A stretch of 64,000 nucleotides of DNA, from NCBI GenBank assembly GCA_017525915.1, contig JAFXSC010000022.1, forward strand, positions 186,001 to 250,000, in the 5' to 3' direction. Position numbers and translations under genes: made by a program. Origin of the DNA: Ruminococcus sp. Lineage in GTDB: Bacteria; Bacillota; Clostridia; Oscillospirales; Ruminococcaceae. The stretch's first letter is position 1. Each line of letters starts with the position of its first letter. Under the pieces are notes generated by a model. The model did not search any database. It had not been told where the DNA came from and saw only the letters and a list, made by a program, of their open reading frames with translations. Shown piece by piece: positions 1-64,000 of this stretch.

Positions 1-21
1 AATTCTGAAAGGAATGTTCAT

Positions 22-2817
22 ATGAAAAAGACAAACCTGCTCAAAAGATCTGTCGCCTGCCTTTCCGCGGCAGCTACGATCCTTACGGGCGCAGCGTTCC
101 CTGCCAATGCTGAATATGTTGACAAGGAAAATCCTAACAACTATGACAACTTCGCCGAAGCCCTCCAGCTCGCGCTCTGCTTCTACGACGCGAACAAGTG
201 CGGCGACAAGGTTGCCAACGACGGCTACTATTCATGGCGCGGAAACTGCCATGTAAAGGACGCTGAGATCCCTCTCCAGCCCCTCAATCCTATGCCTGAG
301 CTCTACGGCGAGTCCACGAACGACGGCTCAGACAACGGCAAGGACAAGGAGAAAAAGGAAGACAAGCAGCCCATAGGCGAGGGCGAGGGCGACGGCGGTC
401 TCAGTGCTGCCAAGGGTCTGTACGAAGGAGTTACCATGTCCGAGGAGTTCATCGAGAAGAACCGCAAGTACCTCGACCCGGACGGAAACGGTACTCTCGA
501 CCTAACTGGCGGCTGGCACGATGCCGGTGACCATGTAAAGTTCGGTCTCCCCGGCTCATTCTCCGCTTCAACTGTCGGCTGGGGCTACTATGAGTTCCGC
601 GAAGACTACATCGATATGGGGCTCCAGAAGCACATCGAAGATGAGCTCCGCTGGATAAACGACTACTTCATGAAGGCTACATTCCTCGACGACGAAGGCA
701 ACGTTGTTGCTTACTGCTATCAGGTCGGCGAGGGCAACAACGACCACAACTACTGGTGCGCTCCCGAGCTCCAGGTGGACAATACTGTCGTTGCTTCTTC
801 AAGCTGCGCTGTAAAGCGTCCGGCTTACTTCGCCACTACCGAGATGCCTGCACCTGACCAGTGCGCCGGTGCTGCCGCATCACTCGCTATAAACTACCTC
901 AACTTCAAGGATACAGATGCTGATTATGCTGAAAAGAGCCTGAAATACGCAAGAGCCCTCTATGAGTTCGCTGTTGCTACACACCAGGAGGTATGGGAAC
1001 CCGGTACTACTCCGAGCTCGCTCGTCCTCGGCTACGACGGCGGCTTCTACCACTCCAGCTACGACTACGATGAGCTCTCATGGGCTGCCGTTTGGCTCTA
1101 CTACTGCGCTGTTGCAGAGGACGAGACCTCCAAGGACGCTGCCTATGACAAGTACATCAAGGCTATCATCGACGTCGATGAGGAGACTACCAACGCCAAG
1201 GGCGCTCACCCCTACACAGGCTACATGAAGCGTATCATCACCGATACCGGAAACTGCTGGCAGAACATCTGGGTTCACTGCTGGGATACTGTATGGGGCG
1301 GCGTTTTCGCTAAGCTCGCTCCCGTTACCAATACCGCCCGTGACTGGTACATCTTCCGCTACAACCTCGAATACTGGTCTGGCTGCGCTGCAACTATCGA
1401 CTCCTCAGACTGGGGCTATGAGCCTGTTCACGGTCACAAATACTTCGGTATGGACGACTTCCTCTGGAATACTCCCATGACCTGTGACCAGATCCCCGAC
1501 CTCAAGGACAGCGAGACAAGCGGCGACTTCATTGCCAAGTCTCCCAAGGGCTGGGCTGTCGTTTCAGGCTACGGTTCCGCACGTTACAATACCGCTGCCG
1601 GTCTCTGTGCCTGCGTTTACGCCAAGACCACCGGCGATGAGACATTCCTCCCGTGGGCTAAGGCTCAGATGGAATACATCCTCGGTAATAACCCGATGGG
1701 TTACTCCTACGAGGTAGGCTACGGCAACAGCTACGCTACTCAGCCTCACCACCGTGCTTCACACTGTAACGACAAGCAGAGCCAGGAGCTTCAGGTAAAT
1801 CAGGTACACACCCTCTGGGGCGCTCTCTGCGGCGGTCCTGACCTCAAGGACTACCACCACGACGAAACCAAGGACTACATCTACAACGAAGTTACCGATG
1901 ACTATAACGCAGGCTTCTGCGGTGACCTTGCCGGTCTTTACCACTTCTACGGTGCAAAGGGCAAGGAGTACGAAAAGGAAAACCACATCAATCCCGATTT
2001 CAATATGTCCGAGAACGCCAAGAACGGCTACGATCAGGTCGGATTTGACGGCAATCCCCTCCCCGTTGGTCTCTACTGTGCCGGCGGCAAGAACCAGGAA
2101 CAGGACGGCAGCGTTCAGCTCAAGGTCGTTGTTTACAACAGAACTGTAAATCCTCCCCGCTTTGAGAGTGACCTCAGGGCAAGATATTATTTCAATATCA
2201 AGGAGCTCCTCGATGCAGGCTACGATCCCGATCAATACATTTTCTACCGTATCGACTACGATCAGGAGAAGGGCTACTCCAATAACAAAAACGAAGTTAT
2301 ATTCACACCTCCTACGAAGTATGACGACAACGGAAACTACTACGTTGAAATGCAGTGGAAGAACTGTGACTTCTACGGAAGCCGTGTATTCCAGTTCGCA
2401 CTCGGCTACAAGCAGGATATGGAGACATATGAGGACGTTATCTGGGATTCCAAGAACGATTACAGCTACGCTGACCTCGTATCCTTCGCAGATGTAAACG
2501 ATGCTGCTGAGATAACTGACAAGATCACTCTTTACGCTGACGGCGAGCTCGTCTGGGGCGTTGAGCCGGACGGCACCATTGCTGATAATACCAAGGGTGA
2601 TGAAATCCTCTGGGGCGATGCTAACTGCGACAAGAAGGTAAATCTTGCCGACGCTGTTCTCATCATGCAGTCCATCTCAAACCCTGATAAGTATAAGATC
2701 ACCGATCAGGGTCAGAAGAACGGAGACGTTGACCAGAAGGTCAAGGGTATCACAAACAAGGACGCTCTTGCTATCCAGCGCTATAAGCTCGGACTTGTCA
2801 AGGAGCTTCCCGTCTGA
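22..2817 (+). CDS. Secreted GH9 cellulase with C-terminal dockerin
   Basis: Family 9 endoglucanase, predicted to cut cellulose and to dock onto a cellulosome outside the cell. The 931-residue protein has a signal peptide (about 1-30, ending PANA), the start of a GH9 (alpha/alpha)6 barrel (NFAEALQLALCFYDANKCG, YYSWRGN), the catalytic-base motif DLTGGWHDAGDHVKF (D167 and D170), the PHHRASH motif near 575-581, and the acid region YNEVTDDYNAGF with E623 as likely proton donor. Residues about 655-850 resemble a CBM3c-like beta-sandwich, and 862-931 form a type I dockerin with two calcium-loop repeats. About 80 residues, acidic and lysine-rich, lie between YYSWRGN and DLTGGW, where GH9 enzymes normally have a short segment. 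AAAGGA sits upstream of the ATG. The family is certain; the CBM assignment is less so. Confidence 0.93.
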   Translation: MKKTNLLKRSVACLSAAATILTGAAFPANAEYVDKENPNNYDNFAEALQLALCFYDANKCGDKVANDGYYSWRGNCHVKDAEIPLQPLNPMPELYGESTNDGSDNGKDKEKKEDKQPIGEGEGDGGLSAAKGLYEGVTMSEEFIEKNRKYLDPDGNGTLDLTGGWHDAGDHVKFGLPGSFSASTVGWGYYEFREDYIDMGLQKHIEDELRWINDYFMKATFLDDEGNVVAYCYQVGEGNNDHNYWCAPELQVDNTVVASSSCAVKRPAYFATTEMPAPDQCAGAAASLAINYLNFKDTDADYAEKSLKYARALYEFAVATHQEVWEPGTTPSSLVLGYDGGFYHSSYDYDELSWAAVWLYYCAVAEDETSKDAAYDKYIKAIIDVDEETTNAKGAHPYTGYMKRIITDTGNCWQNIWVHCWDTVWGGVFAKLAPVTNTARDWYIFRYNLEYWSGCAATIDSSDWGYEPVHGHKYFGMDDFLWNTPMTCDQIPDLKDSETSGDFIAKSPKGWAVVSGYGSARYNTAAGLCACVYAKTTGDETFLPWAKAQMEYILGNNPMGYSYEVGYGNSYATQPHHRASHCNDKQSQELQVNQVHTLWGALCGGPDLKDYHHDETKDYIYNEVTDDYNAGFCGDLAGLYHFYGAKGKEYEKENHINPDFNMSENAKNGYDQVGFDGNPLPVGLYCAGGKNQEQDGSVQLKVVVYNRTVNPPRFESDLRARYYFNIKELLDAGYDPDQYIFYRIDYDQEKGYSNNKNEVIFTPPTKYDDNGNYYVEMQWKNCDFYGSRVFQFALGYKQDMETYEDVIWDSKNDYSYADLVSFADVNDAAEITDKITLYADGELVWGVEPDGTIADNTKGDEILWGDANCDKKVNLADAVLIMQSISNPDKYKITDQGQKNGDVDQKVKGITNKDALAIQRYKLGLVKELPV

Positions 2818-2867
2818 ATACAGCTGAAACGCGGATATCATACCACTCCTCCAGATATCCGGTTTAA

Positions 2868-2903
2868 TAAGACCGCCCCGGTTCATCCGGAGCGGTCTTT
2901 CTT
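2868..2903 (+). terminator. Rho-independent terminator of the GH9 gene
   Basis: The arms AAGACCGC and GCGGTCTTT flank a loop and are followed by CTTG. The hairpin lies 50 bases after the GH9 stop codon. Confidence 0.75.
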
Positions 2904-2910
2904 GTATAAA

Positions 2911-2940
2911 AAACAGGTGCGGATTTTTGTCCGCACCTTT
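2911..2940 (-). terminator. Terminator of the leftward proC-spoIIM-YesL group
   Basis: Perfect arms AGGTGCGGA and TCCGCACCT are followed, read leftward, by a run of six Ts. It lies just past the stop codon at 2944. Confidence 0.8.
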
Positions 2941-2943
2941 GAT

Positions 2944-3873
2944 TTACGATATTCTTTTTCCCTTGCCTTTTTTACGGCTCTCTATCGGTTTTTCCTCGCC
3001 GCCCTTATCCTCAAAGACAGGCTCCTCGTCCTCCGGGTCTGCAAATCCTGTGAGCTCGGGGTTTACCTGACCGATACTTGCGTAATACGGGTTGATGACG
3101 TACTGCTGTATCACCGGATAGCTTCTGAAACACGCCACAAACGCGATAAATGCTGCCGGATAGAACGGCAGGAGCGTCATGAAGAACGGCAGTGCAAATA
3201 ACAGAAGCGGATAGAGCGCTGCGATTATCAGAACTATCAGCAGTGTGGTGACGACGTTTCGCTTCATTGCAACGAATGCGAGCATCAGCGAATTCTTGAT
3301 GAGATTTTTTAGCGAAAGGCTCGTTGCGACCATCATGAGGTAGATGTAGTAGTTCATCATCACTATGAGTATCACCAGACTGTACGTCAGCATCAGCGGT
3401 ATATACATCAGCACAGAGAGCTGTGATGCAAGCAGCGGATAGACTCTCATCGCCGCGAACGCCGAAATTGCAACAAGTGAGTCAATAAATCCGACCACTG
3501 CCGCGTTCTTGAAATTGCCTCTGAATCCGCGGAAAAAGTCACGGGTGACATAGGCGTGCTTTTCGACGATGTAGCATCTCAGTACCCTCGTGAGCCCTGC
3601 CGTTGCAGGCCCTATCAGTATCATGAACGTCAGCACGAGCAGCGCACTCACTATCAGTGCGACTCCGGCTGAAGGTATGAACGCGAGTGCCGGAAGTATC
3701 AGCATAAGCGGTATGAAGAACATGAAATACAGAAGGTTCAGACCGGCAAGCCGCCAGAATTTTCTTCCGAGAAGGTCAAGAAACAGCGCCATGCCCTTCT
3801 TTTTATGTGCGTGCTTAGATATACCCGAGCCTGCGCTCTGGTAATCATGAAAGAGAAACCCCAATTTAAACAT
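2944..3873 (-). CDS. YesL/DUF624-like polytopic membrane protein
   Basis: Integral membrane protein of 309 residues with about six hydrophobic segments between residues 40 and 255. The segment FWRLAGLNLLYFMFFIPLM followed by GPATAGLTRVLR matches the conserved pattern of the YesL-like DUF624 family, which often accompanies sugar ABC transporters but has no established function. A charged cytoplasmic tail (EDEEPVFEDK to the lysine-rich end) follows the last membrane segment. It starts 9 bases after spoIIM with a GGAGG-type site (ACGGAGGAATG) and ends at a terminator, so it is the last gene of a proC-spoIIM group. No transporter genes adjoin it here. Confidence 0.7.
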   Translation of the reverse strand: MFKLGFLFHDYQSAGSGISKHAHKKKGMALFLDLLGRKFWRLAGLNLLYFMFFIPLMLILPALAFIPSAGVALIVSALLVLTFMILIGPATAGLTRVLRCYIVEKHAYVTRDFFRGFRGNFKNAAVVGFIDSLVAISAFAAMRVYPLLASQLSVLMYIPLMLTYSLVILIVMMNYYIYLMMVATSLSLKNLIKNSLMLAFVAMKRNVVTTLLIVLIIAALYPLLLFALPFFMTLLPFYPAAFIAFVACFRSYPVIQQYVINPYYASIGQVNPELTGFADPEDEEPVFEDKGGEEKPIESRKKGKGKRIS

Positions 3874-3882
3874 TCCTCCGTT

Positions 3883-4479
3883 TTAAGTAATTCCGGAGCA
3901 AGCGAGAAATACCGCTCCGTTTGCAAGAGATATTATCAGCGAAAGCAGCATGAGAACTGCAAATTTTGTAGTGTAAAGCTTCAGATCTATCAGCTTTTCG
4001 TCCCTGAGCTCACCTGTTACCCAGAGGCAGAGTACCCCCGACGAGACGCGGAGCAGTTCCCTTACGGCAAGAACCGCTATACCTGCCGAAGCAAGAGCAA
4101 AGGGCATGAGCCTGAGAGTTACTCCGGCGGCGGCGCCTATGCCGTCTGACGAGTACATTGCCGCGGACGAAGCTCCTATCCCGAATCCGCGGTAGACCAG
4201 CAATGCTATCCCCACGGGTTGTCCGAAGGTGAAAAGCCCTGCAAGATAAGCCGCCGTCAGGAAAAGCGCAGAGCTGAGCAGGGTGTTCCCGAATACTGCC
4301 GGAAAACTTCTTCCGCAGCTTCCGGGAAGGTAGAACTGGTGTACCGCTGCCGTAAGCCCGTGAGGGTGAGAAGCACCGTAGACCGAGCCGGCGATTATGC
4401 CTGCCGTCAGCGCTGCAAAGAGAAACAGCGCGAAAGCTCTCCCCTTCCTTGAAACTGTGAGATATCCTGTATTTTTCAT
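3883..4479 (-). CDS. spoIIM: Stage II sporulation protein M family membrane protein
   Basis: A 198-residue polytopic membrane protein resembling SpoIIM. It has an N-terminal membrane segment ending in a GIIAGSVYG glycine motif, a middle FGQPVGIALLVYRGFGIG region typical of the family, and further hydrophobic segments to the C terminus. In Bacillus, SpoIIM belongs to the SpoIIDMP complex, which drives septal peptidoglycan remodelling during engulfment; related proteins occur in non-sporulators. Here it lies between proC and a YesL-like gene, with no spoIID or spoIIP nearby, so a role outside classical engulfment is possible. Its ribosome binding site AAAGGA lies in a strong hairpin (4482-4512). 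The family call is fairly secure and the function is not. Confidence 0.72.
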   Translation of the reverse strand: MKNTGYLTVSRKGRAFALFLFAALTAGIIAGSVYGASHPHGLTAAVHQFYLPGSCGRSFPAVFGNTLLSSALFLTAAYLAGLFTFGQPVGIALLVYRGFGIGASSAAMYSSDGIGAAAGVTLRLMPFALASAGIAVLAVRELLRVSSGVLCLWVTGELRDEKLIDLKLYTTKFAVLMLLSLIISLANGAVFLACSGIT

Positions 4480-4481
4480 TG

Positions 4482-4512
4482 TGCATCATCCTTTCTGTAA
4501 AAAGGATATGCA
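4482..4512 (-). promoter_or_regulatory. Hairpin burying the spoIIM ribosome binding site
   Basis: On the minus-strand transcript, TGCAT-ATCCTTT pairs with AAAGGAT-G-ATGCA across a 6-base loop, giving 12 pairs with one bulged G. The AAAGGA Shine-Dalgarno sequence of spoIIM lies in the 3' arm. No T-run follows, so it does not look like a terminator. Confidence 0.6.
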
Positions 4513-4532
4513 CTGCCTGTCCGGCTTAGAAC

Positions 4533-5339
4533 TTACTTTGAAAGTTCGTAGGCACGCTTTGTGCAGCTCTCGCAGCAGTTCTTCACGGTATCTGTGAGCT
4601 TGCCCTCGTAGAGCCTGTCAAGTCCGGCAAGAGTTGTTCCTCCGGGAGAAGATACCATTTTTATGAGCTCGTCGATGCTGTAACCGGAATCGGTCATCAT
4701 CTTTGCGGAACCGATAAGGCTCTGGGCGAACAGTTCAAGAGCAGCCTTGCTGTCGATGCCTTCAGATGCAGCATAGTCGATGAAGCCCTTTGCAAAGAGG
4801 TAGATAAACGCGGGACTGCTGCCGTTCACAGCGATTATTTCCTTCATTTTGTTCTTCGGGATAACGGCTGCCTTGCCGCAGATGCGGAAGATATTGAGAA
4901 TGACCTCAAATTCCTCGTCTGTTACTCTTTCGTTATGTGAGAGTGCGGAAGCGCCTTCGCCGAGAAGGAGAGGTGTGTTGGGCATTACGAGTATTACCTT
5001 TGCGTCCGGACGTGTCTTTCCGGCAATGAATTCGTCAGTGATGCCGGCAGCGATTGACACGAATACAGTGTCTCCGGTCACACCGGGAGCTGCTGCCTCA
5101 AGAACGCCCTCGATTATCTGGGGCTTTACAGCAAGAAATACATACTTGCACTTTGCAGTCAGTTCAGCTTCGCCGGAGGCTGCCTTCACGCCGATGCCTT
5201 CAAGAGCGTCAGTCTTTGACTTGTCGGGGTCAAAGGCGTAGAGAGATATATTTCCGGAAAGGCTGCTCGAAGCGATGCCCTTCATGATAGCAGAACCCAT
5301 ATTGCCTGCGCCGATAAAGCCTATATTGATATTTTCTAT
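4533..5339 (-). CDS. proC: Pyrroline-5-carboxylate reductase, apparent ATA start
   Basis: Catalyses the last step of proline synthesis, NAD(P)H-dependent reduction of 1-pyrroline-5-carboxylate, in the cytoplasm. The Rossmann motif GFIGAGNMGSAIMKG is at the N terminus, and the C-terminal half has the family signature SSPGGTTLAGL. At 268 residues the length is normal only if translation begins at ATA (5337-5339), 7 bases after AAAGGAG. The first ATG, at 5300, would remove the dinucleotide-binding loop. An in-frame TGA lies upstream, with no ATG, GTG or TTG before the ATA. The alternative is a sequence error or mutation of ATG. It is the first gene of a proC-spoIIM-YesL group. Enzyme identity is very secure. 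Confidence 0.93.
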   Translation of the reverse strand: MENINIGFIGAGNMGSAIMKGIASSSLSGNISLYAFDPDKSKTDALEGIGVKAASGEAELTAKCKYVFLAVKPQIIEGVLEAAAPGVTGDTVFVSIAAGITDEFIAGKTRPDAKVILVMPNTPLLLGEGASALSHNERVTDEEFEVILNIFRICGKAAVIPKNKMKEIIAVNGSSPAFIYLFAKGFIDYAASEGIDSKAALELFAQSLIGSAKMMTDSGYSIDELIKMVSSPGGTTLAGLDRLYEGKLTDTVKNCCESCTKRAYELSK

Positions 5340-5374
5340 AAATGTACTCCTTTCAGAATTTCATCAACATTATA

Positions 5375-5403
5375 ATTATACTACATTCTGCACAAAATTT
5401 CAA
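5375..5403 (-). promoter_or_regulatory. Sigma-A promoter of proC
   Basis: Read leftward: TTGAAA (5398-5403), a 17-base spacer, then TATAAT (5375-5380). Confidence 0.75.
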
Positions 5404-5470
5404 GTGAAAATTCAGCAAATATTTTTGAGAGCCAAAATTGTGAATTTTTGGTAAAGAATACAAAATAAAT

Positions 5471-5499
5471 TTGACATGCAATATCTATTGTGGTATAAT
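5471..5499 (+). promoter_or_regulatory. Consensus sigma-A promoter of the DHH gene
   Basis: TTGACA (5471-5476), a 17-base spacer and TATAAT (5494-5499): a perfect match at both hexamers. Confidence 0.85.
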
Positions 5500-5555
5500 T
5501 GTTGTATAAATAGATGCGTTCCTTGTACGCAAATAATAATTCCGGAGGTCTTCAT

Positions 5556-6488
5556 ATGAAACGACTTGTAACAAGAAGCGATTTCGACGGTCTCGTTTGC
5601 GCTATGCTCCTCAAGGAGCTCAATATAATCGACGATATCAAATTCGTTCACCCGAAGGACGTTCAGGACGGCAAGGTCGATATCACTGAAAACGATATAA
5701 CAACAAACCTCCCCTTTGACAAGCGCGTTGGCCTCGCCTTTGATCACCATGAGAGCGAGCTCCTTCGCAATAAGCCCGAAGACTTTATGGGAAAATACAT
5801 CATCGACGGCGATGCCAAATCCGCTGCAAGAGTAGTTTACGACTACTACGGCGGTGCCAAGACCTTCACCCGCGTTTCAGAAGAAATAATGTGGGCGGTA
5901 GATAAGGGCGACAGTGCCGATTTCACCGAGCAGGAGATACTCAATCCGACCGACTGGGTCCTCATGAACTTCCTCATGGACGCAAGGACCGGTCTCGGCC
6001 GCTTCCACGACTTCCGCATCTCCAACTACGCCCTCATGATGGAGCTCATCGACTACTGCGTTGACCACAGCATCAAGGACGTTCTCGCCCTCCCCGACGT
6101 AAAGGAGCGTGTTGACCTGTATTTCGAGCAACAAGAGCTTTTCAAGGAGCAGCTCCGCCGCATAACAAAGATACACGGCAAGGTCGCGGTCATCGACCTC
6201 CGCAACGAGGAGACCATTTACGCCGGAAACAGGTTCATGGTCTACGCTATGTGGCCTGAGACGGAGCTTTCCGTCCACGTCGCATGGGGCTTCCGCAAGC
6301 AGAATACTGCCGTTATGATAGGCAAATCCATTATCAACCGTGCTTCAAAGTTCAACATCGGCGAGTTGTGCCTCAGCTACGGCGGCGGCGGTCACGCAAA
6401 TGCCGGTACCTGCCAGCTCGAAAACGACATGATCGACACAGAGCTGCCCGTTATAATCGACAAGCTCAACGGAAAAATTCCCGTCTGA
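5556..6488 (+). CDS. DHH-family phosphoesterase
   Basis: Member of the DHH superfamily of metal-dependent phosphoesterases, which includes oligoribonuclease, cyclic-dinucleotide phosphodiesterase and pyrophosphatase types. The N-terminal motif RSDFDGLVCAML and the FDHHES box supply manganese ligands, and the C-terminal GGGGHANAGT is the DHHA1 substrate-binding loop. At 310 residues it has the two-domain DHH-DHHA1 size of NrnA- or exopolyphosphatase-like proteins, but without the GdpP-type PAS/GGDEF extension. The longest open frame begins at 5514, but GGAGG at 5543-5547 sits 8 bases before the ATG at 5556. It is a single-gene unit with its own promoter and terminator. Substrate is not assignable from sequence. 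Confidence 0.8.
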   Translation: MKRLVTRSDFDGLVCAMLLKELNIIDDIKFVHPKDVQDGKVDITENDITTNLPFDKRVGLAFDHHESELLRNKPEDFMGKYIIDGDAKSAARVVYDYYGGAKTFTRVSEEIMWAVDKGDSADFTEQEILNPTDWVLMNFLMDARTGLGRFHDFRISNYALMMELIDYCVDHSIKDVLALPDVKERVDLYFEQQELFKEQLRRITKIHGKVAVIDLRNEETIYAGNRFMVYAMWPETELSVHVAWGFRKQNTAVMIGKSIINRASKFNIGELCLSYGGGGHANAGTCQLENDMIDTELPVIIDKLNGKIPV

Positions 6489-6514
6489 AACTGTCTGCAC
6501 ACTTAACTCATACC

Positions 6515-6544
6515 GTCCGGAGGCGTCCCCTCCGGACTTTTTTT
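6515..6544 (+). terminator. Terminator of the DHH gene
   Basis: GTCCGGAGG and CCTCCGGAC arms with a 5-base loop, followed by a run of seven Ts. Confidence 0.85.
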
Positions 6545-6576
6545 GTGACAGGAAGCAGAAAATCTTATAATTATAC

Positions 6577-6605
6577 TTGAAATCTCCGGAATGATGTGAT
6601 ATAAT
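6577..6605 (+). promoter_or_regulatory. Sigma-A promoter of the isomerase/acyl-CoA synthetase gene
   Basis: TTGAAA (6577-6582), a 17-base spacer and TATAAT (6600-6605). Confidence 0.78.
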
Positions 6606-6639
6606 ATAATTTGTAATTTTTTGTAAAGGAATGATAACC

Positions 6640-9168
6640 TTGAAATTAAGCTTTTCTACGCTTGCCTGCCCCGACTGGGCATGGTCAGACATCTACTCGA
6701 TGGCTAAAGACTTTGGATTCGACGGAATTGAGATACGCGGTCTCGGCGACGAGATCTTCTCCGTGAAGGCTAAGCCCTTTACCGACTCGCAGCTACCCGG
6801 CACTATTGCCAAGCTAAAGTCACTCGGTCTTGAGATCCCCTGCCTATCCTCGGGTGCCTGCCTGAAGTTCAAGGATAAATTTGACGAGGCTCAGGCTGAG
6901 ATAACTGCCTATGCACAGCTCGCTCAGAAGCTCGGCGCTTCATACATAAGGATACTCGGTGACCTCGAACCTGCCCCCGGCGGCGAGGTTGACGATGACT
7001 ATATCGCAGAGGCTCTCAAGAAGCTCGTTCCCGTTGCAGAGGAGTATAATGTAACCCTTCTCGTCGAGACTAACGGCGTTTACTGCGATTCCGCAAGACT
7101 TGCCGCTCTGCTCCACAAGGTCAGCAGCAGAAAGGTAGCTGCCCTCTGGGATATGCACCACCCCTACCGCTACAACAACGAATCCCCTGAGACTACCGTT
7201 GCAAACCTCGGGGAATACATAAAGTACATTCAGGTCAAGGACAGCGTTATGCGTCCGGACGGCACTGTTGAGTACCGCATTATGGGCTCTGGTGATATCC
7301 CGGTCAAGAAGATGATCGCCGTTCTCCAGTCTGTCAACTACAACGGCTATATCTCCCTCGAATGGGTAAAGCGCTGGGCGAAAGACCTCAGCGATGCAGG
7401 AGTTGTAGTTCCGCAGTTCGCGGAGTACATGGCTCCCTACAAGAAGAAGCACAAGCACCCGCTCCAGACCAATATGCGCGGTGACGGTCAGTATCCGTGG
7501 CCGAAGGAGAAGATACTCAACTACACCTTCCCCGATATCCTCGACCGTATCTGCGAGCAGTTCCCGAATCAGTACGCTTTCCGCTATACCGAGCTTGACT
7601 ATACCCGTACCTATCCGGAGTTCCGCGACGATGTTGACAATTTCGCACGCGCTCTCCTTGCTATGGGCGTGAAGAAAGGCGATCACGTTGCTATCTGGGC
7701 GACAAACGTTCCCCAGTGGTACATTACCTTCTGGGCTACAACCAAAATTGGCGCTGTGCTCGTTACCATGAACACTGAGTACCGCATCCACGAAGCTGAG
7801 TACCTCCTCCGCCAGTCCGACACCATGACCCTCGTCATGATAGACGGCATCAAGAACATCAATTACGTTGACATCATCAAGGAGCTCTGTCCCGAGCTTG
7901 AAAAGTGCAAGCCCGGTCAGCTCAGATCGGCAAAGCTGCCCTTCCTCAGAAACGTTATCACTATTGATTCCAAGAACAATGGCTGCTATACATGGGAGGA
8001 AGCCTGCGCTCTCGCAGAGGAAATTCCTTACAGCGAGGTCGAGATCGTCCGCAGGACTATCAGTATGCACGATGTCTGCAATATGCAGTACACTTCCGGT
8101 ACGACCGGCTTCCCTAAGGGCGTTATGCTCACTCATTACAATGTTGTGAACAACGGTAAGGCTATCGGCGACTGCATGGACCTCTCCACCGCTGACCGCA
8201 TGATGATACAGGTGCCTATGTTCCACTGCTTCGGCATGGTGCTCGCTATGACGGCCTCCATGACACACGGTACTACCATGTCGCCTATCACAAGATTCTC
8301 GCCGAGAAAGGGTCTCGCCTGCATCAACAAGGAGAAGATAACCTGCTTCCACGGCGTTCCGACTATGTTCATCGCTATGCTCGGTCATGAGGACTTTGAA
8401 AAGACGGACTTCTCCTATATGCGTACCGGTATCATGGCTGGTTCTCCCTGTCCGATAAAGACAATGGAGGAAGTTGTTGAGAAGATGCACATGAGTGAGA
8501 TATGTATTACCTACGGTCAGACCGAGGCTTCTCCGGCTACCACCATGAGCAAGACCACTGATACTCTCGAGCAGCGCGTCAATACCGTCGGCGGTCCTAT
8601 CTTCGGTGTTGAGTGCAAGATAGTTGACCCTGAGACAAATCAGGAAGTGCCTGACGACGTGGACGGCGAGTTCGTTGCAAGAGGATACAACATTATGAAG
8701 GGCTATTACAAGATGCCCGAAGCAACAGCTGCCGCTATCGACAGCGAAGGCTGGCTCCACACCGGCGACCTCGCAAGAAGACGTTCGGTTGACGGCTACT
8801 TCAAGATAACAGGACGTATCAAGGATATGATTATTCGCGGCGGTGAGAACATCTACCCGAAGGAGATCGAGGATTTCCTCTACACCTACCCGAAGGTAAA
8901 GGACGTTCAGGTCATCGGCGTTCCGAGTGAGGACTACGGCGAGGAGATAATGGCTTGTATCGTTCTCCAGCCCGGCGAGACCGCTACCGAGGACGAGATC
9001 AAGGAGTTCTGCCTCGCAAGAATGGCTAAGCACAAGTGCCCGAGATACGTCGATTTCGTAGACGGCTTCCCGATGAATGCCGCCGGAAAGATACTAAAGT
9101 ATAAAATGAGGGAACAGGCTGTTGAAAAGCTTGGTCTCCACAAGGCAAACAGCATCGTTACTGCATAA
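6640..9168 (+). CDS. Fusion of xylose-isomerase-like TIM barrel and acyl-CoA synthetase
   Basis: One 842-residue polypeptide with two unrelated enzyme domains. Residues about 1-275 are an AP-endonuclease-2/sugar-phosphate isomerase TIM barrel (FGFDGIEIRG, then LLVETNG, LWDMHHPYR, YIQVKDS and YISLEWVKRW, which supply the usual Glu/Asp/His metal ligands). Residues about 290-842 are an AMP-forming acyl-CoA synthetase with the P-loop YTSGTTGFPKG, the YGQTEASP motif, the GWLHTGDL hinge region, GRIKDMIIRGGENIYP, and catalytic lysine in AGKILKYKMRE. An ATG at 6631 abuts AAAGGA, so TTG at 6640 with 9-base spacing is the better start. A promoter and terminator bracket the gene. The acyl or aromatic substrate, and the reason for the fusion, are unknown. 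Confidence 0.85.
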   Translation: MKLSFSTLACPDWAWSDIYSMAKDFGFDGIEIRGLGDEIFSVKAKPFTDSQLPGTIAKLKSLGLEIPCLSSGACLKFKDKFDEAQAEITAYAQLAQKLGASYIRILGDLEPAPGGEVDDDYIAEALKKLVPVAEEYNVTLLVETNGVYCDSARLAALLHKVSSRKVAALWDMHHPYRYNNESPETTVANLGEYIKYIQVKDSVMRPDGTVEYRIMGSGDIPVKKMIAVLQSVNYNGYISLEWVKRWAKDLSDAGVVVPQFAEYMAPYKKKHKHPLQTNMRGDGQYPWPKEKILNYTFPDILDRICEQFPNQYAFRYTELDYTRTYPEFRDDVDNFARALLAMGVKKGDHVAIWATNVPQWYITFWATTKIGAVLVTMNTEYRIHEAEYLLRQSDTMTLVMIDGIKNINYVDIIKELCPELEKCKPGQLRSAKLPFLRNVITIDSKNNGCYTWEEACALAEEIPYSEVEIVRRTISMHDVCNMQYTSGTTGFPKGVMLTHYNVVNNGKAIGDCMDLSTADRMMIQVPMFHCFGMVLAMTASMTHGTTMSPITRFSPRKGLACINKEKITCFHGVPTMFIAMLGHEDFEKTDFSYMRTGIMAGSPCPIKTMEEVVEKMHMSEICITYGQTEASPATTMSKTTDTLEQRVNTVGGPIFGVECKIVDPETNQEVPDDVDGEFVARGYNIMKGYYKMPEATAAAIDSEGWLHTGDLARRRSVDGYFKITGRIKDMIIRGGENIYPKEIEDFLYTYPKVKDVQVIGVPSEDYGEEIMACIVLQPGETATEDEIKEFCLARMAKHKCPRYVDFVDGFPMNAAGKILKYKMREQAVEKLGLHKANSIVTA

Positions 9169-9172
9169 AAAG

Positions 9173-9203
9173 AAAGCCGTTGTGAAAACAACGGCTTTTG
9201 TTA
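9173..9203 (+). terminator. Terminator of the fusion gene
   Basis: AAAGCCGTTGT and ACAACGGCTTT form a perfect 11-bp stem with a GAAA loop, followed by TGTT. Confidence 0.85.
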
Positions 9204-9212
9204 TTTATTCGC

Positions 9213-9395
9213 TCAGCGCCTGTAATCGTCGCGCTGAATGATCTCGTATTTGTTTTTGTCGTACCTTGCTTCTGACAAGAATAACTTAGCCTTCTCAACA
9301 GAATTGAATTTTCTTGCAAAATCAGGGTAAAGCACCTTTGAATTTACCGAACAGACATACAGACCGCTCGATTTTTCAAGCAGGATATAATGCAT
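9213..9395 (-). CDS. Small hypothetical protein, 60 residues
   Basis: A 60-residue soluble, basic protein with no membrane segment and no cysteine motif; the one cysteine lies in GLYVCSVNS. A strong ribosome binding site (AGGAGGTCGTTTC before the ATG) supports translation. It follows the YdcF-like gene by 24 bases on the same strand, so it is likely the last gene of the PHP-YdcF transcript. The alternating hydrophobic N terminus (MHYILLEKSSGLYVCSV) suggests a small beta-rich fold. I do not recognise the family and assign no function. Confidence 0.65.
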   Translation of the reverse strand: MHYILLEKSSGLYVCSVNSKVLYPDFARKFNSVEKAKLFLSEARYDKNKYEIIQRDDYRR

Positions 9396-9419
9396 GAAAC
9401 GACCTCCTAACGAAAAGTC

Positions 9420-10220
9420 CTATCTTGACCTGAAAACTAAGCATTTCCCGACTGCGAGCCATTCCCTCAGGCAGTAGGTCGGCATCAGCCACCACGAGGT
9501 CTTTGCAGAAAGGCTGTGGCACCTCAGTCCTGCCCGCTCAGCAAGCAAGGCTGCACGGTACTGATGAAAACCGTCGGTAACTATCGTTATCTCAGCCGGA
9601 AGTCCGGTCTGCGCGATAAGCACGGCAGAATTGCGGATGTTCTCAGCGGTATCGGTCGATCTGTCCTCGGAAAAGATCCTCTCCGGCGCGATGCCTGCCG
9701 CTGTGAGAAAATTCTTCATACACTGTGCCTCGCTGACCGTTTCATCATTGCCTTTTCCGCCGGAAACGACTGCAAAAGTCCGCTCGTGCTTACTGAGGTA
9801 AGCTGCCGCGGTATCAAGTCTTCGTCTGAGCATTCTGCTCGGCTTGCCGTTTCTGACCTTGCAGCCGAGTATCACAAGCGTTGTATCCTCTCCGCCGGGA
9901 CTGTTTCGCGCCGCACGGTACATCAGTACGCTGACTGCCGCCGCATACACGGCAAAGGCTGACGCAAGGACTGTCGCTGCAATAAGCAGAAGCTTTCCGG
10001 GAAAGGTCGAAGCTATGCGTCCGATAAGCCGCAGTGTAAGGCTGTGGAAGAAGAACGCCGCCGAAAGTGTTCCGCTCAGTGCCGCTCCGATAATGCCGCC
10101 GGTGTTGACGATACCGTGGAAAAACGGCATCAGGAACACGATAAACAGCAGAAGGAACAGGAAAGCTCCGACGCCTGCGGTAATACTTCCGTGAAAGACC
10201 AACTCAGCGCTTTGTGGCAA
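9420..10220 (-). CDS. YdcF/ElyC-like DUF218 membrane protein
   Basis: A 266-residue protein with three to four N-terminal membrane segments (to about residue 100) and a C-terminal DUF218 domain. DUF218 features are LVILGCKVRNGKPSRMLRRRLDTAA, VVSGGKG, the acidic EDRSTDTAENI motif and IVTDGFHQYRA. Family members such as ElyC (YcbC) act in envelope biogenesis, possibly in undecaprenyl-phosphate handling; YdcF binds S-adenosylmethionine. The start is TTG at 10220, overlapping the PHP gene by 17 bases, which implies translational coupling. No better in-frame start with a good ribosome binding site is visible. The domain call is secure, the start uncertain and the biochemical role open. Confidence 0.78.
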   Translation of the reverse strand: MPQSAELVFHGSITAGVGAFLFLLLFIVFLMPFFHGIVNTGGIIGAALSGTLSAAFFFHSLTLRLIGRIASTFPGKLLLIAATVLASAFAVYAAAVSVLMYRAARNSPGGEDTTLVILGCKVRNGKPSRMLRRRLDTAAAYLSKHERTFAVVSGGKGNDETVSEAQCMKNFLTAAGIAPERIFSEDRSTDTAENIRNSAVLIAQTGLPAEITIVTDGFHQYRAALLAERAGLRCHSLSAKTSWWLMPTYCLREWLAVGKCLVFRSR

Positions 10221-11037
10221 GTTTGATTATCCTGTCAAGGTTCTCCTTGGTAGTGACCTCGCTGCCAAGGTGGGTGGGAACTGCATTATACAGACCGTGG
10301 AAATCAGAGCCGCCGGTCTTGATTAGCTCGTACCTGTCAGCAATCTTTTCAAGCTCGCTGCGGTATGCGGTATCGGCAGAATGATGAGCTATCTCAACAC
10401 CGTCTATCTTGCCGTTCTTTGCAAGCTCCTCGAGGAGCTCTATATTATCGTACTGTGCCGGGTGAGCCATGACAGCCACGCCCTTTGCGGTATGGATAAG
10501 GTCGATAACGAAATTGACATCGGGGTATTCACGCTCGACATAGCAGCTGCCGGTCTTGGGGTTGAAAAGCTCGCGGTCGAGGTCACCGTAGAATTCAAGC
10601 GCGTATCCGTAGCTGATGAGCGCCCTCATGATGTGCTGCTTGAAGATGCTCTTTGAAGAAGTAGTGTGCTTGAGCACGCTTTCGAGCGTTATCGGGAACT
10701 TCTCCATGACCTTTTCGATCATTTCCTTCGAGCATTCCTTTCTTATCTCGCAACATTTCAGACAGAGCCCTTCGAGACGGTCAGGCTTCTGCGGAGCGTA
10801 GCACAGGATATGAACTTTGCTGTTGCGTTCCTTGTCCCACGCGGAAAGCTCAACGCCGTGGAGTATCTTCACGCCCGCCCTCTGAGCGAGGACATCTGCG
10901 CGTGAGAAGGAAGCCATAGTATCGTGGTCAGTAAGCGAGAGCCAGTCGATGTTGGTTCTCTTTGCCTGATCTATTATGTCTTCGATACCGAGCGATCCGT
11001 CGGAAAGCTTGGTATGACAGTGTAAATCGCAGATCAT
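10204..11037 (-). CDS. PHP-domain metal-dependent phosphoesterase
   Basis: A 277-residue PHP-family hydrolase. The N terminus MICDLHCHTKLSDGS supplies the HxH metal pair, followed by LSLTDHDTM, the glutamate in LHGVELSAW, HPAQYDN in the second half and the GGSDFHG motif near the C terminus. This order matches the stand-alone RNase AM/YciV group, which removes nucleotides from 5' RNA ends or hydrolyses nucleoside 3',5'-bisphosphates. It has its own promoter (11099-11127), followed by a leader holding a short CTGCGGT/ACCGCAG hairpin, and is followed by the overlapping YdcF gene. The phosphoesterase call is secure; the exact substrate is inferred. Confidence 0.85.
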   Translation of the reverse strand: MICDLHCHTKLSDGSLGIEDIIDQAKRTNIDWLSLTDHDTMASFSRADVLAQRAGVKILHGVELSAWDKERNSKVHILCYAPQKPDRLEGLCLKCCEIRKECSKEMIEKVMEKFPITLESVLKHTTSSKSIFKQHIMRALISYGYALEFYGDLDRELFNPKTGSCYVEREYPDVNFVIDLIHTAKGVAVMAHPAQYDNIELLEELAKNGKIDGVEIAHHSADTAYRSELEKIADRYELIKTGGSDFHGLYNAVPTHLGSEVTTKENLDRIIKLATKR

Positions 11038-11098
11038 AAACTCCTCTTTCCCTGCGGTCAGACCGCAGCAAAGCTATTATCTAAAAAAACCAACAATA

Positions 11099-11127
11099 AT
11101 TATAGCACATATCCGATAAAAATGCAA
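11099..11127 (-). promoter_or_regulatory. Sigma-A promoter of the PHP operon
   Basis: Read leftward: TTGCAT (11122-11127), a 17-base spacer, TATAAT (11099-11104). Confidence 0.75.
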
Positions 11128-11168
11128 GCAATCATACAATTATTATATTGTTTTAACGACTTTTTTTG

Positions 11169-11999
11169 TTATTCTTCGCAGAATGCAGCGTAGAGCTCGC
11201 CCTTTCTGAAACCACTTTCCTTTGCAACTGCCTTGCAGGCGTCTGTTGGACGTTCGCCCATATCCACGAGCTTTTTCACCTGTGCAAGCGCCTGCTCTAT
11301 GGTAAGTGCATCACCTGCGCCGGCATCTGCGCCCTCAACGACAAGCACGAACTCTCCCCTTGGCTCGTTCACAGAATAGTATTCCAGAGCCTCGGCAAGC
11401 GTCATTCGCAGGACTTCCTCGTGTATTTTTGTTAGCTCACGGCATATGGAAATGCGGCGCTCTTCCCCAAAATACTCTGCTATATCGCCGAGAGTGATCC
11501 TGAGCTTGTGAGGAGCCTCATAGAATATCATCGCACCGGTCTCGTTCCGCAGAAGCTCAAGACGCTCACCGCGCTCCTTCTTCGGCACCGGCAGAAATCC
11601 TTCAAACGTAAACCTTCTTGTGTTCAGTCCGGAGACCGCCGCCGCCGAAACTACCGCGCTCGGTCCGGGTACGACCTTCACATCTATACCATGCTCCGCA
11701 CACATTTTCACAAGCACTTCGCCGGGGTCGGATATACAGGGCATTCCTGCATCGGTGACAACTCCGCAGCTTTCGCCCGATGCCAGCCTGTCGATTATGC
11801 GCTGTGCATCTGACTGTGAACTGTGTTCGTGGAAACTCACGAGCTGCTTCTTTATCTCATAGCGGTTGAGAAGTTTCAGCGTGACCCTTGTGTCCTCAGC
11901 ACAAAGGAAGTCCACCTCCTCCAGCATTCTGAGCTGACGGAGAGTGATATCCTCCATATTTCCTATCGGCGTACCTATTATGTAAAGCGTTCCGCTCAT
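11169..11999 (-). CDS. rsmI: 16S rRNA (cytidine-1402 2'-O)-methyltransferase
   Basis: Methylates the ribose of C1402 in the decoding centre of 16S rRNA, using S-adenosylmethionine. The N-terminal GTLYIIGTPIGNMEDITLRQ is the tetrapyrrole-methylase fold signature of RsmI, followed by AEDTRVTLKLLNRY, the GVVTDAGMPCISDPG loop, and GPSAVVSAAAVSG. The 276-residue length is normal. It overlaps the upstream TrmN6-like gene by 4 bases, the same order as the yabB-yazA-rsmI neighbourhood of other Firmicutes. It is the last gene of a long leftward run from tmcAL. Identification is very secure. Confidence 0.95.
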   Translation of the reverse strand: MSGTLYIIGTPIGNMEDITLRQLRMLEEVDFLCAEDTRVTLKLLNRYEIKKQLVSFHEHSSQSDAQRIIDRLASGESCGVVTDAGMPCISDPGEVLVKMCAEHGIDVKVVPGPSAVVSAAAVSGLNTRRFTFEGFLPVPKKERGERLELLRNETGAMIFYEAPHKLRITLGDIAEYFGEERRISICRELTKIHEEVLRMTLAEALEYYSVNEPRGEFVLVVEGADAGAGDALTIEQALAQVKKLVDMGERPTDACKAVAKESGFRKGELYAAFCEE

Positions 12000-12718
12000 A
12001 GCTGCTCCTTTCCGGTGTTGTAGATACTCTGGAGTTCCTCCGAGAAGCCGTCGCCGCTGCGAATATAGAGCTGTGGTTCTATCTTCATGAAGGACTTCGA
12101 GCCCTTCTTGCCCTCAATGAGGAACAGCCACGGTGCCTCCTCCGGTCCCTTCGAGACCATTCTCAGGCGCTTCGGCTCGATATTGTGGGACTTCATCGCG
12201 TACATCACATCGCTGAGACGTTCGGGACGGTTGCAGACGCAGAGCCTTCCGCCGAATTTCAGCAGTTTTTCCGCCGCCGCACACACATCGTCTATATTGC
12301 ACATTATTTCGTGACGGGCGATGCGCTGAGCGGTTATTGCGCTCTGGAAGCCGGCATTGTCAGCCTTATACGGCGGATTGCAGGTAACAAGGTCGAGCCT
12401 CCCCAACGGTGCGCCCTCCCAGAGTACTTTAAGGTCGGCACATATGGGAACGATGCCCTCAGTCTCACTGTGCTCCATACCGAGCTTGAGCTGCTCAATC
12501 GCGCCCTCCTGTATATCGACAGCATAGGTCACCTGCGGCGGCATATGCTTCTGCATTATCAGCGGTATGATTCCGCAGCCCGTACCGAGGTCGCAGACCT
12601 TGTCTTTATGGCGGTACTGCGAGAAATGCGCCAGCAGAAAAGCGTCCGTGCCGAAGCGGTGGTCGCTGCTGGCGCAGACGTATATTCTATCGGTTAGCTT
12701 TTCGTATTTGTATTCCAT
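11996..12718 (-). CDS. tRNA1(Val) adenine-37 N6-methyltransferase-like (TrmN6/YabB)
   Basis: Class I S-adenosylmethionine-dependent methyltransferase of 240 residues. The cofactor motif VCDLGTGCGIIPL is at about 42-54 and the catalytic NPPY of N6-adenine enzymes is in DLVTCNPPYKAD. The DRIYVCASSDHRFGTDAFLLAHF opening is typical of the TrmN6/YfiC family, which methylates A37 of tRNA1(Val) in Escherichia coli; the Firmicute orthologue is called YabB. It overlaps rsmI by 4 bases and follows the 114-residue gene by 8 bases. The family is secure; the tRNA target in this organism is inferred. Confidence 0.88.
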   Translation of the reverse strand: MEYKYEKLTDRIYVCASSDHRFGTDAFLLAHFSQYRHKDKVCDLGTGCGIIPLIMQKHMPPQVTYAVDIQEGAIEQLKLGMEHSETEGIVPICADLKVLWEGAPLGRLDLVTCNPPYKADNAGFQSAITAQRIARHEIMCNIDDVCAAAEKLLKFGGRLCVCNRPERLSDVMYAMKSHNIEPKRLRMVSKGPEEAPWLFLIEGKKGSKSFMKIEPQLYIRSGDGFSEELQSIYNTGKEQL

Positions 12719-12726
12719 AGCAATTC

Positions 12727-13071
12727 CTATCTGTCGGCAAAATCAGCAATTACCTCTATCCTGCCGATGATGTGACTGTTGAATTCTCCAAGCTCTTCCG
12801 CAGGCACCCAAAGCTCCTGATGATAGCTTCTGCCGACGGTCTGAACCTCGAAACGTGAGATATACTTATCCTCCACCTCAAACCGCGTAACATAGCCTCT
12901 ACGGTCATCAGTTGACTTCACATTCCATTTTTCTGCGATCTCTGCTGCATATTTTTCATTCAGCACGGGATAAAATATCGGCTGCTCGGGCAGTCTCGGC
13001 GGAAACTGCTTGAATCCGCTCTGCTCTATAAGCTTTAATTCTGCCGTGCCGACAGGTCTGTACAGTATCAT
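12727..13071 (-). CDS. ADP-ribosylation/crystallin J1-type small protein
   Basis: A 114-residue cytoplasmic protein matching a small family usually labelled ADP-ribosylation/crystallin J1. Visible hallmarks are YRPVGTAELKLIEQSG near the start, FPPRLPEQPIFYPVLNEKYA, GYVTRFEVEDKYI, and ELWVPAEELGEFN HIIG near the end. Despite the database name there is no evident ADP-ribosylglycohydrolase fold in so short a protein, and the function is unknown. It lies in the RNA-modification run, 13 bases after the isochorismatase-family gene. The family match is good and the function is not assignable. Confidence 0.7.
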   Translation of the reverse strand: MILYRPVGTAELKLIEQSGFKQFPPRLPEQPIFYPVLNEKYAAEIAEKWNVKSTDDRRGYVTRFEVEDKYISRFEVQTVGRSYHQELWVPAEELGEFNSHIIGRIEVIADFADR

Positions 13072-13084
13072 ATCAGTCAGCCTT

Positions 13085-13597
13085 TCATATATATTTCACT
13101 CCGGCTGCATCGAGCTTTTTCCGCATTTTTGCCTGCTTGCCCTCCGGGAAGACAGTCGCGGTGCCGCTTCGGATTATCCTTGCGGTCATACCTCTTTTTG
13201 CAGCACCGAGGGCAGTTGAGGTCACGCAGCCGAACTCGTCAAGTCCGCAGATGTGAAGCTCATCATAGCCCTTCTCCCTGACCATTGCAAGCAGCTCCTT
13301 ATTGGTAAAAGCGTCGCCGAGGAGCTTGTCAAAAATAAGGTCAGACACAATGTCCAGACCGCTGTAAAGCTCCGCGCCCTCCGTGCCTGCGATAGAAAAG
13401 CCGAACAGCAGACGGTTGGTGGGAAGGTTCTGGATAATGTGGCGAATGTATATCACATCGCAGCCCTTGTCAGCATAGCTGTGGATAAGCGAATTTACAG
13501 CATCTGTGAGTTCTCTGGTGTTATAAGCGAACTTAGCCTTGCGCTTTTCGTAAAGGTAGTCGTTCTGCATATCAATTACAAGAAGTGCAGCGTTCAT
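13085..13597 (-). CDS. Isochorismatase-family cysteine hydrolase
   Basis: A 170-residue alpha/beta hydrolase of the isochorismatase/nicotinamidase superfamily. The catalytic triad is visible: D9 in LLVIDMQND, K91 in IFDKLLGDAF and C124 in LDEFGCVTSTA. Members hydrolyse amides or ethers such as nicotinamide, ureidoacrylate or isochorismate. The overlap with mnmA (4 bases) and position among RNA-modifying genes give no direct clue to substrate. It is unlikely to make siderophore, since no entB-type neighbours are present. Superfamily assignment is strong. Confidence 0.85.
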   Translation of the reverse strand: MNAALLVIDMQNDYLYEKRKAKFAYNTRELTDAVNSLIHSYADKGCDVIYIRHIIQNLPTNRLLFGFSIAGTEGAELYSGLDIVSDLIFDKLLGDAFTNKELLAMVREKGYDELHICGLDEFGCVTSTALGAAKRGMTARIIRSGTATVFPEGKQAKMRKKLDAAGVKYI

Positions 13598-14670
13598 TTT
13601 ATCGTTCCTCCTCCGACAACAATGTCCCCGTCGTAGAGGACTACCGCCTGCCCGCTTGTAACAGCCCTCTGTGGCTCGTCAAATTCGACCATGTATTCGC
13701 CGTTACCGAGGTATGTGACCACGGCAGGCTGTTCTTTCTGACTGTATCGTGTCTTTGCGGTCACGCGCATAGGAGCGGTAAGCTCCGGCACTGAGATAAG
13801 GTTGAAATCGTCCGCGATGAGCGATTTCGTGTAAAGGTCAGCCTCGTCGCCGAGAGTAACAGTATTGGAGGCAATATCCTTACGCACAACGTATGCCGGC
13901 TTGCCGAGGGAAATGCCCAGATGCTTGCGCTGTCCGACCGTGTAGTTGATAATGCCCTTGTGCTCACCGAGGATATTCCCCTCAGTGTCAACGAAATACC
14001 CTGCCGGAGTGTCAGTGCCGGTGAAGCGGCGAATGAACGCGGCGTAGTCGCCGTCCGGGACAAAGCAGATGTCCTGACTGTCGGGCTTGTTCGAGTTGAC
14101 AAGTCCTGCGCTTTCCGCAAGCTCACGCACCTGCGTCTTCTCCAGACTGCCGAGCGGGAAGAGCGTATGTGCGAGCTGTTCCTGAGTGAGCGCATACAAC
14201 ACATAGGTCTGGTCCTTGCTGCGGTCCTTCGGACGTTTCAGCAGCCAGCGTCCGGACTGTTCGTCGTACTCGTTTACGGCGTAATGGCCTGTTGCAATAT
14301 AGTCGTATTCAAGCTCCATAGCCCTGCGGAGCATCTTGTCGAACTTGACGTGGCGGTTGCACTCGATGCACGGATTCGGCGTTCTGCCGCAGAGATAGCT
14401 CTCCGCAAACTGCTTCATGACGTGCTCGCGGAAATTGTCCCTGAAATTGAAAACAACGTGCTCGAAGCCGAGCCGCCGTGCAACGCTCCTTGCGTCCATA
14501 ACATCTGAAAGGGCGCAGCAGGTCTTTCCTTCCTTCTGCGCCTCAGAAATATCTTCATCTGAAAAAAGCTTCAGCGTAACGCCCATCACTTCATACCCCT
14601 GCTCACGCAGGAGCATTGCCGCAACGGAGCTGTCAACACCTCCGCTCATACCGACCATGACCTTTTTCAT
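13594..14670 (-). CDS. mnmA: tRNA-specific 2-thiouridylase MnmA
   Basis: Catalyses the final step of 2-thiolation of wobble uridine 34 in tRNA for Lys, Glu and Gln, by adenylating the base and transferring sulfur. The ATP pyrophosphatase P-loop is GMSGGVDSSVAAMLL at residues 7-21. The two catalytic cysteines lie in GRTPNPCIECNRHVKF and KPDSQDICFVPDGDYA. The TVGQRKHLGI motif and the C-terminal beta barrel complete the normal 358-residue length. It overlaps the HAD gene upstream and the isochorismatase gene downstream by 4 bases each. Very secure. Confidence 0.97.
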   Translation of the reverse strand: MKKVMVGMSGGVDSSVAAMLLREQGYEVMGVTLKLFSDEDISEAQKEGKTCCALSDVMDARSVARRLGFEHVVFNFRDNFREHVMKQFAESYLCGRTPNPCIECNRHVKFDKMLRRAMELEYDYIATGHYAVNEYDEQSGRWLLKRPKDRSKDQTYVLYALTQEQLAHTLFPLGSLEKTQVRELAESAGLVNSNKPDSQDICFVPDGDYAAFIRRFTGTDTPAGYFVDTEGNILGEHKGIINYTVGQRKHLGISLGKPAYVVRKDIASNTVTLGDEADLYTKSLIADDFNLISVPELTAPMRVTAKTRYSQKEQPAVVTYLGNGEYMVEFDEPQRAVTSGQAVVLYDGDIVVGGGTIK

Positions 14671-15329
14671 AATAACTTCCCTGCTATATAATTCTTTATA
14701 TCTCTCAGCGATTCAGCGTAAAATCCGGCTGTCCGCTCGATCTCCGCACGTTCGGGAGCGGCTGATTCATCGTAGACCGCCGCTGTCATGAAGCCTGCCG
14801 CTGATGCGGTTTGCAGACAGTGAAGTGAATCCTCGACAACGAGAGTATCACCCGGCAGAGTTCCCATTCTTTCAGCAGCACCGAGAAAAATATCCGGGAA
14901 TTTCTTGCCCTTCGGGTACTCAACATCGGTCAGCAGAAACTTCATTCTGCCGTATATCCCGCAGCGCTTCATCACAGCTTCCGCAAGTCCCTTATAGGTG
15001 GCGGTCGCGGCACAGAAAGGTATCCCGCGCTCATCGAGGAAGTCAAGCACTTCGCCCACAAACGGCTTCAGCCGGATATTCTCCTCGTATTCGATACGCA
15101 CCATTTCCTCAATGCGGCTGATTATCTGCTGCTTTGTCATTGTGAAGCCGAGCTCATCAATGAAGAACTGCGCGGCTTCGTTTATGGACATCTTCTTGAT
15201 ACGCTCCGAGACCTCACGCGAAAGGTCCTGGATACCGTTCTCGGAAGCAAGCTCCCTGTCGATGCGGTACCATATCTGCATCGAATCTATGAGAGTGCCG
15301 TCGAGGTCGAAGATAACGCCCTTTATCAT
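14667..15329 (-). CDS. HAD-superfamily phosphatase, beta-phosphoglucomutase-like
   Basis: A 220-residue HAD hydrolase with motif I VIFDLDGTLIDS (nucleophile and acid aspartates), a helical cap domain at about 16-85, motif II CAATATY, motif III lysine in YPKGKKFPD, and motif IV VVEDSLHCLQTA. This pattern is typical of phosphoglycolate phosphatase/beta-phosphoglucomutase-type enzymes acting on small sugar phosphates. It overlaps mnmA and the C39 lipoprotein gene by 4 bases at each end, implying coupled translation. The subfamily, and so the substrate, cannot be fixed from sequence alone. Confidence 0.85.
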   Translation of the reverse strand: MIKGVIFDLDGTLIDSMQIWYRIDRELASENGIQDLSREVSERIKKMSINEAAQFFIDELGFTMTKQQIISRIEEMVRIEYEENIRLKPFVGEVLDFLDERGIPFCAATATYKGLAEAVMKRCGIYGRMKFLLTDVEYPKGKKFPDIFLGAAERMGTLPGDTLVVEDSLHCLQTASAAGFMTAAVYDESAAPERAEIERTAGFYAESLRDIKNYIAGKLL

Positions 15330-16243
15330 ACGCCTTCCCTTCCGGAGGCGGCTTCTTCATTCTCCTGCTGCTTGTTGAGCGGCTCAATAGTTATCGCACG
15401 CTCGGCATCAGTTGTCTCGTGGTGTCCCTCAGTGCCGGAATCGCCGCAGATCACAACTGCCTGCTTGCCCATGATCCCGTAGATATTCTCAAACTGCGCG
15501 ATCGGATATGTCACATTGCCCTTCAGCGGATCGGCGGCATATACGATCTGCTCGTCCATGTCATAGCCGTAGATCACCATGCAGTGCTGATACCAGTCGA
15601 ACACAAGGTCCTTGCCGTTGCCGGCAGTCCAGACGTACTCCGGATAGGACACCGTAAGGTCAATGGTAGACCATGCCAGTACGGGTCTGCCGTTGTCTAT
15701 CTGCCAGAAAAGCTGGCTCAGCTCGGTGCCGGTAAGGTCCTCCGCATAGCAGGGCGAATCGACCGAGGCGAAATAGCTGTCCGCGGTCTGTACCATGACA
15801 TTCGCATTGCAGCCGAAGCCGTCATAGCGCGGATTTCCGACATACGCCTCGTCCATGACCACTTCTCCGGCAAGCGCTATCGGCATATACTCATCGCAGA
15901 GCGTCAGCTTGTCGATATCAAAGCCGAGATAATTCAGGTCTGCTGTAAGCGAGGTCACCTCGCAGCCGGTAGGAAGCTCCGGTTCCTGCAAGACAGCGTC
16001 AAAGCCCTCGAGGACGTGTTTGCCGGTAGGCTCATAACCTTCGGGAACTCCGATATCGAGCCGGAAGGGTTCGGTGGGAAGCTCCGTTGCAGCCTCGGTA
16101 GTGACTTCCGTACTCTGTGCAGCAGGTTCGCTCACTTCAGCAGATCCGGCATAGCCTGAACGCTTGACTTCTCTGTAAGTTTCTACTCTTGTGCATGAAG
16201 ACATTGCCGCAGCTGCCAGCACGGCTGCTGCCGCAGTTTTCAT
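15326..16243 (-). CDS. C39-like cysteine peptidase, probable lipoprotein
   Basis: A 305-residue exported protein with a short signal segment ending AAAMSSC (C17), a weak lipobox that would anchor it to the membrane. A Thr/Glu-rich linker (about 30-65) leads to a Peptidase_C39_2 domain. The cysteine lies in LPTGCEVTSLTADLNYLGFD, the histidine in DWYQHCMVIYGYD, and the aspartate in YAADPLKG. Such proteins are common in Ruminococcus and may cleave peptides or peptidoglycan cross-links outside the cell. The longest frame begins 15 bases earlier, but AAAGGA placed 6 bases before the ATG at 16243 decides the start. It overlaps the HAD gene by 4 bases. Confidence 0.78.
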   Translation of the reverse strand: MKTAAAAVLAAAAMSSCTRVETYREVKRSGYAGSAEVSEPAAQSTEVTTEAATELPTEPFRLDIGVPEGYEPTGKHVLEGFDAVLQEPELPTGCEVTSLTADLNYLGFDIDKLTLCDEYMPIALAGEVVMDEAYVGNPRYDGFGCNANVMVQTADSYFASVDSPCYAEDLTGTELSQLFWQIDNGRPVLAWSTIDLTVSYPEYVWTAGNGKDLVFDWYQHCMVIYGYDMDEQIVYAADPLKGNVTYPIAQFENIYGIMGKQAVVICGDSGTEGHHETTDAERAITIEPLNKQQENEEAASGREGV

Positions 16244-16263
16244 TATAATTCCTTTCATTAAGC

Positions 16264-17466
16264 TTACTCCATATCTATCATGATCTTAGCCCTGTAATCC
16301 TTCTGTGCCGAGTTTACCGTTTCCAGTGCAAGTCCGTAGACATCAGATGCTCTTATCTCGAGCTCCGCGAAGCGTTCAGCCGTTTCGTTCAACTGCGAGA
16401 GCTTGGCGATAGAAGCTGCAAAAGGTATCGCAGCGTGTTCCTTGGCTCTTGCGAGTATCTCCCTGCCGCGCTCGTTGAAGGCGAGTATGCGTCCGTAGGG
16501 AGGGAGCTGCTTCATGTCCTCCCTGGTTATCCCGATGAGGAGCGAGAGCATTATGCGTCTTATCCTTGACATGGTATATCTCTTTGTTTTTACGGTAAAC
16601 AGCAGCTCATCGAGCGAGCCTGCCATCCTTGCGCCGTATATCCTGTGCTCGAGCCCCTGACCGACGTCGTTCACGGAAGCTATTTCCTCCGGAGTGGTCG
16701 TTCTCAGTTTATAAAGCATCACTCTTTCGAGCCTCGAAAGAGCTGCTATCTCTCCCCTGCTGTGAGCAGCTGTTATAGCCTCCGTCCACATAGGAGTGGT
16801 GTAAGGGCTTATCGCAGCTATGCTGTGTTCAGATGCGAGCCTTTCGCGTATATACGATGCGCTGGCATACTCTCCCGAGGGCAGCTCTCCATCATGCGGA
16901 GCCTTCACGCGCTTGACGGTGAACGGCTTCATGGATGACGAAAGCTTTTTCAGTGCCCTCATGTACTCGATAGCGAGCAGATTGTTGGGCTCTGAGATGA
17001 CCGCGCCTATCTCCGGATCAGTACCGTTGATGACAGAGGTCAGGGCTCTCGGATAAGTGTATCCCTTTTCCATTATTGCGTGTATTTCATCTGCGTGTTC
17101 GACCGAAACTGACTCGACCGCACTGAGAGCCTTTGAAAGGAGCTCCGTGCTGCCGCATTCGCTCCCGAACGATATCTCATCGACCGCTCCGAGGGCATCG
17201 AGGAGGTAGACCGCGCCGGCAGCAAAATTCTCAGCCGATGAAAGGCAGAACTGTACCGGCAGCTCGATAACGAGGTCAGCGCCGGAACGTACCGCAAGCC
17301 TTGCGCGTTCGAGCTTGTCCATTATTGCAACATCGCCGCGCTGTACAAAGCTTCCGCTCATGACAGCAGCGATGTGAGTTGCACCGTTCTTCCTCGTCTC
17401 CCTGATATGATAGAGGTGACCGTTGTGGAACGGGTTATATTCGCAGATAATGCCGCTTACTTTCAT
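16264..17466 (-). CDS. tmcAL: tRNA(Met) cytidine acetate ligase TmcAL
   Basis: Makes N4-acetylcytidine at the wobble position of elongator tRNA-Met using acetate and ATP; formerly YlbM. The nucleotidyltransferase motif IICEYNPFHNGHLYHI (HxGH) is at the N terminus, then the KLERARLAVRSGADLVIELP signature and YASASYIRERL. At 400 residues it has normal length. The reading frame extends 27 bases upstream, but GAGGAG before the ATG at 17466 and the MKVSGIICEYNPFH opening favour that start. It heads the leftward run containing mnmA, trmN6-like and rsmI, so three tRNA-modifying genes and one rRNA-modifying gene share a transcript. Confidence 0.92.
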   Translation of the reverse strand: MKVSGIICEYNPFHNGHLYHIRETRKNGATHIAAVMSGSFVQRGDVAIMDKLERARLAVRSGADLVIELPVQFCLSSAENFAAGAVYLLDALGAVDEISFGSECGSTELLSKALSAVESVSVEHADEIHAIMEKGYTYPRALTSVINGTDPEIGAVISEPNNLLAIEYMRALKKLSSSMKPFTVKRVKAPHDGELPSGEYASASYIRERLASEHSIAAISPYTTPMWTEAITAAHSRGEIAALSRLERVMLYKLRTTTPEEIASVNDVGQGLEHRIYGARMAGSLDELLFTVKTKRYTMSRIRRIMLSLLIGITREDMKQLPPYGRILAFNERGREILARAKEHAAIPFAASIAKLSQLNETAERFAELEIRASDVYGLALETVNSAQKDYRAKIMIDME

Positions 17467-17625
17467 TTTACTACCACTCCTCATAAATTTCAATGGGTTT
17501 CATAAATATTTCATGAAGTTTGCACTATATACTCAACAGATTAGAAAAATCCCGGCGTATTTTGTCCTTTTTGCCGGAATTCTACGGCAGAGAAACTCCA
17601 TATGACGAAAATTTGCAAAAAAGAC

Positions 17626-17653
17626 TTGCAATTTTCCGAAAATGGTATATAAT
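17626..17653 (+). promoter_or_regulatory. Sigma-A promoter of ackA
   Basis: TTGCAA (17626-17631), a 16-base spacer and TATAAT (17648-17653). Confidence 0.72.
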
Positions 17654-17690
17654 AATATATGCAATATTAATTTTGAAAGGATTTGCATAT

Positions 17691-18890
17691 ATGATAATCT
17701 TAGTTGTTAATGCAGGAAGCTCTTCACTGAAGTATCAGCTCATCAACATGGACGATGAGAGCGTTATCGCAAAGGGTAACTGTGACCGTATCGGTATTGA
17801 CGGCCATATCGCTCACAAGACAAGCGACGGCAGAACTCTCGATCAGGACTGCTCCTTCCCTACCCACACAGAGGCTTTCATGAAGCTCGTTGAAGCTCTT
17901 ACAACAGGTGACGCAAAGGTCATCGACAGCATGGACGAGATCTCAGCTGTCGGCCACCGTATAGTACAGGGCGCTGACGTATTCGACAAGTCCGTTCTCG
18001 TTACCGACGAGGTAATCGACCAGATCGATGACCTCCGTGAGCTCGCTCCCGTACATAACCACGCTCATGCTCTCGCTCTCCGTGCCTGCAAGAGCGTTAT
18101 CCCTGCAAATGTTCCGCAGGTAGTTGTATTCGATACCGCTTTTCACCAGACAATGCCTCCCAAGGCTTTCATGTTCGGTCTTCCCTATGAGGACTACGAG
18201 ACATATCATGTAAGAAAGTACGGCTTCCACGGCACTTCCCACCGCTTCGTTTCAAAGGCTCTCGCTGAGGCTATGGGCAAGGACGTAAAGGACCTCAAGA
18301 TAGTTTCATGCCACCTCGGAAACGGTTCTTCCATCACTGCTGTTGACGGCGGCAAGTCCGTTGATACTTCTATGGGCTTCACTCCCCTTGACGGTGTTGT
18401 TATGGGTACCCGTACCGGTTCTGTTGACCCCTCCGCTGTTACTTTCGTAGCTGACAAGCACGGCTTCACTCCATCACAGATGAGCGAGTACATGAACAAG
18501 AAGTCCGGCTTCCTCGGAGTTTCCGGCGTTGGTTCCGACAACCGCGACGTTCAGGCTGCTGCAAACGAGGGCAACAAGAGAGCTCAGCTCGTTTCCGATA
18601 TGCTCGTTTACGAGATCAGAAAGTACATCGGTTCCTACGCTGCTGCTATGAACGGCCTTGATGCTGTTCTCTTCACAGGCGGTATCGGTGAGAACTCATG
18701 GGAAGTGCGCGAGGGTGTCTGCACAGATATGGACTACTTCGGAATCAAGATCGACAAGGATCTCAACAAGTCCACAAGAGGCAAACTCATCAAGATCTCA
18801 ACTCCCGATTCAAAGGTCGAGGTATGGATCGTTCCTACAAATGAGGAGCTCCTTATCGCAAGAGATACTCTTGAACTCATCTCAAAGTAA
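17691..18890 (+). CDS. ackA: Acetate kinase
   Basis: Converts acetyl phosphate and ADP to acetate and ATP, the main substrate-level ATP step of acetate fermentation. The N-terminal signature ILVVNAGSSSLKYQLI, the KYGFHGTSHRFVS motif with the catalytic histidine, the CHLGNGSSITAVDGGKSVDTSMG loop, and the C-terminal LFTGGIGENS motif are all present. The length is 399 residues. The longest frame starts at 17520, but AAAGGA followed by ATG at 17691 and the conserved MIILVVNAGSS opening fix the start. It has its own promoter and terminator; phosphotransacetylase is not adjacent. Very secure. Confidence 0.97.
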   Translation: MIILVVNAGSSSLKYQLINMDDESVIAKGNCDRIGIDGHIAHKTSDGRTLDQDCSFPTHTEAFMKLVEALTTGDAKVIDSMDEISAVGHRIVQGADVFDKSVLVTDEVIDQIDDLRELAPVHNHAHALALRACKSVIPANVPQVVVFDTAFHQTMPPKAFMFGLPYEDYETYHVRKYGFHGTSHRFVSKALAEAMGKDVKDLKIVSCHLGNGSSITAVDGGKSVDTSMGFTPLDGVVMGTRTGSVDPSAVTFVADKHGFTPSQMSEYMNKKSGFLGVSGVGSDNRDVQAAANEGNKRAQLVSDMLVYEIRKYIGSYAAAMNGLDAVLFTGGIGENSWEVREGVCTDMDYFGIKIDKDLNKSTRGKLIKISTPDSKVEVWIVPTNEELLIARDTLELISK

Positions 18891-18920
18891 TTATACCACA
18901 GTTTCAGCATAAAATCAACA

Positions 18921-18950
18921 GAAAGCTCCGGTTAAAACCGGAGCTTTTTC
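18921..18950 (+). terminator. Terminator of ackA
   Basis: AAAGCTCCGGTT and AACCGGAGCTTT form a long perfect stem with a 2-base gap, ending in a T-run. Confidence 0.88.
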
Positions 18951-19100
18951 CGTCGCAGAGATAATTCCGGAACGCTGTGAGACTCGGGGCACATCAGATA
19001 CAGTTAGTGAAAAATTGCACAAATCATGTCACGTTCATTACTGCAATATGACTAAAACGACGATTTTGCACCTTTTTTCAAAAAATTTACCTTTGATTTC

Positions 19101-19127
19101 TTGACTTTATATATAAAAAGGTATAAA
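19101..19127 (+). promoter_or_regulatory. Possible promoter of the small membrane/HMA locus
   Basis: TTGACT (19101-19106) and the A/T-rich TATAAAAT (19122-19129) are 15 to 17 bases apart depending on the hexamer chosen. The stretch from 18951 to 19100 shows no gene. Confidence 0.45.
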
Positions 19128-19182
19128 ATCTTATTGTCAGACGATGACTATATCGTTTTCCGGAAGAAGGGAATATTTTTCA

Positions 19183-19335
19183 ATGGACGGTGTTGTCTAT
19201 TCCACCGATTTCTGGCTCGCGGTTTCAGCTGTTATCGCAGTTGCGGCTACTAACGGCAGGATCGGTAAATCGGCATTCAAGAGCAGTTCACGCAAAAGGA
19301 ACTGCAAAAAAGGTGAAAAAGATAAAAACGACTGA
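19183..19335 (+). CDS. Small single-pass membrane protein beside an HMA gene
   Basis: A 50-residue protein with one membrane segment (FWLAVSAVIAVAAT) followed by a basic tail (SSSRKRNCKKGEKDKND). It resembles the small FeoB-associated or metal-related membrane proteins that often precede a heavy-metal-associated (HMA) domain gene in Firmicutes. Here a broken HMA reading frame begins inside its 3' end. AAGGGA lies about 11 bases before the ATG at 19183, a weak fit; an upstream ATG at 19144 has no ribosome binding site. It has one cysteine only, so metal binding by this piece alone is doubtful. Confidence 0.45.
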   Translation: MDGVVYSTDFWLAVSAVIAVAATNGRIGKSAFKSSSRKRNCKKGEKDKND

Positions 19336-19521
19336 TACTGTAATGACATCGACGGTGTGATGTGCGGTATATGCAAGGCTCATGTTGATGATGCTATAAG
19401 CGTCATAAGCGTGTCGTCTTCCCGCAAATATGAAGAAACAGAGATCATTACAGAGGAAGTCCCCGATGAAGCAGCGCGCCGAAGCGCTCTTGAAAGAAAG
19501 GTCACAAGGTTCTCGGCATAA
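19313..19521 (+). pseudogene. Frameshifted HMA metal-binding domain gene
   Basis: From GTG at 19313 the frame reads VKKIKTTDTVMT and then hits TGA at 19358. The adjacent frame continues IDGVMCGICKAHVDDAI and runs to TAA at 19519. Joining them gives TVMTIDGVMCGICKAHVDDAI, an HMA-like first strand with a CxxC metal site. Adding one A near 19346-19348 would restore a single frame of about 69 residues. The C-terminal part (EEVPDEAARRSALERKVTRFSA) lacks the usual GY turn, so it may also be decayed. A sequencing error is possible. Copper or iron handling would be the expected role if intact. Confidence 0.55.
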
Positions 19522-19581
19522 GTCAGGACCCAATGAGAAGAAAGTTTTCTCGGTTTTCAGAAAGAAATGAGTACAACATCA

Positions 19582-19606
19582 CCTCCCTTCACGGGAGGCG
19601 TTTTAT
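19582..19606 (+). terminator. Terminator after the HMA locus
   Basis: CCTCCC and GGGAGG arms with a short loop, followed by CGTTTTATTT. Confidence 0.6.
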
Positions 19607-19621
19607 TTGTGTTTGTATGGA

Positions 19622-19650
19622 AATGCGCCCTCCTTTACGGAAGGCGCATT
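19622..19650 (-). terminator. Terminator of the P-type ATPase gene
   Basis: AATGCGCC and GGCGCATT arms lie 6 bases past the ATPase stop codon read leftward. The T-run is weak. Confidence 0.55.
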
Positions 19651-19655
19651 CTGCG

Positions 19656-22073
19656 TTATATTTCTTTTTCCTGCCTTGTTTTCTCTACCTTGGTGAACAG
19701 CTCGCGGAGCTTCTTGATACCGAGGGTGAGATATCTCATACAGGGCTCTGCTACGATAGCAAAATCGATGCAGAGGAGCACACATCTTGCGGACATCTTC
19801 GTGATATCGAAGAAGTCGCTGATGAATACCATGCTGAATACAAGTCCGACTGCACAGATGATGAACAGCCACATCTTGTGGACATCAAGCGGCTTGCTTA
19901 TCTCGTAGACGATCATAAGTCCGACTATACTGAGCAGTATCGTTGAAGCCGTTGCGATATCGGTGTCGCTTACGCCGAATACATGACCGAAGTAGAGCAT
20001 AGCGGCTATGATTATCGTATCAGTAATACCTGCCGGTAGCGCTTTGAGGAAAACGTTGGTCATGAACTTGCCCTTGATGAGCTCCTTGTTGGGCATCTGT
20101 GAAAGGACAAGTCCGGGTATGCCGATAGTGAAAAGGCTTATGAGCGTTATCTGCGAGGGCTTCAGCGGATATGCTATGCCGAAGCAGATAGTAAGTATAG
20201 AAAGTATGAGTGAGAAAATATTCTTTACAAGGAAAAGGCTTCCCGAACGTTCGAGGTTGTTAACGACCTTTCGGCCTTCGAGAACTACCTCCGGCATCTT
20301 TGAGAAGTCGGATTCGAGGAGGACGAGCTGTGAAGCCTGAGCTGCCGCATCACTACCCGAAGCCATTGCTACGGAGCAGTCAGCGTCCTTGAGGGCAAGT
20401 ACATCGTTTACGCCGTCACCGGTCATTGCAACGGTCTTGCCGTTTCTCTTGAGCGCCTGTACGAACTTTCGCTTCTGGTCAGGAGTTACACGTCCGAATA
20501 CAGTATAGCGCATTACGGCATCGTTGATAGAATCGTCAGTGATGAGCGTTGAAGCGTCAACATAATCGGCAGCGTGCTTGATGCCTGCCTGCTTTGCGAC
20601 CTCGGAAACGGTAACAGGATTGTCGCCGGAAATTACTTTGATGGCAACTCCCTGCTCTGCGAAGTACCTGAAGGTATCCGGCGCATCCTTTCTTATCGGA
20701 TTGGAAAGGATCACGAAGCATACCGCAGTTACCGGTTCAACGAGAGCCTTACCGTCCGGACGGCCGTTGTATTTGCCGAATGCAAGCACCCGGTAGCCCT
20801 TGCGGCTGTAATTGTCAATAATTGAACGGTGCTGGTCGAAGTCGTCCTTCAGCACGAATTCCGGTGCGCCGAGAACATATGCACCGTCCTCGAAAACCAC
20901 GCTGCTGTATTTGAATTCGGAAGAAAATCCGGTGTGTGAGATGACAGGCTGACCTGCCGGACGCTTGAAATAATTCTTCATCGCCCTCATAGTCTCGTTA
21001 TCGGCGGACTGTGCCGAAGCAAAATCGCTCAGCAGTCCCTTTACTTCCTCGACCAGCACGTTATCGTTTGCCGGAACAACGGTGTTGACCTCCATTGAAT
21101 TCTCGGTGATCGTACCGGTCTTGTCAACGCACAGCACATCGACTCGTGCGAGCGTTTCGATACATTTCATGTCGTGGATAAGTACCTTTTCGTATGCAAG
21201 CCTCATTGCGCTGACAGCCATTGTTGCACTTGCGATAAGGAACAGGCCCTCAGGTATCATACCTATGACGGCAGCGACCATTGAACGTATGCTGTCGGTA
21301 AAGTTGTCGCCGTTGTTGACGTACTGCTGCCAGAACATCAGCGCACCGATAGGGATAATAATGATACCGGCGAATTTAACAATCTTGTTGAGTGAACGGA
21401 TCATTTCGGACTGCTCGCCCTTCTTGCTTCTCTTTGCCTGCAAAGTGAGCTTGGATATATAGGAGTCCTTGCCGACCTTTTCGAGCCTTGCGTAGCACTT
21501 GCCGGAAACGATATAGCTTCCCGACATGAGCTTGTCGCCCGGCTTTTTCGGTATCTCATCGGCTTCACCGGTAAGGAGCGATTCATTTACCGAGGCGTTT
21601 CCGCTGATGACGACAGCGTCCGCGCTTATCTGGTTACCGGCTCCGAATACCGCGATATCGTCAAGGACAAGCTCCTTCGACTGGACCGATACCTCCTTGC
21701 CGTCACGGACGACTGTGGTGACCGGAGCGTTGAGCACGGTGAGCTTTTCGAGTACCTTCTTGGAACGCATCTCCTGCACGATACCGATGAGTGAGTTTGC
21801 CATGATTATCGGGATAAACGAGATATCACGCCAGCATCCTACCGCGATGAGCAGACCGCCCAGAACCGCGAAAATAAGGTTGAAGTAGGTCAGCGTGTTG
21901 TCAGCGATTATCTCCTTGGTTGTCTTTGAAGGCGATTCTACGGGCTTGTTGTAATAACCCTGAGCCTTCCTTTCAGCGACCTGTGCAGAGGTAAGTCCGC
22001 TCTGAGGATCCGCTTTGATCCTCTTGGGACCGGTCTGTTCAGGCTTGATATTGAACTGCTGAACTTTGCCCAT
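19656..22073 (-). CDS. Cation-transporting P-type ATPase (CtpE-like P2 type)
   Basis: An 805-residue ATP-driven cation pump in the cytoplasmic membrane. Visible features are the actuator loop LLTGEADEIPK, the M4 motif MIPEGLFLIASATMA, the phosphorylation site CVDKTGT (D317), MTGDGVNDVLALKDADCSVAM in the P domain, and about eight to ten membrane segments. No N-terminal heavy-metal domain or CPC motif is present, so it is not a copper or zinc P1B pump. The PEGL motif and overall arrangement recall the CtpE group, linked to calcium in mycobacteria; the ion here is an inference. GAGGGA precedes the ATG. A single-gene leftward unit. Confidence 0.85.
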   Translation of the reverse strand: MGKVQQFNIKPEQTGPKRIKADPQSGLTSAQVAERKAQGYYNKPVESPSKTTKEIIADNTLTYFNLIFAVLGGLLIAVGCWRDISFIPIIMANSLIGIVQEMRSKKVLEKLTVLNAPVTTVVRDGKEVSVQSKELVLDDIAVFGAGNQISADAVVISGNASVNESLLTGEADEIPKKPGDKLMSGSYIVSGKCYARLEKVGKDSYISKLTLQAKRSKKGEQSEMIRSLNKIVKFAGIIIIPIGALMFWQQYVNNGDNFTDSIRSMVAAVIGMIPEGLFLIASATMAVSAMRLAYEKVLIHDMKCIETLARVDVLCVDKTGTITENSMEVNTVVPANDNVLVEEVKGLLSDFASAQSADNETMRAMKNYFKRPAGQPVISHTGFSSEFKYSSVVFEDGAYVLGAPEFVLKDDFDQHRSIIDNYSRKGYRVLAFGKYNGRPDGKALVEPVTAVCFVILSNPIRKDAPDTFRYFAEQGVAIKVISGDNPVTVSEVAKQAGIKHAADYVDASTLITDDSINDAVMRYTVFGRVTPDQKRKFVQALKRNGKTVAMTGDGVNDVLALKDADCSVAMASGSDAAAQASQLVLLESDFSKMPEVVLEGRKVVNNLERSGSLFLVKNIFSLILSILTICFGIAYPLKPSQITLISLFTIGIPGLVLSQMPNKELIKGKFMTNVFLKALPAGITDTIIIAAMLYFGHVFGVSDTDIATASTILLSIVGLMIVYEISKPLDVHKMWLFIICAVGLVFSMVFISDFFDITKMSARCVLLCIDFAIVAEPCMRYLTLGIKKLRELFTKVEKTRQEKEI

Positions 22074-22207
22074 ATTTATGATCCCTCACGATCCTCCGGC
22101 AGCGAGCCGGATAAATTCTGTCCTGACAAACAGGAAATATCATTTTATTATTATATCATATTTTAAAAAAGAATTCAATGCTTTTTATAAATTTAAAGCA
22201 AAATTCC

Positions 22208-22235
22208 GTCAACCTATTTCCTATAAAAGGTTGAC
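22208..22235 (+). promoter_or_regulatory. BirA-type operator overlapping the bioY -35 box
   Basis: GTCAACC (22208-22214), a 14-base spacer and GGTTGAC (22229-22235) form a perfect inverted repeat. Arrangement and sequence agree with the BirA biotin-repressor sites known in Firmicutes (TTGTTAACC-like half sites). The right half contains the TTGACA of the promoter, so bound BirA would block RNA polymerase. Confidence 0.82.
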
Positions 22236-22259
22236 AAATCAAAATGAGTGTGATATAAT
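22231..22259 (+). promoter_or_regulatory. Consensus sigma-A promoter of bioY
   Basis: TTGACA (22231-22236), a 17-base spacer and TATAAT (22254-22259). Confidence 0.85.
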
Positions 22260-22277
22260 ATTCAAAGAGGTGATGTT

Positions 22278-22835
22278 ATGTCAGATACAATAACAAGAAA
22301 ACAACCAATAATTACCGTAAGAGAAATGACAGCCGCCGCCATGATGACCGCTGTCACCGCGATATGCGCGTGGATATCAGTTCCGGCGAACGTCCCGTTC
22401 ACTCTCCAGACCTTTGCGATATTCACAGCTGTCCTTATTCTCGGAGCAAAGGGCGCGACTCTCTCAGTCCTGACCTACCTCCTTCTCGGTGCAGTCGGAG
22501 TGCCGGTGTTTGCCGGATTCAAGGGCGGTCTGAGCATAATTCTCGGTACTACCGGCGGTTATATGCTCGGCTTCCTGCTTATCCCGCTGGTCTGCCTCGG
22601 CAAGGAGAAGATTTTCGGTCAGAAGATCATTTTCACTGTCGCTGCGCTTTTAGTCGGACTGCTTCTCTGTTACACTTTCGGCACATCATGGTTCATTCAC
22701 GTCAGCACTAAAGCAGTTTCAGTAAAACAGGCACTGAAATGGTGCGTTATCCCATTCATTATCCCTGACCTTATGAAGCTCGCACTCGCATTGTTTGTAT
22801 CATACAGGGTGAGAAAACATCTGAAATTCTATTAA
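22278..22835 (+). CDS. bioY: Biotin transporter BioY (ECF S component)
   Basis: Membrane protein of 185 residues that binds biotin and imports it, normally with the shared ECF ATPase/T module. It has six hydrophobic segments and the family motifs MTAVTAICAWISVP, FTLQTFAIFTAVLILG, YLLLGAVGVPVFAGFKGG and TGGYMLGFLL. AGAGGTGAT precedes the ATG. The gene stands alone with a promoter whose -35 box lies in a BirA-type operator, so biotin repression is likely. The absence of bioA/B/D genes nearby fits biotin uptake, but the rest of the genome is not visible. Very secure. Confidence 0.94.
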   Translation: MSDTITRKQPIITVREMTAAAMMTAVTAICAWISVPANVPFTLQTFAIFTAVLILGAKGATLSVLTYLLLGAVGVPVFAGFKGGLSIILGTTGGYMLGFLLIPLVCLGKEKIFGQKIIFTVAALLVGLLLCYTFGTSWFIHVSTKAVSVKQALKWCVIPFIIPDLMKLALALFVSYRVRKHLKFY

Positions 22836-22838
22836 TGA

Positions 22839-22866
22839 GTAAAGGACGCATCAAGCGTCCTTTTAC
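22839..22866. terminator. Shared bidirectional terminator (bioY / histidine kinase)
   Basis: AAAGGACGC and GCGTCCTTT arms around ATCAA. T-rich sequence follows on the plus strand and A-rich sequence precedes it, so it can serve both convergent genes. Confidence 0.75.
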
Positions 22867-22870
22867 TTTT

Positions 22871-24517
22871 TTACATTGGAAGTTCAACGGTAAAGGCTGT
22901 TCCCTTTCCGACACGGCTCTCACAGCGGACTATACCATTGTGATACATGACACCGTGCTTGACTATCGACAGTCCGAGGCCGGTACCCTTGACCTTCTGT
23001 GAACGGCTTTTATCGACCCGGTAGAACCTCTCAAAGACCCTGCCGATGTGCTGCTGCGGTATTCCGCATCCGGTATCGCTCACCGTAAGGAAAGCTCGTT
23101 TCGGTGTGTGTGAAACTCTTACAGCGTAGCTGCCGCCCTCGGAGTTGTACTTTATCGCGTTGTCGCAGAGGTTGTAGAGCACCTCCTCAAGAACGGTCCG
23201 GCAGCCCTTGTAAATAACATGACTTCCGCTGAGTGCAGCGGTTATATTCTTATTTGCGGCGCTCATTTCAAGCCATCCGATGACCTCGCCGGCAAGCTCA
23301 TAGAGGTCAATATCCTCCTTCTCAGCCGGAACAGAGTTTTCGTCAAGTTTTGAAAGCGCAACTATATCGTTGATGAGGTTGATAAGACGTTCAGCCTCAC
23401 TGCGGATATTTCCACTGAGCTTTTCAACGTCCTCCGGCTTTGCCATGCCGTTTGCGATGAGGTCAGAGACGCCGTATATAGTCGTAAGCGGTGTTTTCAG
23501 CTCATGCGAGACATTCGATGTAAACTCGCGCCGCATCGCTTCAAGCTGCTGCTTTTCGGTAACGTCCATAACGAACACGACTATGCCGTTTATCATGTTC
23601 GCGCCGTTGGCAGGGCTCGCAAATACCTCACATTCGCCGACCGGTGTACTTATAACAGCGTCTGCATGAACTCCGCCAGCCGCATTCTGTATGCACCTTC
23701 TGAAAGTCTCACTGTTGTTGAGGGCGTAGACAGAGCCGCCCTCTCCGCTTTCCTTTGCGCCGAGAAGCCTTACCGCTGCACTGTTGCAGGAAAGCACGTT
23801 CAGCTTCGCATCGGCAACGATCAGTCCCTCGCTCATGCTCTCGGTTATGTGCATGAAGTTCTCACGGCTGCTTCGCAGTTCGTCCATCTGCTTTGCGACC
23901 TTGCGGTTCTGGGAACGTATCCTTATTAGCATCGGTCTGAGCTCCGGAACGCTGCCGTTTATGTCCGGAGAATCAAGGTCGATATTGTTGACCGGCTTGA
24001 CGATCCTGTGCGACACGGTATTTGCCGCAAGCAGCGAGCCGAGTGCTGCCGCCGCAAGGAAAAGTGCTACCGATGGTATTATGCTGACGAGCTGATCCTT
24101 CAGTGAAAGGTGGACGTCCGAAACTCGCAGGACTGAGCCGTCGCTGAGCCTGAGCGAATAATTCAGCGACGAACGGTTCATATTCAGAGAAAACTTCGAT
24201 GAGCTTGACGAGCCCTCACTCTTCGCTTCCTCAAAATCAGTAGAACCGGAGATATCGTCTGTCCCATCCTTTGTATCGAACATCACCTTTCCGTCAGCGT
24301 CAGCCCAAAGGACGTGCATTCCCTGAAAATCAGCGCTTTGCAGGTAGCTGAGACCGTTCAGTTCAACTCCCCTGCTTATCAGTCCGGCTTCAGTGATAAG
24401 CTCGTCTTCAAGCCGCTCGGAGTAGTAGCGGTTGAGTATTCCGGAGGTTATAACGGCAGTTATGATTATCGCTATCCATGAAATAAGGATAATGCCGCCC
24501 ATTATCTTCTTAGTCAT
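22871..24517 (-). CDS. PhoR-like sensor histidine kinase
   Basis: A 548-residue membrane histidine kinase. It has two N-terminal membrane segments (about 10-30 and 160-180) enclosing an extracytoplasmic sensor region. Then come a linker, a PAS-like domain (LIVADAKLNVLSCNSAAVRLLG), the dimerisation/phosphoacceptor box FTSNVSHELKTPLTTIYG, and an ATPase domain with the N box LYNLCDNAIKYN, the G1 box VSDTGCGIP, and KGTGLGLSIVKH. Start chosen at ATG 24517, 8 bases after AGGTGA; the longer frame begins at GTG 24529. It overlaps the response regulator by 8 bases. The signal is unknown; PhoR-type kinases often sense phosphate or envelope status, and no pst genes adjoin. Confidence 0.88.
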   Translation of the reverse strand: MTKKIMGGIILISWIAIIITAVITSGILNRYYSERLEDELITEAGLISRGVELNGLSYLQSADFQGMHVLWADADGKVMFDTKDGTDDISGSTDFEEAKSEGSSSSSKFSLNMNRSSLNYSLRLSDGSVLRVSDVHLSLKDQLVSIIPSVALFLAAAALGSLLAANTVSHRIVKPVNNIDLDSPDINGSVPELRPMLIRIRSQNRKVAKQMDELRSSRENFMHITESMSEGLIVADAKLNVLSCNSAAVRLLGAKESGEGGSVYALNNSETFRRCIQNAAGGVHADAVISTPVGECEVFASPANGANMINGIVVFVMDVTEKQQLEAMRREFTSNVSHELKTPLTTIYGVSDLIANGMAKPEDVEKLSGNIRSEAERLINLINDIVALSKLDENSVPAEKEDIDLYELAGEVIGWLEMSAANKNITAALSGSHVIYKGCRTVLEEVLYNLCDNAIKYNSEGGSYAVRVSHTPKRAFLTVSDTGCGIPQQHIGRVFERFYRVDKSRSQKVKGTGLGLSIVKHGVMYHNGIVRCESRVGKGTAFTVELPM

Positions 24518-25187
24518 TTGACGGCTCACCTGCCTTGTAACCGACTCCGCGGAGCGTCTCTATCACATCGCCCGATTTTCCGAGCTTTGCGCGGAGCGTC
24601 CTGATGTGGACATCTACCGTTCTGCTCTCACCGGTGAAGTCGTATCCCCAGACCTTGCTCAGCAGCTCGTCGCGGCTGAAAACTGTTCCCCGGTTGCGTA
24701 CAAGTATCAGCAGAAGGTCGTATTCCTTCTTGGTAAGAGTTATGCTTTCGCCGTTCACATCGACCTCATGCCGCTGCGGATAAATAGTGATACCGCCGAT
24801 CGAGAGCCCGGTGTCCCCTGATCTTCCGGAACGCCGCAGCAGAGCGCGTATGCGCGAGATTAGCTCCATAGTCCCGAAAGGCTTGGCAATATAGTCGTCA
24901 GCTCCGGCATCAAGACCCGTTACCTTGTCGTATTCAGTACCCTTCGCAGTCAGCATGATTACAGGAAGCTCGGCGGTCTCCGGCGAATGTCTGAGCGAGC
25001 GGAGAACCGAGAGACCGTCCTCCTCCGGGAGCATTATATCAAGCAGAACAAGCTCGGGGAGCTGTCGGCTGAGCGCCTTTCTGAACACGGAAGGCAATTC
25101 AAAACCCTCCGCCTCAAAACCGGCGCTGTTAAGGGCATAGAGAACGAAGTTCCTTATGCCTTCATCATCTTCAAGCAGATAGATCAT
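24510..25187 (-). CDS. PhoP/OmpR-family response regulator
   Basis: A 225-residue two-component DNA-binding regulator. The receiver domain (1-120) carries D7/D8, phosphoacceptor D50 in LVLLDIMLPEEDG, threonine/alanine in VIMLTAKG and lysine in DYIAKPF. The C-terminal winged helix (about 130-222) has the OmpR-type TKKEYDLLLILVRNRGTVFSRDELLSKVWGYDFTGESRTVDVHIRTLRAKLG pattern, here given in part only for identification. Partner of the adjacent overlapping kinase. AGGAGG precedes the ATG. It is transcribed from its own promoter at 25245-25273. Very secure as a regulator; target genes unknown. Confidence 0.92.
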   Translation of the reverse strand: MIYLLEDDEGIRNFVLYALNSAGFEAEGFELPSVFRKALSRQLPELVLLDIMLPEEDGLSVLRSLRHSPETAELPVIMLTAKGTEYDKVTGLDAGADDYIAKPFGTMELISRIRALLRRSGRSGDTGLSIGGITIYPQRHEVDVNGESITLTKKEYDLLLILVRNRGTVFSRDELLSKVWGYDFTGESRTVDVHIRTLRAKLGKSGDVIETLRGVGYKAGEPSND

Positions 25188-25244
25188 ATGTCCTCCTGAG
25201 AACTGTCCACGGAACAGGGACAGCAGATTACAGATTACACTTAT

Positions 25245-25273
25245 ATTATAGCCTATCCGCGCGGAAAATGCAA
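25245..25273 (-). promoter_or_regulatory. Sigma-A promoter of the two-component operon
   Basis: Read leftward: TTGCAT (25268-25273), a 17-base spacer, TATAAT (25245-25250). The leader then has a GTCC/GGAC-flanked hairpin around 25205-25222. Confidence 0.75.
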
Positions 25274-25276
25274 GAT

Positions 25277-26446
25277 TTACTTTACCAGAAGCGGCTTTTC
25301 CCTGCCAATTTCGCCCTCGAGCGTGTACTTTACAGTAAGGGTGATACCATCGGCGGTCTCAGTCCTCTCAATATTCCGGCTGATTATCTTAGTATCCTCG
25401 CTGATGAAGTTCTTCTCGTAGAAGAATATCTTCCTGTTGAGTTCGGCTTCAAGTTCCTCCGGGGTATAGCTCACTCCTGCAAGCTCGGTCTCCCTTATTT
25501 CTTCACGCACTACCCCTACCGGCAGTTCCCTGCCGAACAGCACGAGCGGCTCAAAGCTCCGGTCTGTCTCACTGCTCCGGAATTTGTTTTTCCTCAGATA
25601 AAGCGGTATCCTTATCCCGAACAGCTTAACGCTCTTCCTGTTCAGTTTGCGTCCAGTGTATACTGTTCTGACAGGCTCGAAAGATCCCGAGAATACTGCA
25701 GTTTCATCGTATATACCGGTCACCGATGCGATAGCGTGGTGAAGGACTATCTTTCCGGTATTGTCACTCGTCGAGATGCCGCTCACGAGAAGTGAGCCCT
25801 CGGTCACATAGTCGCCTATCTTGTGCATGAGGAAGCCGTCAAGCACCTTGAAGGTCGTTATCTTTGCCCGTTTCGTTGAAACTATATTGCAGGCGACACG
25901 CTTTTCCGGCTTTTCGGGCGGCGGTACTACCTCCGTGACCTCAACTACGATACGGTTGCCGGTATGTCTGATGCCTGCCCACGATATCCCCGGAACGCGC
26001 ACTCTGAGCTCGTTTGAGCAGTAGTTGAGGTCAATGTCCCTGATGTTTGCGCCCTTGCGGATACCGAGTTCGTCAAGCGCTGCGATTATCTTATCTTCGC
26101 TGACTGCGGAATTTCCCTGCACCTCGATAGTCACGACCACTGACGAAAAATACGCAACGGTGAATACTGCAAGAAACGCTCCGAGAAGCAGTCCGACCCT
26201 GCGGCGGTACTTCCTGAGTATTGACGAAAGTGTCCTCATCTCCGCGCTCGAAAGCTCAACTCCGCATTCATCAGCCATTGCCTCTATTTTCGGCAGGTCG
26301 CGCCGGTAGACCTCTCCGTAGAACACCTCCTTACGGCAGAACTGTCCGAAACAGCAGACCCTTCCGCTATGTATCATATTTATGAAGCGGTAGAGGTCAT
26401 TCCCCTTCGCGCTTATCTTCACGCATCCCCGAAGCTGATCCTTCAT
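25277..26446 (-). CDS. yqfD: Sporulation protein YqfD family
   Basis: A 389-residue membrane protein of the YqfD family, which is sporulation-associated and sigma-E-controlled in Bacillus. A soluble N-terminal region (1-85) contains CVKISAKGNDLYRFINMI. It is followed by one strong membrane segment (VGLLLGAFLAVFTVAYF) and a long extracytoplasmic part with VEVQGNSAVSEDKIIAALDELG, a POTRA/FtsQ-like beginning, and RIVVEVTEVVPPPEK. The start overlaps yqfC by 50 bases, with AGAGGAA before the ATG. Its presence suggests retained sporulation genes in a lineage often described as non-sporulating. The family call is secure. Confidence 0.85.
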   Translation of the reverse strand: MKDQLRGCVKISAKGNDLYRFINMIHSGRVCCFGQFCRKEVFYGEVYRRDLPKIEAMADECGVELSSAEMRTLSSILRKYRRRVGLLLGAFLAVFTVAYFSSVVVTIEVQGNSAVSEDKIIAALDELGIRKGANIRDIDLNYCSNELRVRVPGISWAGIRHTGNRIVVEVTEVVPPPEKPEKRVACNIVSTKRAKITTFKVLDGFLMHKIGDYVTEGSLLVSGISTSDNTGKIVLHHAIASVTGIYDETAVFSGSFEPVRTVYTGRKLNRKSVKLFGIRIPLYLRKNKFRSSETDRSFEPLVLFGRELPVGVVREEIRETELAGVSYTPEELEAELNRKIFFYEKNFISEDTKIISRNIERTETADGITLTVKYTLEGEIGREKPLLVK

Positions 26447-26708
26447 TCCGACTTCCTCTCCTTTCGGTAAATTCCACCTGATCTATCCGCCCGCGTATGA
26501 CAAGGCCCCGTGTCTTGTAATCGAACGCTCTCATTCCTTCGCCTCGTATCTCTATACAGTGTCTGCCCGATATCAGCCGCATGAACACTTCGTTGTATTC
26601 CTCTATCCTCCGGCAGTTGTCGATAATAAGCTCCCTTCCGCAGTCGAAATGTATCTGCGGTCTGAGGTAAAGTGCGTCCTCCGCAAGCAAGAAAAGCTTT
26701 CTGAACAT
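26397..26708 (-). CDS. yqfC: YabP/YqfC-family sporulation protein
   Basis: A 103-residue protein resembling YqfC/YabP. The core (RPQIHFDCGRELIIDNCRRIEEYNEVFMRLISG to LVIRGRIDQVEF, given only in outline) is an all-beta small domain. A charged C-terminal extension of about 22 residues (after FTERRGS) overlaps the yqfD start by 50 bases, longer than the usual few-base overlap. The yqfC-yqfD pair is conserved in spore formers and expressed in the mother cell in Bacillus. A sigma-E-like promoter candidate lies upstream. Confidence 0.8.
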   Translation of the reverse strand: MFRKLFLLAEDALYLRPQIHFDCGRELIIDNCRRIEEYNEVFMRLISGRHCIEIRGEGMRAFDYKTRGLVIRGRIDQVEFTERRGSRNEGSASGMREDKREGE

Positions 26709-26739
26709 AGCTCCCTCCGATACTGATTTATCCTGCGGA

Positions 26740-26768
26740 AGTATAATCCCGCACGTTCAATAATATGA
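26740..26768 (-). promoter_or_regulatory. Candidate sigma-E-like promoter of yqfCD
   Basis: Read leftward: TCATATT (26762-26768), a 14-base spacer and ATTATACT (26740-26747). Compared with the Bacillus sigma-E consensus KMATATT-N14-CATACAMT, the -35 fits well and the -10 matches 5 of 8. Confidence 0.4.
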
Positions 26769-26785
26769 TGTTACGGGTGATGAAT

Positions 26786-27880
26786 ATGAAAAAAATCCAG
26801 ACTGCAAAATCTTTGCTGAGTACGGCAGGCATTGCCGGTGCAGCTGCGTACTGCTGTCTGCGGAGCGCGGAGGTCTCGGTTGAGGTATCCTGTGCTCTCG
26901 AACGCTGCTTGAAAACGCTTATCCCCTCGCTTTACGCAATGATGATAGCTGCAGTTCTGCTTGTAAGAAGCGGTGCAGCCGGCGCTTTCGGCATGATTGC
27001 GGATAAGCTTTCGCGGTTGATATTCGGCATGAGCGGTGAGGAATTCTCTGCGCTCACTGCCGGTATTTTCACAGGCTACCTTTCCGGTGCGAAAATGCTC
27101 TGTGCCATGTACGACGAGGGAAGGCTTTCTGCACGGCGCGGCGGACTGCTCTGCGGTGTATGCTACGGTGCGGGACCTGCTTTCATTTCCGGCTGCATCG
27201 CCTCTCGGCTCTACGGTTCACCGTCAGCCGGACGAATAATACTTATATCAACGGCGGTAGCTGACATCATCATCGCGTTTGCTGTTTCACCGCTTCTCCG
27301 CAGGTCGAAGCCCTCAGCTCCGCACAAGCCGAAAATAAGTATCAACTCCGCCATGCTCATGGACTGCACACTTTCGGCAGGCAGCTCAATGGCTGACGTA
27401 TGCTTCATTACCGCTGCGTTTGCTGCTGCCGTAAGTATGCTCAAAGGCACCGGCATAATACGGCTCACCGGTTCTTGCCTGAAAGTGCTTGCCCCCATGT
27501 CATCATCTGCGGAGGAAGCTCTTTCAATGCCCCTTTTCGACGTTACAGCCGTCAGTGAGCTGCCAGTGCAGGACTACACTTTGCTGCCTGTTATATGCGG
27601 ATTTACAGCCTTCGGCGGAGTATGTGTCCTTCTTCAGCTCTCTGCTGTTTGCCGGGGAAAGTTCAGTATTCTTCCGGCAGTTCTGATGCGTATTGCAGCC
27701 GGAGTTATAAGCTATTTCATATGCCGCGCGTTAATGCCGCATATGCTGGACGGTGAAGCTGTTCCGGCAGCAGTAGTGAAGGTCAGCGCACATAGCGAAC
27801 CTTCACCTGTACCTTCCATCATGCTCCTTATCATGACACTTATGCTGATGAACTCCGTCAAACAAAAAAAGCAGCCATAA
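26786..27880 (+). CDS. ylbJ: YlbJ-like sporulation integral membrane protein
   Basis: A 364-residue polytopic membrane protein with the Gate/nucleoside-recognition fold seen in YlbJ. It has about eight hydrophobic segments; the motif ALERCLKTLIPSLYAMMIAAVL matches the family start, and LTAGIFTGYLSGAKMLCAMYDEGRLS and CYGAGPAFISG match its core. In Bacillus, YlbJ is needed for heat-resistant spores. Start at ATG 26786 after GGGTGA; the open frame extends 21 bases further. It diverges from yqfCD, giving a small sporulation-type cluster. Good match, function in this organism inferred. Confidence 0.75.
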   Translation: MKKIQTAKSLLSTAGIAGAAAYCCLRSAEVSVEVSCALERCLKTLIPSLYAMMIAAVLLVRSGAAGAFGMIADKLSRLIFGMSGEEFSALTAGIFTGYLSGAKMLCAMYDEGRLSARRGGLLCGVCYGAGPAFISGCIASRLYGSPSAGRIILISTAVADIIIAFAVSPLLRRSKPSAPHKPKISINSAMLMDCTLSAGSSMADVCFITAAFAAAVSMLKGTGIIRLTGSCLKVLAPMSSSAEEALSMPLFDVTAVSELPVQDYTLLPVICGFTAFGGVCVLLQLSAVCRGKFSILPAVLMRIAAGVISYFICRALMPHMLDGEAVPAAVVKVSAHSEPSPVPSIMLLIMTLMLMNSVKQKKQP

Positions 27881-27912
27881 AGAAGTCTCAGACCTCTTTA
27901 TGGCTGTGTTAT
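27872..27912. terminator. Bidirectional terminator between ylbJ and the repeat protein
   Basis: CAGCCATAAAGA (27872-27883) and TCTTTATGGCTG (27895-27906) form a perfect 12-bp stem overlapping the ylbJ stop, with T-rich flanks in both directions. Confidence 0.8.
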
Positions 27913-27915
27913 TAT

Positions 27916-29091
27916 TTATTTCTGGCTGTTGCGCTTGAAATACTGACCGACCGCTTCGCTTGCGGAAAGGGAGATGAACACTGCGAGCGAGCACAGTAAC
28001 GCCGCAGCGTAAAGTCCGCCGGCAAGCGCGATATTGCCCTCGTGCTGTGGTACCATCATTACACCGGGGAAAACCTGTATCAGACAGTAGAGCAGATAAA
28101 CAAGCGAGCAAAGTGACTTGAAGCCGCCCATTCCGGTTATCAATGCAAGAGCACACATACCTGCCGCAATGGCGATATAGAGCGATGAACTCTCGACCGT
28201 CGAGCTGATGCCGCTGAGACCGTCTTTATAGGTAAGTCCGAGCTTGCCAGAGTAGAGCAGATAGAAGCAGACTGCCGAAATGATTCCGAGGATCGAAAGG
28301 ACTATCGTTATGCGGAAGCCCTTCTGAGCGACCTCCTGAAGTCTTTCCTCCTTGAGCTTGAGCATCATCTCAAGGCTCTTTTTCGGATCCTTCTGATCGG
28401 AGCTGAGTGATGCGGAAACCGCCTTCTTGGCGTCACGCTTAGCCTTTTCAAGGTCCTCATCAGCAAACTTGCGGACATACTTCGGAGCCTCAGGCTCGTC
28501 GTCAAGTATAGGAGCGGTGATATTCGTCTCCGGTTTGGGAGGCTCTTCCTTCTTCGGAGGCGGTGTATAATCATCATCGTCAAGAACAGGGGCAGTTACC
28601 TGAGGAGCCGGTGCTTCTGCGCCGAGCTGCGTTCTTCTCATCTCGATTATCTGCTGCTGCTTATCAGCAGGAAGAGCTTCAAATTTAGCCCTGAGATCAG
28701 GGGTCAGTCCGTTGATTATGTCATCATCGGAAAGGATGAGCTTCTTCGGAGCCGAGGAGTAATCCTGATCGTCCAGAACCGGTGCTGAAACACCTGTGGG
28801 AGCGCCCTTCTTCTCTCCGGCAGAGGAATAATCCGACATATCGTCAAGAACAGGTGCGCTTACTCCGGTGGGACCGCCCTTCTTTCCGGAATCGGGAACG
28901 TATACGTCCATATCGTCGAGAACGGGAGCGGCTACACCGGTAGGACCGTCCTTCTTTGCAGTCGGAGCAACATAGTCAATATCATCGAGAACAGGCGCGT
29001 TCACACCTGTGGGAGCGCCGAGCTTCTGCTGGGGCGCAGAATAGTCGATATCGTCCGGCAGACCTCCGCCGTAGCTGTTATTATCGTTCAT
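27916..29091 (-). CDS. Membrane protein with repeated PTGVxAPVLDD motifs
   Basis: Unrecognised 391-residue protein. The N-terminal cytoplasmic half carries six copies of a short motif centred on APVLDD: residues about 27-40, 50-63, 74-88 and 98-111 (the first four at 22-24 residue spacing with PTGV before it), then 165-175 and 191-200 in more diverged form. Between copies four and five is a segment beginning LSDDDIINGLTPDLRAKFEALPADKQQQ. A coiled, lysine-rich stretch (205-258) precedes four or five membrane segments (261-385). The repeats look like linear binding motifs for a repeated partner. It overlaps the transglutaminase-dockerin gene by 4 bases. No function can be assigned. Confidence 0.7.
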   Translation of the reverse strand: MNDNNSYGGGLPDDIDYSAPQQKLGAPTGVNAPVLDDIDYVAPTAKKDGPTGVAAPVLDDMDVYVPDSGKKGGPTGVSAPVLDDMSDYSSAGEKKGAPTGVSAPVLDDQDYSSAPKKLILSDDDIINGLTPDLRAKFEALPADKQQQIIEMRRTQLGAEAPAPQVTAPVLDDDDYTPPPKKEEPPKPETNITAPILDDEPEAPKYVRKFADEDLEKAKRDAKKAVSASLSSDQKDPKKSLEMMLKLKEERLQEVAQKGFRITIVLSILGIISAVCFYLLYSGKLGLTYKDGLSGISSTVESSSLYIAIAAGMCALALITGMGGFKSLCSLVYLLYCLIQVFPGVMMVPQHEGNIALAGGLYAAALLCSLAVFISLSASEAVGQYFKRNSQK

Positions 29092-30284
29092 GATGCCCTC
29101 CTGATTTCTTTGCTGACATATTCTTCAAGACTGAGCTTAGTGCCGTCATTGAGAGCAGCGCAGTATTTTAGTATGTATGAGGCGTCAACAGCAGTGATCC
29201 TGCTGTCACCGTTGGTATCTGCGATAGAGATGAACTTCTCCGAGTACGCTTCTCCGTCTGCATGGTTTGCACAGTTCACAAGAACAATAGAAGCGTCAAC
29301 CGCGGAATACTTGCCGTCGCCGTTCAGATCACCGAGAATGGTCCCGAGCCTTTCGTCGCCGTTCGGAACATAAGCCTTTTCCGAAACGGGATAGGCAGCT
29401 TTGAATTCAGCCGATGTATAATCGGGGCTGAAAACAGGGTTATCCGACTCGCCGGTGCTTGTGATGTGGGAATACGGTTTGATAGTGTCAAAGTCGCCGG
29501 AGCCTCTGAGAAAGTAGTTCCTCGTACCGCCAAGGTTAGAGTCCCATGTGGGGTCGAGAAGGTAGTATGCACCTTCGAGCTCAGCGATATTCCAGACGTG
29601 GTCAACGCCCTGGGAACTGCCGTCTCTGCCTTCACCGAGAACAGTGCGGCATGATATACCGGCATCGCTGAGAAGCCTGTAAAGGAGCTGTGAATATCCC
29701 TGGCATACCACCGCATTATTCGCAAGAGCTCCGTAAGCCGAGAAAATGGACGGCTCGCTGAGGTCCTCAGCGTAGGAAGCGCAGTTCACGACGAAATCGT
29801 AAACAGCGTCTATCTTCTGATAATCGGACTTGCTTCCGAGGTCGAGCGATTTGAGAATGTCCTTGACCTTTGTATCGACGAAAGCCTCCTGTTCGGCAGT
29901 CGAATGGTAGAGCATATTGAAGGTGAAGCGGCGTTTTGTACTGCTGCTCTGACCGGAAACGTTGTAAGACCTTACCGAGAGCCTGAGATAATCGCCCTCA
30001 CAGCCTTTGCCGGTCTCCTTGATAGCCTCAGCAAATAATTGATCCACGACCTTTTCAAAAGTTTCGTTCTTGTCGATGGGGAGCTCTATCTTTATGACTT
30101 CCTGGCGCTTTGTCATGCACTCGCGGAAGTATGCACCAGCCTCGCTGACTGACGAAAATGAAGAAAATTCAGATGATGAAACGACCGCAGCAGTTCCTGT
30201 CGCGTAAAAATTCTGTACCGGAGCGCAGCAGAAAGCCAATGCAGCGGCTGCTGCGACTGCGGCAAATCTTCCGGCGCGGCGCAT
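29088..30284 (-). CDS. Secreted transglutaminase-like protein with dockerin
   Basis: A 398-residue exported protein. The signal peptide is at about 1-29 and a transglutaminase-like (papain-fold) domain at about 130-270. Its triad is visible: cysteine in AVVCQGYSQLLYRLL, histidine in GVDHVWNIAEL and aspartate in YLLDPTWDSN. The C terminus (about 318-390) is a type I dockerin with two calcium loops, LGDLNGDGKYSAVDASIVL and ADTNGDSRITAVDASYILKY. Such domains hydrolyse or cross-link peptides; in cellulosomal bacteria they may act on scaffold or cell-wall proteins. It begins at the purA stop (TAATG) and overlaps the repeat membrane protein downstream. Confidence 0.85.
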   Translation of the reverse strand: MRRAGRFAAVAAAAALAFCCAPVQNFYATGTAAVVSSSEFSSFSSVSEAGAYFRECMTKRQEVIKIELPIDKNETFEKVVDQLFAEAIKETGKGCEGDYLRLSVRSYNVSGQSSSTKRRFTFNMLYHSTAEQEAFVDTKVKDILKSLDLGSKSDYQKIDAVYDFVVNCASYAEDLSEPSIFSAYGALANNAVVCQGYSQLLYRLLSDAGISCRTVLGEGRDGSSQGVDHVWNIAELEGAYYLLDPTWDSNLGGTRNYFLRGSGDFDTIKPYSHITSTGESDNPVFSPDYTSAEFKAAYPVSEKAYVPNGDERLGTILGDLNGDGKYSAVDASIVLVNCANHADGEAYSEKFISIADTNGDSRITAVDASYILKYCAALNDGTKLSLEEYVSKEIRRAS

Positions 30285-31561
30285 TATCTTTCGAGTATCT
30301 GCGACCTGTCAGGACCGATGCCGACCATGCTCACGCGGCAGCCGACAAGCTCCTCAAGGCGCCTGATGTAGTTCTTGCAGTTCTCCGGAAGCTCGTCAAA
30401 ACTTGCACACTTAGAGATATCCTCTGTAAATCCGGGGAAATCCTCATATACAGGTGTGCAGCCGTCAAGCTCTTCGAGAGTTGCAGGGAAATTCTCTGTA
30501 ACTGTGCCGTCGGGTCTCTTGTATGCCACGCACATCCTGAGTGTAGGGATATTTGCAAGAGTATCGAGCTTGTTTATAGCAAGACTGTCAAGACCGTTCA
30601 CTCTTACTGAATGACGGACGATAACAGCGTCGAACCAGCCTGTTCTTCTGGGTCTGCCGGTAATAGTACCGAACTCTCCGCCGACCTTTCTTATCTGGTC
30701 ACCGGTAGCATCATCGAGCTCGGTCGGGAAGGGTCCCTTGCCTACACGGGTGGTGTAAGCCTTTGCAACACCGATGATGTTGGTTATTACCTTCGGACCA
30801 ACGCCAGTGCCAACGCATACGCCGGCAGAAAGCGGGTGAGAAGAAGTAACATAGGGATATGTACCGAAGTCGATATCGAGCAGGGTAGCCTGTGCGCCCT
30901 CGAACATGATAGTCTTTCCTGCCTTGTGAGCATCAAAGGTGAGGACGGAAACATCGTCCATGTAAGAGAGAAGGCGCTTGCCGTACTCTGTGTACTCCTT
31001 GGTAACAGCATCAAGATCGAAGGGCTCGCCGCCGTAAACCTCAGTGATTATCTTGTTCTTGAGCTTGCCTGTGGACTGTATCTTCTCAGCAAGCACCTCG
31101 GGGTGAACGAGATCGTACATACGGATTCCGCAGCGCTCGTATTTGTCCATATATGTAGGTCCGATGCCGCGCTTTGTTGTACCGATGTCCTTGCCGCCGC
31201 GGAAAGCCTCAGAAAGGCCGTCAAGACGGATATGCCACGGCATTACGATATGTGCGCGGGGGTCGATCTTAAGGTGGCCTTCAGTCTTGATACCTCTTGC
31301 AGCGAGGTCGTCGAGCTCACCGATGAAGTCCTTCGGGTCGAGAACTACTCCGGCGCCGATAAGACAGAGTGTATTCGGATAAAGGATACCTGACGGGATA
31401 AGGTGGAGCTTGTAGACCTCACCGTTGTTTACAACTGTATGACCGGCGTTGTTACCGCCCTGTGAACGGACTACCACATCAGCGCGTGAAGCAAGTATGT
31501 CGATGATCTTGCCCTTTCCCTCATCGCCCCACTGGGTACCGACAACAATATTAGCAGGCAT
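30284..31561 (-). CDS. purA: Adenylosuccinate synthetase
   Basis: Joins IMP and aspartate with GTP hydrolysis to give adenylosuccinate, the first committed step to AMP. The N-terminal signature VVGTQWGDEGKGKIIDILA, NNAGHTVV, the GPTYMDKYERCG region and TTTGRPRRTGW-like GTITGRPRRTGWFD motif are present. At 425 residues the length is normal. The open frame starts at 31603, but AGAGGAA before ATG 31561 and the MPANIVVGTQWGDEGKG opening decide the start. It shares a transcript with the transglutaminase-dockerin and repeat-protein genes. Very secure. Confidence 0.97.
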   Translation of the reverse strand: MPANIVVGTQWGDEGKGKIIDILASRADVVVRSQGGNNAGHTVVNNGEVYKLHLIPSGILYPNTLCLIGAGVVLDPKDFIGELDDLAARGIKTEGHLKIDPRAHIVMPWHIRLDGLSEAFRGGKDIGTTKRGIGPTYMDKYERCGIRMYDLVHPEVLAEKIQSTGKLKNKIITEVYGGEPFDLDAVTKEYTEYGKRLLSYMDDVSVLTFDAHKAGKTIMFEGAQATLLDIDFGTYPYVTSSHPLSAGVCVGTGVGPKVITNIIGVAKAYTTRVGKGPFPTELDDATGDQIRKVGGEFGTITGRPRRTGWFDAVIVRHSVRVNGLDSLAINKLDTLANIPTLRMCVAYKRPDGTVTENFPATLEELDGCTPVYEDFPGFTEDISKCASFDELPENCKNYIRRLEELVGCRVSMVGIGPDRSQILER

Positions 31562-31614
31562 TATAATTCCTCTTTTCGTAAATTTTAATTGTGCAAAATG
31601 CACGCTTACAATTT

Positions 31615-31643
31615 ATTATATCACAGACACCAAAATATTGCAA
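31615..31643 (-). promoter_or_regulatory. Sigma-A promoter of purA
   Basis: Read leftward: TTGCAA (31638-31643), a 17-base spacer, TATAAT (31615-31620). Confidence 0.78.
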
Positions 31644-31700
31644 GTGCTTTTACACAAATTAATTATTTTTCCGGTAAATCATTATTATTAAGCCTTTTAC

Positions 31701-31729
31701 TTGACAATCTGTATGTTTTAGTGTATAAT
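31701..31729 (+). promoter_or_regulatory. Consensus sigma-A promoter of glmS
   Basis: TTGACA (31701-31706), a 17-base spacer and TATAAT (31724-31729). A near-palindrome CTGCTTGTTTGTAAACAGGCAG follows at 31743-31764 in the short leader. Confidence 0.85.
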
Positions 31730-31793
31730 TACTTTTATCGACCTGCTTGTTTGTAAACAGGCAGTATAACTAATATTATCGGAGGATAGGAAT

Positions 31794-33632
31794 ATGTGTG
31801 GAATAGTTGGATTTGCAGGAAGCGCTCAGGCAGCTCCCATACTGCTCGACGGGCTCTCCAAGCTTGAATACAGAGGCTACGATTCGGCAGGTATCGCTGT
31901 ACGCGACGGCAGCGGCGAAACTGAGGTCGTAAAGGCAAAGGGCAAACTCAAAGTCCTCAAGGAAATGACAAACAACGGCGATGCCGTAAAGGGAAGCTGC
32001 GGTATCGGTCACACGCGCTGGGCTACCCACGGTGAGCCCTCAACTCTTAACGCTCACCCCCACAGCAGCGATGACGAAAATGTTATCGCCGTTCACAACG
32101 GTATCATCGAGAATTATCAGGAGCTCCGCGAAAAGCTCTCAAAGAGCGGTTATACCTTCAAGTCGCAGACCGATACCGAGGTCGCTGTAAAGCTCATCGA
32201 CTACTATTACAAGAAATACGCTCTCGGTCCGGTTGACTCTATCGCCAGAGCTATGATAAGAATAAGAGGCTCCTACGCTCTAGCAGTTATGTTCAGGGAC
32301 TGCCCCGATGAGATATATACCGCGCGTAAGGACAGCCCTATGATAATCGGTATCTCCAACGGTGAGACCTACGTTGCTTCCGATGTTCCGGCTATTCTCA
32401 AATATACCAGAAACGTTTACTATATCGGCAACATGGAGATAGCAAAGCTTGGCAAGGGCACAGCTACCTTCTACAATATCGACCGCGAGGAGATACAGAA
32501 GGAGCTCACCGAAATAAAGTGGGACGCGGAGGCTGCCGAAAAGGGCGGCTACGAGCACTTCATGCTCAAAGAGATACACGAGCAGCCCAAGGTAGTAAGA
32601 GACACCATCAACTCCGTTGTCAAGGACGGTAAAATCGATTTCAGCAGCATCGGTCTCACCGATGAGGAAATGCAGAAGATTAGCCAGATATATATCGTTG
32701 CCTGCGGTTCTGCCTACCATGTCGGAATGGCAGTTCAGTACGTCATCGAAGACCTCGCTTCTGTTCCGGTAAGAGTTGAGCTTGCTTCTGAATTCAGATA
32801 CAGAAAGATGAAGCTCATCAAGGACAGCCTTGTTATAATCATCAGCCAGTCAGGTGAAACTGCGGACAGCCTTGCAGCTCTCCGTGAAGCAAAGGACAAG
32901 GGCATCAAGACTCTCGGCATCGTCAACGTTGTCGGTTCTTCTATCGCCCGTGAAGCTGACAACGTATTCTATACGCTCGCAGGTCCGGAAATCTCAGTTG
33001 CCACAACAAAGGCTTACAGCACACAGCTCATCGCCGGCTACCTCCTCGCTATGCAGTTTGCAGTTGCAAGGGGCGAAATGACCGAGGAAAAGTGCAGCGA
33101 GATGCTCAGGGAGCTCAACACTATCCCCGACAAGATCGAAAAGATACTCGAGGACAAGGAGCGTCTCCAGTGGTTCGCAAACAAGCTTGTCGGCGCAAAG
33201 GACGCCTTCTTCATAGGACGCGGAATTGACTACGCTATCAGCCTTGAAGGCAGTCTCAAAATGAAGGAGATTAGCTATATCCACTCCGAAGCATATGCTG
33301 CCGGTGAGCTCAAGCACGGTCCTATCAGCCTTATCGAGGACGGTATCATCGTTATCAGCGTGCTCACACAGCAGGAGCTCTACGAAAAGACTATCAGCAA
33401 TATGGTCGAGGTCAAGAGCCGCGGAGCTTCTCTCATGGGTCTCACAACATACGGCAACTACAGCATGGAGGATACCGCTGATTTCACAGTATATATCCCC
33501 CATACCGACCCGCATTTCGCAGGAAGTCTCTCCGTTATCCCCCTCCAGCTGCTCGGTTACTACGTTTCCGTAGCTAAGGGATTTGACGTAGATAAGCCCA
33601 GAAACCTCGCAAAGAGCGTTACAGTTGAATAA
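31794..33632 (+). CDS. glmS: Glutamine-fructose-6-phosphate aminotransferase
   Basis: Makes glucosamine-6-phosphate for peptidoglycan precursors. The N-terminal glutaminase domain begins with catalytic cysteine 2 (CGIVGFAG), with LEYRGYDSAGIAV and HTRWATHGEP. Two SIS domains follow (CGSAYHVGMAVQYVIED, ISQSGETADSLAAL, then FIGRGIDYAISLEGSLKMKEISYIHSEAYAAGELKHGP in outline). The C terminus DKPRNLAKSVTVE is the usual active-site tail. At 612 residues it has normal length. GGAGG precedes the ATG. The leader is only about 60 bases, with no glmS ribozyme. Very secure. Confidence 0.97.
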   Translation: MCGIVGFAGSAQAAPILLDGLSKLEYRGYDSAGIAVRDGSGETEVVKAKGKLKVLKEMTNNGDAVKGSCGIGHTRWATHGEPSTLNAHPHSSDDENVIAVHNGIIENYQELREKLSKSGYTFKSQTDTEVAVKLIDYYYKKYALGPVDSIARAMIRIRGSYALAVMFRDCPDEIYTARKDSPMIIGISNGETYVASDVPAILKYTRNVYYIGNMEIAKLGKGTATFYNIDREEIQKELTEIKWDAEAAEKGGYEHFMLKEIHEQPKVVRDTINSVVKDGKIDFSSIGLTDEEMQKISQIYIVACGSAYHVGMAVQYVIEDLASVPVRVELASEFRYRKMKLIKDSLVIIISQSGETADSLAALREAKDKGIKTLGIVNVVGSSIAREADNVFYTLAGPEISVATTKAYSTQLIAGYLLAMQFAVARGEMTEEKCSEMLRELNTIPDKIEKILEDKERLQWFANKLVGAKDAFFIGRGIDYAISLEGSLKMKEISYIHSEAYAAGELKHGPISLIEDGIIVISVLTQQELYEKTISNMVEVKSRGASLMGLTTYGNYSMEDTADFTVYIPHTDPHFAGSLSVIPLQLLGYYVSVAKGFDVDKPRNLAKSVTVE

Positions 33633-33637
33633 TAAAT

Positions 33638-33668
33638 AAAAGGCGAACGTTATGTTCGCCTTTTATTT
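33638..33668. terminator. Terminator between glmS and the radical SAM gene
   Basis: AAAGGCGAAC and GTTCGCCTTT arms with a 5-base loop, followed by TATTTTA on the plus strand; A-rich upstream, so it can act both ways. Confidence 0.82.
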
Positions 33669-34612
33669 TAAATATATCGTTTCCCCTGCCAGGTATCAAG
33701 TTCGGCAAGTTTCTTGTCGATGCCGCCAAGGACGGCGAGCTTATCGGCAGTCCATGCCGGAGCTATGAGCTTCGACTTGTCACCGTCGCCGGTAATACGC
33801 TCAATAACTGTCTCAGGCGGAAGCAGTTCAAGCTGTTCAGTTATGAGAGCGATGTATTCATCTCTGCTCATCAGCCCGAATTCACCGTGGCTGTAAGCCT
33901 CCGCGATACGAGTTCCCCTGATGATATGGAGCATCTGGAGCTTTATCGCATCGGGGCTGAGCTGTGCAGTCTCCCTCGCGGTCTCAAGCATCATTTCACG
34001 GCTTTCACCGGGCAGACCGTTGATGATATGCAGGCATACCCTTATCCCACGTTCTTTCAGGCTTGCGTACCCTTTGAGGAATTCTCTGTGAGAGCACCGT
34101 ATATTGAGCTTTTCGATAGTTTCATCATGAACGGTCTGCATACCGAGCTCAACTGTAAGCGAAGTGACTTTATTCAGCTCTGAAAGCAGGTCAAGGACTT
34201 CCGGTGGAAGACAGTCCGCACGGGTGCCGACAGATACGCCGACGACCTCCGGAAATCTCAGTGCTTCCTCATAAAGCGCACGGAGTTGCTTCACCGGTGC
34301 ATATGTATTGGTATTCGCCTGAAAATAGGCATTCACTGCAATATCGCTGCCGTGCTTCTCCCTGAGCCTTGCTATCTCAGCCGAAAGCTGTCCGCTGAGG
34401 GACATTTCCGGTCTGGTGAAATAACCGCTTCCGCCGTCGCAGAACGCACAGCCGCCGGTCCCCTTCGTGCCGTCGATATTCGGGCAGGTAAAGCCGCATT
34501 CGAGAACAGCCTTGTAGACCTTTCTCCCGAACTTGGCAAGATTGTGATAATTCAGCGTGTGGTAGCGCTTGTTGTCATTTGTATATGCAAAGGGACTTCT
34601 CCTGTTATCCAT
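33668..34612 (-). CDS. Radical SAM protein of the YtqA/TIGR01212 family
   Basis: A 314-residue radical S-adenosylmethionine enzyme of unknown reaction. The iron-sulfur cysteines are in VLECGFTCPNIDGTKGTGGCAFCDGG, characteristic of the TIGR01212/YtqA group. The barrel continues with NAYFQANTNTYAP, GVSVGTRADCLPPEVLDLL, and LHIINGLPGESREMM. Start at ATG 34612, after GAGG, rather than the GTG at 34618. Single gene with a terminator on each side. Members are common in Firmicutes and distantly related to MiaB and biotin synthase types, but no substrate is established. Confidence 0.87.
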   Translation of the reverse strand: MDNRRSPFAYTNDNKRYHTLNYHNLAKFGRKVYKAVLECGFTCPNIDGTKGTGGCAFCDGGSGYFTRPEMSLSGQLSAEIARLREKHGSDIAVNAYFQANTNTYAPVKQLRALYEEALRFPEVVGVSVGTRADCLPPEVLDLLSELNKVTSLTVELGMQTVHDETIEKLNIRCSHREFLKGYASLKERGIRVCLHIINGLPGESREMMLETARETAQLSPDAIKLQMLHIIRGTRIAEAYSHGEFGLMSRDEYIALITEQLELLPPETVIERITGDGDKSKLIAPAWTADKLAVLGGIDKKLAELDTWQGKRYI

Positions 34613-34628
34613 ACTCACCTCATAATAA

Positions 34629-34653
34629 AGAAGCGCTGGTTCACAGCGCTTCG
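34629..34653 (-). terminator. Terminator of the SPFH/zinc-ribbon operon
   Basis: AAGCGCTG and CAGCGCTT arms lie just past the stop codon at 34663, with CTTTATTAT following in the leftward direction. Confidence 0.6.
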
Positions 34654-34662
34654 TATCAGTAT

Positions 34663-35091
34663 TCAGGACGACCTCTTGGTCTTGCTGACCTTCTTGTAGA
34701 GGTAATTATCGCTGCTGTTTTCAAGAACAAAGCTGCCCTCTTTCTTGTAATCCGAAGCAGCATCCTTCTTGTGTACGGTCTTTAGCTTGGAGTACATACT
34801 TCCGACTGCAATGCCGGCAATTATAAGAGAAATAATGAGCGCAATAATGAAGGACTTCACTGGATTGAACTTCTTCTTCTCCTTGGTCTCGCTGCTCTTG
34901 GAAGGAGCGCTGTCATAGTCATCATAGTCGTCGAAGTCGTACTCGTCAAGGTATTCTTCGTAATCGTAATCATCAGCATAAGCAGTGAACTGCGGCTGTG
35001 AGGACGTTCCGGGAAGAACCGTCACTGCGGCTGCCGGAAGCATTATAGCGACAGACATGAGCGCTGCCGCAAATATTTTTCTGATGTTCAT
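34663..35091 (-). CDS. Exported acidic single-pass membrane protein
   Basis: Unrecognised 142-residue protein. The signal peptide (1-37, ending in QFTAYA or nearby) is followed by a striking acidic tyrosine-rich stretch (DDYDYEEYLDEYDFDDYDDYD, about 40-60). Then come a lysine-rich linker, a membrane segment (FIIALIISLIIAGIAVGSMY, 80-100) and a basic tail. The topology puts the acidic stretch outside the cell. It follows the zinc-ribbon gene by 12 bases and ends at a terminator, so it is the last gene of the SPFH operon. Membrane TPM-type proteins of related operons often have this layout, but no TPM domain is present. Function unknown. Confidence 0.65.
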   Translation of the reverse strand: MNIRKIFAAALMSVAIMLPAAAVTVLPGTSSQPQFTAYADDYDYEEYLDEYDFDDYDDYDSAPSKSSETKEKKKFNPVKSFIIALIISLIIAGIAVGSMYSKLKTVHKKDAASDYKKEGSFVLENSSDNYLYKKVSKTKRSS

Positions 35092-35103
35092 TTCACAGCC
35101 TCC

Positions 35104-36186
35104 TTAACGCATGAGAAGATACTCGATACCAAAAATGACAGCAGTTCCTATGGCGGTTATCGCCGAGAACCAGCGAAAAGCCGCGCCCTTGTCAACGGGA
35201 AGATTTCCGACAAATCTGCCGGTCTGACCGTTCATCGCAAACGTGTACTTGTTGCCGTTCCACGATGTATTCAGTATCCATACCGGATAGAGAGCATACT
35301 TCGCCTTGCTGTTGTTGAGCCTGATGTCCGTGCTCTCGGTCGTTACCGAATTATAGCCGGTAACGGTCTCTTTGAAAGCATCGACCGTGCTCTTTTTGAT
35401 GCGCTCATTAGCCCTGTCGATGCTTTCCTCGGCGGTAACATCGTACCTGTCGGCAAGATATCCCGAAAGATAGGCTGTCTGGAAGTCAACGGCATCCTTG
35501 AAATCAAACGGCTCGATGGACTCCATGAGATCGTCCTCCATTTTTGTGGAGCCGTCTACCGGAACATTGTCGAAAGCTATTTTCCCGGCTCTGACAGCTG
35601 AATAGTAGCTCTTCTCAACATAGCTGTACTCATTGTCGCTCCAGCGGCGTTCCTTCTCAGCCTTGAAGACGATGTTAGCATCTGCACCGGCATCAAAAAG
35701 CCATACCGGTACGTAAACTCCCTTTATCTCGTCAATGTGATTGTCGGAGCGGAAAATCTTCGGGAGCAGTCTCTTTCCTTCAAGATGCTTGTTGAGCGCG
35801 GCGGTTGCAGCCTTTTTGTCGAGTTTGAACGGAATGACATAATCCGGCTTGAGGTCACCGGAAAAGCTGCCGGTCATAACGATAGGACTGTCGCAGTAGG
35901 GGCATTTTGAAGCCGCCGTCGTACCGTCGGTAACGATCTCTGCACCGCAGGATTCGCAGTGGTATACCTTCATGCCTTCGGTCTCGCCCGAGCCCCATTC
36001 TCCGCCGGCAGATGTCTCCCACTGCATAGAGTTTTCATCGGAGCTCTGGACCGCGTGGTTGAATTCCTGAACGGCAGCAACGTCAAATTCGGAGTAGCAG
36101 AACGGGCACTTCATGTTCTGGGTGCCGCTGTTGAATTCAAGCTTTCCGCCGCAGGCAGGACATTTGTATTCCAATAATTCGGACAT
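35104..36186 (-). CDS. Zinc-ribbon protein with C-terminal membrane anchor
   Basis: A 360-residue protein with two N-terminal zinc ribbons (YKCPACGGKLEFNSGTQNMKCPFC and YHCESCGAEIVTDGTTAASKCPYC, named here by their CxxC pairs). A large alpha/beta region (about 105-315) contains YVPVWLFDAGAD and YALYPVWILNTSWNG, and one C-terminal membrane segment is near 335-357. The repeated VPVW/YPVWIL pieces are typical of a family found next to SPFH proteins and sometimes mislabelled as helicase-like. AGAGGTG before ATG 36186 sets the start, 75 bases inside the open frame. Together with the SPFH gene it may form a membrane microdomain complex. Confidence 0.72.
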   Translation of the reverse strand: MSELLEYKCPACGGKLEFNSGTQNMKCPFCYSEFDVAAVQEFNHAVQSSDENSMQWETSAGGEWGSGETEGMKVYHCESCGAEIVTDGTTAASKCPYCDSPIVMTGSFSGDLKPDYVIPFKLDKKAATAALNKHLEGKRLLPKIFRSDNHIDEIKGVYVPVWLFDAGADANIVFKAEKERRWSDNEYSYVEKSYYSAVRAGKIAFDNVPVDGSTKMEDDLMESIEPFDFKDAVDFQTAYLSGYLADRYDVTAEESIDRANERIKKSTVDAFKETVTGYNSVTTESTDIRLNNSKAKYALYPVWILNTSWNGNKYTFAMNGQTGRFVGNLPVDKGAAFRWFSAITAIGTAVIFGIEYLLMR

Positions 36187-36273
36187 AACTACACCTCTCA
36201 ATATCCGCAGGCGGCTGACCTGCGGCAGTAAACAGCAGAACGGTGCAGCAGTGCGCCGCACCGTTCAGTATAC

Positions 36274-37647
36274 TTACTTTATAATATCGTTATCGTTGAA
36301 GGGGTCACCGCACTCCTCGCAGAACTTAGGAGGATTGAACGGATCGGCAGGCTCCCAGCCGCACTTGTCGCAGCGGTACTGAGGAGCACCGGCAGGCTTG
36401 GGCTTGCCGCACTCGGAGCAGAACTTGCCCTTGTTTACAGTGCCGCAGTCTGAGCAGGTCCAGCCATCAGCAGTTATCGGTGCAGGCTTAGGATTTCCGC
36501 ACTCTGAGCAGAACTTCTTGGAGTTGACAGTTCCGCAGGAGCAGGTCCATGTATCACCGGCAGGTGCCTGAGGCTGAGCCGGTGCGGGTGCAGGTGCGGG
36601 CTGAGCCTGAGGAGCAGTAGAAGCACCTACTGCGCCCTGCTGATTACCCATAGCGAAGAGGTTCTGGGCATTGAAGCCGCCTGCCTGCTGAGCCATGTTC
36701 ATGCCGAACAAGCCCATAGCAGCGCCGTTCGGATTGTTAGCGGCATTCTGTATTGCAGCGGCCTGAGCCTCAATAAGAGTAGCAGCAGCATTGGTGGGAT
36801 TTGTGTTCCATGCTCTGTCCTCATACTCCTGAATCCTCTTGGTATCAGCCTCGGAAATAGTTGCGGAATTGATAGCTACCTTCTCGATAACGATACCGCG
36901 TCTTTCCTTCCACTCATTTACGAGCTCCTTGCTGATAGCTTCCTTTACCTCGCGCTGTCTGCCGGGAAGCTCATCGTATCTTATACCGGAAGCGGAGATA
37001 TTGCCGAATGCAGGCTGGAGAACGTCAATGAACTCACTTCTGAGCTGTGAATCGATATCGGAACGTGTATAAGAACCGGAAACGTTGCCGCATACATTAG
37101 CGTAGAAAAGTACCGGGTCTGCGATCTTGTATGAATATGTACCGTTGCAGCGGACACCTACGGTAAAGCTTCTTCCGAGGTCGGCATAAGCCATTCTGAA
37201 CGGAACAGGGTTCTGTGTACCGAACTTGTTGTCCATGATCTCCTTCATGTTGAAGTAGTAGATCCTCTGGTCCTTTGCAGCGTCACCGCCGTGCTTGATA
37301 CGGTCCCACATTTCCTTGAACGTGTTCTTCAGACCGGCACCGAATGTGCTTGAGAATATCGAAGGTGCAGTTCCGGTACGGTACTCATAGATACCCGGCT
37401 GAGTTGCGATCTCGATAACGCAGCCCTGATCTACCATTATCATAGCCTGACCTTCGTGTACAACGATGGTGCTTCCATCGGTAATAACGTTTTCATTGCT
37501 TCCCTTGTTGGAGGAATGCTTGCCGAGCTGTCTCTTTCCTCTTACGCAGAGAACGTCAGCAGGGATAGACTCGCAAACGTAGAATTCCTGCCATGAATCC
37601 TTTAATGTACCCATAGCTCCGACAAGAGCTGCCTGAATTATACCCAT
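36274..37647 (-). CDS. SPFH-domain protein (YdjI-like) with zinc-ribbon tail
   Basis: A 457-residue protein of the SPFH/band-7 superfamily, YdjI/virion-core-like branch. Residues about 1-300 hold the SPFH fold (FYVCESIPADVLCVRGKRQ, ITDGSTIVVHEGQAMIMVDQGC, SFTVGVRCNGTYSYKIADP, ELVNEWKERRGIVIEKVAINSATIS in outline). A Gln/Pro/Ala-rich linker (about 305-370) leads to three zinc ribbons: CSCGTVNSKKFCSECG, CSDCGTVNKGKFCSECG and CDKCGWEPADPFNPPKFCEECG. GGAG precedes ATG 37647; the frame is open further up. Bacterial SPFH proteins form membrane-associated rings. Likely partner of the adjacent zinc-ribbon membrane protein. Confidence 0.83.
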   Translation of the reverse strand: MGIIQAALVGAMGTLKDSWQEFYVCESIPADVLCVRGKRQLGKHSSNKGSNENVITDGSTIVVHEGQAMIMVDQGCVIEIATQPGIYEYRTGTAPSIFSSTFGAGLKNTFKEMWDRIKHGGDAAKDQRIYYFNMKEIMDNKFGTQNPVPFRMAYADLGRSFTVGVRCNGTYSYKIADPVLFYANVCGNVSGSYTRSDIDSQLRSEFIDVLQPAFGNISASGIRYDELPGRQREVKEAISKELVNEWKERRGIVIEKVAINSATISEADTKRIQEYEDRAWNTNPTNAAATLIEAQAAAIQNAANNPNGAAMGLFGMNMAQQAGGFNAQNLFAMGNQQGAVGASTAPQAQPAPAPAPAQPQAPAGDTWTCSCGTVNSKKFCSECGNPKPAPITADGWTCSDCGTVNKGKFCSECGKPKPAGAPQYRCDKCGWEPADPFNPPKFCEECGDPFNDNDIIK

Positions 37648-37755
37648 AATTTTACTCCTTCCGGGACAGTTCCCTATAAAATGTAATGTACGGAAATAAT
37701 CCGAAATATCAACATATCTCTGCACAGATAGCGTTATCCGTGCGGCGACACACTA

Positions 37756-37784
37756 ATTATAACATATTTCATCAGAAATTGCAC
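37756..37784 (-). promoter_or_regulatory. Promoter of the SPFH operon
   Basis: Read leftward: GTGCAA (37779-37784), a 17-base spacer, TATAAT (37756-37761). Confidence 0.6.
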
Positions 37785-37839
37785 TACCCTTTTGTGTAAT
37801 TTTTGCCCGAAATAATAAATTTTTATTTTTTAACAATAA

Positions 37840-38181
37840 TTATTCCCATTCAGACCATACCTCGGGGCAGAATCCGACTGTCGCCTTTTTGCCGTTCCGT
37901 ACTATCGGGGTACGGATAATGTGCTGATTTTCAAAGAGTTTTTCCTCACGGTCGCTGTCGGATAGGTACTTCATCAGCGTGAGGGTATCCTTGTCCTTCG
38001 AGCCCTCGTTTATCATATTGCCAATGCCGCCGACGGACTGCCGGACGGAATTGAACTCCCCGGCGCTCATGCCCTTCTCCTTCATGTCTATCATCTGATA
38101 CCTGATGCCGCGCTCCTTGAACCAGCGCTCTGCTTTTTTGGTATCGAAGCACTTCTTAGTGCCGAATATCTGTATATTCAT
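37840..38181 (-). CDS. ArsC/Spx-like thioredoxin-fold protein
   Basis: A 113-residue member of the arsenate-reductase (ArsC/YffB/Spx) family with the N-terminal FGTKKCFDTKKAERWFKERG motif. There is one cysteine in the active-site turn and no CxxC, so it is unlike redox-switch Spx. The segment RTPIVRNGKKATVGFCPEVW matches the conserved TPIVR loop with cis-proline. Two tandem ATGs exist; the second (38181) lies 5 bases from GGAGAG and is preferred. It follows the GH3 gene directly (its first ATG overlaps the stop). Members can act as reductases or be inactive; arsenate resistance is not implied without ars genes. Confidence 0.8.
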   Translation of the reverse strand: MNIQIFGTKKCFDTKKAERWFKERGIRYQMIDMKEKGMSAGEFNSVRQSVGGIGNMINEGSKDKDTLTLMKYLSDSDREEKLFENQHIIRTPIVRNGKKATVGFCPEVWSEWE

Positions 38182-38183
38182 CA

Positions 38184-40958
38184 TTACTCTCCGTTTACGA
38201 ACGCAAGGTCCATGCTTTCAGCAGTTCTCGTGCGTCTGAAATGTATTCTTATGAGGTCAAGGCCGTTCTGTGCGAAGTACATCCTCACAGCCGTGAAGCG
38301 TGAGAATACCGGTACTTCCCTTGTGTACGACACAGGCTTGCCGTCAGTGCCACTCCATGTGAAGGTCGCGGAAGGTGTTCCCATGCAGAAAAGTGTCATC
38401 GGTATCTGCGCGAGTTCACTCTGAGTTGACGAAGCTGTGAGCGTAACGTCGAACCAACCGGGCTTGTCGACCTTCAGCGCAAAGCTGTGACTGTTTCCTT
38501 TTACGCTTCTGATTCCGGACAGGTCGATCTCAAGCTCATCATCAAGGTCGTAGAATACGACGTCTCCGCCGTTTATATCAGCTTCGCCGGGACGATTTAT
38601 GACCTCGACCTCATCAGCACAGCCTGCAAGCCGCTTCATAGCGTTCGTGTTCAGCAGGAAGCCGCAGATATCCGCAGCATTCCGCTGCAATTCGGCAACA
38701 GTGAGGCTTCCGTCCGCAAGAGCTGCTTCAATTCCTGCGTCTTTCACAGAGCAGTCAGCACATACCATGTACACATCGTTCCGTGCGGCAGCCATAGGCG
38801 CGAAAAGACTTCTTGCAGGCTTTCCGCCGCGGGCGCTGACATTTGCCCACCAGTCAGTCATTGTAAATCCGCTGAATCCCCACTCATCGCGAAGTATCAC
38901 GCTGTTGAGGTCAAAGCTGCCTGCTGTCCAAAGACCGTTCACAGCGCCGTAGGTAGTCATTATCGAGGACGCTCCGCCCTCCTTCACGGCGATCTCGAAA
39001 CCTTTGAGATATATCTCGCGCAGGGCTCTTTCAGATACGACGGAATCAAGGAAATGGCGGTTCGTTTCCTGATTGTTGCCGCAGAAATGCTTTAATGTGC
39101 CGGTAACACCTTCCGCGTGAAGTCCTTTCAGCTCGGCAGCAGCCATACAGCCGGTAAGGTACGGGTCCTCGGAAAAATACTCGAAATTCCGCCCGTTGAG
39201 TGGGTGGCGGTGGATATTCATTCCCGGACCGAGAAGGCAGTCCACACGGTTCGCACACATTTCAAGTCCCATATATCTGAAAAGTTGAGTGATAAGCTCC
39301 TTGTTGAAGGTCGAAGCTATCATGGTACCGTTCGGCAGACTGAAAGCCTTTGTGCCGCAGTCGAGACGCATTCCCGAAGGACCGTCTGAACAGCAGGCGG
39401 CAGGTACGCCGTAAGCTGAGAGACTGTCGGTAACGCCACCGAACGCCGAAGCCGTTCCGGCAGTTACCCTCGGACTGCCCATGCCCTCACCGCGGATTAT
39501 ACCTGCAAGTTCGTCCGTCGAGAGCTGTGCAATGAAATCATCAAGTGTATTCTTCTGCAAATAAACATCAGCGAGCTTTATACCTCTGTCGCCCGTGAAA
39601 GGGAGCTCTTGTGGGATATTGGCTTCACTGCGTGCTTTTTCGTCAACCGTACTGAGTGGTGCAGACTCCATAGCCGGGACAAATCCGCAGTCAGCAGGGG
39701 CAGGTCTTACCCTGTCAAAGGCCGTCACAGGAGCCATAGCCTGAACGCATTTTTCAGACACTATTGTTTCGGGGATACTGTAAGTGAAGAATTCCACCGC
39801 AGAACGGACGTCCGTGCCGGCATAGAAGCGGTAGTCCCCTGCTTCGAGCACCCAGCAATGCGGATGCCCCGAACTGCCGGAATCGTCATATGAAGCAATA
39901 TCGCGGAGACGGACATTTATTTCAAGCTCCTGCTTTTCGCCGGGGCGTAGCTCACGGGTCTTTTCAAAGCCGCAAAGCTCCTTCAAAGGCTGACCGAGAG
40001 TTCCCTGCGGCTTTCCTACATAGAGCTGAACGACTTCCTTCCCGGAAAAGCTTCCGGTATTCTCAACAGTGAACCGGAACGTCAGCACATCGCCCTCAGC
40101 ACTGCCGGAAGCCCTGACGCTGAACGTTGTATAGGACAGTCCGAAGCCGAAAGGATATCTCACTTTCTCAGGAGCAAATGTCTCGAACCAGCGATAGCCG
40201 ACATAGATATCCTCGGCATAGAAATTCCTCGTTCTGTCGCCGAAATTACGGTCAGAAGGGTGGTCGCTCACGCTATACGCAACGGTGTCCGGGAGCTTAC
40301 CTGAAGGCGATACTTTTCCGGTGAGCACGGCAGCAGCACCTGTTCCGCCGACCATGCCGCCCTGCCAGATATACAGCACGCTGTCCGGCGAATACTCATC
40401 AATGAATGACATATCAATTATGCCGCCGACGTTGAGCAGAACTATCATCTTTGCAAAATTACGCCGCACGACCGCAAGCATATTATTTTCTTCCGCGGAC
40501 AGAAGATATGAGCCCTCTGCAATGCGGGAATCCTGTTCCTCACCAGCAGTCCTGCCGATGACAACTATCGCAGTATCGCCGTATTCAGCTGCTTTTGCAG
40601 CGGTGACGTCATCGAGCGGCATCTCCTTCTGTGACCAGGGTTCAGCGCCCCAGCCCTCGCCGTGGTCAAACGGATTTTCTGCGTCCCAGCGGCGGTATAT
40701 GTCCAGGAGCTCGGTGTTGAGCTTTACGCCGGCTTCTTCAAGTCCCTCGATTATGCCTGTCACTTTGTCTACGTTCACCATTCCGCCCGAACCGGTGCCG
40801 GATTTGTAGTAGTGGAGCTGTATGCGTCCGAACACGGAAATGGTCTCGCCTTCCCTGAGCGGAAGGGCGCTGTTGTCATTTTTCAGCATGACGATACCCT
40901 CTGCGGCAGTAACAGCTGCAGCGGCAGCGTAGCTGTTCCAGTCAAGTATTCTTTTCAT
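38184..40958 (-). CDS. GH3 beta-glucosidase with reversed domain order
   Basis: A 924-residue family 3 glycosidase without signal peptide, so probably cytoplasmic, hydrolysing imported cello- or other oligosaccharides. The domains run in reverse of the classic order. The alpha/beta sandwich comes first (GIVMLKNDNSALPL, GGMVGGTGAAAVLTG), then a fibronectin-III-like domain (FTVENTGSFSGKEVVQLYVG). The TIM barrel follows (LGPGMNIHRHPLNGRNFEYFSEDPYL, KHFCGNNQE), with nucleophile D702 in GFTMTDWW. A C-terminal beta-rich domain of about 150 residues remains. This inverted layout is known from several rumen GH3 enzymes. The start at ATG 40958 follows GAGGTGG. Confidence 0.9.
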   Translation of the reverse strand: MKRILDWNSYAAAAAVTAAEGIVMLKNDNSALPLREGETISVFGRIQLHYYKSGTGSGGMVNVDKVTGIIEGLEEAGVKLNTELLDIYRRWDAENPFDHGEGWGAEPWSQKEMPLDDVTAAKAAEYGDTAIVVIGRTAGEEQDSRIAEGSYLLSAEENNMLAVVRRNFAKMIVLLNVGGIIDMSFIDEYSPDSVLYIWQGGMVGGTGAAAVLTGKVSPSGKLPDTVAYSVSDHPSDRNFGDRTRNFYAEDIYVGYRWFETFAPEKVRYPFGFGLSYTTFSVRASGSAEGDVLTFRFTVENTGSFSGKEVVQLYVGKPQGTLGQPLKELCGFEKTRELRPGEKQELEINVRLRDIASYDDSGSSGHPHCWVLEAGDYRFYAGTDVRSAVEFFTYSIPETIVSEKCVQAMAPVTAFDRVRPAPADCGFVPAMESAPLSTVDEKARSEANIPQELPFTGDRGIKLADVYLQKNTLDDFIAQLSTDELAGIIRGEGMGSPRVTAGTASAFGGVTDSLSAYGVPAACCSDGPSGMRLDCGTKAFSLPNGTMIASTFNKELITQLFRYMGLEMCANRVDCLLGPGMNIHRHPLNGRNFEYFSEDPYLTGCMAAAELKGLHAEGVTGTLKHFCGNNQETNRHFLDSVVSERALREIYLKGFEIAVKEGGASSIMTTYGAVNGLWTAGSFDLNSVILRDEWGFSGFTMTDWWANVSARGGKPARSLFAPMAAARNDVYMVCADCSVKDAGIEAALADGSLTVAELQRNAADICGFLLNTNAMKRLAGCADEVEVINRPGEADINGGDVVFYDLDDELEIDLSGIRSVKGNSHSFALKVDKPGWFDVTLTASSTQSELAQIPMTLFCMGTPSATFTWSGTDGKPVSYTREVPVFSRFTAVRMYFAQNGLDLIRIHFRRTRTAESMDLAFVNGE

Positions 40959-40989
40959 GATCCACCTCACAAACAAGTATTATACTATG

Positions 40990-41018
40990 ATTATAACAAA
41001 TTTTATCGTAAAATGCAA
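40990..41018 (-). promoter_or_regulatory. Sigma-A promoter of the GH3 gene
   Basis: Read leftward: TTGCAT (41013-41018), a 17-base spacer, TATAAT (40990-40995). Confidence 0.75.
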
Positions 41019-41030
41019 GAGGTTTAGTCA

Positions 41031-41066
41031 AAAAACAACAAAAGAGCGCACCTCAGCACGCTCTTT
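41031..41066 (-). terminator. Terminator of the rubrerythrin gene
   Basis: AAAGAGCG and CGCTCTTT arms with a 10-base loop, followed leftward by TGTTGTTTTTT. Confidence 0.82.
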
Positions 41067-41086
41067 GCATTGATTGTATTAAAATA

Positions 41087-41638
41087 TCAGCCGAAATATC
41101 TCTTGAGAAGTCCCTCGAAAGCCTTGCCGTGACGGGCTTCATCTCTTGCCATCTCATGAACTGTATCGTGGATAGCATCAAGGTTGAGCTCCTTTGCTCT
41201 CTTGGCGAGCTTGAGCTTGCCCTCGGTAGCGCCGTGCTCCGCGGCAACTCTCTTCTCGAGGTTCTCCTTTGTGGAATCGGAAAGTACCTCGCCGAGAAGC
41301 TCCGCAAACTTTGCAGCGTGCTCAGCCTCCTCGAATGCAGCCTTCTCCCAGTAAGCGCCGATCTCAGGATATCCCTCTCTGTAAGCAACTCTTGCCATTG
41401 CAAGATACATTCCTACCTCGGTGCACTCGCCGCTGAAGTTAGCGCGGAGACCTTCGATTATCTCGGGATCTGTAACAGCCTTTGCAACTCCGAGCTCATG
41501 CTCACAAGCAAATACAAGCTTATCGCCGGCTTCCTTCACAATGAACTTAGAACCGGGAACTCCGCACTGAGGACATTTCTCAGGGGGCTCATTTCCTTCG
41601 TGAACATAGCCGCAGACGGGACATACATACTTTTTCAT
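41087..41638 (-). CDS. Reverse rubrerythrin
   Basis: A 183-residue peroxide-reducing protein of anaerobes. An N-terminal rubredoxin-like iron site ([12 protein letters not shown] and [12 protein letters not shown]) precedes a ferritin-like four-helix diiron domain with glutamates in [46 protein letters not shown] and [14 protein letters not shown]. This N-terminal rubredoxin order is the reverse of classic rubrerythrin. It detoxifies hydrogen peroxide or oxygen using NADH-linked electron donors. It lies 51 bases after the NrdD-tail gene on the same strand, so co-transcription is likely. The family call is very secure. Confidence 0.93.
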
Positions 41639-41672
41639 AATGATCTTACCTCCGTAATATAATTTATCATTA

Positions 41673-41687
41673 CCGTTCTGAGAACGG
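41673..41687 (-). promoter_or_regulatory. Perfect inverted repeat upstream of rubrerythrin
   Basis: CCGTTCT-G-AGAACGG, 15 bases, lies in the 51-base gap between the NrdD-tail stop and the rubrerythrin start. It could be a small RNA hairpin or an operator. Confidence 0.45.
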
Positions 41688-41689
41688 CA

Positions 41690-41953
41690 TCATACGCTGT
41701 GCTTAACTCTATCATGCTCCTCGGCGCGTTTGCCGTTATTGAAGCGGTCGAGAGTGCCGACGAGGTAACCGGTTATCCTTCTTATACGGTCAAACGGAAC
41801 ATCGTCGAATTCGTATTTGAGGTCAACGAATTCACCGTCAACAGTGACAGTCATGCTTCTGATATTCCTGTCGCTGTACTTCTTTTTGCCGTAATCGACG
41901 TAGGCATCGATCTCCTCCTGCGGTATCTGCTCACCGATAACATTAACAACCAT
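41690..41953 (-). CDS. Stand-alone NrdD glycyl-radical tail protein
   Basis: An 87-residue protein in two parts. Residues 1-53 (VNVIGEQIPQEEIDAYVDYG, then KKYSDRNIRSMTVTVDGEFV) have no counterpart in the NrdD of this window. Residues 54-87 match the last 34 residues of NrdD (56846-59164) at 33 of 34 positions, including the glycyl-radical motif RRITGYLVG; G62 corresponds to G747 of NrdD. The zinc-binding cysteines of NrdD are absent. AGGAGG before ATG 41953 sets the start. It is co-directional with rubrerythrin and divergent from a Crp/Fnr gene, with a palindrome near -41.5. It could be a replacement radical domain for oxygen-damaged NrdD, like YfiD/GrcA for PFL, or a regulatory binder. That role is inference. 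Confidence 0.8.
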   Translation of the reverse strand: MVVNVIGEQIPQEEIDAYVDYGKKKYSDRNIRSMTVTVDGEFVDLKYEFDDVPFDRIRRITGYLVGTLDRFNNGKRAEEHDRVKHSV

Positions 41954-42007
41954 GATAATACCTCCTATATAGATTATGATAAAAATGCTTGACATTTGAT
42001 TGAATAT

Positions 42008-42050
42008 ATTGTATCATAAATATCACGAAAAATCTGTTGCATATGCAACA
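42008..42050 (-). promoter_or_regulatory. Palindrome at -41.5 and -10 box of the NrdD-tail gene
   Basis: TGTTGCATATGCAACA (42035-42050) is a perfect 16-bp palindrome. Read leftward, 21 bases separate it from TACAAT (42008-42013), with no good -35 box. Its centre is then near -41.5, the class II activator position of Crp/Fnr proteins. Its right edge also lies 14 bases before the start of the divergent Crp/Fnr gene, so it could repress that gene. Confidence 0.6.
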
Positions 42051-42064
42051 TGGGAGGAATTTTT

Positions 42065-42733
42065 ATGTTACCGGAAGATAACATCCTGTTCCGAGGCATC
42101 AGCCGCGAGGACTGCGAGCGTATGCTCGGCTGCTTCAATGCAGAGATAAAAAAGTACCGTACAGGAAGCCGCATCGTCGAGCTTTCCGGCAGCCGTGACC
42201 GCATCGGGATCGTTCTCAGCGGTACTGCCGCAGCGGTCAGATATGATATAAACGGTGTCCGGACGATCGTCGAGACTCTCGGAGAACAGAGCATTTTCGG
42301 AGCTTACTTCTCACTTTCATCAAACGCAAGGAGCGTTACCGAGATATATGCCGAAACTGACTGCGAGATAATGTTCGTAAGGCGCTCAGAGATCACAAAG
42401 AGATGTGAGAACGCCTGTCTCTGCCATTCCCGGGTAGTCGAGAACCTTCTTGAGCTCATGACCGAAAAGACAATTGCTCTGAGCGAACGCATCGAGGTGC
42501 TCAGTCAGCGAAGCATCGAGGATAAGCTCATAAGCTGCCTTCAGATCATCGAAAGCAAGACTCCGGAGGGGAAAACTCCGCAGATACCGTTCTCAACTAC
42601 CGCTCTCTCGGACTACCTCTGTGTCAACCGGAGCGCCTTGCAGCGCGAAATGACACGCATGAAGAACAAGGGCATACTCACGATGTCCAAGCGGAAGTTC
42701 CGCCTGAAGCACCACAATGAACAGGATGTCTGA
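42065..42733 (+). CDS. Crp/Fnr-family transcriptional regulator
   Basis: A 222-residue regulator with an N-terminal cyclic-nucleotide-binding-like beta-roll (GIVLSGTAAAVRYDINGVRTIVETLGEQSIFGAYFSLS in outline), a long dimerisation helix, and a C-terminal winged helix (FSTTALSDYLCVNRSALQREMTRMKNKG). Cysteines cluster in MLGCF, TDCEIM and CENACLCH, but this is not the FNR N-terminal four-cysteine pattern, so the ligand is unknown. GGAGG before ATG 42065 sets the start. It diverges from the NrdD-tail/rubrerythrin genes and is the obvious candidate for binding the 16-bp palindrome between them. A role in oxygen, peroxide or nitrosative response is inferred from neighbours. Confidence 0.87.
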   Translation: MLPEDNILFRGISREDCERMLGCFNAEIKKYRTGSRIVELSGSRDRIGIVLSGTAAAVRYDINGVRTIVETLGEQSIFGAYFSLSSNARSVTEIYAETDCEIMFVRRSEITKRCENACLCHSRVVENLLELMTEKTIALSERIEVLSQRSIEDKLISCLQIIESKTPEGKTPQIPFSTTALSDYLCVNRSALQREMTRMKNKGILTMSKRKFRLKHHNEQDV

Positions 42734-42766
42734 AAATTACAGTTCTGTCACAGTCGCGGCAGAGCA

Positions 42767-42795
42767 TTGACATTTTCTTGCAACAGTGCTAAACT
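42767..42795 (+). promoter_or_regulatory. Promoter of uppP
   Basis: TTGACA (42767-42772), a 17-base spacer and TAAACT (42790-42795). Confidence 0.6.
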
Positions 42796-42829
42796 AATAA
42801 ATGCAGTTTATATTGAAAGGATAAAAATT

Positions 42830-43678
42830 ATGTGGGAAATATTCAAGTCAATTATCCTCGGAATAGTTGAGGGGATTACCGAATGGCTGCCTGTCAGCAG
42901 CACGGGACACCTGATACTCGTGGAGGAATTCCTGAAGCTCGACAAATCAGATGACTTCAAGGAGATGTTTGAGGTCGTTATCCAGCTCGGCGCTATCATG
43001 GCGGTAGTCGTTATCTTCTGGAGCAAGCTCTGGCCATTCGGTAAGAAAAACAACAATGCCCCTCTGAGCAGCGAAGGCTTCGGCACATACGTCAAGAAGG
43101 ACATATTCGTAATGTGGTTCAAGGTGCTTGTCGCCTGTATACCGGCAATTGTCGTCGGTCTGCCGCTCGATGACTGGATAAACAAACACCTGTATAACCC
43201 GTGGGTTGTTTCAATTGCACTGATAACCTTCGGTATCGCGTTCATTATCGTTGAAAACTGGAACAAGGATCGCACTCCGAGAATAAACAGCATCGACGAG
43301 CTCACCTATCAGGCTGCTCTCATAATAGGAGGATTCCAGCTGATAGCAGCGCTTTTCCCCGGCACTTCACGTTCCGGCGCTACTATCGTCGGCGCTCTTC
43401 TCATAGGTGTATCCCGTACAGTCGCCGCAGAGTTCACGTTCTACCTCGCCGTGCCGGTAATGTTCGGCGCAAGTCTGCTGAAGCTCGTGAAGTTCGGCAC
43501 AGATTACACAAACAGCGAGTTAGCTGTACTTGCAGCCGGTATGATAACAGCCTTCGTTGTATCGCTGTTCGTCATAAAATTCCTCATGGGTTACATCAAA
43601 AAGCACGATTTCAAGGTATTCGGCTGGTACAGGATAATCCTCGGAACCATTGTTATTCTTTACTTCTCATTTGCATGA
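42830..43678 (+). CDS. uppP: Undecaprenyl-diphosphatase UppP/BacA
   Basis: Removes a phosphate from undecaprenyl diphosphate to recycle the lipid carrier for cell-wall synthesis; overexpression gives bacitracin resistance in other bacteria. The 282-residue protein has about seven membrane segments and both signature loops: IVEGITEWLPVSSTGHLIL near the N terminus and FPGTSRSGATIVGALLIG near residue 180. GAAAGGA precedes ATG 42830; the frame is open 63 bases further. Single gene with a promoter and a terminator. Very secure. Confidence 0.95.
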   Translation: MWEIFKSIILGIVEGITEWLPVSSTGHLILVEEFLKLDKSDDFKEMFEVVIQLGAIMAVVVIFWSKLWPFGKKNNNAPLSSEGFGTYVKKDIFVMWFKVLVACIPAIVVGLPLDDWINKHLYNPWVVSIALITFGIAFIIVENWNKDRTPRINSIDELTYQAALIIGGFQLIAALFPGTSRSGATIVGALLIGVSRTVAAEFTFYLAVPVMFGASLLKLVKFGTDYTNSELAVLAAGMITAFVVSLFVIKFLMGYIKKHDFKVFGWYRIILGTIVILYFSFA

Positions 43679-43710
43679 AAATAGCGGCTTTTATGCCGCT
43701 TTTACTTTTT
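43679..43710 (+). terminator. Terminator of uppP
   Basis: AGCGGC and GCCGCT arms around TTTTAT, followed by TTTACTTTTT. Confidence 0.78.
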
Positions 43711-43723
43711 CTGAAATTTATGC

Positions 43724-43752
43724 TTGCAAATATTCCCGAAATGTGGTATGAT
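43724..43752 (+). promoter_or_regulatory. Promoter of the topoisomerase operon
   Basis: TTGCAA (43724-43729), a 17-base spacer and TATGAT (43747-43752). Confidence 0.65.
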
Positions 43753-43792
43753 TATTAGGAATGTTTATTCGTATACGGAAAGGACGAGATGA

Positions 43793-45772
43793 ATGGCAAA
43801 GAAAAACGATTACGGCAACGACAGTATCGCCATGCTCAAAGGCGCTGACAGAGTAAGAAAGCGTCCGGCTGTTATTTTCGGCTCGGACGGTCTCGACGGC
43901 TGCGAGCACTCCATATTCGAGGTGATCTCAAATTCTATCGACGAAGCCCGTGAGGGTTACGGCGATAAGATAGTCATTACACACTACCGCAATAACGATA
44001 TCGAGGTTGAGGACTTCGGACGCGGCTGTCCCGTTGACTTCAACAACAACGAACAGCGCTATAACTGGGAGCTCGTCTACTGTGAGCTCTATGCAGGCGG
44101 AAAGTACGATTCCGCTGCCGAATCCTATGAATATTCCCTCGGACTTAACGGTCTCGGACTTTGCTCAACTCAGTATTCCTCCGAATTCATGGACGTTGAA
44201 GTTATCCGTGACGGTTTCAGATACAGCCTTCACTTTGAAAAAGGCGAGAACGTCGGCGGACTGAAAAAAGAGCCCTGCAAGAGAAAGCAGACCGGTACAA
44301 AGACGCGCTGGCGTCCCGACCTTGAAGTTTTCACCGATATCGCAGTTTCGGACGATTACTTCCACGATATCCTCAAAAGGCAGGCTGTCGTGAACCCGAA
44401 TATCCTGTTCGTTTTCCGCTCCGAGAACGAGGCTGGCGGATTCAACGAGACTGAGTACATCTACGAAAACGGCATCACCGACTATGTAAATGAGATCGCC
44501 GGTGAGAACGCCATGACCTCCATTCAGCACTGGACTGCCGAAAAGCGCGGCCGTGACCGTGAAGACAAGCCCGAATACAAGGTCAAGCTCGATGTTGCGC
44601 TCACATTCTCGAATAAGGTCAAGCTCACCGAATACTACCACAATTCGAGCTTTCTCGAGCACGGCGGTTCACCTGATGAAGCAGTAAAGCGTGCATTTAC
44701 CGCGCAGATAGACGCCTATATCAAGTCCGTCAACGGCTACCAGAAAAATGAGGGAAAGATAACCTACAACGATATCGAGGAATGTCTCGTGCTCGTTTCC
44801 TCGTCCTTCTCAACCCAGACCTCCTACGCGAACCAGACCAAGAAGGCTATCACGAATAAGTTTATCCGTGAGGCTATGATCGAATTTCTCCGCCACCAGT
44901 TAGAGGTCTACTTCATCGAAAATCCCGACGAGGCTCAGAAGATATCCGAGCAGATACTCATTAACAAGCGCAGCCGTGAAAACGCTGAGCGCGTCCGCCT
45001 GAATGTCAAGAAGAAGCTCACCGGTACCATCGACCTCGCGAATATGGTCGAGAAGTTCGTTGACTGCCGCACCAAGGACGTAACTCGCCGCGAAATATAC
45101 ATCGTGGAGGGTGATTCAGCCCTCGGCTCTGTAAAGCTTGCCCGTGACGCGGAATTCCAGGCTGTAATACCTGTCCGCGGCAAGATTCTCAACTGCCTCA
45201 AAGCCGACTACGCCAAGATATTCAAGAGCGAGATAATCACCGACCTCATCAAGGTGCTCGGCTGCGGCGTCGAGGTCAGCTCAAAGGCGAACAAGGAGCT
45301 TTCCACCTTCAATATCGAGAACTTCCGCTGGAGCAAAATAGTAATTTGCACCGATGCCGACGTTGACGGCTTCCAGATAAGAACGCTCATACTCACCATG
45401 CTTTACAGGCTCACTCCCACGCTCATCAGCGAAGGCTATGTCTACATCGCGGAGTCGCCCCTCTTTGAGATTAACACCAAGGAAAAGACCTACTTCGCCT
45501 ATACAGAACAGGAAAAGCAGCGTATACTCAGCGAGATAGGCGACCGCAAGCACACTATCCAGCGCTCGAAAGGTCTCGGTGAGAACGAGCCGGATATGAT
45601 GAGCCTTACGACCATGAATCCCGACACGCGCCGCCTTATCAAGGTCACAGTCGATGACATTAAGGAGTCTGCCGAGATATTTGAGATGCTGCTCGGCGAT
45701 GACCTTCAGGGACGCAAGGACTATATCTCCCAGTACGGCGCAGATTATCTCGAACTCGCCGATATAAGCTGA
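43793..45772 (+). CDS. parE: Divergent type IIA topoisomerase ATPase subunit (ParE/GyrB-like)
   Basis: A 659-residue ATPase and TOPRIM subunit. The GHKL ATPase site is IFEVISNSIDEAREGYG, with the catalytic Glu and magnesium Asn kept, plus YSLGLNGLGLCSTQYSS. The TOPRIM motifs deviate from gyrase: VEGDSALGSVKLARDAE replaces EGDSAGGSAKQGRDR, and TDADVDGFQIRTLIL replaces DADVDGSHIRTLLL, although the acidic residues remain. The end QRSKGLGENEPDMM and TTMNPDTRRLIKV is normal. The acetyltransferase gene starts 3 bases later, followed by the A subunit. It is probably a second, divergent topoisomerase IV in addition to gyrase, which is not in this window. Subunit class is secure; gyrase versus topo IV is inferred. 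Confidence 0.87.
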   Translation: MAKKNDYGNDSIAMLKGADRVRKRPAVIFGSDGLDGCEHSIFEVISNSIDEAREGYGDKIVITHYRNNDIEVEDFGRGCPVDFNNNEQRYNWELVYCELYAGGKYDSAAESYEYSLGLNGLGLCSTQYSSEFMDVEVIRDGFRYSLHFEKGENVGGLKKEPCKRKQTGTKTRWRPDLEVFTDIAVSDDYFHDILKRQAVVNPNILFVFRSENEAGGFNETEYIYENGITDYVNEIAGENAMTSIQHWTAEKRGRDREDKPEYKVKLDVALTFSNKVKLTEYYHNSSFLEHGGSPDEAVKRAFTAQIDAYIKSVNGYQKNEGKITYNDIEECLVLVSSSFSTQTSYANQTKKAITNKFIREAMIEFLRHQLEVYFIENPDEAQKISEQILINKRSRENAERVRLNVKKKLTGTIDLANMVEKFVDCRTKDVTRREIYIVEGDSALGSVKLARDAEFQAVIPVRGKILNCLKADYAKIFKSEIITDLIKVLGCGVEVSSKANKELSTFNIENFRWSKIVICTDADVDGFQIRTLILTMLYRLTPTLISEGYVYIAESPLFEINTKEKTYFAYTEQEKQRILSEIGDRKHTIQRSKGLGENEPDMMSLTTMNPDTRRLIKVTVDDIKESAEIFEMLLGDDLQGRKDYISQYGADYLELADIS

Positions 45773-45775
45773 ACC

Positions 45776-46258
45776 ATGAGCAATATTATTAAAGCCCTGC
45801 CCGGCTCGGAGGGCATCGTTTACGACATAACACAGAATACTATCCGCGCTGTTTATCCGCACTACTACCCTGCCGGTGCTGTTGAATTCTTTTGTCAGCA
45901 TCACAGCATGGAAAATATCCTACGCGATATCGAATCCGGCGAGGTCTGGCTCCTGTACACGCAGACCGGCGTGCCTGCCGGTACGGTAACGGTCAACGGA
46001 AATGAGATAAACCGTCTGTTTGTGCTCCAGAAGTTTCAGGGGAACGGTTACGGCAGGATACTCATGGACTTTGCAGAGGAGCTTGTTTCGCAGAGCTTTG
46101 ATTCCGCAGAGCTGAGCGCTTCCCTTCCGGCAAAGCAGATCTACATCAGTCGCGGCTATAAAACTGTAAGCTACAACATTATTGATGCTTCGGACGGCGA
46201 CAAGCTTTGCTATGATTATATGGTCAAGCATTTCGTCTCCAAAGGAGGAACAGAATAA
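45776..46258 (+). CDS. GNAT N-acetyltransferase between topoisomerase genes
   Basis: A 160-residue GCN5-related acetyltransferase. The acetyl-CoA-binding motif is NRLFVLQKFQGNGYGRILMDFAEELV (core QGNGYG) at about 81-106, with WLLYTQTGVPAGTVTVNGNE as the preceding strands. It has no clear ribosome binding site and starts 3 bases after parE, so it likely depends on coupled translation. Its stop is immediately followed by the ATG of the A subunit, whose AAAGGAGG lies inside this gene. Substrate is unknown; acetylation of a topoisomerase subunit or of a drug is possible but unsupported. Confidence 0.8.
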   Translation: MSNIIKALPGSEGIVYDITQNTIRAVYPHYYPAGAVEFFCQHHSMENILRDIESGEVWLLYTQTGVPAGTVTVNGNEINRLFVLQKFQGNGYGRILMDFAEELVSQSFDSAELSASLPAKQIYISRGYKTVSYNIIDASDGDKLCYDYMVKHFVSKGGTE

Positions 46259-48499
46259 ATGCCAAGAAAAAAAGAACCCGAAAAGAAACAGCCTGCTTTC
46301 AGGCATGAGGCTTATATAGAGGGCTCGGGCAGCGTTGTCAATGAACAGATAACTGACGTTCTCAAAAACAACTATATGCCCTACGCAATGAGCGTTATCA
46401 TTTCGCGTGCGCTCCCTGAGATCGACGGTTTCAAGCCATCGCACAGAAAGCTCCTTTACATGATGTACAAGCGCGGTCTGCTCAGCCCGGACAAAGAGCG
46501 TTCCAAGTCCGCAAACGTTGTGGGTGAGACCATGAAGCTCAATCCGCACGGCGATCAGGCAATATATGAGACCCTTGTGCGTATGACACGCGGCAACGAA
46601 GCTCTCCTTCACCCCTTCATCGACTCGAAGGGAAACTTCGGAAAGCAGTATTCCAGCAAGATGCACTTTGCTGCTCCCCGATATACTGAGGTCAAGCTCG
46701 AAAAGATATGCGGCGAACTCTTCCGCGACATCGACAAGGAGACCGTTGACTTCGTACCCAACTACGACAATACCATGCAGGAGCCTACCCTCCTGCCTGC
46801 GACATTCCCGACCGTTCTTGTGAACTCGAATACCGGTATCGCAGTCTCAATGGCAAGCAATGTCTGCCCGTTCAACCTTGAAGAGGTATGCGAGACGACT
46901 ATCGCCCTCATGAAGGACCCGGAGCACGATATCCTCAGCACATTGAAGGGCCCGGACTTCCCCGGCGGCGGCTTCATGCTCTACGATGAAGCCGAGCTGA
47001 AAAAGATTTACGAAACAGGCAGAGGAAGCATAAGGGTACGCTCGAAATATAATTACGACAGCACCACTAAGTGCATCGAGGTCACTGAGATACCCTATAC
47101 TACTACTGTTGAGGCTATCATCGACAAGATAATCGAACTCGTCAAAGCCGGAAAGATACGCGAGATCTCCTATATCCGTGACGAGACCGATATCAACGGT
47201 CTGAAAATAGCTATCGACCTCAAAAAAGGCACCGACCCCGACAAGCTCATGCAGAAGCTCTTCAAGCTCACGCCCCTTCAGGACAGCTATCCCTGCAACT
47301 TCAATATACTCATTGCCGGCACTCCTAAGGTCATGGGCGTCCGCGAGATACTTACCGAATGGACTGCCTTCCGTGAGGAATGCGTCCAGAGACGAACCTA
47401 CTTCGACCTCCAGAAGAAAAAGGAAAAGCTCCACCTTCTCGAAGCACTCTCCAAGATACTCCTTGACATCGACAAGGCGATAAAGATTATCCGAGAGACC
47501 GAGAACGAAGCGGATGTTGTACCGAACCTCATGATAGGCTTCGGCATCGACGAGATACAGGCTGAGTACGTTGCCGAGATTAAGCTCCGCAATATCAATA
47601 AGCAGTACATTCTCCGCCGTATCGAGGAGGTTGACCAGCTCCGCAAGGATATCGAGGAAATGGAGGATATCCTCCGCGACAAGAAGAAGATACGAAAGAT
47701 AATCGTGAACGAGCTTCGAGAAGTCGTTAAGAACTACGCTCAGCCGAGAAGGACTATGTTCTATTACCAGTCCGACGTCGATGACGCGGAGGAGGAGGAC
47801 GATACTCCGGATTATCCGGTAAACATCTTCGTTTCCGACAGCGGTTACTTCAAGAAGATAACGCCTCAGTCGCTCCGCATGAGCAGTGAGCAGAAGCTCA
47901 AGGAGGGCGATTTCATCAGCCAGAGCTTTGAGACTACCAACAAGACCGACCTCATCTTCTTCTCGGATAAGGCGCAGGCTTACAAGTCCAAGGCGAACGC
48001 TTTTGACGATACAAAGGCAAGCGTAATGGGTGACTATATCCCTGCCAAGCTCAGCTTCGATGAGGGAGAGCTGCTCAAAACTCTCGTTCCGACAACGGAT
48101 TACAGCGGATATATCGTGTTCTTCTTTGAGAACGGAAAGGCTGCAAAGGTACCCGTAAAGTCCTACGAGACCAAGACCAACCGCAAGAAGCTCGCAAACG
48201 CCTACTCCGACAAGTCTCCGCTCGTGGCTGCACTTTTCGTCGGCGAGGACTGCGATGTGCTTATCAGGAGCAGTACGGGTCACGCTCTCCTGTTCAATAC
48301 CGGTATGATACTTCCCAAGAGCACGCGCGATTCTCAGGGAGTACAGGTCATCAGTCTCAGGAAGAACGCTGTCCTTGCCAATGCGGAGACAGTTGCTCCG
48401 GAGGCGCTCGAAGGCCTTGAAAAATACCGTGCAAAGAGCGTACCTGCCGCAGGAAAGCCTGCAAAGGACCTCGGCGACGCCAATCAGCTCACACTTTAA
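46259..48499 (+). CDS. parC: Topoisomerase IV A-like subunit (ParC/GyrA-like)
   Basis: A 746-residue DNA-cleaving subunit. The N-terminal winged-helix region includes AMSVIISRALPEIDGFKPSHRKLLYMM and NPHGDQAIYETLVRMTRG, and the catalytic tyrosine is Y142 in FAAPRYTEVKL. The tower/coiled-coil region (about 335-500) is charged and helical (LDIDKAIKIIRETENEADVV). The C-terminal beta-pinwheel is short (about 520-710) and lacks the GyrA box QRRGGKG, supporting a topo IV-like decatenase. It begins at the stop of the acetyltransferase gene and forms an operon with parE. A terminator follows at 48511. Confidence 0.9.
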   Translation: MPRKKEPEKKQPAFRHEAYIEGSGSVVNEQITDVLKNNYMPYAMSVIISRALPEIDGFKPSHRKLLYMMYKRGLLSPDKERSKSANVVGETMKLNPHGDQAIYETLVRMTRGNEALLHPFIDSKGNFGKQYSSKMHFAAPRYTEVKLEKICGELFRDIDKETVDFVPNYDNTMQEPTLLPATFPTVLVNSNTGIAVSMASNVCPFNLEEVCETTIALMKDPEHDILSTLKGPDFPGGGFMLYDEAELKKIYETGRGSIRVRSKYNYDSTTKCIEVTEIPYTTTVEAIIDKIIELVKAGKIREISYIRDETDINGLKIAIDLKKGTDPDKLMQKLFKLTPLQDSYPCNFNILIAGTPKVMGVREILTEWTAFREECVQRRTYFDLQKKKEKLHLLEALSKILLDIDKAIKIIRETENEADVVPNLMIGFGIDEIQAEYVAEIKLRNINKQYILRRIEEVDQLRKDIEEMEDILRDKKKIRKIIVNELREVVKNYAQPRRTMFYYQSDVDDAEEEDDTPDYPVNIFVSDSGYFKKITPQSLRMSSEQKLKEGDFISQSFETTNKTDLIFFSDKAQAYKSKANAFDDTKASVMGDYIPAKLSFDEGELLKTLVPTTDYSGYIVFFFENGKAAKVPVKSYETKTNRKKLANAYSDKSPLVAALFVGEDCDVLIRSSTGHALLFNTGMILPKSTRDSQGVQVISLRKNAVLANAETVAPEALEGLEKYRAKSVPAAGKPAKDLGDANQLTL

Positions 48500-48510
48500 A
48501 AATAAACCGA

Positions 48511-48543
48511 AATATCCGGTCGCATTGACCGGATATTCTTTGG
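48511..48543 (+). terminator. Terminator of the topoisomerase operon
   Basis: AATATCCGGTC and GACCGGATATT form a perfect 11-bp stem with a 5-base loop, followed by CTTTGG. Confidence 0.8.
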
Positions 48544-48581
48544 TATGATATAAAATTAAATATTTTTATATCAATGTGCTA

Positions 48582-48610
48582 TTGAAGAATTTCCGAAGTT
48601 ATGGTATAAT
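48582..48610 (+). promoter_or_regulatory. Promoter of the small-protein/dockerin operon
   Basis: TTGAAG (48582-48587), a 17-base spacer and TATAAT (48605-48610). Confidence 0.7.
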
Positions 48611-48632
48611 ATCCAAAAGGAGTTGACTGGCT

Positions 48633-48767
48633 TTGGTTTTCATTTTACTTCTCGCTATTTTTACCGTCACTTTTGTGACTACCGGGATATGCACCTACCG
48701 CATATGTAGGCGCAGGGCGCAGGATTCTGCTCCCGAATCTGCGGAAAGCAGCAATGATGAAGATTAA
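48633..48767 (+). CDS. Small membrane protein, 44 residues, TTG start
   Basis: A very short protein with one N-terminal membrane segment (VFILLLAIFTVTFVTTGI) followed by YRICRRR and an acidic serine-rich tail ending SSNDED. The TTG start lies 10 bases after AAAGGAG and just downstream of a good promoter. The stop TAA overlaps the AAGGAG ribosome binding site of the next gene, which supports it as a real first gene of the operon. I do not recognise it. Basic residues right after the membrane segment suggest an N-out or C-in orientation with the acidic tail in the cytoplasm. Confidence 0.55.
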   Translation: MVFILLLAIFTVTFVTTGICTYRICRRRAQDSAPESAESSNDED

Positions 48768-48776
48768 GGAGCTCTT

Positions 48777-49061
48777 ATGGATATAGATGTTTATATTGAT
48801 TTCGTGTATCACGGCTTCTACTCCTTAGATGCCGTTGAGGAACGCTTTCAGGAACAGTATGATGCTGCACTGGACGCTTCCGTACTTCTCGATGATGACG
48901 AAGTGCTGATATACGCTGTCTATACCTATGATGCCGCATCCGGACGCGTTATCTCGGCTAATTTTACAAGCATGGTCATGAAGTATGACGAGTTCGTGGA
49001 TTATTACTGGTCAGATGAAGCCTATCGCCGCTTCTTTTTTATGAAAGGAAGAACAGAATGA
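48777..49061 (+). CDS. Hypothetical acidic protein, 94 residues
   Basis: Unrecognised soluble protein, acidic and tyrosine/phenylalanine-rich (DVYIDFVYHGFYSLDAVEERF, then VLIYAVYTYDAASG). It has no signal peptide, membrane segment or cysteine. AAGGAG 6-7 bases before the ATG supports translation. It lies between the 44-residue membrane protein and the dockerin gene and overlaps the latter by 4 bases, so the three genes are translated together. No function assigned. Confidence 0.6.
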   Translation: MDIDVYIDFVYHGFYSLDAVEERFQEQYDAALDASVLLDDDEVLIYAVYTYDAASGRVISANFTSMVMKYDEFVDYYWSDEAYRRFFFMKGRTE

Positions 49062-49963
49062 TAATTAAAAAAATACTTGCACAGACGCTCGCACTGACAA
49101 TCTGTGCTGCTGTAATGCCATTCCGTTTCAGCAGTTCTGCCGGAGCTGTTGATAACGGCGGAAATGAACCGGTACAGTCCGCTGAAGATACGGGAACTGA
49201 TAACCCGGAGTACATTGAGCATACGATTACTTTCCTCGATTTTGACGGCAAGGTAATGAAGAAGCTCGTTCTGCCCGAGGGTACAGCTATCGACTACACA
49301 AGCATTGATACCGAGAAGCTGCATTCCTTCCCGGACAAATATACCGAAAAGCGTTTCTATATGTGGGACAAGTCCCCGGAAACTGCCGATGAGGACATGA
49401 CTTTAAGGGCGCTTTATCAGTGCGCGACTATTGCACTCACAAAGACACCCGACACTTTGAGATATGCTGTCCACGAAGGCGAAGTCGATCTCGAAGGACT
49501 TTCTGTCTCGATAACTATTACCAACCAGACCCCTCAGCTTGACGAAAACGGACAGTATAAATTGGTTACGGCTGCCCCTATCGAAATAGGCAAAAGCTGT
49601 GTGGCTACCCCCTCGTCACTCACGGAAGCTTTCAAGGACGGAAATACTGCCGCCGATATACAGATCTACCCTATCGGTGAAACAAAGCCGATAGCCTCGT
49701 ATACTATCCATCTCGTTGAAAACCTCGGTGATATCAACGGCAACGGCAGAACAGATGCGCTCGATGCTTCTGCTCTTATGCGTAAATTCGCCGACCTATC
49801 AGAAGAAAATGCGGATTCCGCCAGCAAGGATATACTGCTCATCGGTGACATCAACGGCGACGGTAAGATCACCGCGGTCGATGCTTCCTATATCCTGAAA
49901 TACTACGCAGCGGTCTCCGCAGACAGTGCGCTCACATGGAACGACATCATCAAAATTAAGTAA
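49058..49963 (+). CDS. Secreted dockerin protein of unknown fold
   Basis: A 301-residue exported protein. The signal peptide is at about 1-30 (ending SSAGAVDN). A small beta-rich region (IEHTITFLDFDGKVMKKLVLPEGTAIDY, about 47-75, then FYMWDKSPETADEDMTLRALYQ) resembles the extracellular beta-grasp/InlB-type repeat pattern. A middle region of unknown fold follows (about 130-220). The C-terminal dockerin (about 222-295) has calcium loops LGDINGNGRTDALDASALM and IGDINGDGKITAVDASYILKYYAA. No catalytic motif is seen, so it may be a structural or binding cellulosome component. Its second dockerin helix is nearly the same as that of the transglutaminase-dockerin protein at 29088. Confidence 0.8.
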   Translation: MIIKKILAQTLALTICAAVMPFRFSSSAGAVDNGGNEPVQSAEDTGTDNPEYIEHTITFLDFDGKVMKKLVLPEGTAIDYTSIDTEKLHSFPDKYTEKRFYMWDKSPETADEDMTLRALYQCATIALTKTPDTLRYAVHEGEVDLEGLSVSITITNQTPQLDENGQYKLVTAAPIEIGKSCVATPSSLTEAFKDGNTAADIQIYPIGETKPIASYTIHLVENLGDINGNGRTDALDASALMRKFADLSEENADSASKDILLIGDINGDGKITAVDASYILKYYAAVSADSALTWNDIIKIK

Positions 49964-49988
49964 TTATTTTATTTATGCCGTTTTGCTA

Positions 49989-50017
49989 TTGAAATTATTT
50001 CCGTTCTGAGTTATAAT
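49989..50017 (+). promoter_or_regulatory. Promoter of glyA
   Basis: TTGAAA (49989-49994), a 17-base spacer and TATAAT (50012-50017). Confidence 0.75.
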
Positions 50018-50073
50018 AGAATAGTAATGCTCGTGCATGAATCATTTATCAATATCAAAGGAGTGCTTTTGCA

Positions 50074-51330
50074 ATGTATAATGACCTTATGGATTCTATC
50101 GGCTTCGTAAAGAGCTATGATCCCGCTGTCGGTGAGGCTATGGGCAAGGAGCTTGCCCGTCAGCAGAGAAATCTCGAGCTCATCGCAAGCGAAAATATCG
50201 TTTCCCCTGCTGTTATGGCTGCTATGGGCAGCGTTCTCACTAACAAGTATGCTGAGGGCTATCCCGGAAAGCGTTACTACGGCGGCTGCCAGTGCGTTGA
50301 CGAGGTTGAGGCTATCGCTATCGAGCGTGCCTGCAAACTCTTCGGTGCAAAGTTCGCAAACGTTCAGCCCCATTCCGGTGCCCAGGCTAATACTGCTGCT
50401 TATTTCGCTGTTCTCCAGCCCGGTGATACCGTTCTCGGTATGAGCCTTGCTGACGGCGGACACCTTACCCACGGTTCACCGGTTAACCTCTCCGGTAAGT
50501 ATTTCAACTTCGTTTCCTACGGTCTTGATGACGAGACTGAGATGATAAACTACGATGAAGTTTACAAGCTCGCTAACAAGAACAAGCCCAAGCTCATCGT
50601 TGCAGGCGCTTCAGCTTATCCGCGTGCTCTTGATTTCAAGCGTCTCTCTGAGATCGCAAGAGCTGTCGGCGCACTCCTTATGGTCGATATGGCTCATATC
50701 GCAGGTCTTGTTGCTGCCGGATGCCATGAGTCACCTGTTCCGTATGCTGATATTGTTACAACAACGACTCACAAAACTCTCCGCGGACCGAGAGGCGGTC
50801 TTATCCTCACCAACAATGAATTCCTCGCCAAGAAGATCAATTCCGCTATCTTCCCCGGCACACAGGGCGGTCCTCTGATGCACACTATCGCTGCTAAGGC
50901 TGTATGTTTCGGCGAAGCTCTCAAGCCTGAGTTCAAGGACTATCAGCAGAGAATAGTTGCAAACGCCAAGGCACTCGCTGACGGACTCCTCAAGAGAGGA
51001 TTCAACCTCGTTTCCGGCGGCACTGACAACCACCTCATGCTCGTTGACCTCCGTCCATTCAACATCACCGGCAAGGAGCTTGAGCACAGACTTGACGAGG
51101 TTTATATCACAGTTAACAAGAACGCTATCCACAATGACCCCGAGAAGCCCTTCGTAACAAGCGGTATCCGTATCGGTACTCCTGCTGTTACTACAAGAGG
51201 TCTCGGCATTGATGAAATGGAGAAGATCGCTGAGTACATCTACCTCTGCGCTACCGATTTCGAGAACAAGGCAGACGAGATCCGCGCAGGCGTAAACGCT
51301 ATCTGCGAGAAGTTCCCCCTCTACAAGTAA
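50074..51330 (+). CDS. glyA: Serine hydroxymethyltransferase
   Basis: Converts serine and tetrahydrofolate to glycine and methylene-tetrahydrofolate, using pyridoxal phosphate. The N-terminal [16 protein letters not shown], the [15 protein letters not shown] loop, [13 protein letters not shown], and the cofactor lysine motif [15 protein letters not shown] are present, with the 418-residue length normal. AAAGGAG precedes the ATG. It has its own promoter and terminator. Folate-linked one-carbon supply is the expected role. Very secure. Confidence 0.97.
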
Positions 51331-51340
51331 GACGACCGAA

Positions 51341-51373
51341 AGGGACGGACAAGACTGTCCGTCCCTGTTTTTA
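51341..51373 (+). terminator. Terminator of glyA
   Basis: AGGGACGGACA and TGTCCGTCCCT form a perfect 11-bp stem with an AGAC loop, then GTTTTTAT. Confidence 0.87.
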
Positions 51374-51385
51374 TAGGAGAATGGT

Positions 51386-51883
51386 ATGATAAGAGCCCTC
51401 ACAAGTGATAATATCCACGAATGTGTGAAGCTCATCAGAACGAGCTTCCAGACCGTTGCGGACGAATTCGGCTTGACCAAGGAGAATGCGCCGCGGTTCA
51501 CTGCTTTTGCTGTTGACGAAGCCAAGATTCTGTTCTGGCTGGAAAAACAGCAGCGTGCTCTGATGGGCTATTACAGAGACGATAAGCTCGTAGGGTGCTA
51601 TAACCTCCTTATCGATGTTTACGAAGCTGAACTCGGAAGTCTTTGCGTACTTCCGGAGTACCGGCATTACGGCATAGGGAGCTGTCTGCTCTGCGACGCG
51701 GAAATACTCGCGAAGGATCTCGGGTGTGAGGTCATGAAGCTGAGCATTATCGAGGAGAATACTGTTCTGAGGAAGTGGTATGAGAGCTTCGGCTACGTCC
51801 ACACCGGCACGAAAAAATTAGACTTCTTCCCTTTCACCTGCGGATATATGGAAAAGGAACTGAACAAGGATGGTGAGTTATGA
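51386..51883 (+). CDS. GNAT N-acetyltransferase
   Basis: A 165-residue GCN5-related acetyltransferase. The N-terminal DNIHECVKLIRTSFQTVADEFG is followed by LGSLCVLPEYRHYGIGSCLLCDAEILAKDLG, whose R-HYGIGS loop is the acetyl-CoA site, and the C-terminal WYESFGYVHTGTKK. AGGAGAA precedes the ATG, which comes 14 bases after the glyA terminator. It overlaps the next gene by 4 bases. Substrate unknown. The fold assignment is strong. Confidence 0.85.
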   Translation: MIRALTSDNIHECVKLIRTSFQTVADEFGLTKENAPRFTAFAVDEAKILFWLEKQQRALMGYYRDDKLVGCYNLLIDVYEAELGSLCVLPEYRHYGIGSCLLCDAEILAKDLGCEVMKLSIIEENTVLRKWYESFGYVHTGTKKLDFFPFTCGYMEKELNKDGEL

Positions 51884-52905
51884 CAGATCTCGAAAAAACA
51901 TTTTATGTTATTCTCAGAAACGTGTACGAATACTGTGCGACACAGGCTATGTGCGGCGGAACTCCGCCCTCAGTTGACGAAGGCTTTTTCAGGTATACCG
52001 GAGAAAGATATCTTCTAAGAATGAAAAGCGGCGTAGGTTTCAGCGACTATGCTGTTCCGGACGATGCTGCGAATGATTTTATGGACTGGATAAAGCAAAA
52101 TCTTGATGAAAAGGCACCGCCTTTTATCGACACGATTTCCCTGCGCGGAAAACAGGAATACCACGCCTTTGCCAATATCGGAAGGGACGAATACTCTCTC
52201 GACCCGGAACGTCTGAGAGAGACGATGAACAGTCTCCGTGAAAAATGCAGCGGCCCGATGTCTGCGCGCGAATGCTACAATTATCTTCACCCTCAGCCTG
52301 CACCGTTAGAGGAGGATTTCAGGACATTCTCAGTTGCACACGCGCTCTGTACTCCTCCCCATAACTACACTCTTCCCTGTCCGCCCCCGGAGAATTACAA
52401 GAGCTGTCTCAGCAACAAAAGCGGAAAAGCCTATATCATACTCTGGCACAATAGCAAAAAGCTCTCCTGCGATATCCCAGACGAGGTTATCCCGTACATA
52501 AAGGAACAACTCAGAGAGCTGACCCAAAAAACTGCTGAGCCATACAACATTCCCGGTGACTGGTACGCAAGGGTGCAAATCGACAATAGTAAGCTGGAAT
52601 ATTCTGTTGACCCTATCGCCGCGATACAGTTTCTCCGCGATGCAGCCGGAAAGTGCGGTCTGGAGCTCGATTCGCTCGAAAATCCGGATATGACAAATGA
52701 AGAAAGAAAGGCAGCTTCGCCGTTCCTCATCCACAATAATATGTTCATGGTAAATTCAGATAAAATGGGATTGTCGAGCACTGCTCCGGCTCAGTTAACC
52801 GAACCGGAAGTGATACCCGAAAACGGCTGGAAATGCCCTCAGTGTGAACATATCTGCACAGGAAAATACTGCCCTGAATGCGGAAGTCAAAGACCTGCTG
52901 ACTAA
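51880..52905 (+). CDS. Hypothetical protein with C-terminal zinc ribbon
   Basis: Unrecognised 341-residue protein. Two similar-looking halves occur: residues about 1-110 and 150-255 each contain a FDI/FADIS-like strand then DYSVDP/EYSLDPE (GRDEYSLDPERLRE and NSKLEYSVDPIAAIQ), suggesting an internal duplication. The C terminus (about 308-338) is a zinc ribbon with WKCPQCEHICTGKYCPECGSQ. No signal peptide or membrane segment. It overlaps the acetyltransferase gene by 4 bases. Zinc ribbons of this kind recur in this window (35104, 36274, 60532). Function unknown. Confidence 0.65.
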   Translation: MTDLEKTFYVILRNVYEYCATQAMCGGTPPSVDEGFFRYTGERYLLRMKSGVGFSDYAVPDDAANDFMDWIKQNLDEKAPPFIDTISLRGKQEYHAFANIGRDEYSLDPERLRETMNSLREKCSGPMSARECYNYLHPQPAPLEEDFRTFSVAHALCTPPHNYTLPCPPPENYKSCLSNKSGKAYIILWHNSKKLSCDIPDEVIPYIKEQLRELTQKTAEPYNIPGDWYARVQIDNSKLEYSVDPIAAIQFLRDAAGKCGLELDSLENPDMTNEERKAASPFLIHNNMFMVNSDKMGLSSTAPAQLTEPEVIPENGWKCPQCEHICTGKYCPECGSQRPAD

Positions 52906-52917
52906 AAGGAGTATGAT

Positions 52918-53571
52918 ATGCAAACATCTGAAAGCTTTGGTCTGAGTGCGCTCCTCTCCTTCTCAGGAGGATTGCAGGACGCTTATACCTACAACGTCAG
53001 AGGCGGTGTCTTTGCCAATGCACAGACCGGAAATGTTGTCCTGATGAGCCAGAGCTTCATGCTCGGCAACCGGTACACCGCACTGCGGTATATGTTTCCG
53101 CTCATCGCATTTGCACTCGGCATTTTTATCGCTGAAAGGATAGAAAACAAATTCAAAAACAGCACTCGCCTGCACTGGCGGCAGATAATTCTCCTGCTGG
53201 AGATGATAGCGCTGACGGTAGTCGGAGCTCTGCCGGCAGAGCTCAATATGGCTGCAAATGTACTGGTATCTTTCTCGTGCGCGATGCAGGTGCAGACCTT
53301 CCGTACCGTCAAAGGTTACGGTTACGCAAGCACAATGTGCATCGGCAATCTCAGAAGCGGTACCGCAAGCTTCTCCCAGTACCTCAGGACGAGGGACAGG
53401 GACGCTCTCAGCAAGGCGCTGCACTTCTTCGGGATAATACTATTCTTCTCGATAGGCGCCGGCACAGGCGGAGTTCTCTCAATGCATCTCGGCGCAGTAA
53501 CAATATGGATATCCGTCGTATTGCTGCTTGCAGTAGCCATTATGATGATCCAAAAATACGCTAAAGAATAA
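52918..53571 (+). CDS. YoaK/DUF1275-family membrane protein
   Basis: A 217-residue protein with about six membrane segments. The N-terminal LLSFSGGLQDAYTYNVRGGVFANAQTGNVVLM pattern is the hallmark of DUF1275 (YoaK). MQVQTFRTVKGYGYASTMCIGNLRSG in the fourth segment is also conserved. The family resembles small transporters and has no established substrate. An AAAGGAG site precedes the ATG, and it lies between a zinc-ribbon gene and rarA with short gaps, so it may share their transcript. Confidence 0.85.
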   Translation: MQTSESFGLSALLSFSGGLQDAYTYNVRGGVFANAQTGNVVLMSQSFMLGNRYTALRYMFPLIAFALGIFIAERIENKFKNSTRLHWRQIILLLEMIALTVVGALPAELNMAANVLVSFSCAMQVQTFRTVKGYGYASTMCIGNLRSGTASFSQYLRTRDRDALSKALHFFGIILFFSIGAGTGGVLSMHLGAVTIWISVVLLLAVAIMMIQKYAKE

Positions 53572-53581
53572 GGAGGCAGCT

Positions 53582-54853
53582 ATGTCCGCACCGTTAGCTG
53601 ATAAGATACGCCCTAAATCTCTTGCCGATGTTGTCGGTCAGGAACATATCCTTGCACCTGGAAAGCCCCTGCGCCGTATCATTGAGAGCGGCACGGTCCC
53701 GAATATGATATTCTACGGACCTTCCGGCGTCGGGAAGACCACCGTTGCGCGTATAATTGCCGAGAACTGCGGTATGTCGCTGTACAGGCTCAACGGCACG
53801 AACGCTTCTATTTCCGATATCAAGGACGTTGTAGCTGACATCGGAACATTCGGCAGCGAAAACGGTATCCTGCTCTATCTCGATGAGATCCAGTACCTCA
53901 ATAAAAAGCAGCAGCAGAGCCTTCTCGAATACATCGAGAACGGCGATATAACGATGATCGCCTCCACTACTGAAAATCCGTATTTTGCGGTGTATAACGC
54001 CGTTATCAGCCGCAGTACAGTTTTTGAGTTCAAGCCCGTCAGCGCTGAACAGCTTGTTCCGGCTATACGACGCGCTTTTGCAATTATCTCTGAGGAAAAC
54101 AGCTGTGAGATAATCGCGGACGATGACATTATTAAAACGATCGCCTATAACTGCGGCGGTGATGTCCGCAAGGCGATGAATACCGCCGAGCTCGCTGTTC
54201 TCTGCGGTGAGGCTTCCGACGGAAAGATTACTGTCACCGCGGATTCCCTCAGTATCCTCGCTCAGAGGAGCAATATGCGCTACGACCGTGACGGTGACCA
54301 GCATTACGACATACTTTCGGCGTTCCACAAGTCCGTCCGCGGCTCTGACGAGAATGCTGCACTCCACTACGCTGCACGTCTGCTCGAAGCAGGAGATATA
54401 ATCTCGCTGTGCCGGCGTATGCTCTGCATCGCCTCTGAGGACATCGGTCTCGCTTACCCTATGGCTGTTCCGATAGTAAAAGCCTGCGTGGACTCCGCAC
54501 TTCAGCTCGGACTTCCGGAAGCAAGACTTCCTATCGCTGAGGCGATAATCCTCATGGCTACCGCACCGAAGTCAAACAGCGCCTACATGGCTATAAATGC
54601 AGCTATCGCCGATCTCAGAAACTGCGATGCCCTTGATTTCCCCCGCCATCTCCAGAACGTACACCTTGACGGGAAGGGCGCAGAAGTCGTCGGTCAGCAT
54701 TACAAATATCCTCACGATTATCCGAATCACTATGTACGTCAGCAGTACCTTCCGGACGCTCTTGCCGGACACGTTTACTATGAGTTTGGTGACAACAAGC
54801 AGGAGCAGTCTGCAAAACAATACCGCCAGAAGCTGCTCGAAAGTCTGAAATAA
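53582..54853 (+). CDS. rarA: Replication-associated recombination protein RarA (MgsA)
   Basis: A 423-residue AAA+ ATPase related to clamp-loader and RuvB proteins, which acts at stalled replication forks. The N-terminal PLADKIRPKSLADVVGQEHIL is typical; Walker A is GPSGVGKTTVARI, Walker B LLYLDEIQYLNKKQQQ, and sensor 1 MIASTTENPYF. The arginine-rich sensor 2 region CGGDVRKAMNTAE and the C-terminal tetramerisation part (PIAEAIILMATAPKSNSAY) are present. GGAGG precedes the ATG. A bidirectional terminator follows at 54861. Very secure. Confidence 0.95.
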   Translation: MSAPLADKIRPKSLADVVGQEHILAPGKPLRRIIESGTVPNMIFYGPSGVGKTTVARIIAENCGMSLYRLNGTNASISDIKDVVADIGTFGSENGILLYLDEIQYLNKKQQQSLLEYIENGDITMIASTTENPYFAVYNAVISRSTVFEFKPVSAEQLVPAIRRAFAIISEENSCEIIADDDIIKTIAYNCGGDVRKAMNTAELAVLCGEASDGKITVTADSLSILAQRSNMRYDRDGDQHYDILSAFHKSVRGSDENAALHYAARLLEAGDIISLCRRMLCIASEDIGLAYPMAVPIVKACVDSALQLGLPEARLPIAEAIILMATAPKSNSAYMAINAAIADLRNCDALDFPRHLQNVHLDGKGAEVVGQHYKYPHDYPNHYVRQQYLPDALAGHVYYEFGDNKQEQSAKQYRQKLLESLK

Positions 54854-54854
54854 C

Positions 54855-54892
54855 AAAAACAAGCCCCGAGGGACAATCGGGGCTTTTATAAT
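54855..54892. terminator. Bidirectional terminator (rarA / large ncRNA)
   Basis: AAGCCCCGA and TCGGGGCTT arms with a 7-base loop. TTTATAATA follows rightward and TGTTTTTG follows leftward, so it can end both rarA and the minus-strand transcript. Confidence 0.82.
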
Positions 54893-55493
54893 ATTCAATT
54901 TTTCGATTTTAAGCGACTTTCATCACTTAGCTAAGTATCCTGTTGGACTCACTCCTTTACTATCAAGGATTCTTGTAATACCTCATTTTCATCATAGTAC
55001 CACATTCTTTCCTAAGTAATTGAGCAAATTATTATCTCATCGGACTCACCTTATTACTTAAATTTTTCCGACCGCTTCCGGAATTCCACGCGCAGCAGCC
55101 GTTAAACTGAATAAAGCACTAAATTCTCATTGGACTCAACCTTTACCATTTATTTCACGAATGATATATCTAAAGACTCATTGTCGAAATTTCAGATAAT
55201 CCTGTATCCAAATTGAGTTTAGACATGAAGCCGTTTCAAGTCAGCAATGCGTCCGCTTTTCAACTGAATATTCGTCTGTTTCATCAGATAAACCGGAACA
55301 AGCCGAAGCCTATATTCCCTAAATCAGAATTCAATCAATCAGCGAGCCCGCCGGCTTCACGCTGCTGTCCGATAGTTTCTTCCATTGGACTCACACTCCC
55401 TTCCGCGTTTAATCATTTACATTGAGGCTCGCACCTCAGTCCAAGTAAATCCAGCTTGGAGAGCCTCATCAACTTTGGCTCTTCCTTATCTCT
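54856..55493 (-). ncRNA. Probable large structured noncoding RNA, about 640 nt
   Basis: A stretch of roughly 800 bases with no convincing protein gene. It has a consensus leftward promoter (TTGACA-17-TATTAT, 55500-55528) and a terminator at its far end. The transcript has successive 5' hairpins (AGAGCC/GGCTCT, TCCAAG/CTTGGA, TGAGG/CCTCA). It also has four copies of a TGAGTCCRAYRRGA box (reading leftward at 55393, 55138, 55048 and 54951), usually preceded by AAGG. Short segments complementary to these boxes lie at 55438-55444, 55367-55372 and 55206-55211. Size and architecture recall OLE, ROOL or GOLLD-class RNAs, but I cannot match a class from memory. Ends are estimates. Confidence 0.6.
54943..55393 (-). 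repeat. Four dispersed TTGGACTCA / TCGGACTCA boxes
   Basis: Plus-strand positions 54943-54951, 55040-55048, 55130-55138 and 55385-55393; a degenerate fifth (AGACTCA) is at 55174-55180. Spacings are 97, 90 and 255, so they are not a regular array. Confidence 0.75.
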
Positions 55494-55499
55494 GTTTAT

Positions 55500-55528
55500 A
55501 TAATACCACATCATTTGGCAAATGTCAA
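55500..55528 (-). promoter_or_regulatory. Promoter of the large noncoding RNA
   Basis: Read leftward: TTGACA (55523-55528), a 17-base spacer, TATTAT (55500-55505). Confidence 0.75.
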
Positions 55529-55639
55529 TAGTATTTTTGCAGATACTACTATATTTTAGTATAAATCAGCGCATCAACCAAATGATCAGGCCACATTTGC
55601 AGCAGAGTGCACAAAAGGAACGGTTACTTATATTACCTC

Positions 55640-55668
55640 TTGCTTTTTGCAGACTTTCATTGTATAAT
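55640..55668 (+). promoter_or_regulatory. Promoter of the DUF1292 gene
   Basis: TTGCTT (55640-55645), a 17-base spacer and TATAAT (55663-55668). Confidence 0.65.
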
Positions 55669-55718
55669 TAGTTTGTACTCAATACATTATAAAGGCTTTA
55701 GCCGGATTGGAGATAACT

Positions 55719-56012
55719 ATGTCAGATATGAACGATTACACTCCCGAACTCATCGAGCTTGTGGACAACGACGGCAACAAGAAGGTATTCGAGATCATTG
55801 ACGCAGACGAGATCGACGGTGAATACTACTACTGCATGATCCCTTCCGTCGAGGACGAAGACTTCCTTGAGGAGGACTGCGACATCGTGATACTCAAAAC
55901 CATCGAAGAGGACGGCGAGGAGATACTTGCATCAATAGATGACGACGATGAATACGACAGGGTATCCGCATATTTTATTGAGCGCATAAAGGAAGCCTTC
56001 GACGAAGAGTGA
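55719..56012 (+). CDS. DUF1292 acidic protein (YrzB-like)
   Basis: A 97-residue very acidic protein of the DUF1292 family. The hallmarks are IELVDNDGNKKVFEIIDADEIDGEYYYCMIP and DIVILKTIEEDGEEILASIDDDDEYDRV (given in outline). Its Bacillus relative YrzB lies near yrrL and yrrK and has no defined role. Start at ATG 55719, after GGAGATAACT; the frame is open 12 bases further. Here it sits between two noncoding RNA regions, not in the usual yrzL-yrrK-yrzB order. The family call is good and the function unknown. Confidence 0.82.
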   Translation: MSDMNDYTPELIELVDNDGNKKVFEIIDADEIDGEYYYCMIPSVEDEDFLEEDCDIVILKTIEEDGEEILASIDDDDEYDRVSAYFIERIKEAFDEE

Positions 56013-56054
56013 TAAATTGTAACCAAAATTTCACAAAAATACATAAAAAAAGTA

Positions 56055-56083
56055 TTGATTTTTTGAAAAGACTGTGTTATAAT
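56055..56083 (+). promoter_or_regulatory. Promoter of 6S RNA
   Basis: TTGATT (56055-56060), a 17-base spacer and TATAAT (56078-56083), 7 bases before the predicted RNA start. Confidence 0.7.
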
Positions 56084-56089
56084 ATATAC

Positions 56090-56287
56090 AACAAGTAAAT
56101 AATCTGCCTTGTTCGGTGAAATATAGTTCATTTGATCCAACACATTTTTTAAGGGAATTCAGCTCCGTGTGCGGACTGCAGACCTCCCGCCCTGCGGAAG
56201 AAGGGAGCGAGAAACACTCGGGCGTTTACCCACCTGCTGAGTGCGGGTTTCATTCACTATATGACGGCAAGGCGGATATTTTTTGCC
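56090..56287 (+). ncRNA. ssrS: 6S RNA
   Basis: About 198 nt between a strong promoter and a T-run. ATCTGCCTTG (56102-56111) pairs with CAAGGCGGAT (56268-56277), giving the 10-bp closing stem expected of 6S RNA. The 5' TGTTCG just inside the stem, and ACGGCA just before its 3' arm, match the conserved 6S junction (compare GATGTTCGCAAG and GCGGCATCTCGG in Escherichia coli, from memory). The interior has long paired arms and a likely open central bubble that would mimic promoter DNA. 6S RNA sequesters the housekeeping RNA polymerase when growth slows. No open frame here has a ribosome binding site. Confidence 0.82.
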
Positions 56288-56296
56288 AAAAAACAA

Positions 56297-56320
56297 GCGG
56301 CGAGCTGTAAAGCTCGCCGC
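56297..56320. terminator. Terminator between 6S RNA and nrdG
   Basis: GCGGCGAGCT and AGCTCGCCGC form a perfect 10-bp stem with a GTAA loop. Leftward it is followed by TTGTTTTTTGG, so it mainly ends nrdDG. Confidence 0.82.
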
Positions 56321-56335
56321 ATATTTATTTGCAGA

Positions 56336-56836
56336 TCATAATTCAGTTTCTACTGCCCTGCCGGCTGACATACTCGCTTTACAGTCTAAGCAGCGCTGAT
56401 TGCGGCTGCCGCGGAAGTGTATCTCCCAGTCCTTCTGTGCAAGTATGAACGGTCCGTCGATGAGTATATCCGTCACATCGAGCAGAGATTTCCAGCCGTT
56501 GCTTTCGCGGTTCTCCCAAAGCTTTTCAAAGGTATAGCCGGTATATGTTACTATATTCAGCCCGAGCGCCTTTATCTGACTGCCGAGGTATGCAAGAGCC
56601 TCAGCCTGACAGAACGGCTCTCCCCCGCTGAACGTTACGCCGTCAAGCAGCGGATTGCCCTTTATCTTCGCAATGAGCTCGTCCGTATCCACAACAGTTC
56701 CGCCGGTGAAGTCATGTGTCTGCGGATTGTGGCAGCCCTCACAGTTGTGAGGGCAGCCCTGTGTAAATATCGTAAACCTTATTCCCGGTCCGTCAACTAT
56801 CGAATCATTGACGGTGCCGGCGATCCTGATATCCAT
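56336..56836 (-). CDS. nrdG: Anaerobic ribonucleotide reductase activase
   Basis: A 166-residue radical S-adenosylmethionine enzyme that installs the glycyl radical on NrdD. The iron-sulfur motif is CPHNCEGC (C28, C32, C35) within GIRFTIFTQGCPHNCEGCHN, followed by VTFSGGEPFCQAEALAYLG and FHFRGSRNQRC-like IHFRGSRNQRC. The gene lies 9 bases after nrdD and ends at a strong terminator. It could also act on the stand-alone NrdD-tail protein at 41690-41953, as PflA acts on YfiD; that is inference. Very secure. Confidence 0.95.
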   Translation of the reverse strand: MDIRIAGTVNDSIVDGPGIRFTIFTQGCPHNCEGCHNPQTHDFTGGTVVDTDELIAKIKGNPLLDGVTFSGGEPFCQAEALAYLGSQIKALGLNIVTYTGYTFEKLWENRESNGWKSLLDVTDILIDGPFILAQKDWEIHFRGSRNQRCLDCKASMSAGRAVETEL

Positions 56837-56845
56837 TATATCACC

Positions 56846-59164
56846 TTATACGCTGTGCTTTACTCTGTCATGCTCCTCCGAGCGCTTGCCATTGTTGAAG
56901 CGGTCGAGGGTGCCGACGAGGTAGCCTGTGATACGGCGTATCCTGTCGAATGCCACGTTGTTGGAATGTTCCTTTCTTCCGCAGCAGGGGCAGGTCTCGC
57001 CGATGATGCCTGTGTATCCGCAGCAGGGGTCACGGTCAACCGGGTGGTTGATAGCGCCGTAGCCTATGCCTGACTCCTTCATGCAGCGCACGATCTTCTC
57101 GAACGCTGTGAGATTTTCGAGCGGGTCGCCGTCAAGCTCGATATAGCTGATGTGACCTGCGTTCGTAAGCTCGTGGTAAGGAGCTTCGATCTTGATCTTC
57201 TCGAATGCGCTGATCGGATAGTAAACCGGCACATGGAATGAATTGGTGTAGTAATCGCGGTCTGTAACGCCCTCGATCTTGCCGTACTTCTTGGCGTCCA
57301 TACGGACAAAGCGTCCGGAAAGTCCCTCGGCAGGAGTTGCAAGGAGAGAGAAGTTGAGACCGGTGCGGTTGGACTCTTCATCGAGACGCTTTCTCATTGC
57401 CGTAATTATTTCGATACCGAGCTCACGAGCTTCCTCACTCTCGCCGTGGTGAGCGCCGATGAGGGCTTTGAGAGCTTCAGCAAGTCCGATAAATCCGACT
57501 GAAAGCGTTCCGTGCTTGAGCACCTCGCCGATAGTATCGTCGGTCGAGAGCTTGTCCGAATCTATCCATATGCCCTGTCCCATGAGGAATGGGAAGTTCC
57601 TAACGCGCTTCTGGCACTGGATATTGAATCTGTGCATGAGCTGAGCGATAACGAGATCCATCATCTCATCGAGCTTGTCGAAGAAAAGACCTACGTTATG
57701 GTCTGACTTGATAGCAAGTCTCGGAAGGTTGATAGAAGTAAAGCTGAGATTTCCCCTTCCGGTAACGATCTCGCGTGAGGGATCGTGCTTGTTGCCTATA
57801 ACGCGGGTACGGCAGCCCATATACGCGATCTCGGTATCGGGGTTGCCCTCCTTGTAATACTGGAGATTATACGGTGCATCGATGAATGAGAAGTTCGGGA
57901 AGAGTCTCTTTGCCGATACGCGGCAGGCAAGCTTGAACAGGTCGTAGTTCGGATCGGTGGGATTGTAGTTGATACCGTCCTTGATCTTGAAGATATGTAT
58001 CGGGAAGATCGGTGTCTCGCCGTTACCAAGACCGGCTTCCTGAGCGAGGAGAACGTTCTTGATGACCATTCTGCCCTCAGGAGAGGTATCAGTACCGTAG
58101 TTAATCGAGCTGAAAGGCGTCTGTGCGCCTGCACGGCTGTTCATGGTATTGAGGTTATGGATAAGTGCCTCCATAGCCTGATAGGTAGCTCTGTCAGCTT
58201 CCTTCTCAGCATTCCTGCGCGCGAATGCCTGGATCTTCTCAGCCGACTCTTTATCGGTGTAATTCATCAGGAGCTCAAGTTCCTTCTCCTGATAGCCATT
58301 GTCATTGGCAAGCTGGGGCTTGATGCCGTACTTCTCAGCGATCTCGCCACTGATAGCCTTAGCGGTCTCGTCCTCGTTCTCAACACCTGCGATAAGTGCA
58401 AGAGCTCTTGCAACGTTCTGGATATACCTTGAAGCGTAGGTCTTCTTTACGCCCTCCGCCATAGCATAGTCAAAGGTAGGTATGCTCTGACCGCCGTGCT
58501 GATCGTTCTGGTTTGACTGTATAGCGATGCAGGCAAGCGCAGAATAGCTTGATATGTCGTTAGGTTCACGGAGATAACCATGTCCGGTCGAAAATCCGTT
58601 GTGGAAAAGCTTTGTAAGGTCGATCTGACAGCAGGTGGTGGTCAGTGTGTAGAAATCAAGGTCATGAATGTGGATATCGCCCTCACGGTGAGCCTTTGCG
58701 TGTTTCGGCTCAAGGACGTACATCTCATAGTATTCCTTAGCGGATACCGAGCCGTATTTGAGCATGGTACCCATAGCAGTATCGCCGTCGATATTTGCAT
58801 TCTCGCGCTTTATATCGCTGTCCTTGGCGGGGCTGAAGGTAAGCTCGTTGAGGACGCACATAAGGTTAGTCTTCATCTCGCGTGAGCGTGTGCGCTCGTA
58901 GCGGTAGAGGATATAAGCCTTAGCTGTTTTTGCGTGGCCCTTCTCGATAAGGGTCTTTTCAACGAGATCCTGGATCTCCTCAACAGTAGGGGTCTTTCCG
59001 GGATTCTGCTCCTCGTAGAGACGGCATACCTCTACGGCAACGTCCATAGCCGCATTGAAGTCTGTGCCGCCCTTAGCCTGAGCCGCCTTGAAGATAGCGT
59101 TGGCGATTTTTTCTATATTGAAAGGGACTTTACGTCCGTCTCTTTTGATAATGTGAATTATCAT
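56846..59164 (-). CDS. nrdD: Anaerobic ribonucleoside-triphosphate reductase
   Basis: Class III ribonucleotide reductase that makes deoxynucleotides without oxygen, using a glycyl radical. The N-terminal ATP-cone (KRDGRKVPFNIEKIANAIFKAA, residues about 1-95) is the allosteric activity site. The barrel domain has the MNSRAGAQTPFSSINYGT finger-loop region and RGNLSFTSINLPRLA. The C terminus has the zinc site CCGYTGIIGETCPCCGR and the radical loop RRITGYLVG with G747. The 772-residue length is normal. GGAGG precedes the ATG. An NrdR box lies at 59183-59198. It forms an operon with nrdG. Very secure. Confidence 0.97.
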   Translation of the reverse strand: MIIHIIKRDGRKVPFNIEKIANAIFKAAQAKGGTDFNAAMDVAVEVCRLYEEQNPGKTPTVEEIQDLVEKTLIEKGHAKTAKAYILYRYERTRSREMKTNLMCVLNELTFSPAKDSDIKRENANIDGDTAMGTMLKYGSVSAKEYYEMYVLEPKHAKAHREGDIHIHDLDFYTLTTTCCQIDLTKLFHNGFSTGHGYLREPNDISSYSALACIAIQSNQNDQHGGQSIPTFDYAMAEGVKKTYASRYIQNVARALALIAGVENEDETAKAISGEIAEKYGIKPQLANDNGYQEKELELLMNYTDKESAEKIQAFARRNAEKEADRATYQAMEALIHNLNTMNSRAGAQTPFSSINYGTDTSPEGRMVIKNVLLAQEAGLGNGETPIFPIHIFKIKDGINYNPTDPNYDLFKLACRVSAKRLFPNFSFIDAPYNLQYYKEGNPDTEIAYMGCRTRVIGNKHDPSREIVTGRGNLSFTSINLPRLAIKSDHNVGLFFDKLDEMMDLVIAQLMHRFNIQCQKRVRNFPFLMGQGIWIDSDKLSTDDTIGEVLKHGTLSVGFIGLAEALKALIGAHHGESEEARELGIEIITAMRKRLDEESNRTGLNFSLLATPAEGLSGRFVRMDAKKYGKIEGVTDRDYYTNSFHVPVYYPISAFEKIKIEAPYHELTNAGHISYIELDGDPLENLTAFEKIVRCMKESGIGYGAINHPVDRDPCCGYTGIIGETCPCCGRKEHSNNVAFDRIRRITGYLVGTLDRFNNGKRSEEHDRVKHSV

Positions 59165-59182
59165 TTATCCAACAACCTCCAA

Positions 59183-59198
59183 ACACAATATATAGTGT
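59183..59198 (-). promoter_or_regulatory. NrdR box upstream of nrdD
   Basis: ACACTATATATTGTGT read on the minus strand fits the known NrdR consensus acaCwAtATaTwGtgt throughout. A second, poorer palindrome (TTCTATA-TTAG-TATAGAA, 59213-59230) is centred about 31 bases away over the -10 box, as expected for paired NrdR sites. Confidence 0.82.
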
Positions 59199-59221
59199 CT
59201 CGCTCTCTTTGTTTCTATATT

Positions 59222-59250
59222 AGTATAGAACAAAAACGGACGGTTGTCAA
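59222..59250 (-). promoter_or_regulatory. Sigma-A promoter of nrdDG
   Basis: Read leftward: TTGACA (59245-59250), a 17-base spacer, TATACT (59222-59227). Confidence 0.8.
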
Positions 59251-59372
59251 TTGTGCGATTTAACAAATCAGTTCAGAAATATCCGGAAATTATTGATGTA
59301 TATGTGCAAAAAACATTTAAAAAAACGGATTTGGGCTTAGTTCCGTCGTTTATACAAAGGGTATTACAAATT

Positions 59373-59406
59373 ACTGCCGCACCACTATATCTTGTGGTGC
59401 GGCAGT
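59373..59406. repeat. Stem-loop 1 containing an NrdR-like box
   Basis: ACTGCCGCACCAC and GTGGTGCGGCAGT form a 13-bp stem around TATATCTT. The core CCACTATATCTTGTGG (59382-59397) differs from the NrdR box of nrdD at few positions. The rest of 59265-59372 shows nothing I can name. Confidence 0.65.
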
Positions 59407-59441
59407 TCTGTAAATTGCAGTTTTAACGGTCAGTGCGACTC

Positions 59442-59469
59442 GCTGCACCACTACATCTTGTGGTGCAGC
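59442..59469. repeat. Stem-loop 2 containing an NrdR-like box
   Basis: GCTGCACCAC and GTGGTGCAGC form a 10-bp stem around TACATCTT, 5 bases past the stop of the SGNH-like gene. The core CCACTACATCTTGTGG (59448-59463) repeats stem-loop 1, 66 bases away. It may also end that gene, although no T-run follows. Confidence 0.6.
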
Positions 59470-59473
59470 ATAA

Positions 59474-60334
59474 TTATGCTGTGTGAGTAAGGATATACTC
59501 CGCTATCTTTTTGTAAGCCTTGGAATTGAGCTGACCGTCGTCCTCAGACCAGTAATCCGTATCAAGTGCGCCGTCCGCTCCGCGGAGAGCTGTATTTGTA
59601 TCTATGCAGTAAACTCCGAGATTTCTCGCCATTGTAAGGAGCTTCGAGTTGTATTCGTTGACCATGTCATTCGTAACTGTCTGGGACGATGCCGCTGCCG
59701 GCGGGAGCTGCATAACGTAGATATCCATGCTCGGCAGATAGTTGTGAAGGTTGCTGACAAGGGTCGTATATGCGGACACCATTTCATCAGTATCAGAGGT
59801 GCCGAGGTCGCTTCCGAGCATGATATAGAGGTTCTGAGGCTTCTTTATCTGCATGGTCTCGTATGGAGTGACGTTTCCGCAGGAGGAAGATATCGTGACG
59901 GTCATACAGTTTGCAGCTCCAAGCTGTGAACTGCCGAAAACCGATGTGAAATCGGTGCTCTTGCCGATGCTCAGGAGCGTACTGTCAGTGACAAGGGCGC
60001 TGTTCACGAAATAATCCTTATCCTTTGCATCTGACTGCGGCAGCGGATACGCAATGTCCGCGTTCACGGCAGGAGCCTGTGTTGCGTCCTGAGGCTGTCC
60101 GCTCTGCTGCTCTCCGGCTGGTACTTCGGTCACCGCGGCTGTCGTCTGAGGGATAACATCATCGTCATCATCATCGAGAACGTCACCGCTGACGTTTGCG
60201 TGTATCATATAGAAAACGAAGCAGATAGCAAAAGAAAGCAGGGCAATTATCACGATTATCATGAAATTGAACCTTACCTTCGGCTTAACGCGCTTCTTGT
60301 TGGATATTCTCTGTACTGTATGCTTTTTTTCCAT
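59474..60334 (-). CDS. Membrane-anchored SGNH/GDSL-like protein with altered catalytic site
   Basis: A 286-residue protein with a basic N terminus, one membrane segment (MIIVIIALLSFAICFVFYMI, about 25-44), an aspartate run, and a Thr/Gln/Pro-rich linker to about residue 95. The outer domain resembles SGNH hydrolases of Ruminococcus and Clostridium. NSALVTDSTLLSIG aligns with the FIGDSRTVG serine block, and NLYIMLGSDLG with the YIMLGINE block. DDGQLNSKAYKKIAEYI aligns with the DGVHLS end block, in which the catalytic histidine is replaced here. GDS has also become TDS. Catalysis is therefore doubtful and a binding role possible. Confidence 0.68.
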   Translation of the reverse strand: MEKKHTVQRISNKKRVKPKVRFNFMIIVIIALLSFAICFVFYMIHANVSGDVLDDDDDDVIPQTTAAVTEVPAGEQQSGQPQDATQAPAVNADIAYPLPQSDAKDKDYFVNSALVTDSTLLSIGKSTDFTSVFGSSQLGAANCMTVTISSSCGNVTPYETMQIKKPQNLYIMLGSDLGTSDTDEMVSAYTTLVSNLHNYLPSMDIYVMQLPPAAASSQTVTNDMVNEYNSKLLTMARNLGVYCIDTNTALRGADGALDTDYWSEDDGQLNSKAYKKIAEYILTHTA

Positions 60335-60405
60335 ATTAACTCCGTAAAATGCGCTTAAAAGCGCAGTATCATGAACTTTTCCGTAAAAGGCAATGCCTAA
60401 CTATT

Positions 60406-60434
60406 ATTATAACCTGAATTTCCTGCATTTGCAA
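60406..60434 (-). promoter_or_regulatory. Promoter of the SGNH-like gene
   Basis: Read leftward: TTGCAA (60429-60434), a 17-base spacer, TATAAT (60406-60411). Confidence 0.75.
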
Positions 60435-60472
60435 GGGCTTTTTATAATTTTGTGCAGATTTTTAAATTTTGC

Positions 60473-60501
60473 TTGCAATGAAGTCGAAAATAGGTTATAA
60501 T
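60473..60501 (+). promoter_or_regulatory. Promoter of the zinc-ribbon/pyrE operon
   Basis: TTGCAA (60473-60478), a 17-base spacer and TATAAT (60496-60501). Confidence 0.75.
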
Positions 60502-60531
60502 ATTCTTGTAACGATCGTTTCAAAGGTGGTG

Positions 60532-60891
60532 ATGTCCGTGATCTGCGGCGTGTGCGGAAGCCTTATGCTTGAAGGCGAATTCAGAATGGAACAGCGCAGC
60601 ATCGACAGCGGTATCTACCGAGCCTATCCTGTTGCTTCATGGTATCAGAACGGCGAGAAGATCTGCGAGACCCCTGTAAATAAGACTCTCGGTTACTACT
60701 GTGCCGAATGCGGTGCAATGGTCGGGATATTTCCGCGCACCAGACCGGTCGGCTTTGCCGGAAGATACCGTGCCGACTTCAACGAAGCGCTCGACAGGCT
60801 GCCGTATAAAATATGTCCGGAATGCGGCGTGAAAATGGACATCGACTATCCGCGCTGTCCTGAATGCGGATTTGTTTTTGAAGCGATATAG
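60532..60891 (+). CDS. Small zinc-ribbon protein upstream of pyrE
   Basis: A 119-residue soluble protein with four CxxC pairs: CGVCGSL at the N terminus, YYCAECGAM in the middle, and ICPECGVKMDIDYPRCPECGFVF at the C terminus. It could bind two zinc ions. The promoter lies at 60473-60501, which excludes the longer open frame; ATG 60532 is 5 bases after AAAGG, though GTG 60538 is also possible. It shares a transcript with pyrE (21-base gap). I do not recognise it beyond the zinc-ribbon pattern. Confidence 0.65.
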   Translation: MSVICGVCGSLMLEGEFRMEQRSIDSGIYRAYPVASWYQNGEKICETPVNKTLGYYCAECGAMVGIFPRTRPVGFAGRYRADFNEALDRLPYKICPECGVKMDIDYPRCPECGFVFEAI

Positions 60892-60912
60892 ATTATTCGG
60901 AGGTAGATCATA

Positions 60913-61566
60913 ATGACGTACAAAGAAAGCTTTATTAAGTTCATGGTTGACTGCGGAGTGCTAACATTCGGCGAATTCACGCTGAAAAGCGGCAGAAAAG
61001 CTCCCTACTTCATCAACTGCGGCAATTATAAGACTGGCGCTCAGCTCGCTAAGCTCGGCGAATACTACGCTGAGTGCATACATGAGAACAATATCCCTGT
61101 GGAAACTCTTTTCGGGCCTGCTTACAAAGGTATCCCGCTCGCTGTTTCGGCTGTCGTTGCCCTCAGCAACAAGTTCGGCATCGACGTTTCCTACTGCTTC
61201 GACCGCAAGGAGGCTAAGGACCACGGTGAGGGCGGTATGTTCGTCGGAAAGGCTCTCACAGACGGCGAAAAGGTCGTTATCATCGACGACGTTATGACTT
61301 CCGGCAAGGCTCTCCGTGAGTCCATGCCAAAGCTCATGAGTGCCGCTGACGTTGACGTAACCGGCATGGTCATCACTGTTGACCGTATGGAAAAGGGTAC
61401 CGGTGAGCTCTCAGCAGTTCAGGAGGTCAAGCGCGACTTCGGCGTAACCGTTTACCCGATAGTAACTATGGAGGATATCATTGATGCCATAAAGAACGAC
61501 ATCGTTCCCGGCAAGGAATACCTCGGCAAGATGCTCGAATACAGAGAGACTTACGGTATAAAATAA
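60913..61566 (+). CDS. pyrE: Orotate phosphoribosyltransferase
   Basis: Joins orotate to phosphoribosyl pyrophosphate to make orotidine 5'-phosphate in pyrimidine synthesis. The 217-residue protein has the conserved FGEFTLKSGRKAPYFINCG start, LFGPAYKGIPLA, the DRKEAKDHGEGG flexible loop, and the PRPP motif VVIIDDVMTSGKAL. GGAGG precedes the ATG. The other pyrimidine genes are not adjacent. Very secure. Confidence 0.96.
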   Translation: MTYKESFIKFMVDCGVLTFGEFTLKSGRKAPYFINCGNYKTGAQLAKLGEYYAECIHENNIPVETLFGPAYKGIPLAVSAVVALSNKFGIDVSYCFDRKEAKDHGEGGMFVGKALTDGEKVVIIDDVMTSGKALRESMPKLMSAADVDVTGMVITVDRMEKGTGELSAVQEVKRDFGVTVYPIVTMEDIIDAIKNDIVPGKEYLGKMLEYRETYGIK

Positions 61567-61586
61567 GAAGCAATGAACAGCGATAA

Positions 61587-61611
61587 AGCCCGGAAGTACA
61601 CCTTCCGGGCT
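61587..61611 (+). terminator. Hairpin after pyrE
   Basis: AGCCCGGAAG and CTTCCGGGCT form a perfect 10-bp stem, but only GTTCGC follows, so termination may be partial. Confidence 0.5.
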
Positions 61612-61647
61612 GTTCGCATCGTTACACTACATAAAGAAGGTAAAACT

Positions 61648-62421
61648 ATGGATACTGACATCAACAGGATAACCGATCTGGATATCTACCTTACAAGAAT
61701 GCAGAGGTCTATACTTGACAAGATGTTCTTCATTGACAAGGTATTCGAACCGTTCAGATACATCCTTGATTTCGGCTGTGCCAACGGCGAGCTGATAAAA
61801 GCAATGAAGCCGATGTTCCCCGACTACGGATACGTCGGTTATGACATCAGCCGTGAGATGATAGAAGCCGCACGGAAAAACGTTACAGATGCAAGCTTCT
61901 TCGACGACTGGGACAGCATTGATATCCCTTTCAGCGAAAGCCTCATCAACATTTCAAGTACCGTGCATGAGGTCTATTCCTACTGTGACGAAAAGGACAT
62001 AGAGCTTTTCTGGGACCGGGTATTCGGAAGCGGCTTCAGATACGTCACAATACGGGATATGATGTTCTCACAGGCCGAGGATATCCCGGTAAGGCAGGAG
62101 CAGCTCAGAGCCGTCCGGAACAGCGTTTACGCAGAATGGCTGCAAAGCTTTGAAAAGGTCTGGGGAAAAATTGAAACTCAGCGCCAGCTCGTGCATTTCC
62201 TGTTGAAATACAAGTACACCCAGAACTGGGACAGAGAGGTCCACGAGAACTATTTCCCGGTCTTCACCGAGACGCTGATAAAAAGGCTTCCCGCTTCGTA
62301 CAGACCTGTATACCGGGAAGAGTTCACTCTCCCCTACACTTCGTGGCAGATACGCAGGGACCTCGGCTTCGAACTCACGGACCACACCCACATCAAGCTC
62401 ATACTCGAACGGATAGACTGA
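61648..62421 (+). CDS. Class I SAM-dependent methyltransferase
   Basis: A 257-residue protein with a Rossmann-type methyltransferase domain in its N-terminal part. The cofactor motif is YILDFGCANGELIKAM (about 38-53), with YVGYDISREMIEAARKN as the acidic second strand. SLINISSTVHEVYSYC replaces the usual motif IV. The C-terminal half (about 140-255) is helical, with YTQNWDREVHENYFPV and LPYTSWQIRRDLGFELTDHTHIKLILE, and is not recognised. Start at ATG 61648 after GAAGG; the frame is open 75 bases further through the pyrE hairpin. Substrate unknown. Confidence 0.75.
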   Translation: MDTDINRITDLDIYLTRMQRSILDKMFFIDKVFEPFRYILDFGCANGELIKAMKPMFPDYGYVGYDISREMIEAARKNVTDASFFDDWDSIDIPFSESLINISSTVHEVYSYCDEKDIELFWDRVFGSGFRYVTIRDMMFSQAEDIPVRQEQLRAVRNSVYAEWLQSFEKVWGKIETQRQLVHFLLKYKYTQNWDREVHENYFPVFTETLIKRLPASYRPVYREEFTLPYTSWQIRRDLGFELTDHTHIKLILERID

Positions 62422-62423
62422 AA

Positions 62424-62457
62424 AAAGGCAGATATCGCTGTGGATATCTGCCTTTAA
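62424..62457. terminator. Bidirectional terminator (methyltransferase / transporter)
   Basis: AAAGGCAGATATC and GATATCTGCCTTT form a perfect 13-bp stem with a 6-base loop between convergent genes. Confidence 0.85.
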
Positions 62458-62460
62458 TTC

Positions 62461-63672
62461 TTATAGAAGCATTATTATAAATTGTTCTGTGAGTACGACC
62501 GAGATCAGAGCAACGGGATAAGTTGCAGCGTAAGCGGAAGCAACGTCCTCTGTGCCGGCTGTTGAGATAAGCGTGCCGAGCGCAGGTGTCGAAGTCATAC
62601 CGCCTGTGATAGAGCCGAGGTTGTTGAGCAGGCTAAGCTTCAGAACGTACTTTGCAAACAGGAAGCCTATGACCATGGGGACTATCGTCATTATCATGCC
62701 GTAGAGGAAGTATACCCACTCGAAGTATTCAACAAACTTCGCGCCGCCCTTTACTCCGGAACCGATAAGGAACAGCATAAGTCCGAGCTCTCGGAGAACC
62801 TTGAGCGTGCTGTCCTTCGGCATGAGACTTATTTTGCCGCAGTGTCCGAAATGTCCGAAGATAAGGCATACAAGCAGGCAGCCGCCTGTTGTTGAGAGTG
62901 AGAAGTTGCTGAACTTGAACGAACCGATCACGATACCGATGACTGCTGCAAGTGCAAATGGCATAAGTCCGAAGCTATCCATTTCAATGAGCTTTTCCTG
63001 CTGTCCGGACTTCCTGCCTGACTTGCCAGACACTTTCAGAAGCTCACGCTCCTTTGCCATGTCAGCCTTCATCATCTTGGGTATGAGCTGTACGAAAAGC
63101 ACAACACCGATAACGCCGAAGATATAGGCTATACCCGAGCCGACCGATACGGCGTTCTCATAGTCCGAACCGGCAGCCTCCTTCGCTGCTGAAAGTCCTG
63201 GAGTGCTCGTAAGCGCACCCGAGAGTATGCCAGACATAAGAGCGGTAAACTCGTCGTTTCCGAGGTCTGTGAAGCTTCTGCCGATGAGAATGCAGCCTGC
63301 ACAGGCAATTCCGCCGCTGAATATTACTATGATCGCAAGTGCAACGAACGACTTGAAATTCTTCTTGAAGTTGCTGAAAAAGTTCGGTCCTGCAATAAAT
63401 CCAACCGCAGATACGAACAGCACAAGTCCGAGCGTATCTACCAGCGAGAGCGAATTCTTAACGAAACTCTCAGTGAATTTATCAGAGATATCTTCATAGA
63501 AAATGCCGCCGTAAACGAGTGAAATGAGGAATACGCCTGCCGTTCCGAGAGAAACGCCCTTGATAGTGATCCTTCCGAATATATAGCCGACCGCAGCTAT
63601 CATCATGACAGAAAGTATCATGAACGTTACGTTCTTGAAACTCAGGATATCATCAATTAAAACTAATTCCAT
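62461..63672 (-). CDS. AspT/YidE-type membrane exchanger
   Basis: A 403-residue membrane protein with about ten membrane segments in two similar halves. Each half carries the family signature: SGALTSTPGLSAAKEAAG in the first and TGGMTSTPALGTLISTAG in the second. AspT-family proteins swap aspartate for alanine; YidE/YbjL relatives carry other dicarboxylates. A charged loop (about 200-235) joins the halves, but no TrkA-C regulatory domains are present. It follows a fumarate-reductase-like flavoprotein gene on the same strand, consistent with dicarboxylate traffic such as fumarate or succinate. That substrate is inference. Confidence 0.82.
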   Translation of the reverse strand: MELVLIDDILSFKNVTFMILSVMMIAAVGYIFGRITIKGVSLGTAGVFLISLVYGGIFYEDISDKFTESFVKNSLSLVDTLGLVLFVSAVGFIAGPNFFSNFKKNFKSFVALAIIVIFSGGIACAGCILIGRSFTDLGNDEFTALMSGILSGALTSTPGLSAAKEAAGSDYENAVSVGSGIAYIFGVIGVVLFVQLIPKMMKADMAKERELLKVSGKSGRKSGQQEKLIEMDSFGLMPFALAAVIGIVIGSFKFSNFSLSTTGGCLLVCLIFGHFGHCGKISLMPKDSTLKVLRELGLMLFLIGSGVKGGAKFVEYFEWVYFLYGMIMTIVPMVIGFLFAKYVLKLSLLNNLGSITGGMTSTPALGTLISTAGTEDVASAYAATYPVALISVVLTEQFIIMLL

Positions 63673-63705
63673 TATTTATCACACAATCTTTCTTATTTAA
63701 CGTGA

Positions 63706-63731
63706 CAATAGGACGCAAGGGCGTCCTATTG
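63706..63731. repeat. Intergenic inverted repeat
   Basis: CAATAGGACGC and GCGTCCTATTG form an 11-bp stem with an AAGG loop, between the flavoprotein stop and the transporter start. No T-run follows on the coding strand, so it may be a processing site or weak attenuator rather than a terminator. Confidence 0.55.
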
Positions 63732-63735
63732 CGGT

Positions 63736-64000
<265 letters not shown>

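Follow-up and report, generated by a model that had tools for sequence, protein, structure and literature searches.

Two of the described systems closest to the protein that we analyze here are the following. First, YfiD/GrcA and Y06I of phage T4 are small proteins with a copy of a glycyl-radical domain that restore pyruvate formate-lyase (PFL) after it has been cleaved by oxygen; in the accessible portion of Andorfer et al. 2021, only these PFL spare parts, YfiD and Y06I, are validated, and spare parts for other glycyl-radical enzymes are given as merely possible (PMC8683613). Second, the class II ribonucleotide reductase (RNR) of Pseudomonas aeruginosa, NrdJa/NrdJb, is divided over two genes, as are the class III RNRs that we describe below; unlike them, it belongs to class II and is divided elsewhere, as far as the excerpts available to us go (PMC9669993). 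Within the literature that our searches reached, in which subscription papers were mostly missing, neither a stand-alone radical domain of the class III RNR (NrdD) nor a split NrdD was described. Judging from excerpts, a large phylogeny of RNRs dropped sequences of fewer than 400 residues (PMC9531940), which is one reason why such tail proteins could be missed.

We analyzed a stretch of 64,000 nucleotides from a genome of Ruminococcus sp. (the window), which contains a stand-alone gene for a small protein, P0001, that ends in an NrdD-type tail, as well as genes for NrdD and its activase NrdG. We propose that P0001 is probably a glycyl-radical domain that acts in trans on class III RNR, as judged from gene sequences and gene content across many genomes.

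Features of the window, with positions counted from its first nucleotide
Feature	Position	Strand	Remarks
Small glycyl-radical-domain gene (P0001)	41690..41953	-	stand-alone, 87 aa
P0001 domains			N-terminal beta-alpha-beta-beta, about residues 1-52; NrdD-type tail, residues 54-87; candidate radical glycine Gly62
Rubrerythrin, reverse-type, with N-terminal rubredoxin-like domain	41087..41638	-	directly downstream of the P0001 gene
Candidate extended -10 element of the small gene, TATGATACAAT	42008..42018	-	putative, read by consensus
Perfect palindrome GTTGCATATGCAAC	42036..42049	.	candidate operator of the divergent regulator
Crp/Fnr-family regulator	42050..42733	+	divergent, 227 aa, conserved cysteines including RCxxAC
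NrdG activase	56336..56836	-	adjoins NrdD
NrdD (class III RNR)	56846..59164	-	intact, 772 aa, own tail with Gly747
NrdD key residues			by alignment: radical Cys451 (= P. copri Cys416); zinc-site cysteines 715, 725 and 728

A strong ribosome-binding site (AGGAGGTATTATCATG) precedes the start codon that gives P0001 its 87 residues; starting from an earlier ATG would yield 101 amino acids instead. An earlier note on this DNA had claimed that the tail equals the C terminus of NrdD at 33 of 34 positions and includes the radical glycine, and three kinds of comparison bear this out. By alignment, the last 34 residues of P0001 are identical to residues 739-772 of the local NrdD except for one Ala/Ser difference. 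Pfam's NRDD family matches residues 54-85 with 31.3 bits (cut-off 26.2), and a phmmer search of the PDB aligns about 32 residues of the tail with NrdD from Prevotella copri (8p23, E = 4.7e-8). Gly62, which lies in the context RRITGYLVG, aligns with Gly747 of the local NrdD and with Gly711 of the P. copri enzyme, which is the glycine that carries the radical according to the accessible part of its description (PMC11226230). The same radical loop and tail is what P0001 shares with the P. copri enzyme (the 8p23 series), but the ATP-cone, the barrel, the zinc site, and the catalytic cysteine are all missing from P0001. A class III NrdD combines a barrel with the radical cysteine, a zinc site, and a glycyl-radical loop, and by this combination P0001 is not one. 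The zinc cysteines and the barrel are absent, as claimed: P0001 contains no cysteine at all and matches only positions 533-562 of the 562 positions of NRDD. The synonymous differences that had been noticed between the two copies are real as well. Over the 32 codons that we compared, the DNA is 81% identical, with differences at 4 of the 11 fourfold sites that could be compared, which means that the copying was not a recent event.

In the predicted structure of P0001 (overall pTM 0.47), the N-terminal domain is a strand-helix-strand-strand unit with pLDDT of 80-87 across the block, while the tail scores 56-68; a loop in need of a partner would be expected to score low in this way. Searches with Pfam, PDB sequences, and predicted folds gave no convincing match for the N-domain. 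(The other Pfam match of P0001, to DUF3627, is below threshold. Ribosome hibernation factors gave the best fold matches, but with E values of 0.14 or worse, and we set them aside as relatives.) As far as the accessible text goes, P0001 resembles YfiD/GrcA in being a small and separate copy of the C-terminal radical domain of a glycyl-radical enzyme, with phage versions in both cases (PMC8683613). This comparison, which the earlier note drew, holds for function and not for sequence family: P0001 does not match Gly_radical (PF01228), nor is this among the 25 families listed for 69 members of its family. Also unlike YfiD/GrcA, the presumed target of P0001 is class III RNR rather than PFL, its tail is of the NrdD type, and its N-domain has no recognized relatives. 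Finally, the small protein appears to be an obligate subunit in many of its lineages (see below), and we found no such description for GrcA.

A family scan of genome contigs returned at least 592 matching stretches with at least 570 relatives; NrdD genes are probably among these stretches because one of the search patterns sits in the shared tail. We kept 80 loci, all of which encode a small protein. By their record titles these are mostly clostridial, many being of gut or rumen origin; a few, for example Adlercreutzia, are not clostridial. Ruminococcus flavefaciens FD-1 has both an nrdD (L093) and the small gene (L010). In an alignment of 69 rows, there is no variation at E14, Y18, R59, Y63, L64, V65, K75, E78, and H85, and almost none at the glycine. 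NRDD matches 68 of the 69 rows, the exception being a member without the glycine (L003). A hidden Markov model of the N-domain alone found the family in 49 of 395 genomes from the same order and in 15 of 393 genomes from the class.

The strongest evidence for action in trans comes from nrdD genes that end too early. Among 50 of the genomes of the 80 loci, there are four NrdDs (from G020, G021, G034, and G035) whose alignment reaches no further than residue 745 or 746 and which end before the glycine, with last residues such as ...TERIKRIKMPDCCN or ...SERILRIRR. We then searched the 395 genomes of the same order for NrdD, which gave at least 150 rows, with at most two candidates scored per genome. 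All 35 listed rows whose alignment ended below residue 760 lacked the radical loop when we read the sequence. Nineteen of these genes have a tail gene next to them, 15 have none within the 3.0-3.6 kb that we fetched and read on both strands, and one (G138) runs off its contig. All 15 genomes without an adjacent tail gene carry the two-domain protein (N-domain plus tail) elsewhere, and none of the 19 genomes with an adjacent tail gene does. The adjacent gene, which lies directly downstream of nrdD, encodes a tail only, namely a leader followed typically by VGEGVGFERIRRITGYLVG...

The alignment end turned out to be a poor guide to intactness, as 6 of 20 further rows that we had taken as intact proved to be split. 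Reading downstream at 20 further loci (those 6 and 14 new ones) showed 18 split genes with an adjacent tail gene, and a motif resembling NrdG follows that tail gene in 17 of the 18. None of these 18 genomes is among the 49 with a match to the N-domain. Overall, downstream DNA was readable for 52 split nrdD genes: 15 are of the unlinked-tail type, all in genomes with the two-domain protein, and 37 are of the adjacent-tail type, none with it. (Reading gave a clear answer for 91 of the listed NrdD rows: 54 are split, among them the nrdD of G415, and 37 are intact. The rows were not randomly chosen, so these are not frequencies. A Fisher test of the association, with a value of 6.5e-8, was set aside because it used an earlier classification into intact and split and took no account of phylogeny.)

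Could the short nrdD genes be pseudogenes or assembly errors, with the small protein being an unrelated reuse of the tail? Many of the genomes are metagenome-assembled (MAGs), and five genomes with a split gene of the two-domain type contain one or more further full NrdDs (G021, G163, G342, G381, and G421), which would suit that explanation. But none of the NrdD matches from 38 split genomes contains an internal stop; related split genomes end nrdD at the same point; the catalytic cysteine and the zinc-site cysteines (Cys451 and Cys715/725/728) are kept in all 19 truncated NrdDs of the two-domain type; and the tail genes that we examined have separate ribosome-binding sites (in L118, the site overlaps the end of nrdD). 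The NrdG-like motif downstream of 17 of the 18 extra adjacent tail genes also argues against it, and we consider this explanation extremely improbable. Class II RNRs such as NrdJa/NrdJb have no glycyl radical. The adjacent tail-only arrangement is, by its gene organization, a second form of split class III RNR. We saw the order truncated nrdD, tail-only gene without the N-domain, and often then nrdG in several families of the order (L138-L157 and L377-L396).

In many genomes, the truncated NrdD has no substitute that we could find. We searched the 38 split genomes for other NrdDs (PF13597) and found none in 14 of those with the two-domain protein (G396, G327, G196, G215, G391, G182, G263, G376, G162, G105, G239, G020, G034, and G035). 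The family of class I and class II large subunits (PF02867), which we detected in 11 of 14 control genomes, was found in none of 11 genomes that include G020, G021, G034, and G035, and in a second set it was found in 5 of 34 genomes, none of which is among the 15 of the two-domain type. This leaves 14 genomes in which a truncated NrdD and the small protein are the only RNR found; 11 of these are rated as 99-100% complete, and G020, G034, and G035 have no rating. (The 50 genomes mentioned above also include three with distant NrdDs only (G012, G018, and G039) and two with none besides the small protein (G016 and G050); the titles of all five say that they are MAGs.) The pairing of truncated nrdD with tail genes, as the sole RNR in 14 genomes, implies that the glycyl-radical domain very likely acts in trans, and where nrdD has lost its tail, the small protein is very likely an obligate subunit that bears the radical. 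The claim that a stand-alone tail could replace the tail of NrdD itself thus gains strong support from nrdD genes that end before the glycine and are paired with separate tail genes.

A different reading is that the small protein is a regulator or decoy: as a mimic of the tail, it would occupy NrdG or the barrel of NrdD and lower the activity of the RNR. The loss of the glycine from homologues had been named in the earlier note as a sign against a repair part, and we did find it, in 4 of the 44 members that we read (L003, L178, L181, and L354), all 44 being from the order-level matches to the N-domain model; the other 40 keep the glycine motif. Three of the four form a distinct paralogue that is conserved in the genus of the window (L003:1498-1761, which is G000:C42:12647-12904, and L178 and L181, with the tail ..YRSADYLVNSM..), and such a protein could bind without a radical. 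Nevertheless, the glycine in 40 of 44 members speaks against a decoy, as do the 14 genomes whose sole RNR is truncated and in which we found no glycyl-radical domain other than that of the small protein. We judge the decoy to be improbable for the family, and action in trans remains our preferred reading.

The glycine-less paralogue could be a reused or regulatory member. In all three cases it lies between genes for a FAD-dependent oxidoreductase and an rRNA adenine dimethylase, and in G366 it is the only family member, beside an intact NrdD. The fourth case, L354 (G307:C40:34800-40900), has a degenerate tail (..KMDGSLIGDPLTWNDAKRAEYL..) without a glycyl-radical motif, and the best NrdD match in that genome is distant. 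The paralogue and this member without GYLVG indicate that the fold has other uses.

How did the split arise? In a tree of 93 NrdD rows, truncation of the two-domain type needs 9 changes, of which at least 6 are forced by branches with support of at least 95; the tree was made with a quick method and gave long-branch warnings, including one for the L118 row. The two-domain protein is also present in many sisters with an intact NrdD, suggesting that the tail protein existed before NrdD lost its tail, repeatedly, in some lineages. Its presence in intact sisters is also why a test of independent pairs for truncation versus presence of the protein was uninformative (presence differs in about 1 of 6 pairs). 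At L118, the two-domain gene is found together with a truncated nrdD and with nrdG. In G719, G632, and G524, which belong to one genus, the tail gene lies between nrdG and an intact nrdD that has kept its own tail, and at L348 the stretch from FERIRRITG through VKHF is the same in both tails.

The earlier note also proposed that the tail of the small protein should co-vary with the NrdD tail of its own genome. At the level of lineages it does: across 52 genomes with an intact NrdD and the small protein (one duplicate was dropped), tails from the same genome differ at 3.19 of 32 sites and foreign tails at 4.68, and none of 20,000 permutations gave a difference as low as that of the own tails. 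Genome by genome it does not. When we compared the NrdD of the same genome with the NrdD tails of relatives in 41 genomes, the own match was higher in 19, equal in 9, and lower in 13 (Wilcoxon p = 0.28). As the excess over close relatives is not significant, the tails track the lineage and not the genome. We therefore do not use co-variation as the main proof: it is too weak, since relatives explain the gap between own and foreign tails. (The tail finder for this test required GYL and so cannot be used to count losses of the glycine.)

The window itself has an intact NrdD, so that P0001 would have another role there, and its gene neighborhood offers some hints. At 18 of 121 loci (the window included; the 121 loci are partly close relatives), the small gene has a divergent Crp/Fnr gene beside it, and these regulators are 38-73% identical to the one in the window. 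The palindrome GTTGC-N4-GCAAC occurs upstream of the small gene in all 18 of these loci as compared to just 1 of the 103 others, L070, which has a weaker match to the regulator on the same strand. The center of the palindrome is 24 bp before TATGATA in the window and 23-25 bp before it in all 18 loci, 15 of which read TATGA-TACAAT or TATGA-TATAAT. At class II activator-dependent promoters of the Crp/Fnr type, the operator is centered near -41.5, before the -10 element. If the candidate -10 element is as we read it, then the spacing would place the palindrome near -41, which is the usual position for a class II activator. The conserved RCxxAC cysteines of the regulator might, as a guess, belong to an iron-sulfur or thiol sensor. 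In the 3.09-Mb genome there is a single exact copy of GTTGCANNTGCAAC, and counting matches with one mismatch or none gives no excess over a reversed control. A regulator whose palindrome is found exactly once makes a candidate single-target redox sensor.

A divergent regulator of this type and a conserved palindrome would suit a part that is induced by stress. Of the 18 genomes with the linked regulator, 16 have an intact NrdD; G163 has truncated and full-length NrdDs, and no NrdD was found in G016. However, a divergent regulator is lacking at 103 of the 121 loci, and control by stress is therefore not a general feature. The rubrerythrin gene to which the earlier note drew attention is indeed directly downstream in the window, but only 12 of the 120 other loci have one near the small gene, 10 of them at a distance of no more than about 600 bp.

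Given an intact NrdD, we lean towards P0001 being a spare part in the genome of the window. By analogy with GrcA, it would be an inducible spare for NrdD that has been damaged by oxygen. Another possibility for genomes with an intact NrdD is that the small protein is an alternative subunit, which competes with the enzyme's own tail and gives a form of RNR under different control by the N-domain. In G719, G632, and G524 its gene is flanked by an intact nrdD and by nrdG, so it could be made together with undamaged NrdD. Also, according to the accessible part of the P. copri study, the radical domain of NrdD is mobile and is disordered with dATP (PMC11226230), so it could be displaced without any cleavage. 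On the other hand, an intact NrdD already has its tail in cis, and the regulator (in 18 of 121 loci) and the rubrerythrin neighbor in Ruminococcus-like loci are better suited to stress. An alternative subunit thus seems rather unlikely, and we favor the spare part.

As a spare part, P0001 might work as follows. The divergent Crp/Fnr-type regulator would turn on the P0001 gene, and the spare would bind to NrdD that has been cleaved by oxygen at the glycine. The RRITGYLVG... loop of the small protein would enter the barrel of NrdD in place of the enzyme's own tail; NrdG, whose gene is present in the window and also beside tail genes in several loci, would install the radical on the glycine of the small protein; and this glycine would hand the radical to the catalytic cysteine of NrdD. 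The N-domain may anchor the part on the surface of NrdD or may gate its activation.

On balance, and together with the viral contigs described below, these observations incline us to think that gut Clostridia and their phages have a modular class III RNR, whose radical domain is an induced spare where NrdD is intact, is an obligate subunit where the tail has repeatedly been lost, and is carried by phages, which maybe supply it to the host's reductase. As far as our literature searches reach into the published record, neither a split class III RNR nor a spare part for an RNR is in print. P0001 is a strong spare-part candidate for RNR, which is the essential source of DNA precursors, and the truncated genes are a natural experiment. 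If the proposal is correct, then it would reveal a way in which strict anaerobes may shield DNA synthesis against oxygen; it would provide a two-piece class III RNR whose radical domain could be swapped freely in vitro; and it would point to phages as suppliers of a radical cofactor for the reductase of their host.

In IMG/VR, 413 of 456 matched stretches encode relatives of the small protein (NrdD tails are probably included), and we kept 80 loci with short frames whose match to the family begins at or before residue 10 and runs through to the tail. Six viral contigs have the order truncated nrdD, tail gene, nrdG. Two of the six are near copies (L326 and L328) and one does not include the start of nrdD (L271); in L271 and L307, the distance from nrdD to the tail gene is 0.7-1.3 kb. 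The tail gene is in a different frame from nrdD in L307, L309, L326, and L328, while in L317 it is in the same frame and the genes are apart. Of the 80 viral records, 46 are longer than 20 kb, and searching these with PF13597 gave five truncated NrdDs, one intact NrdD, and one distant NrdD. In the other 39 of the 46, which may be fragments, this search found no NrdD besides the tail protein. Most of the flanking viral proteins that we tested had no informative match. Some of the records are phage or prophage, as a terminase domain is present in 7 of the 46 (above the cut-off in 4) and a virion structural protein family is near the tail gene in L296. Among the 39 viral records with the tail protein and no NrdD (from loci L252-L331), four are on contigs of over 200 kb.
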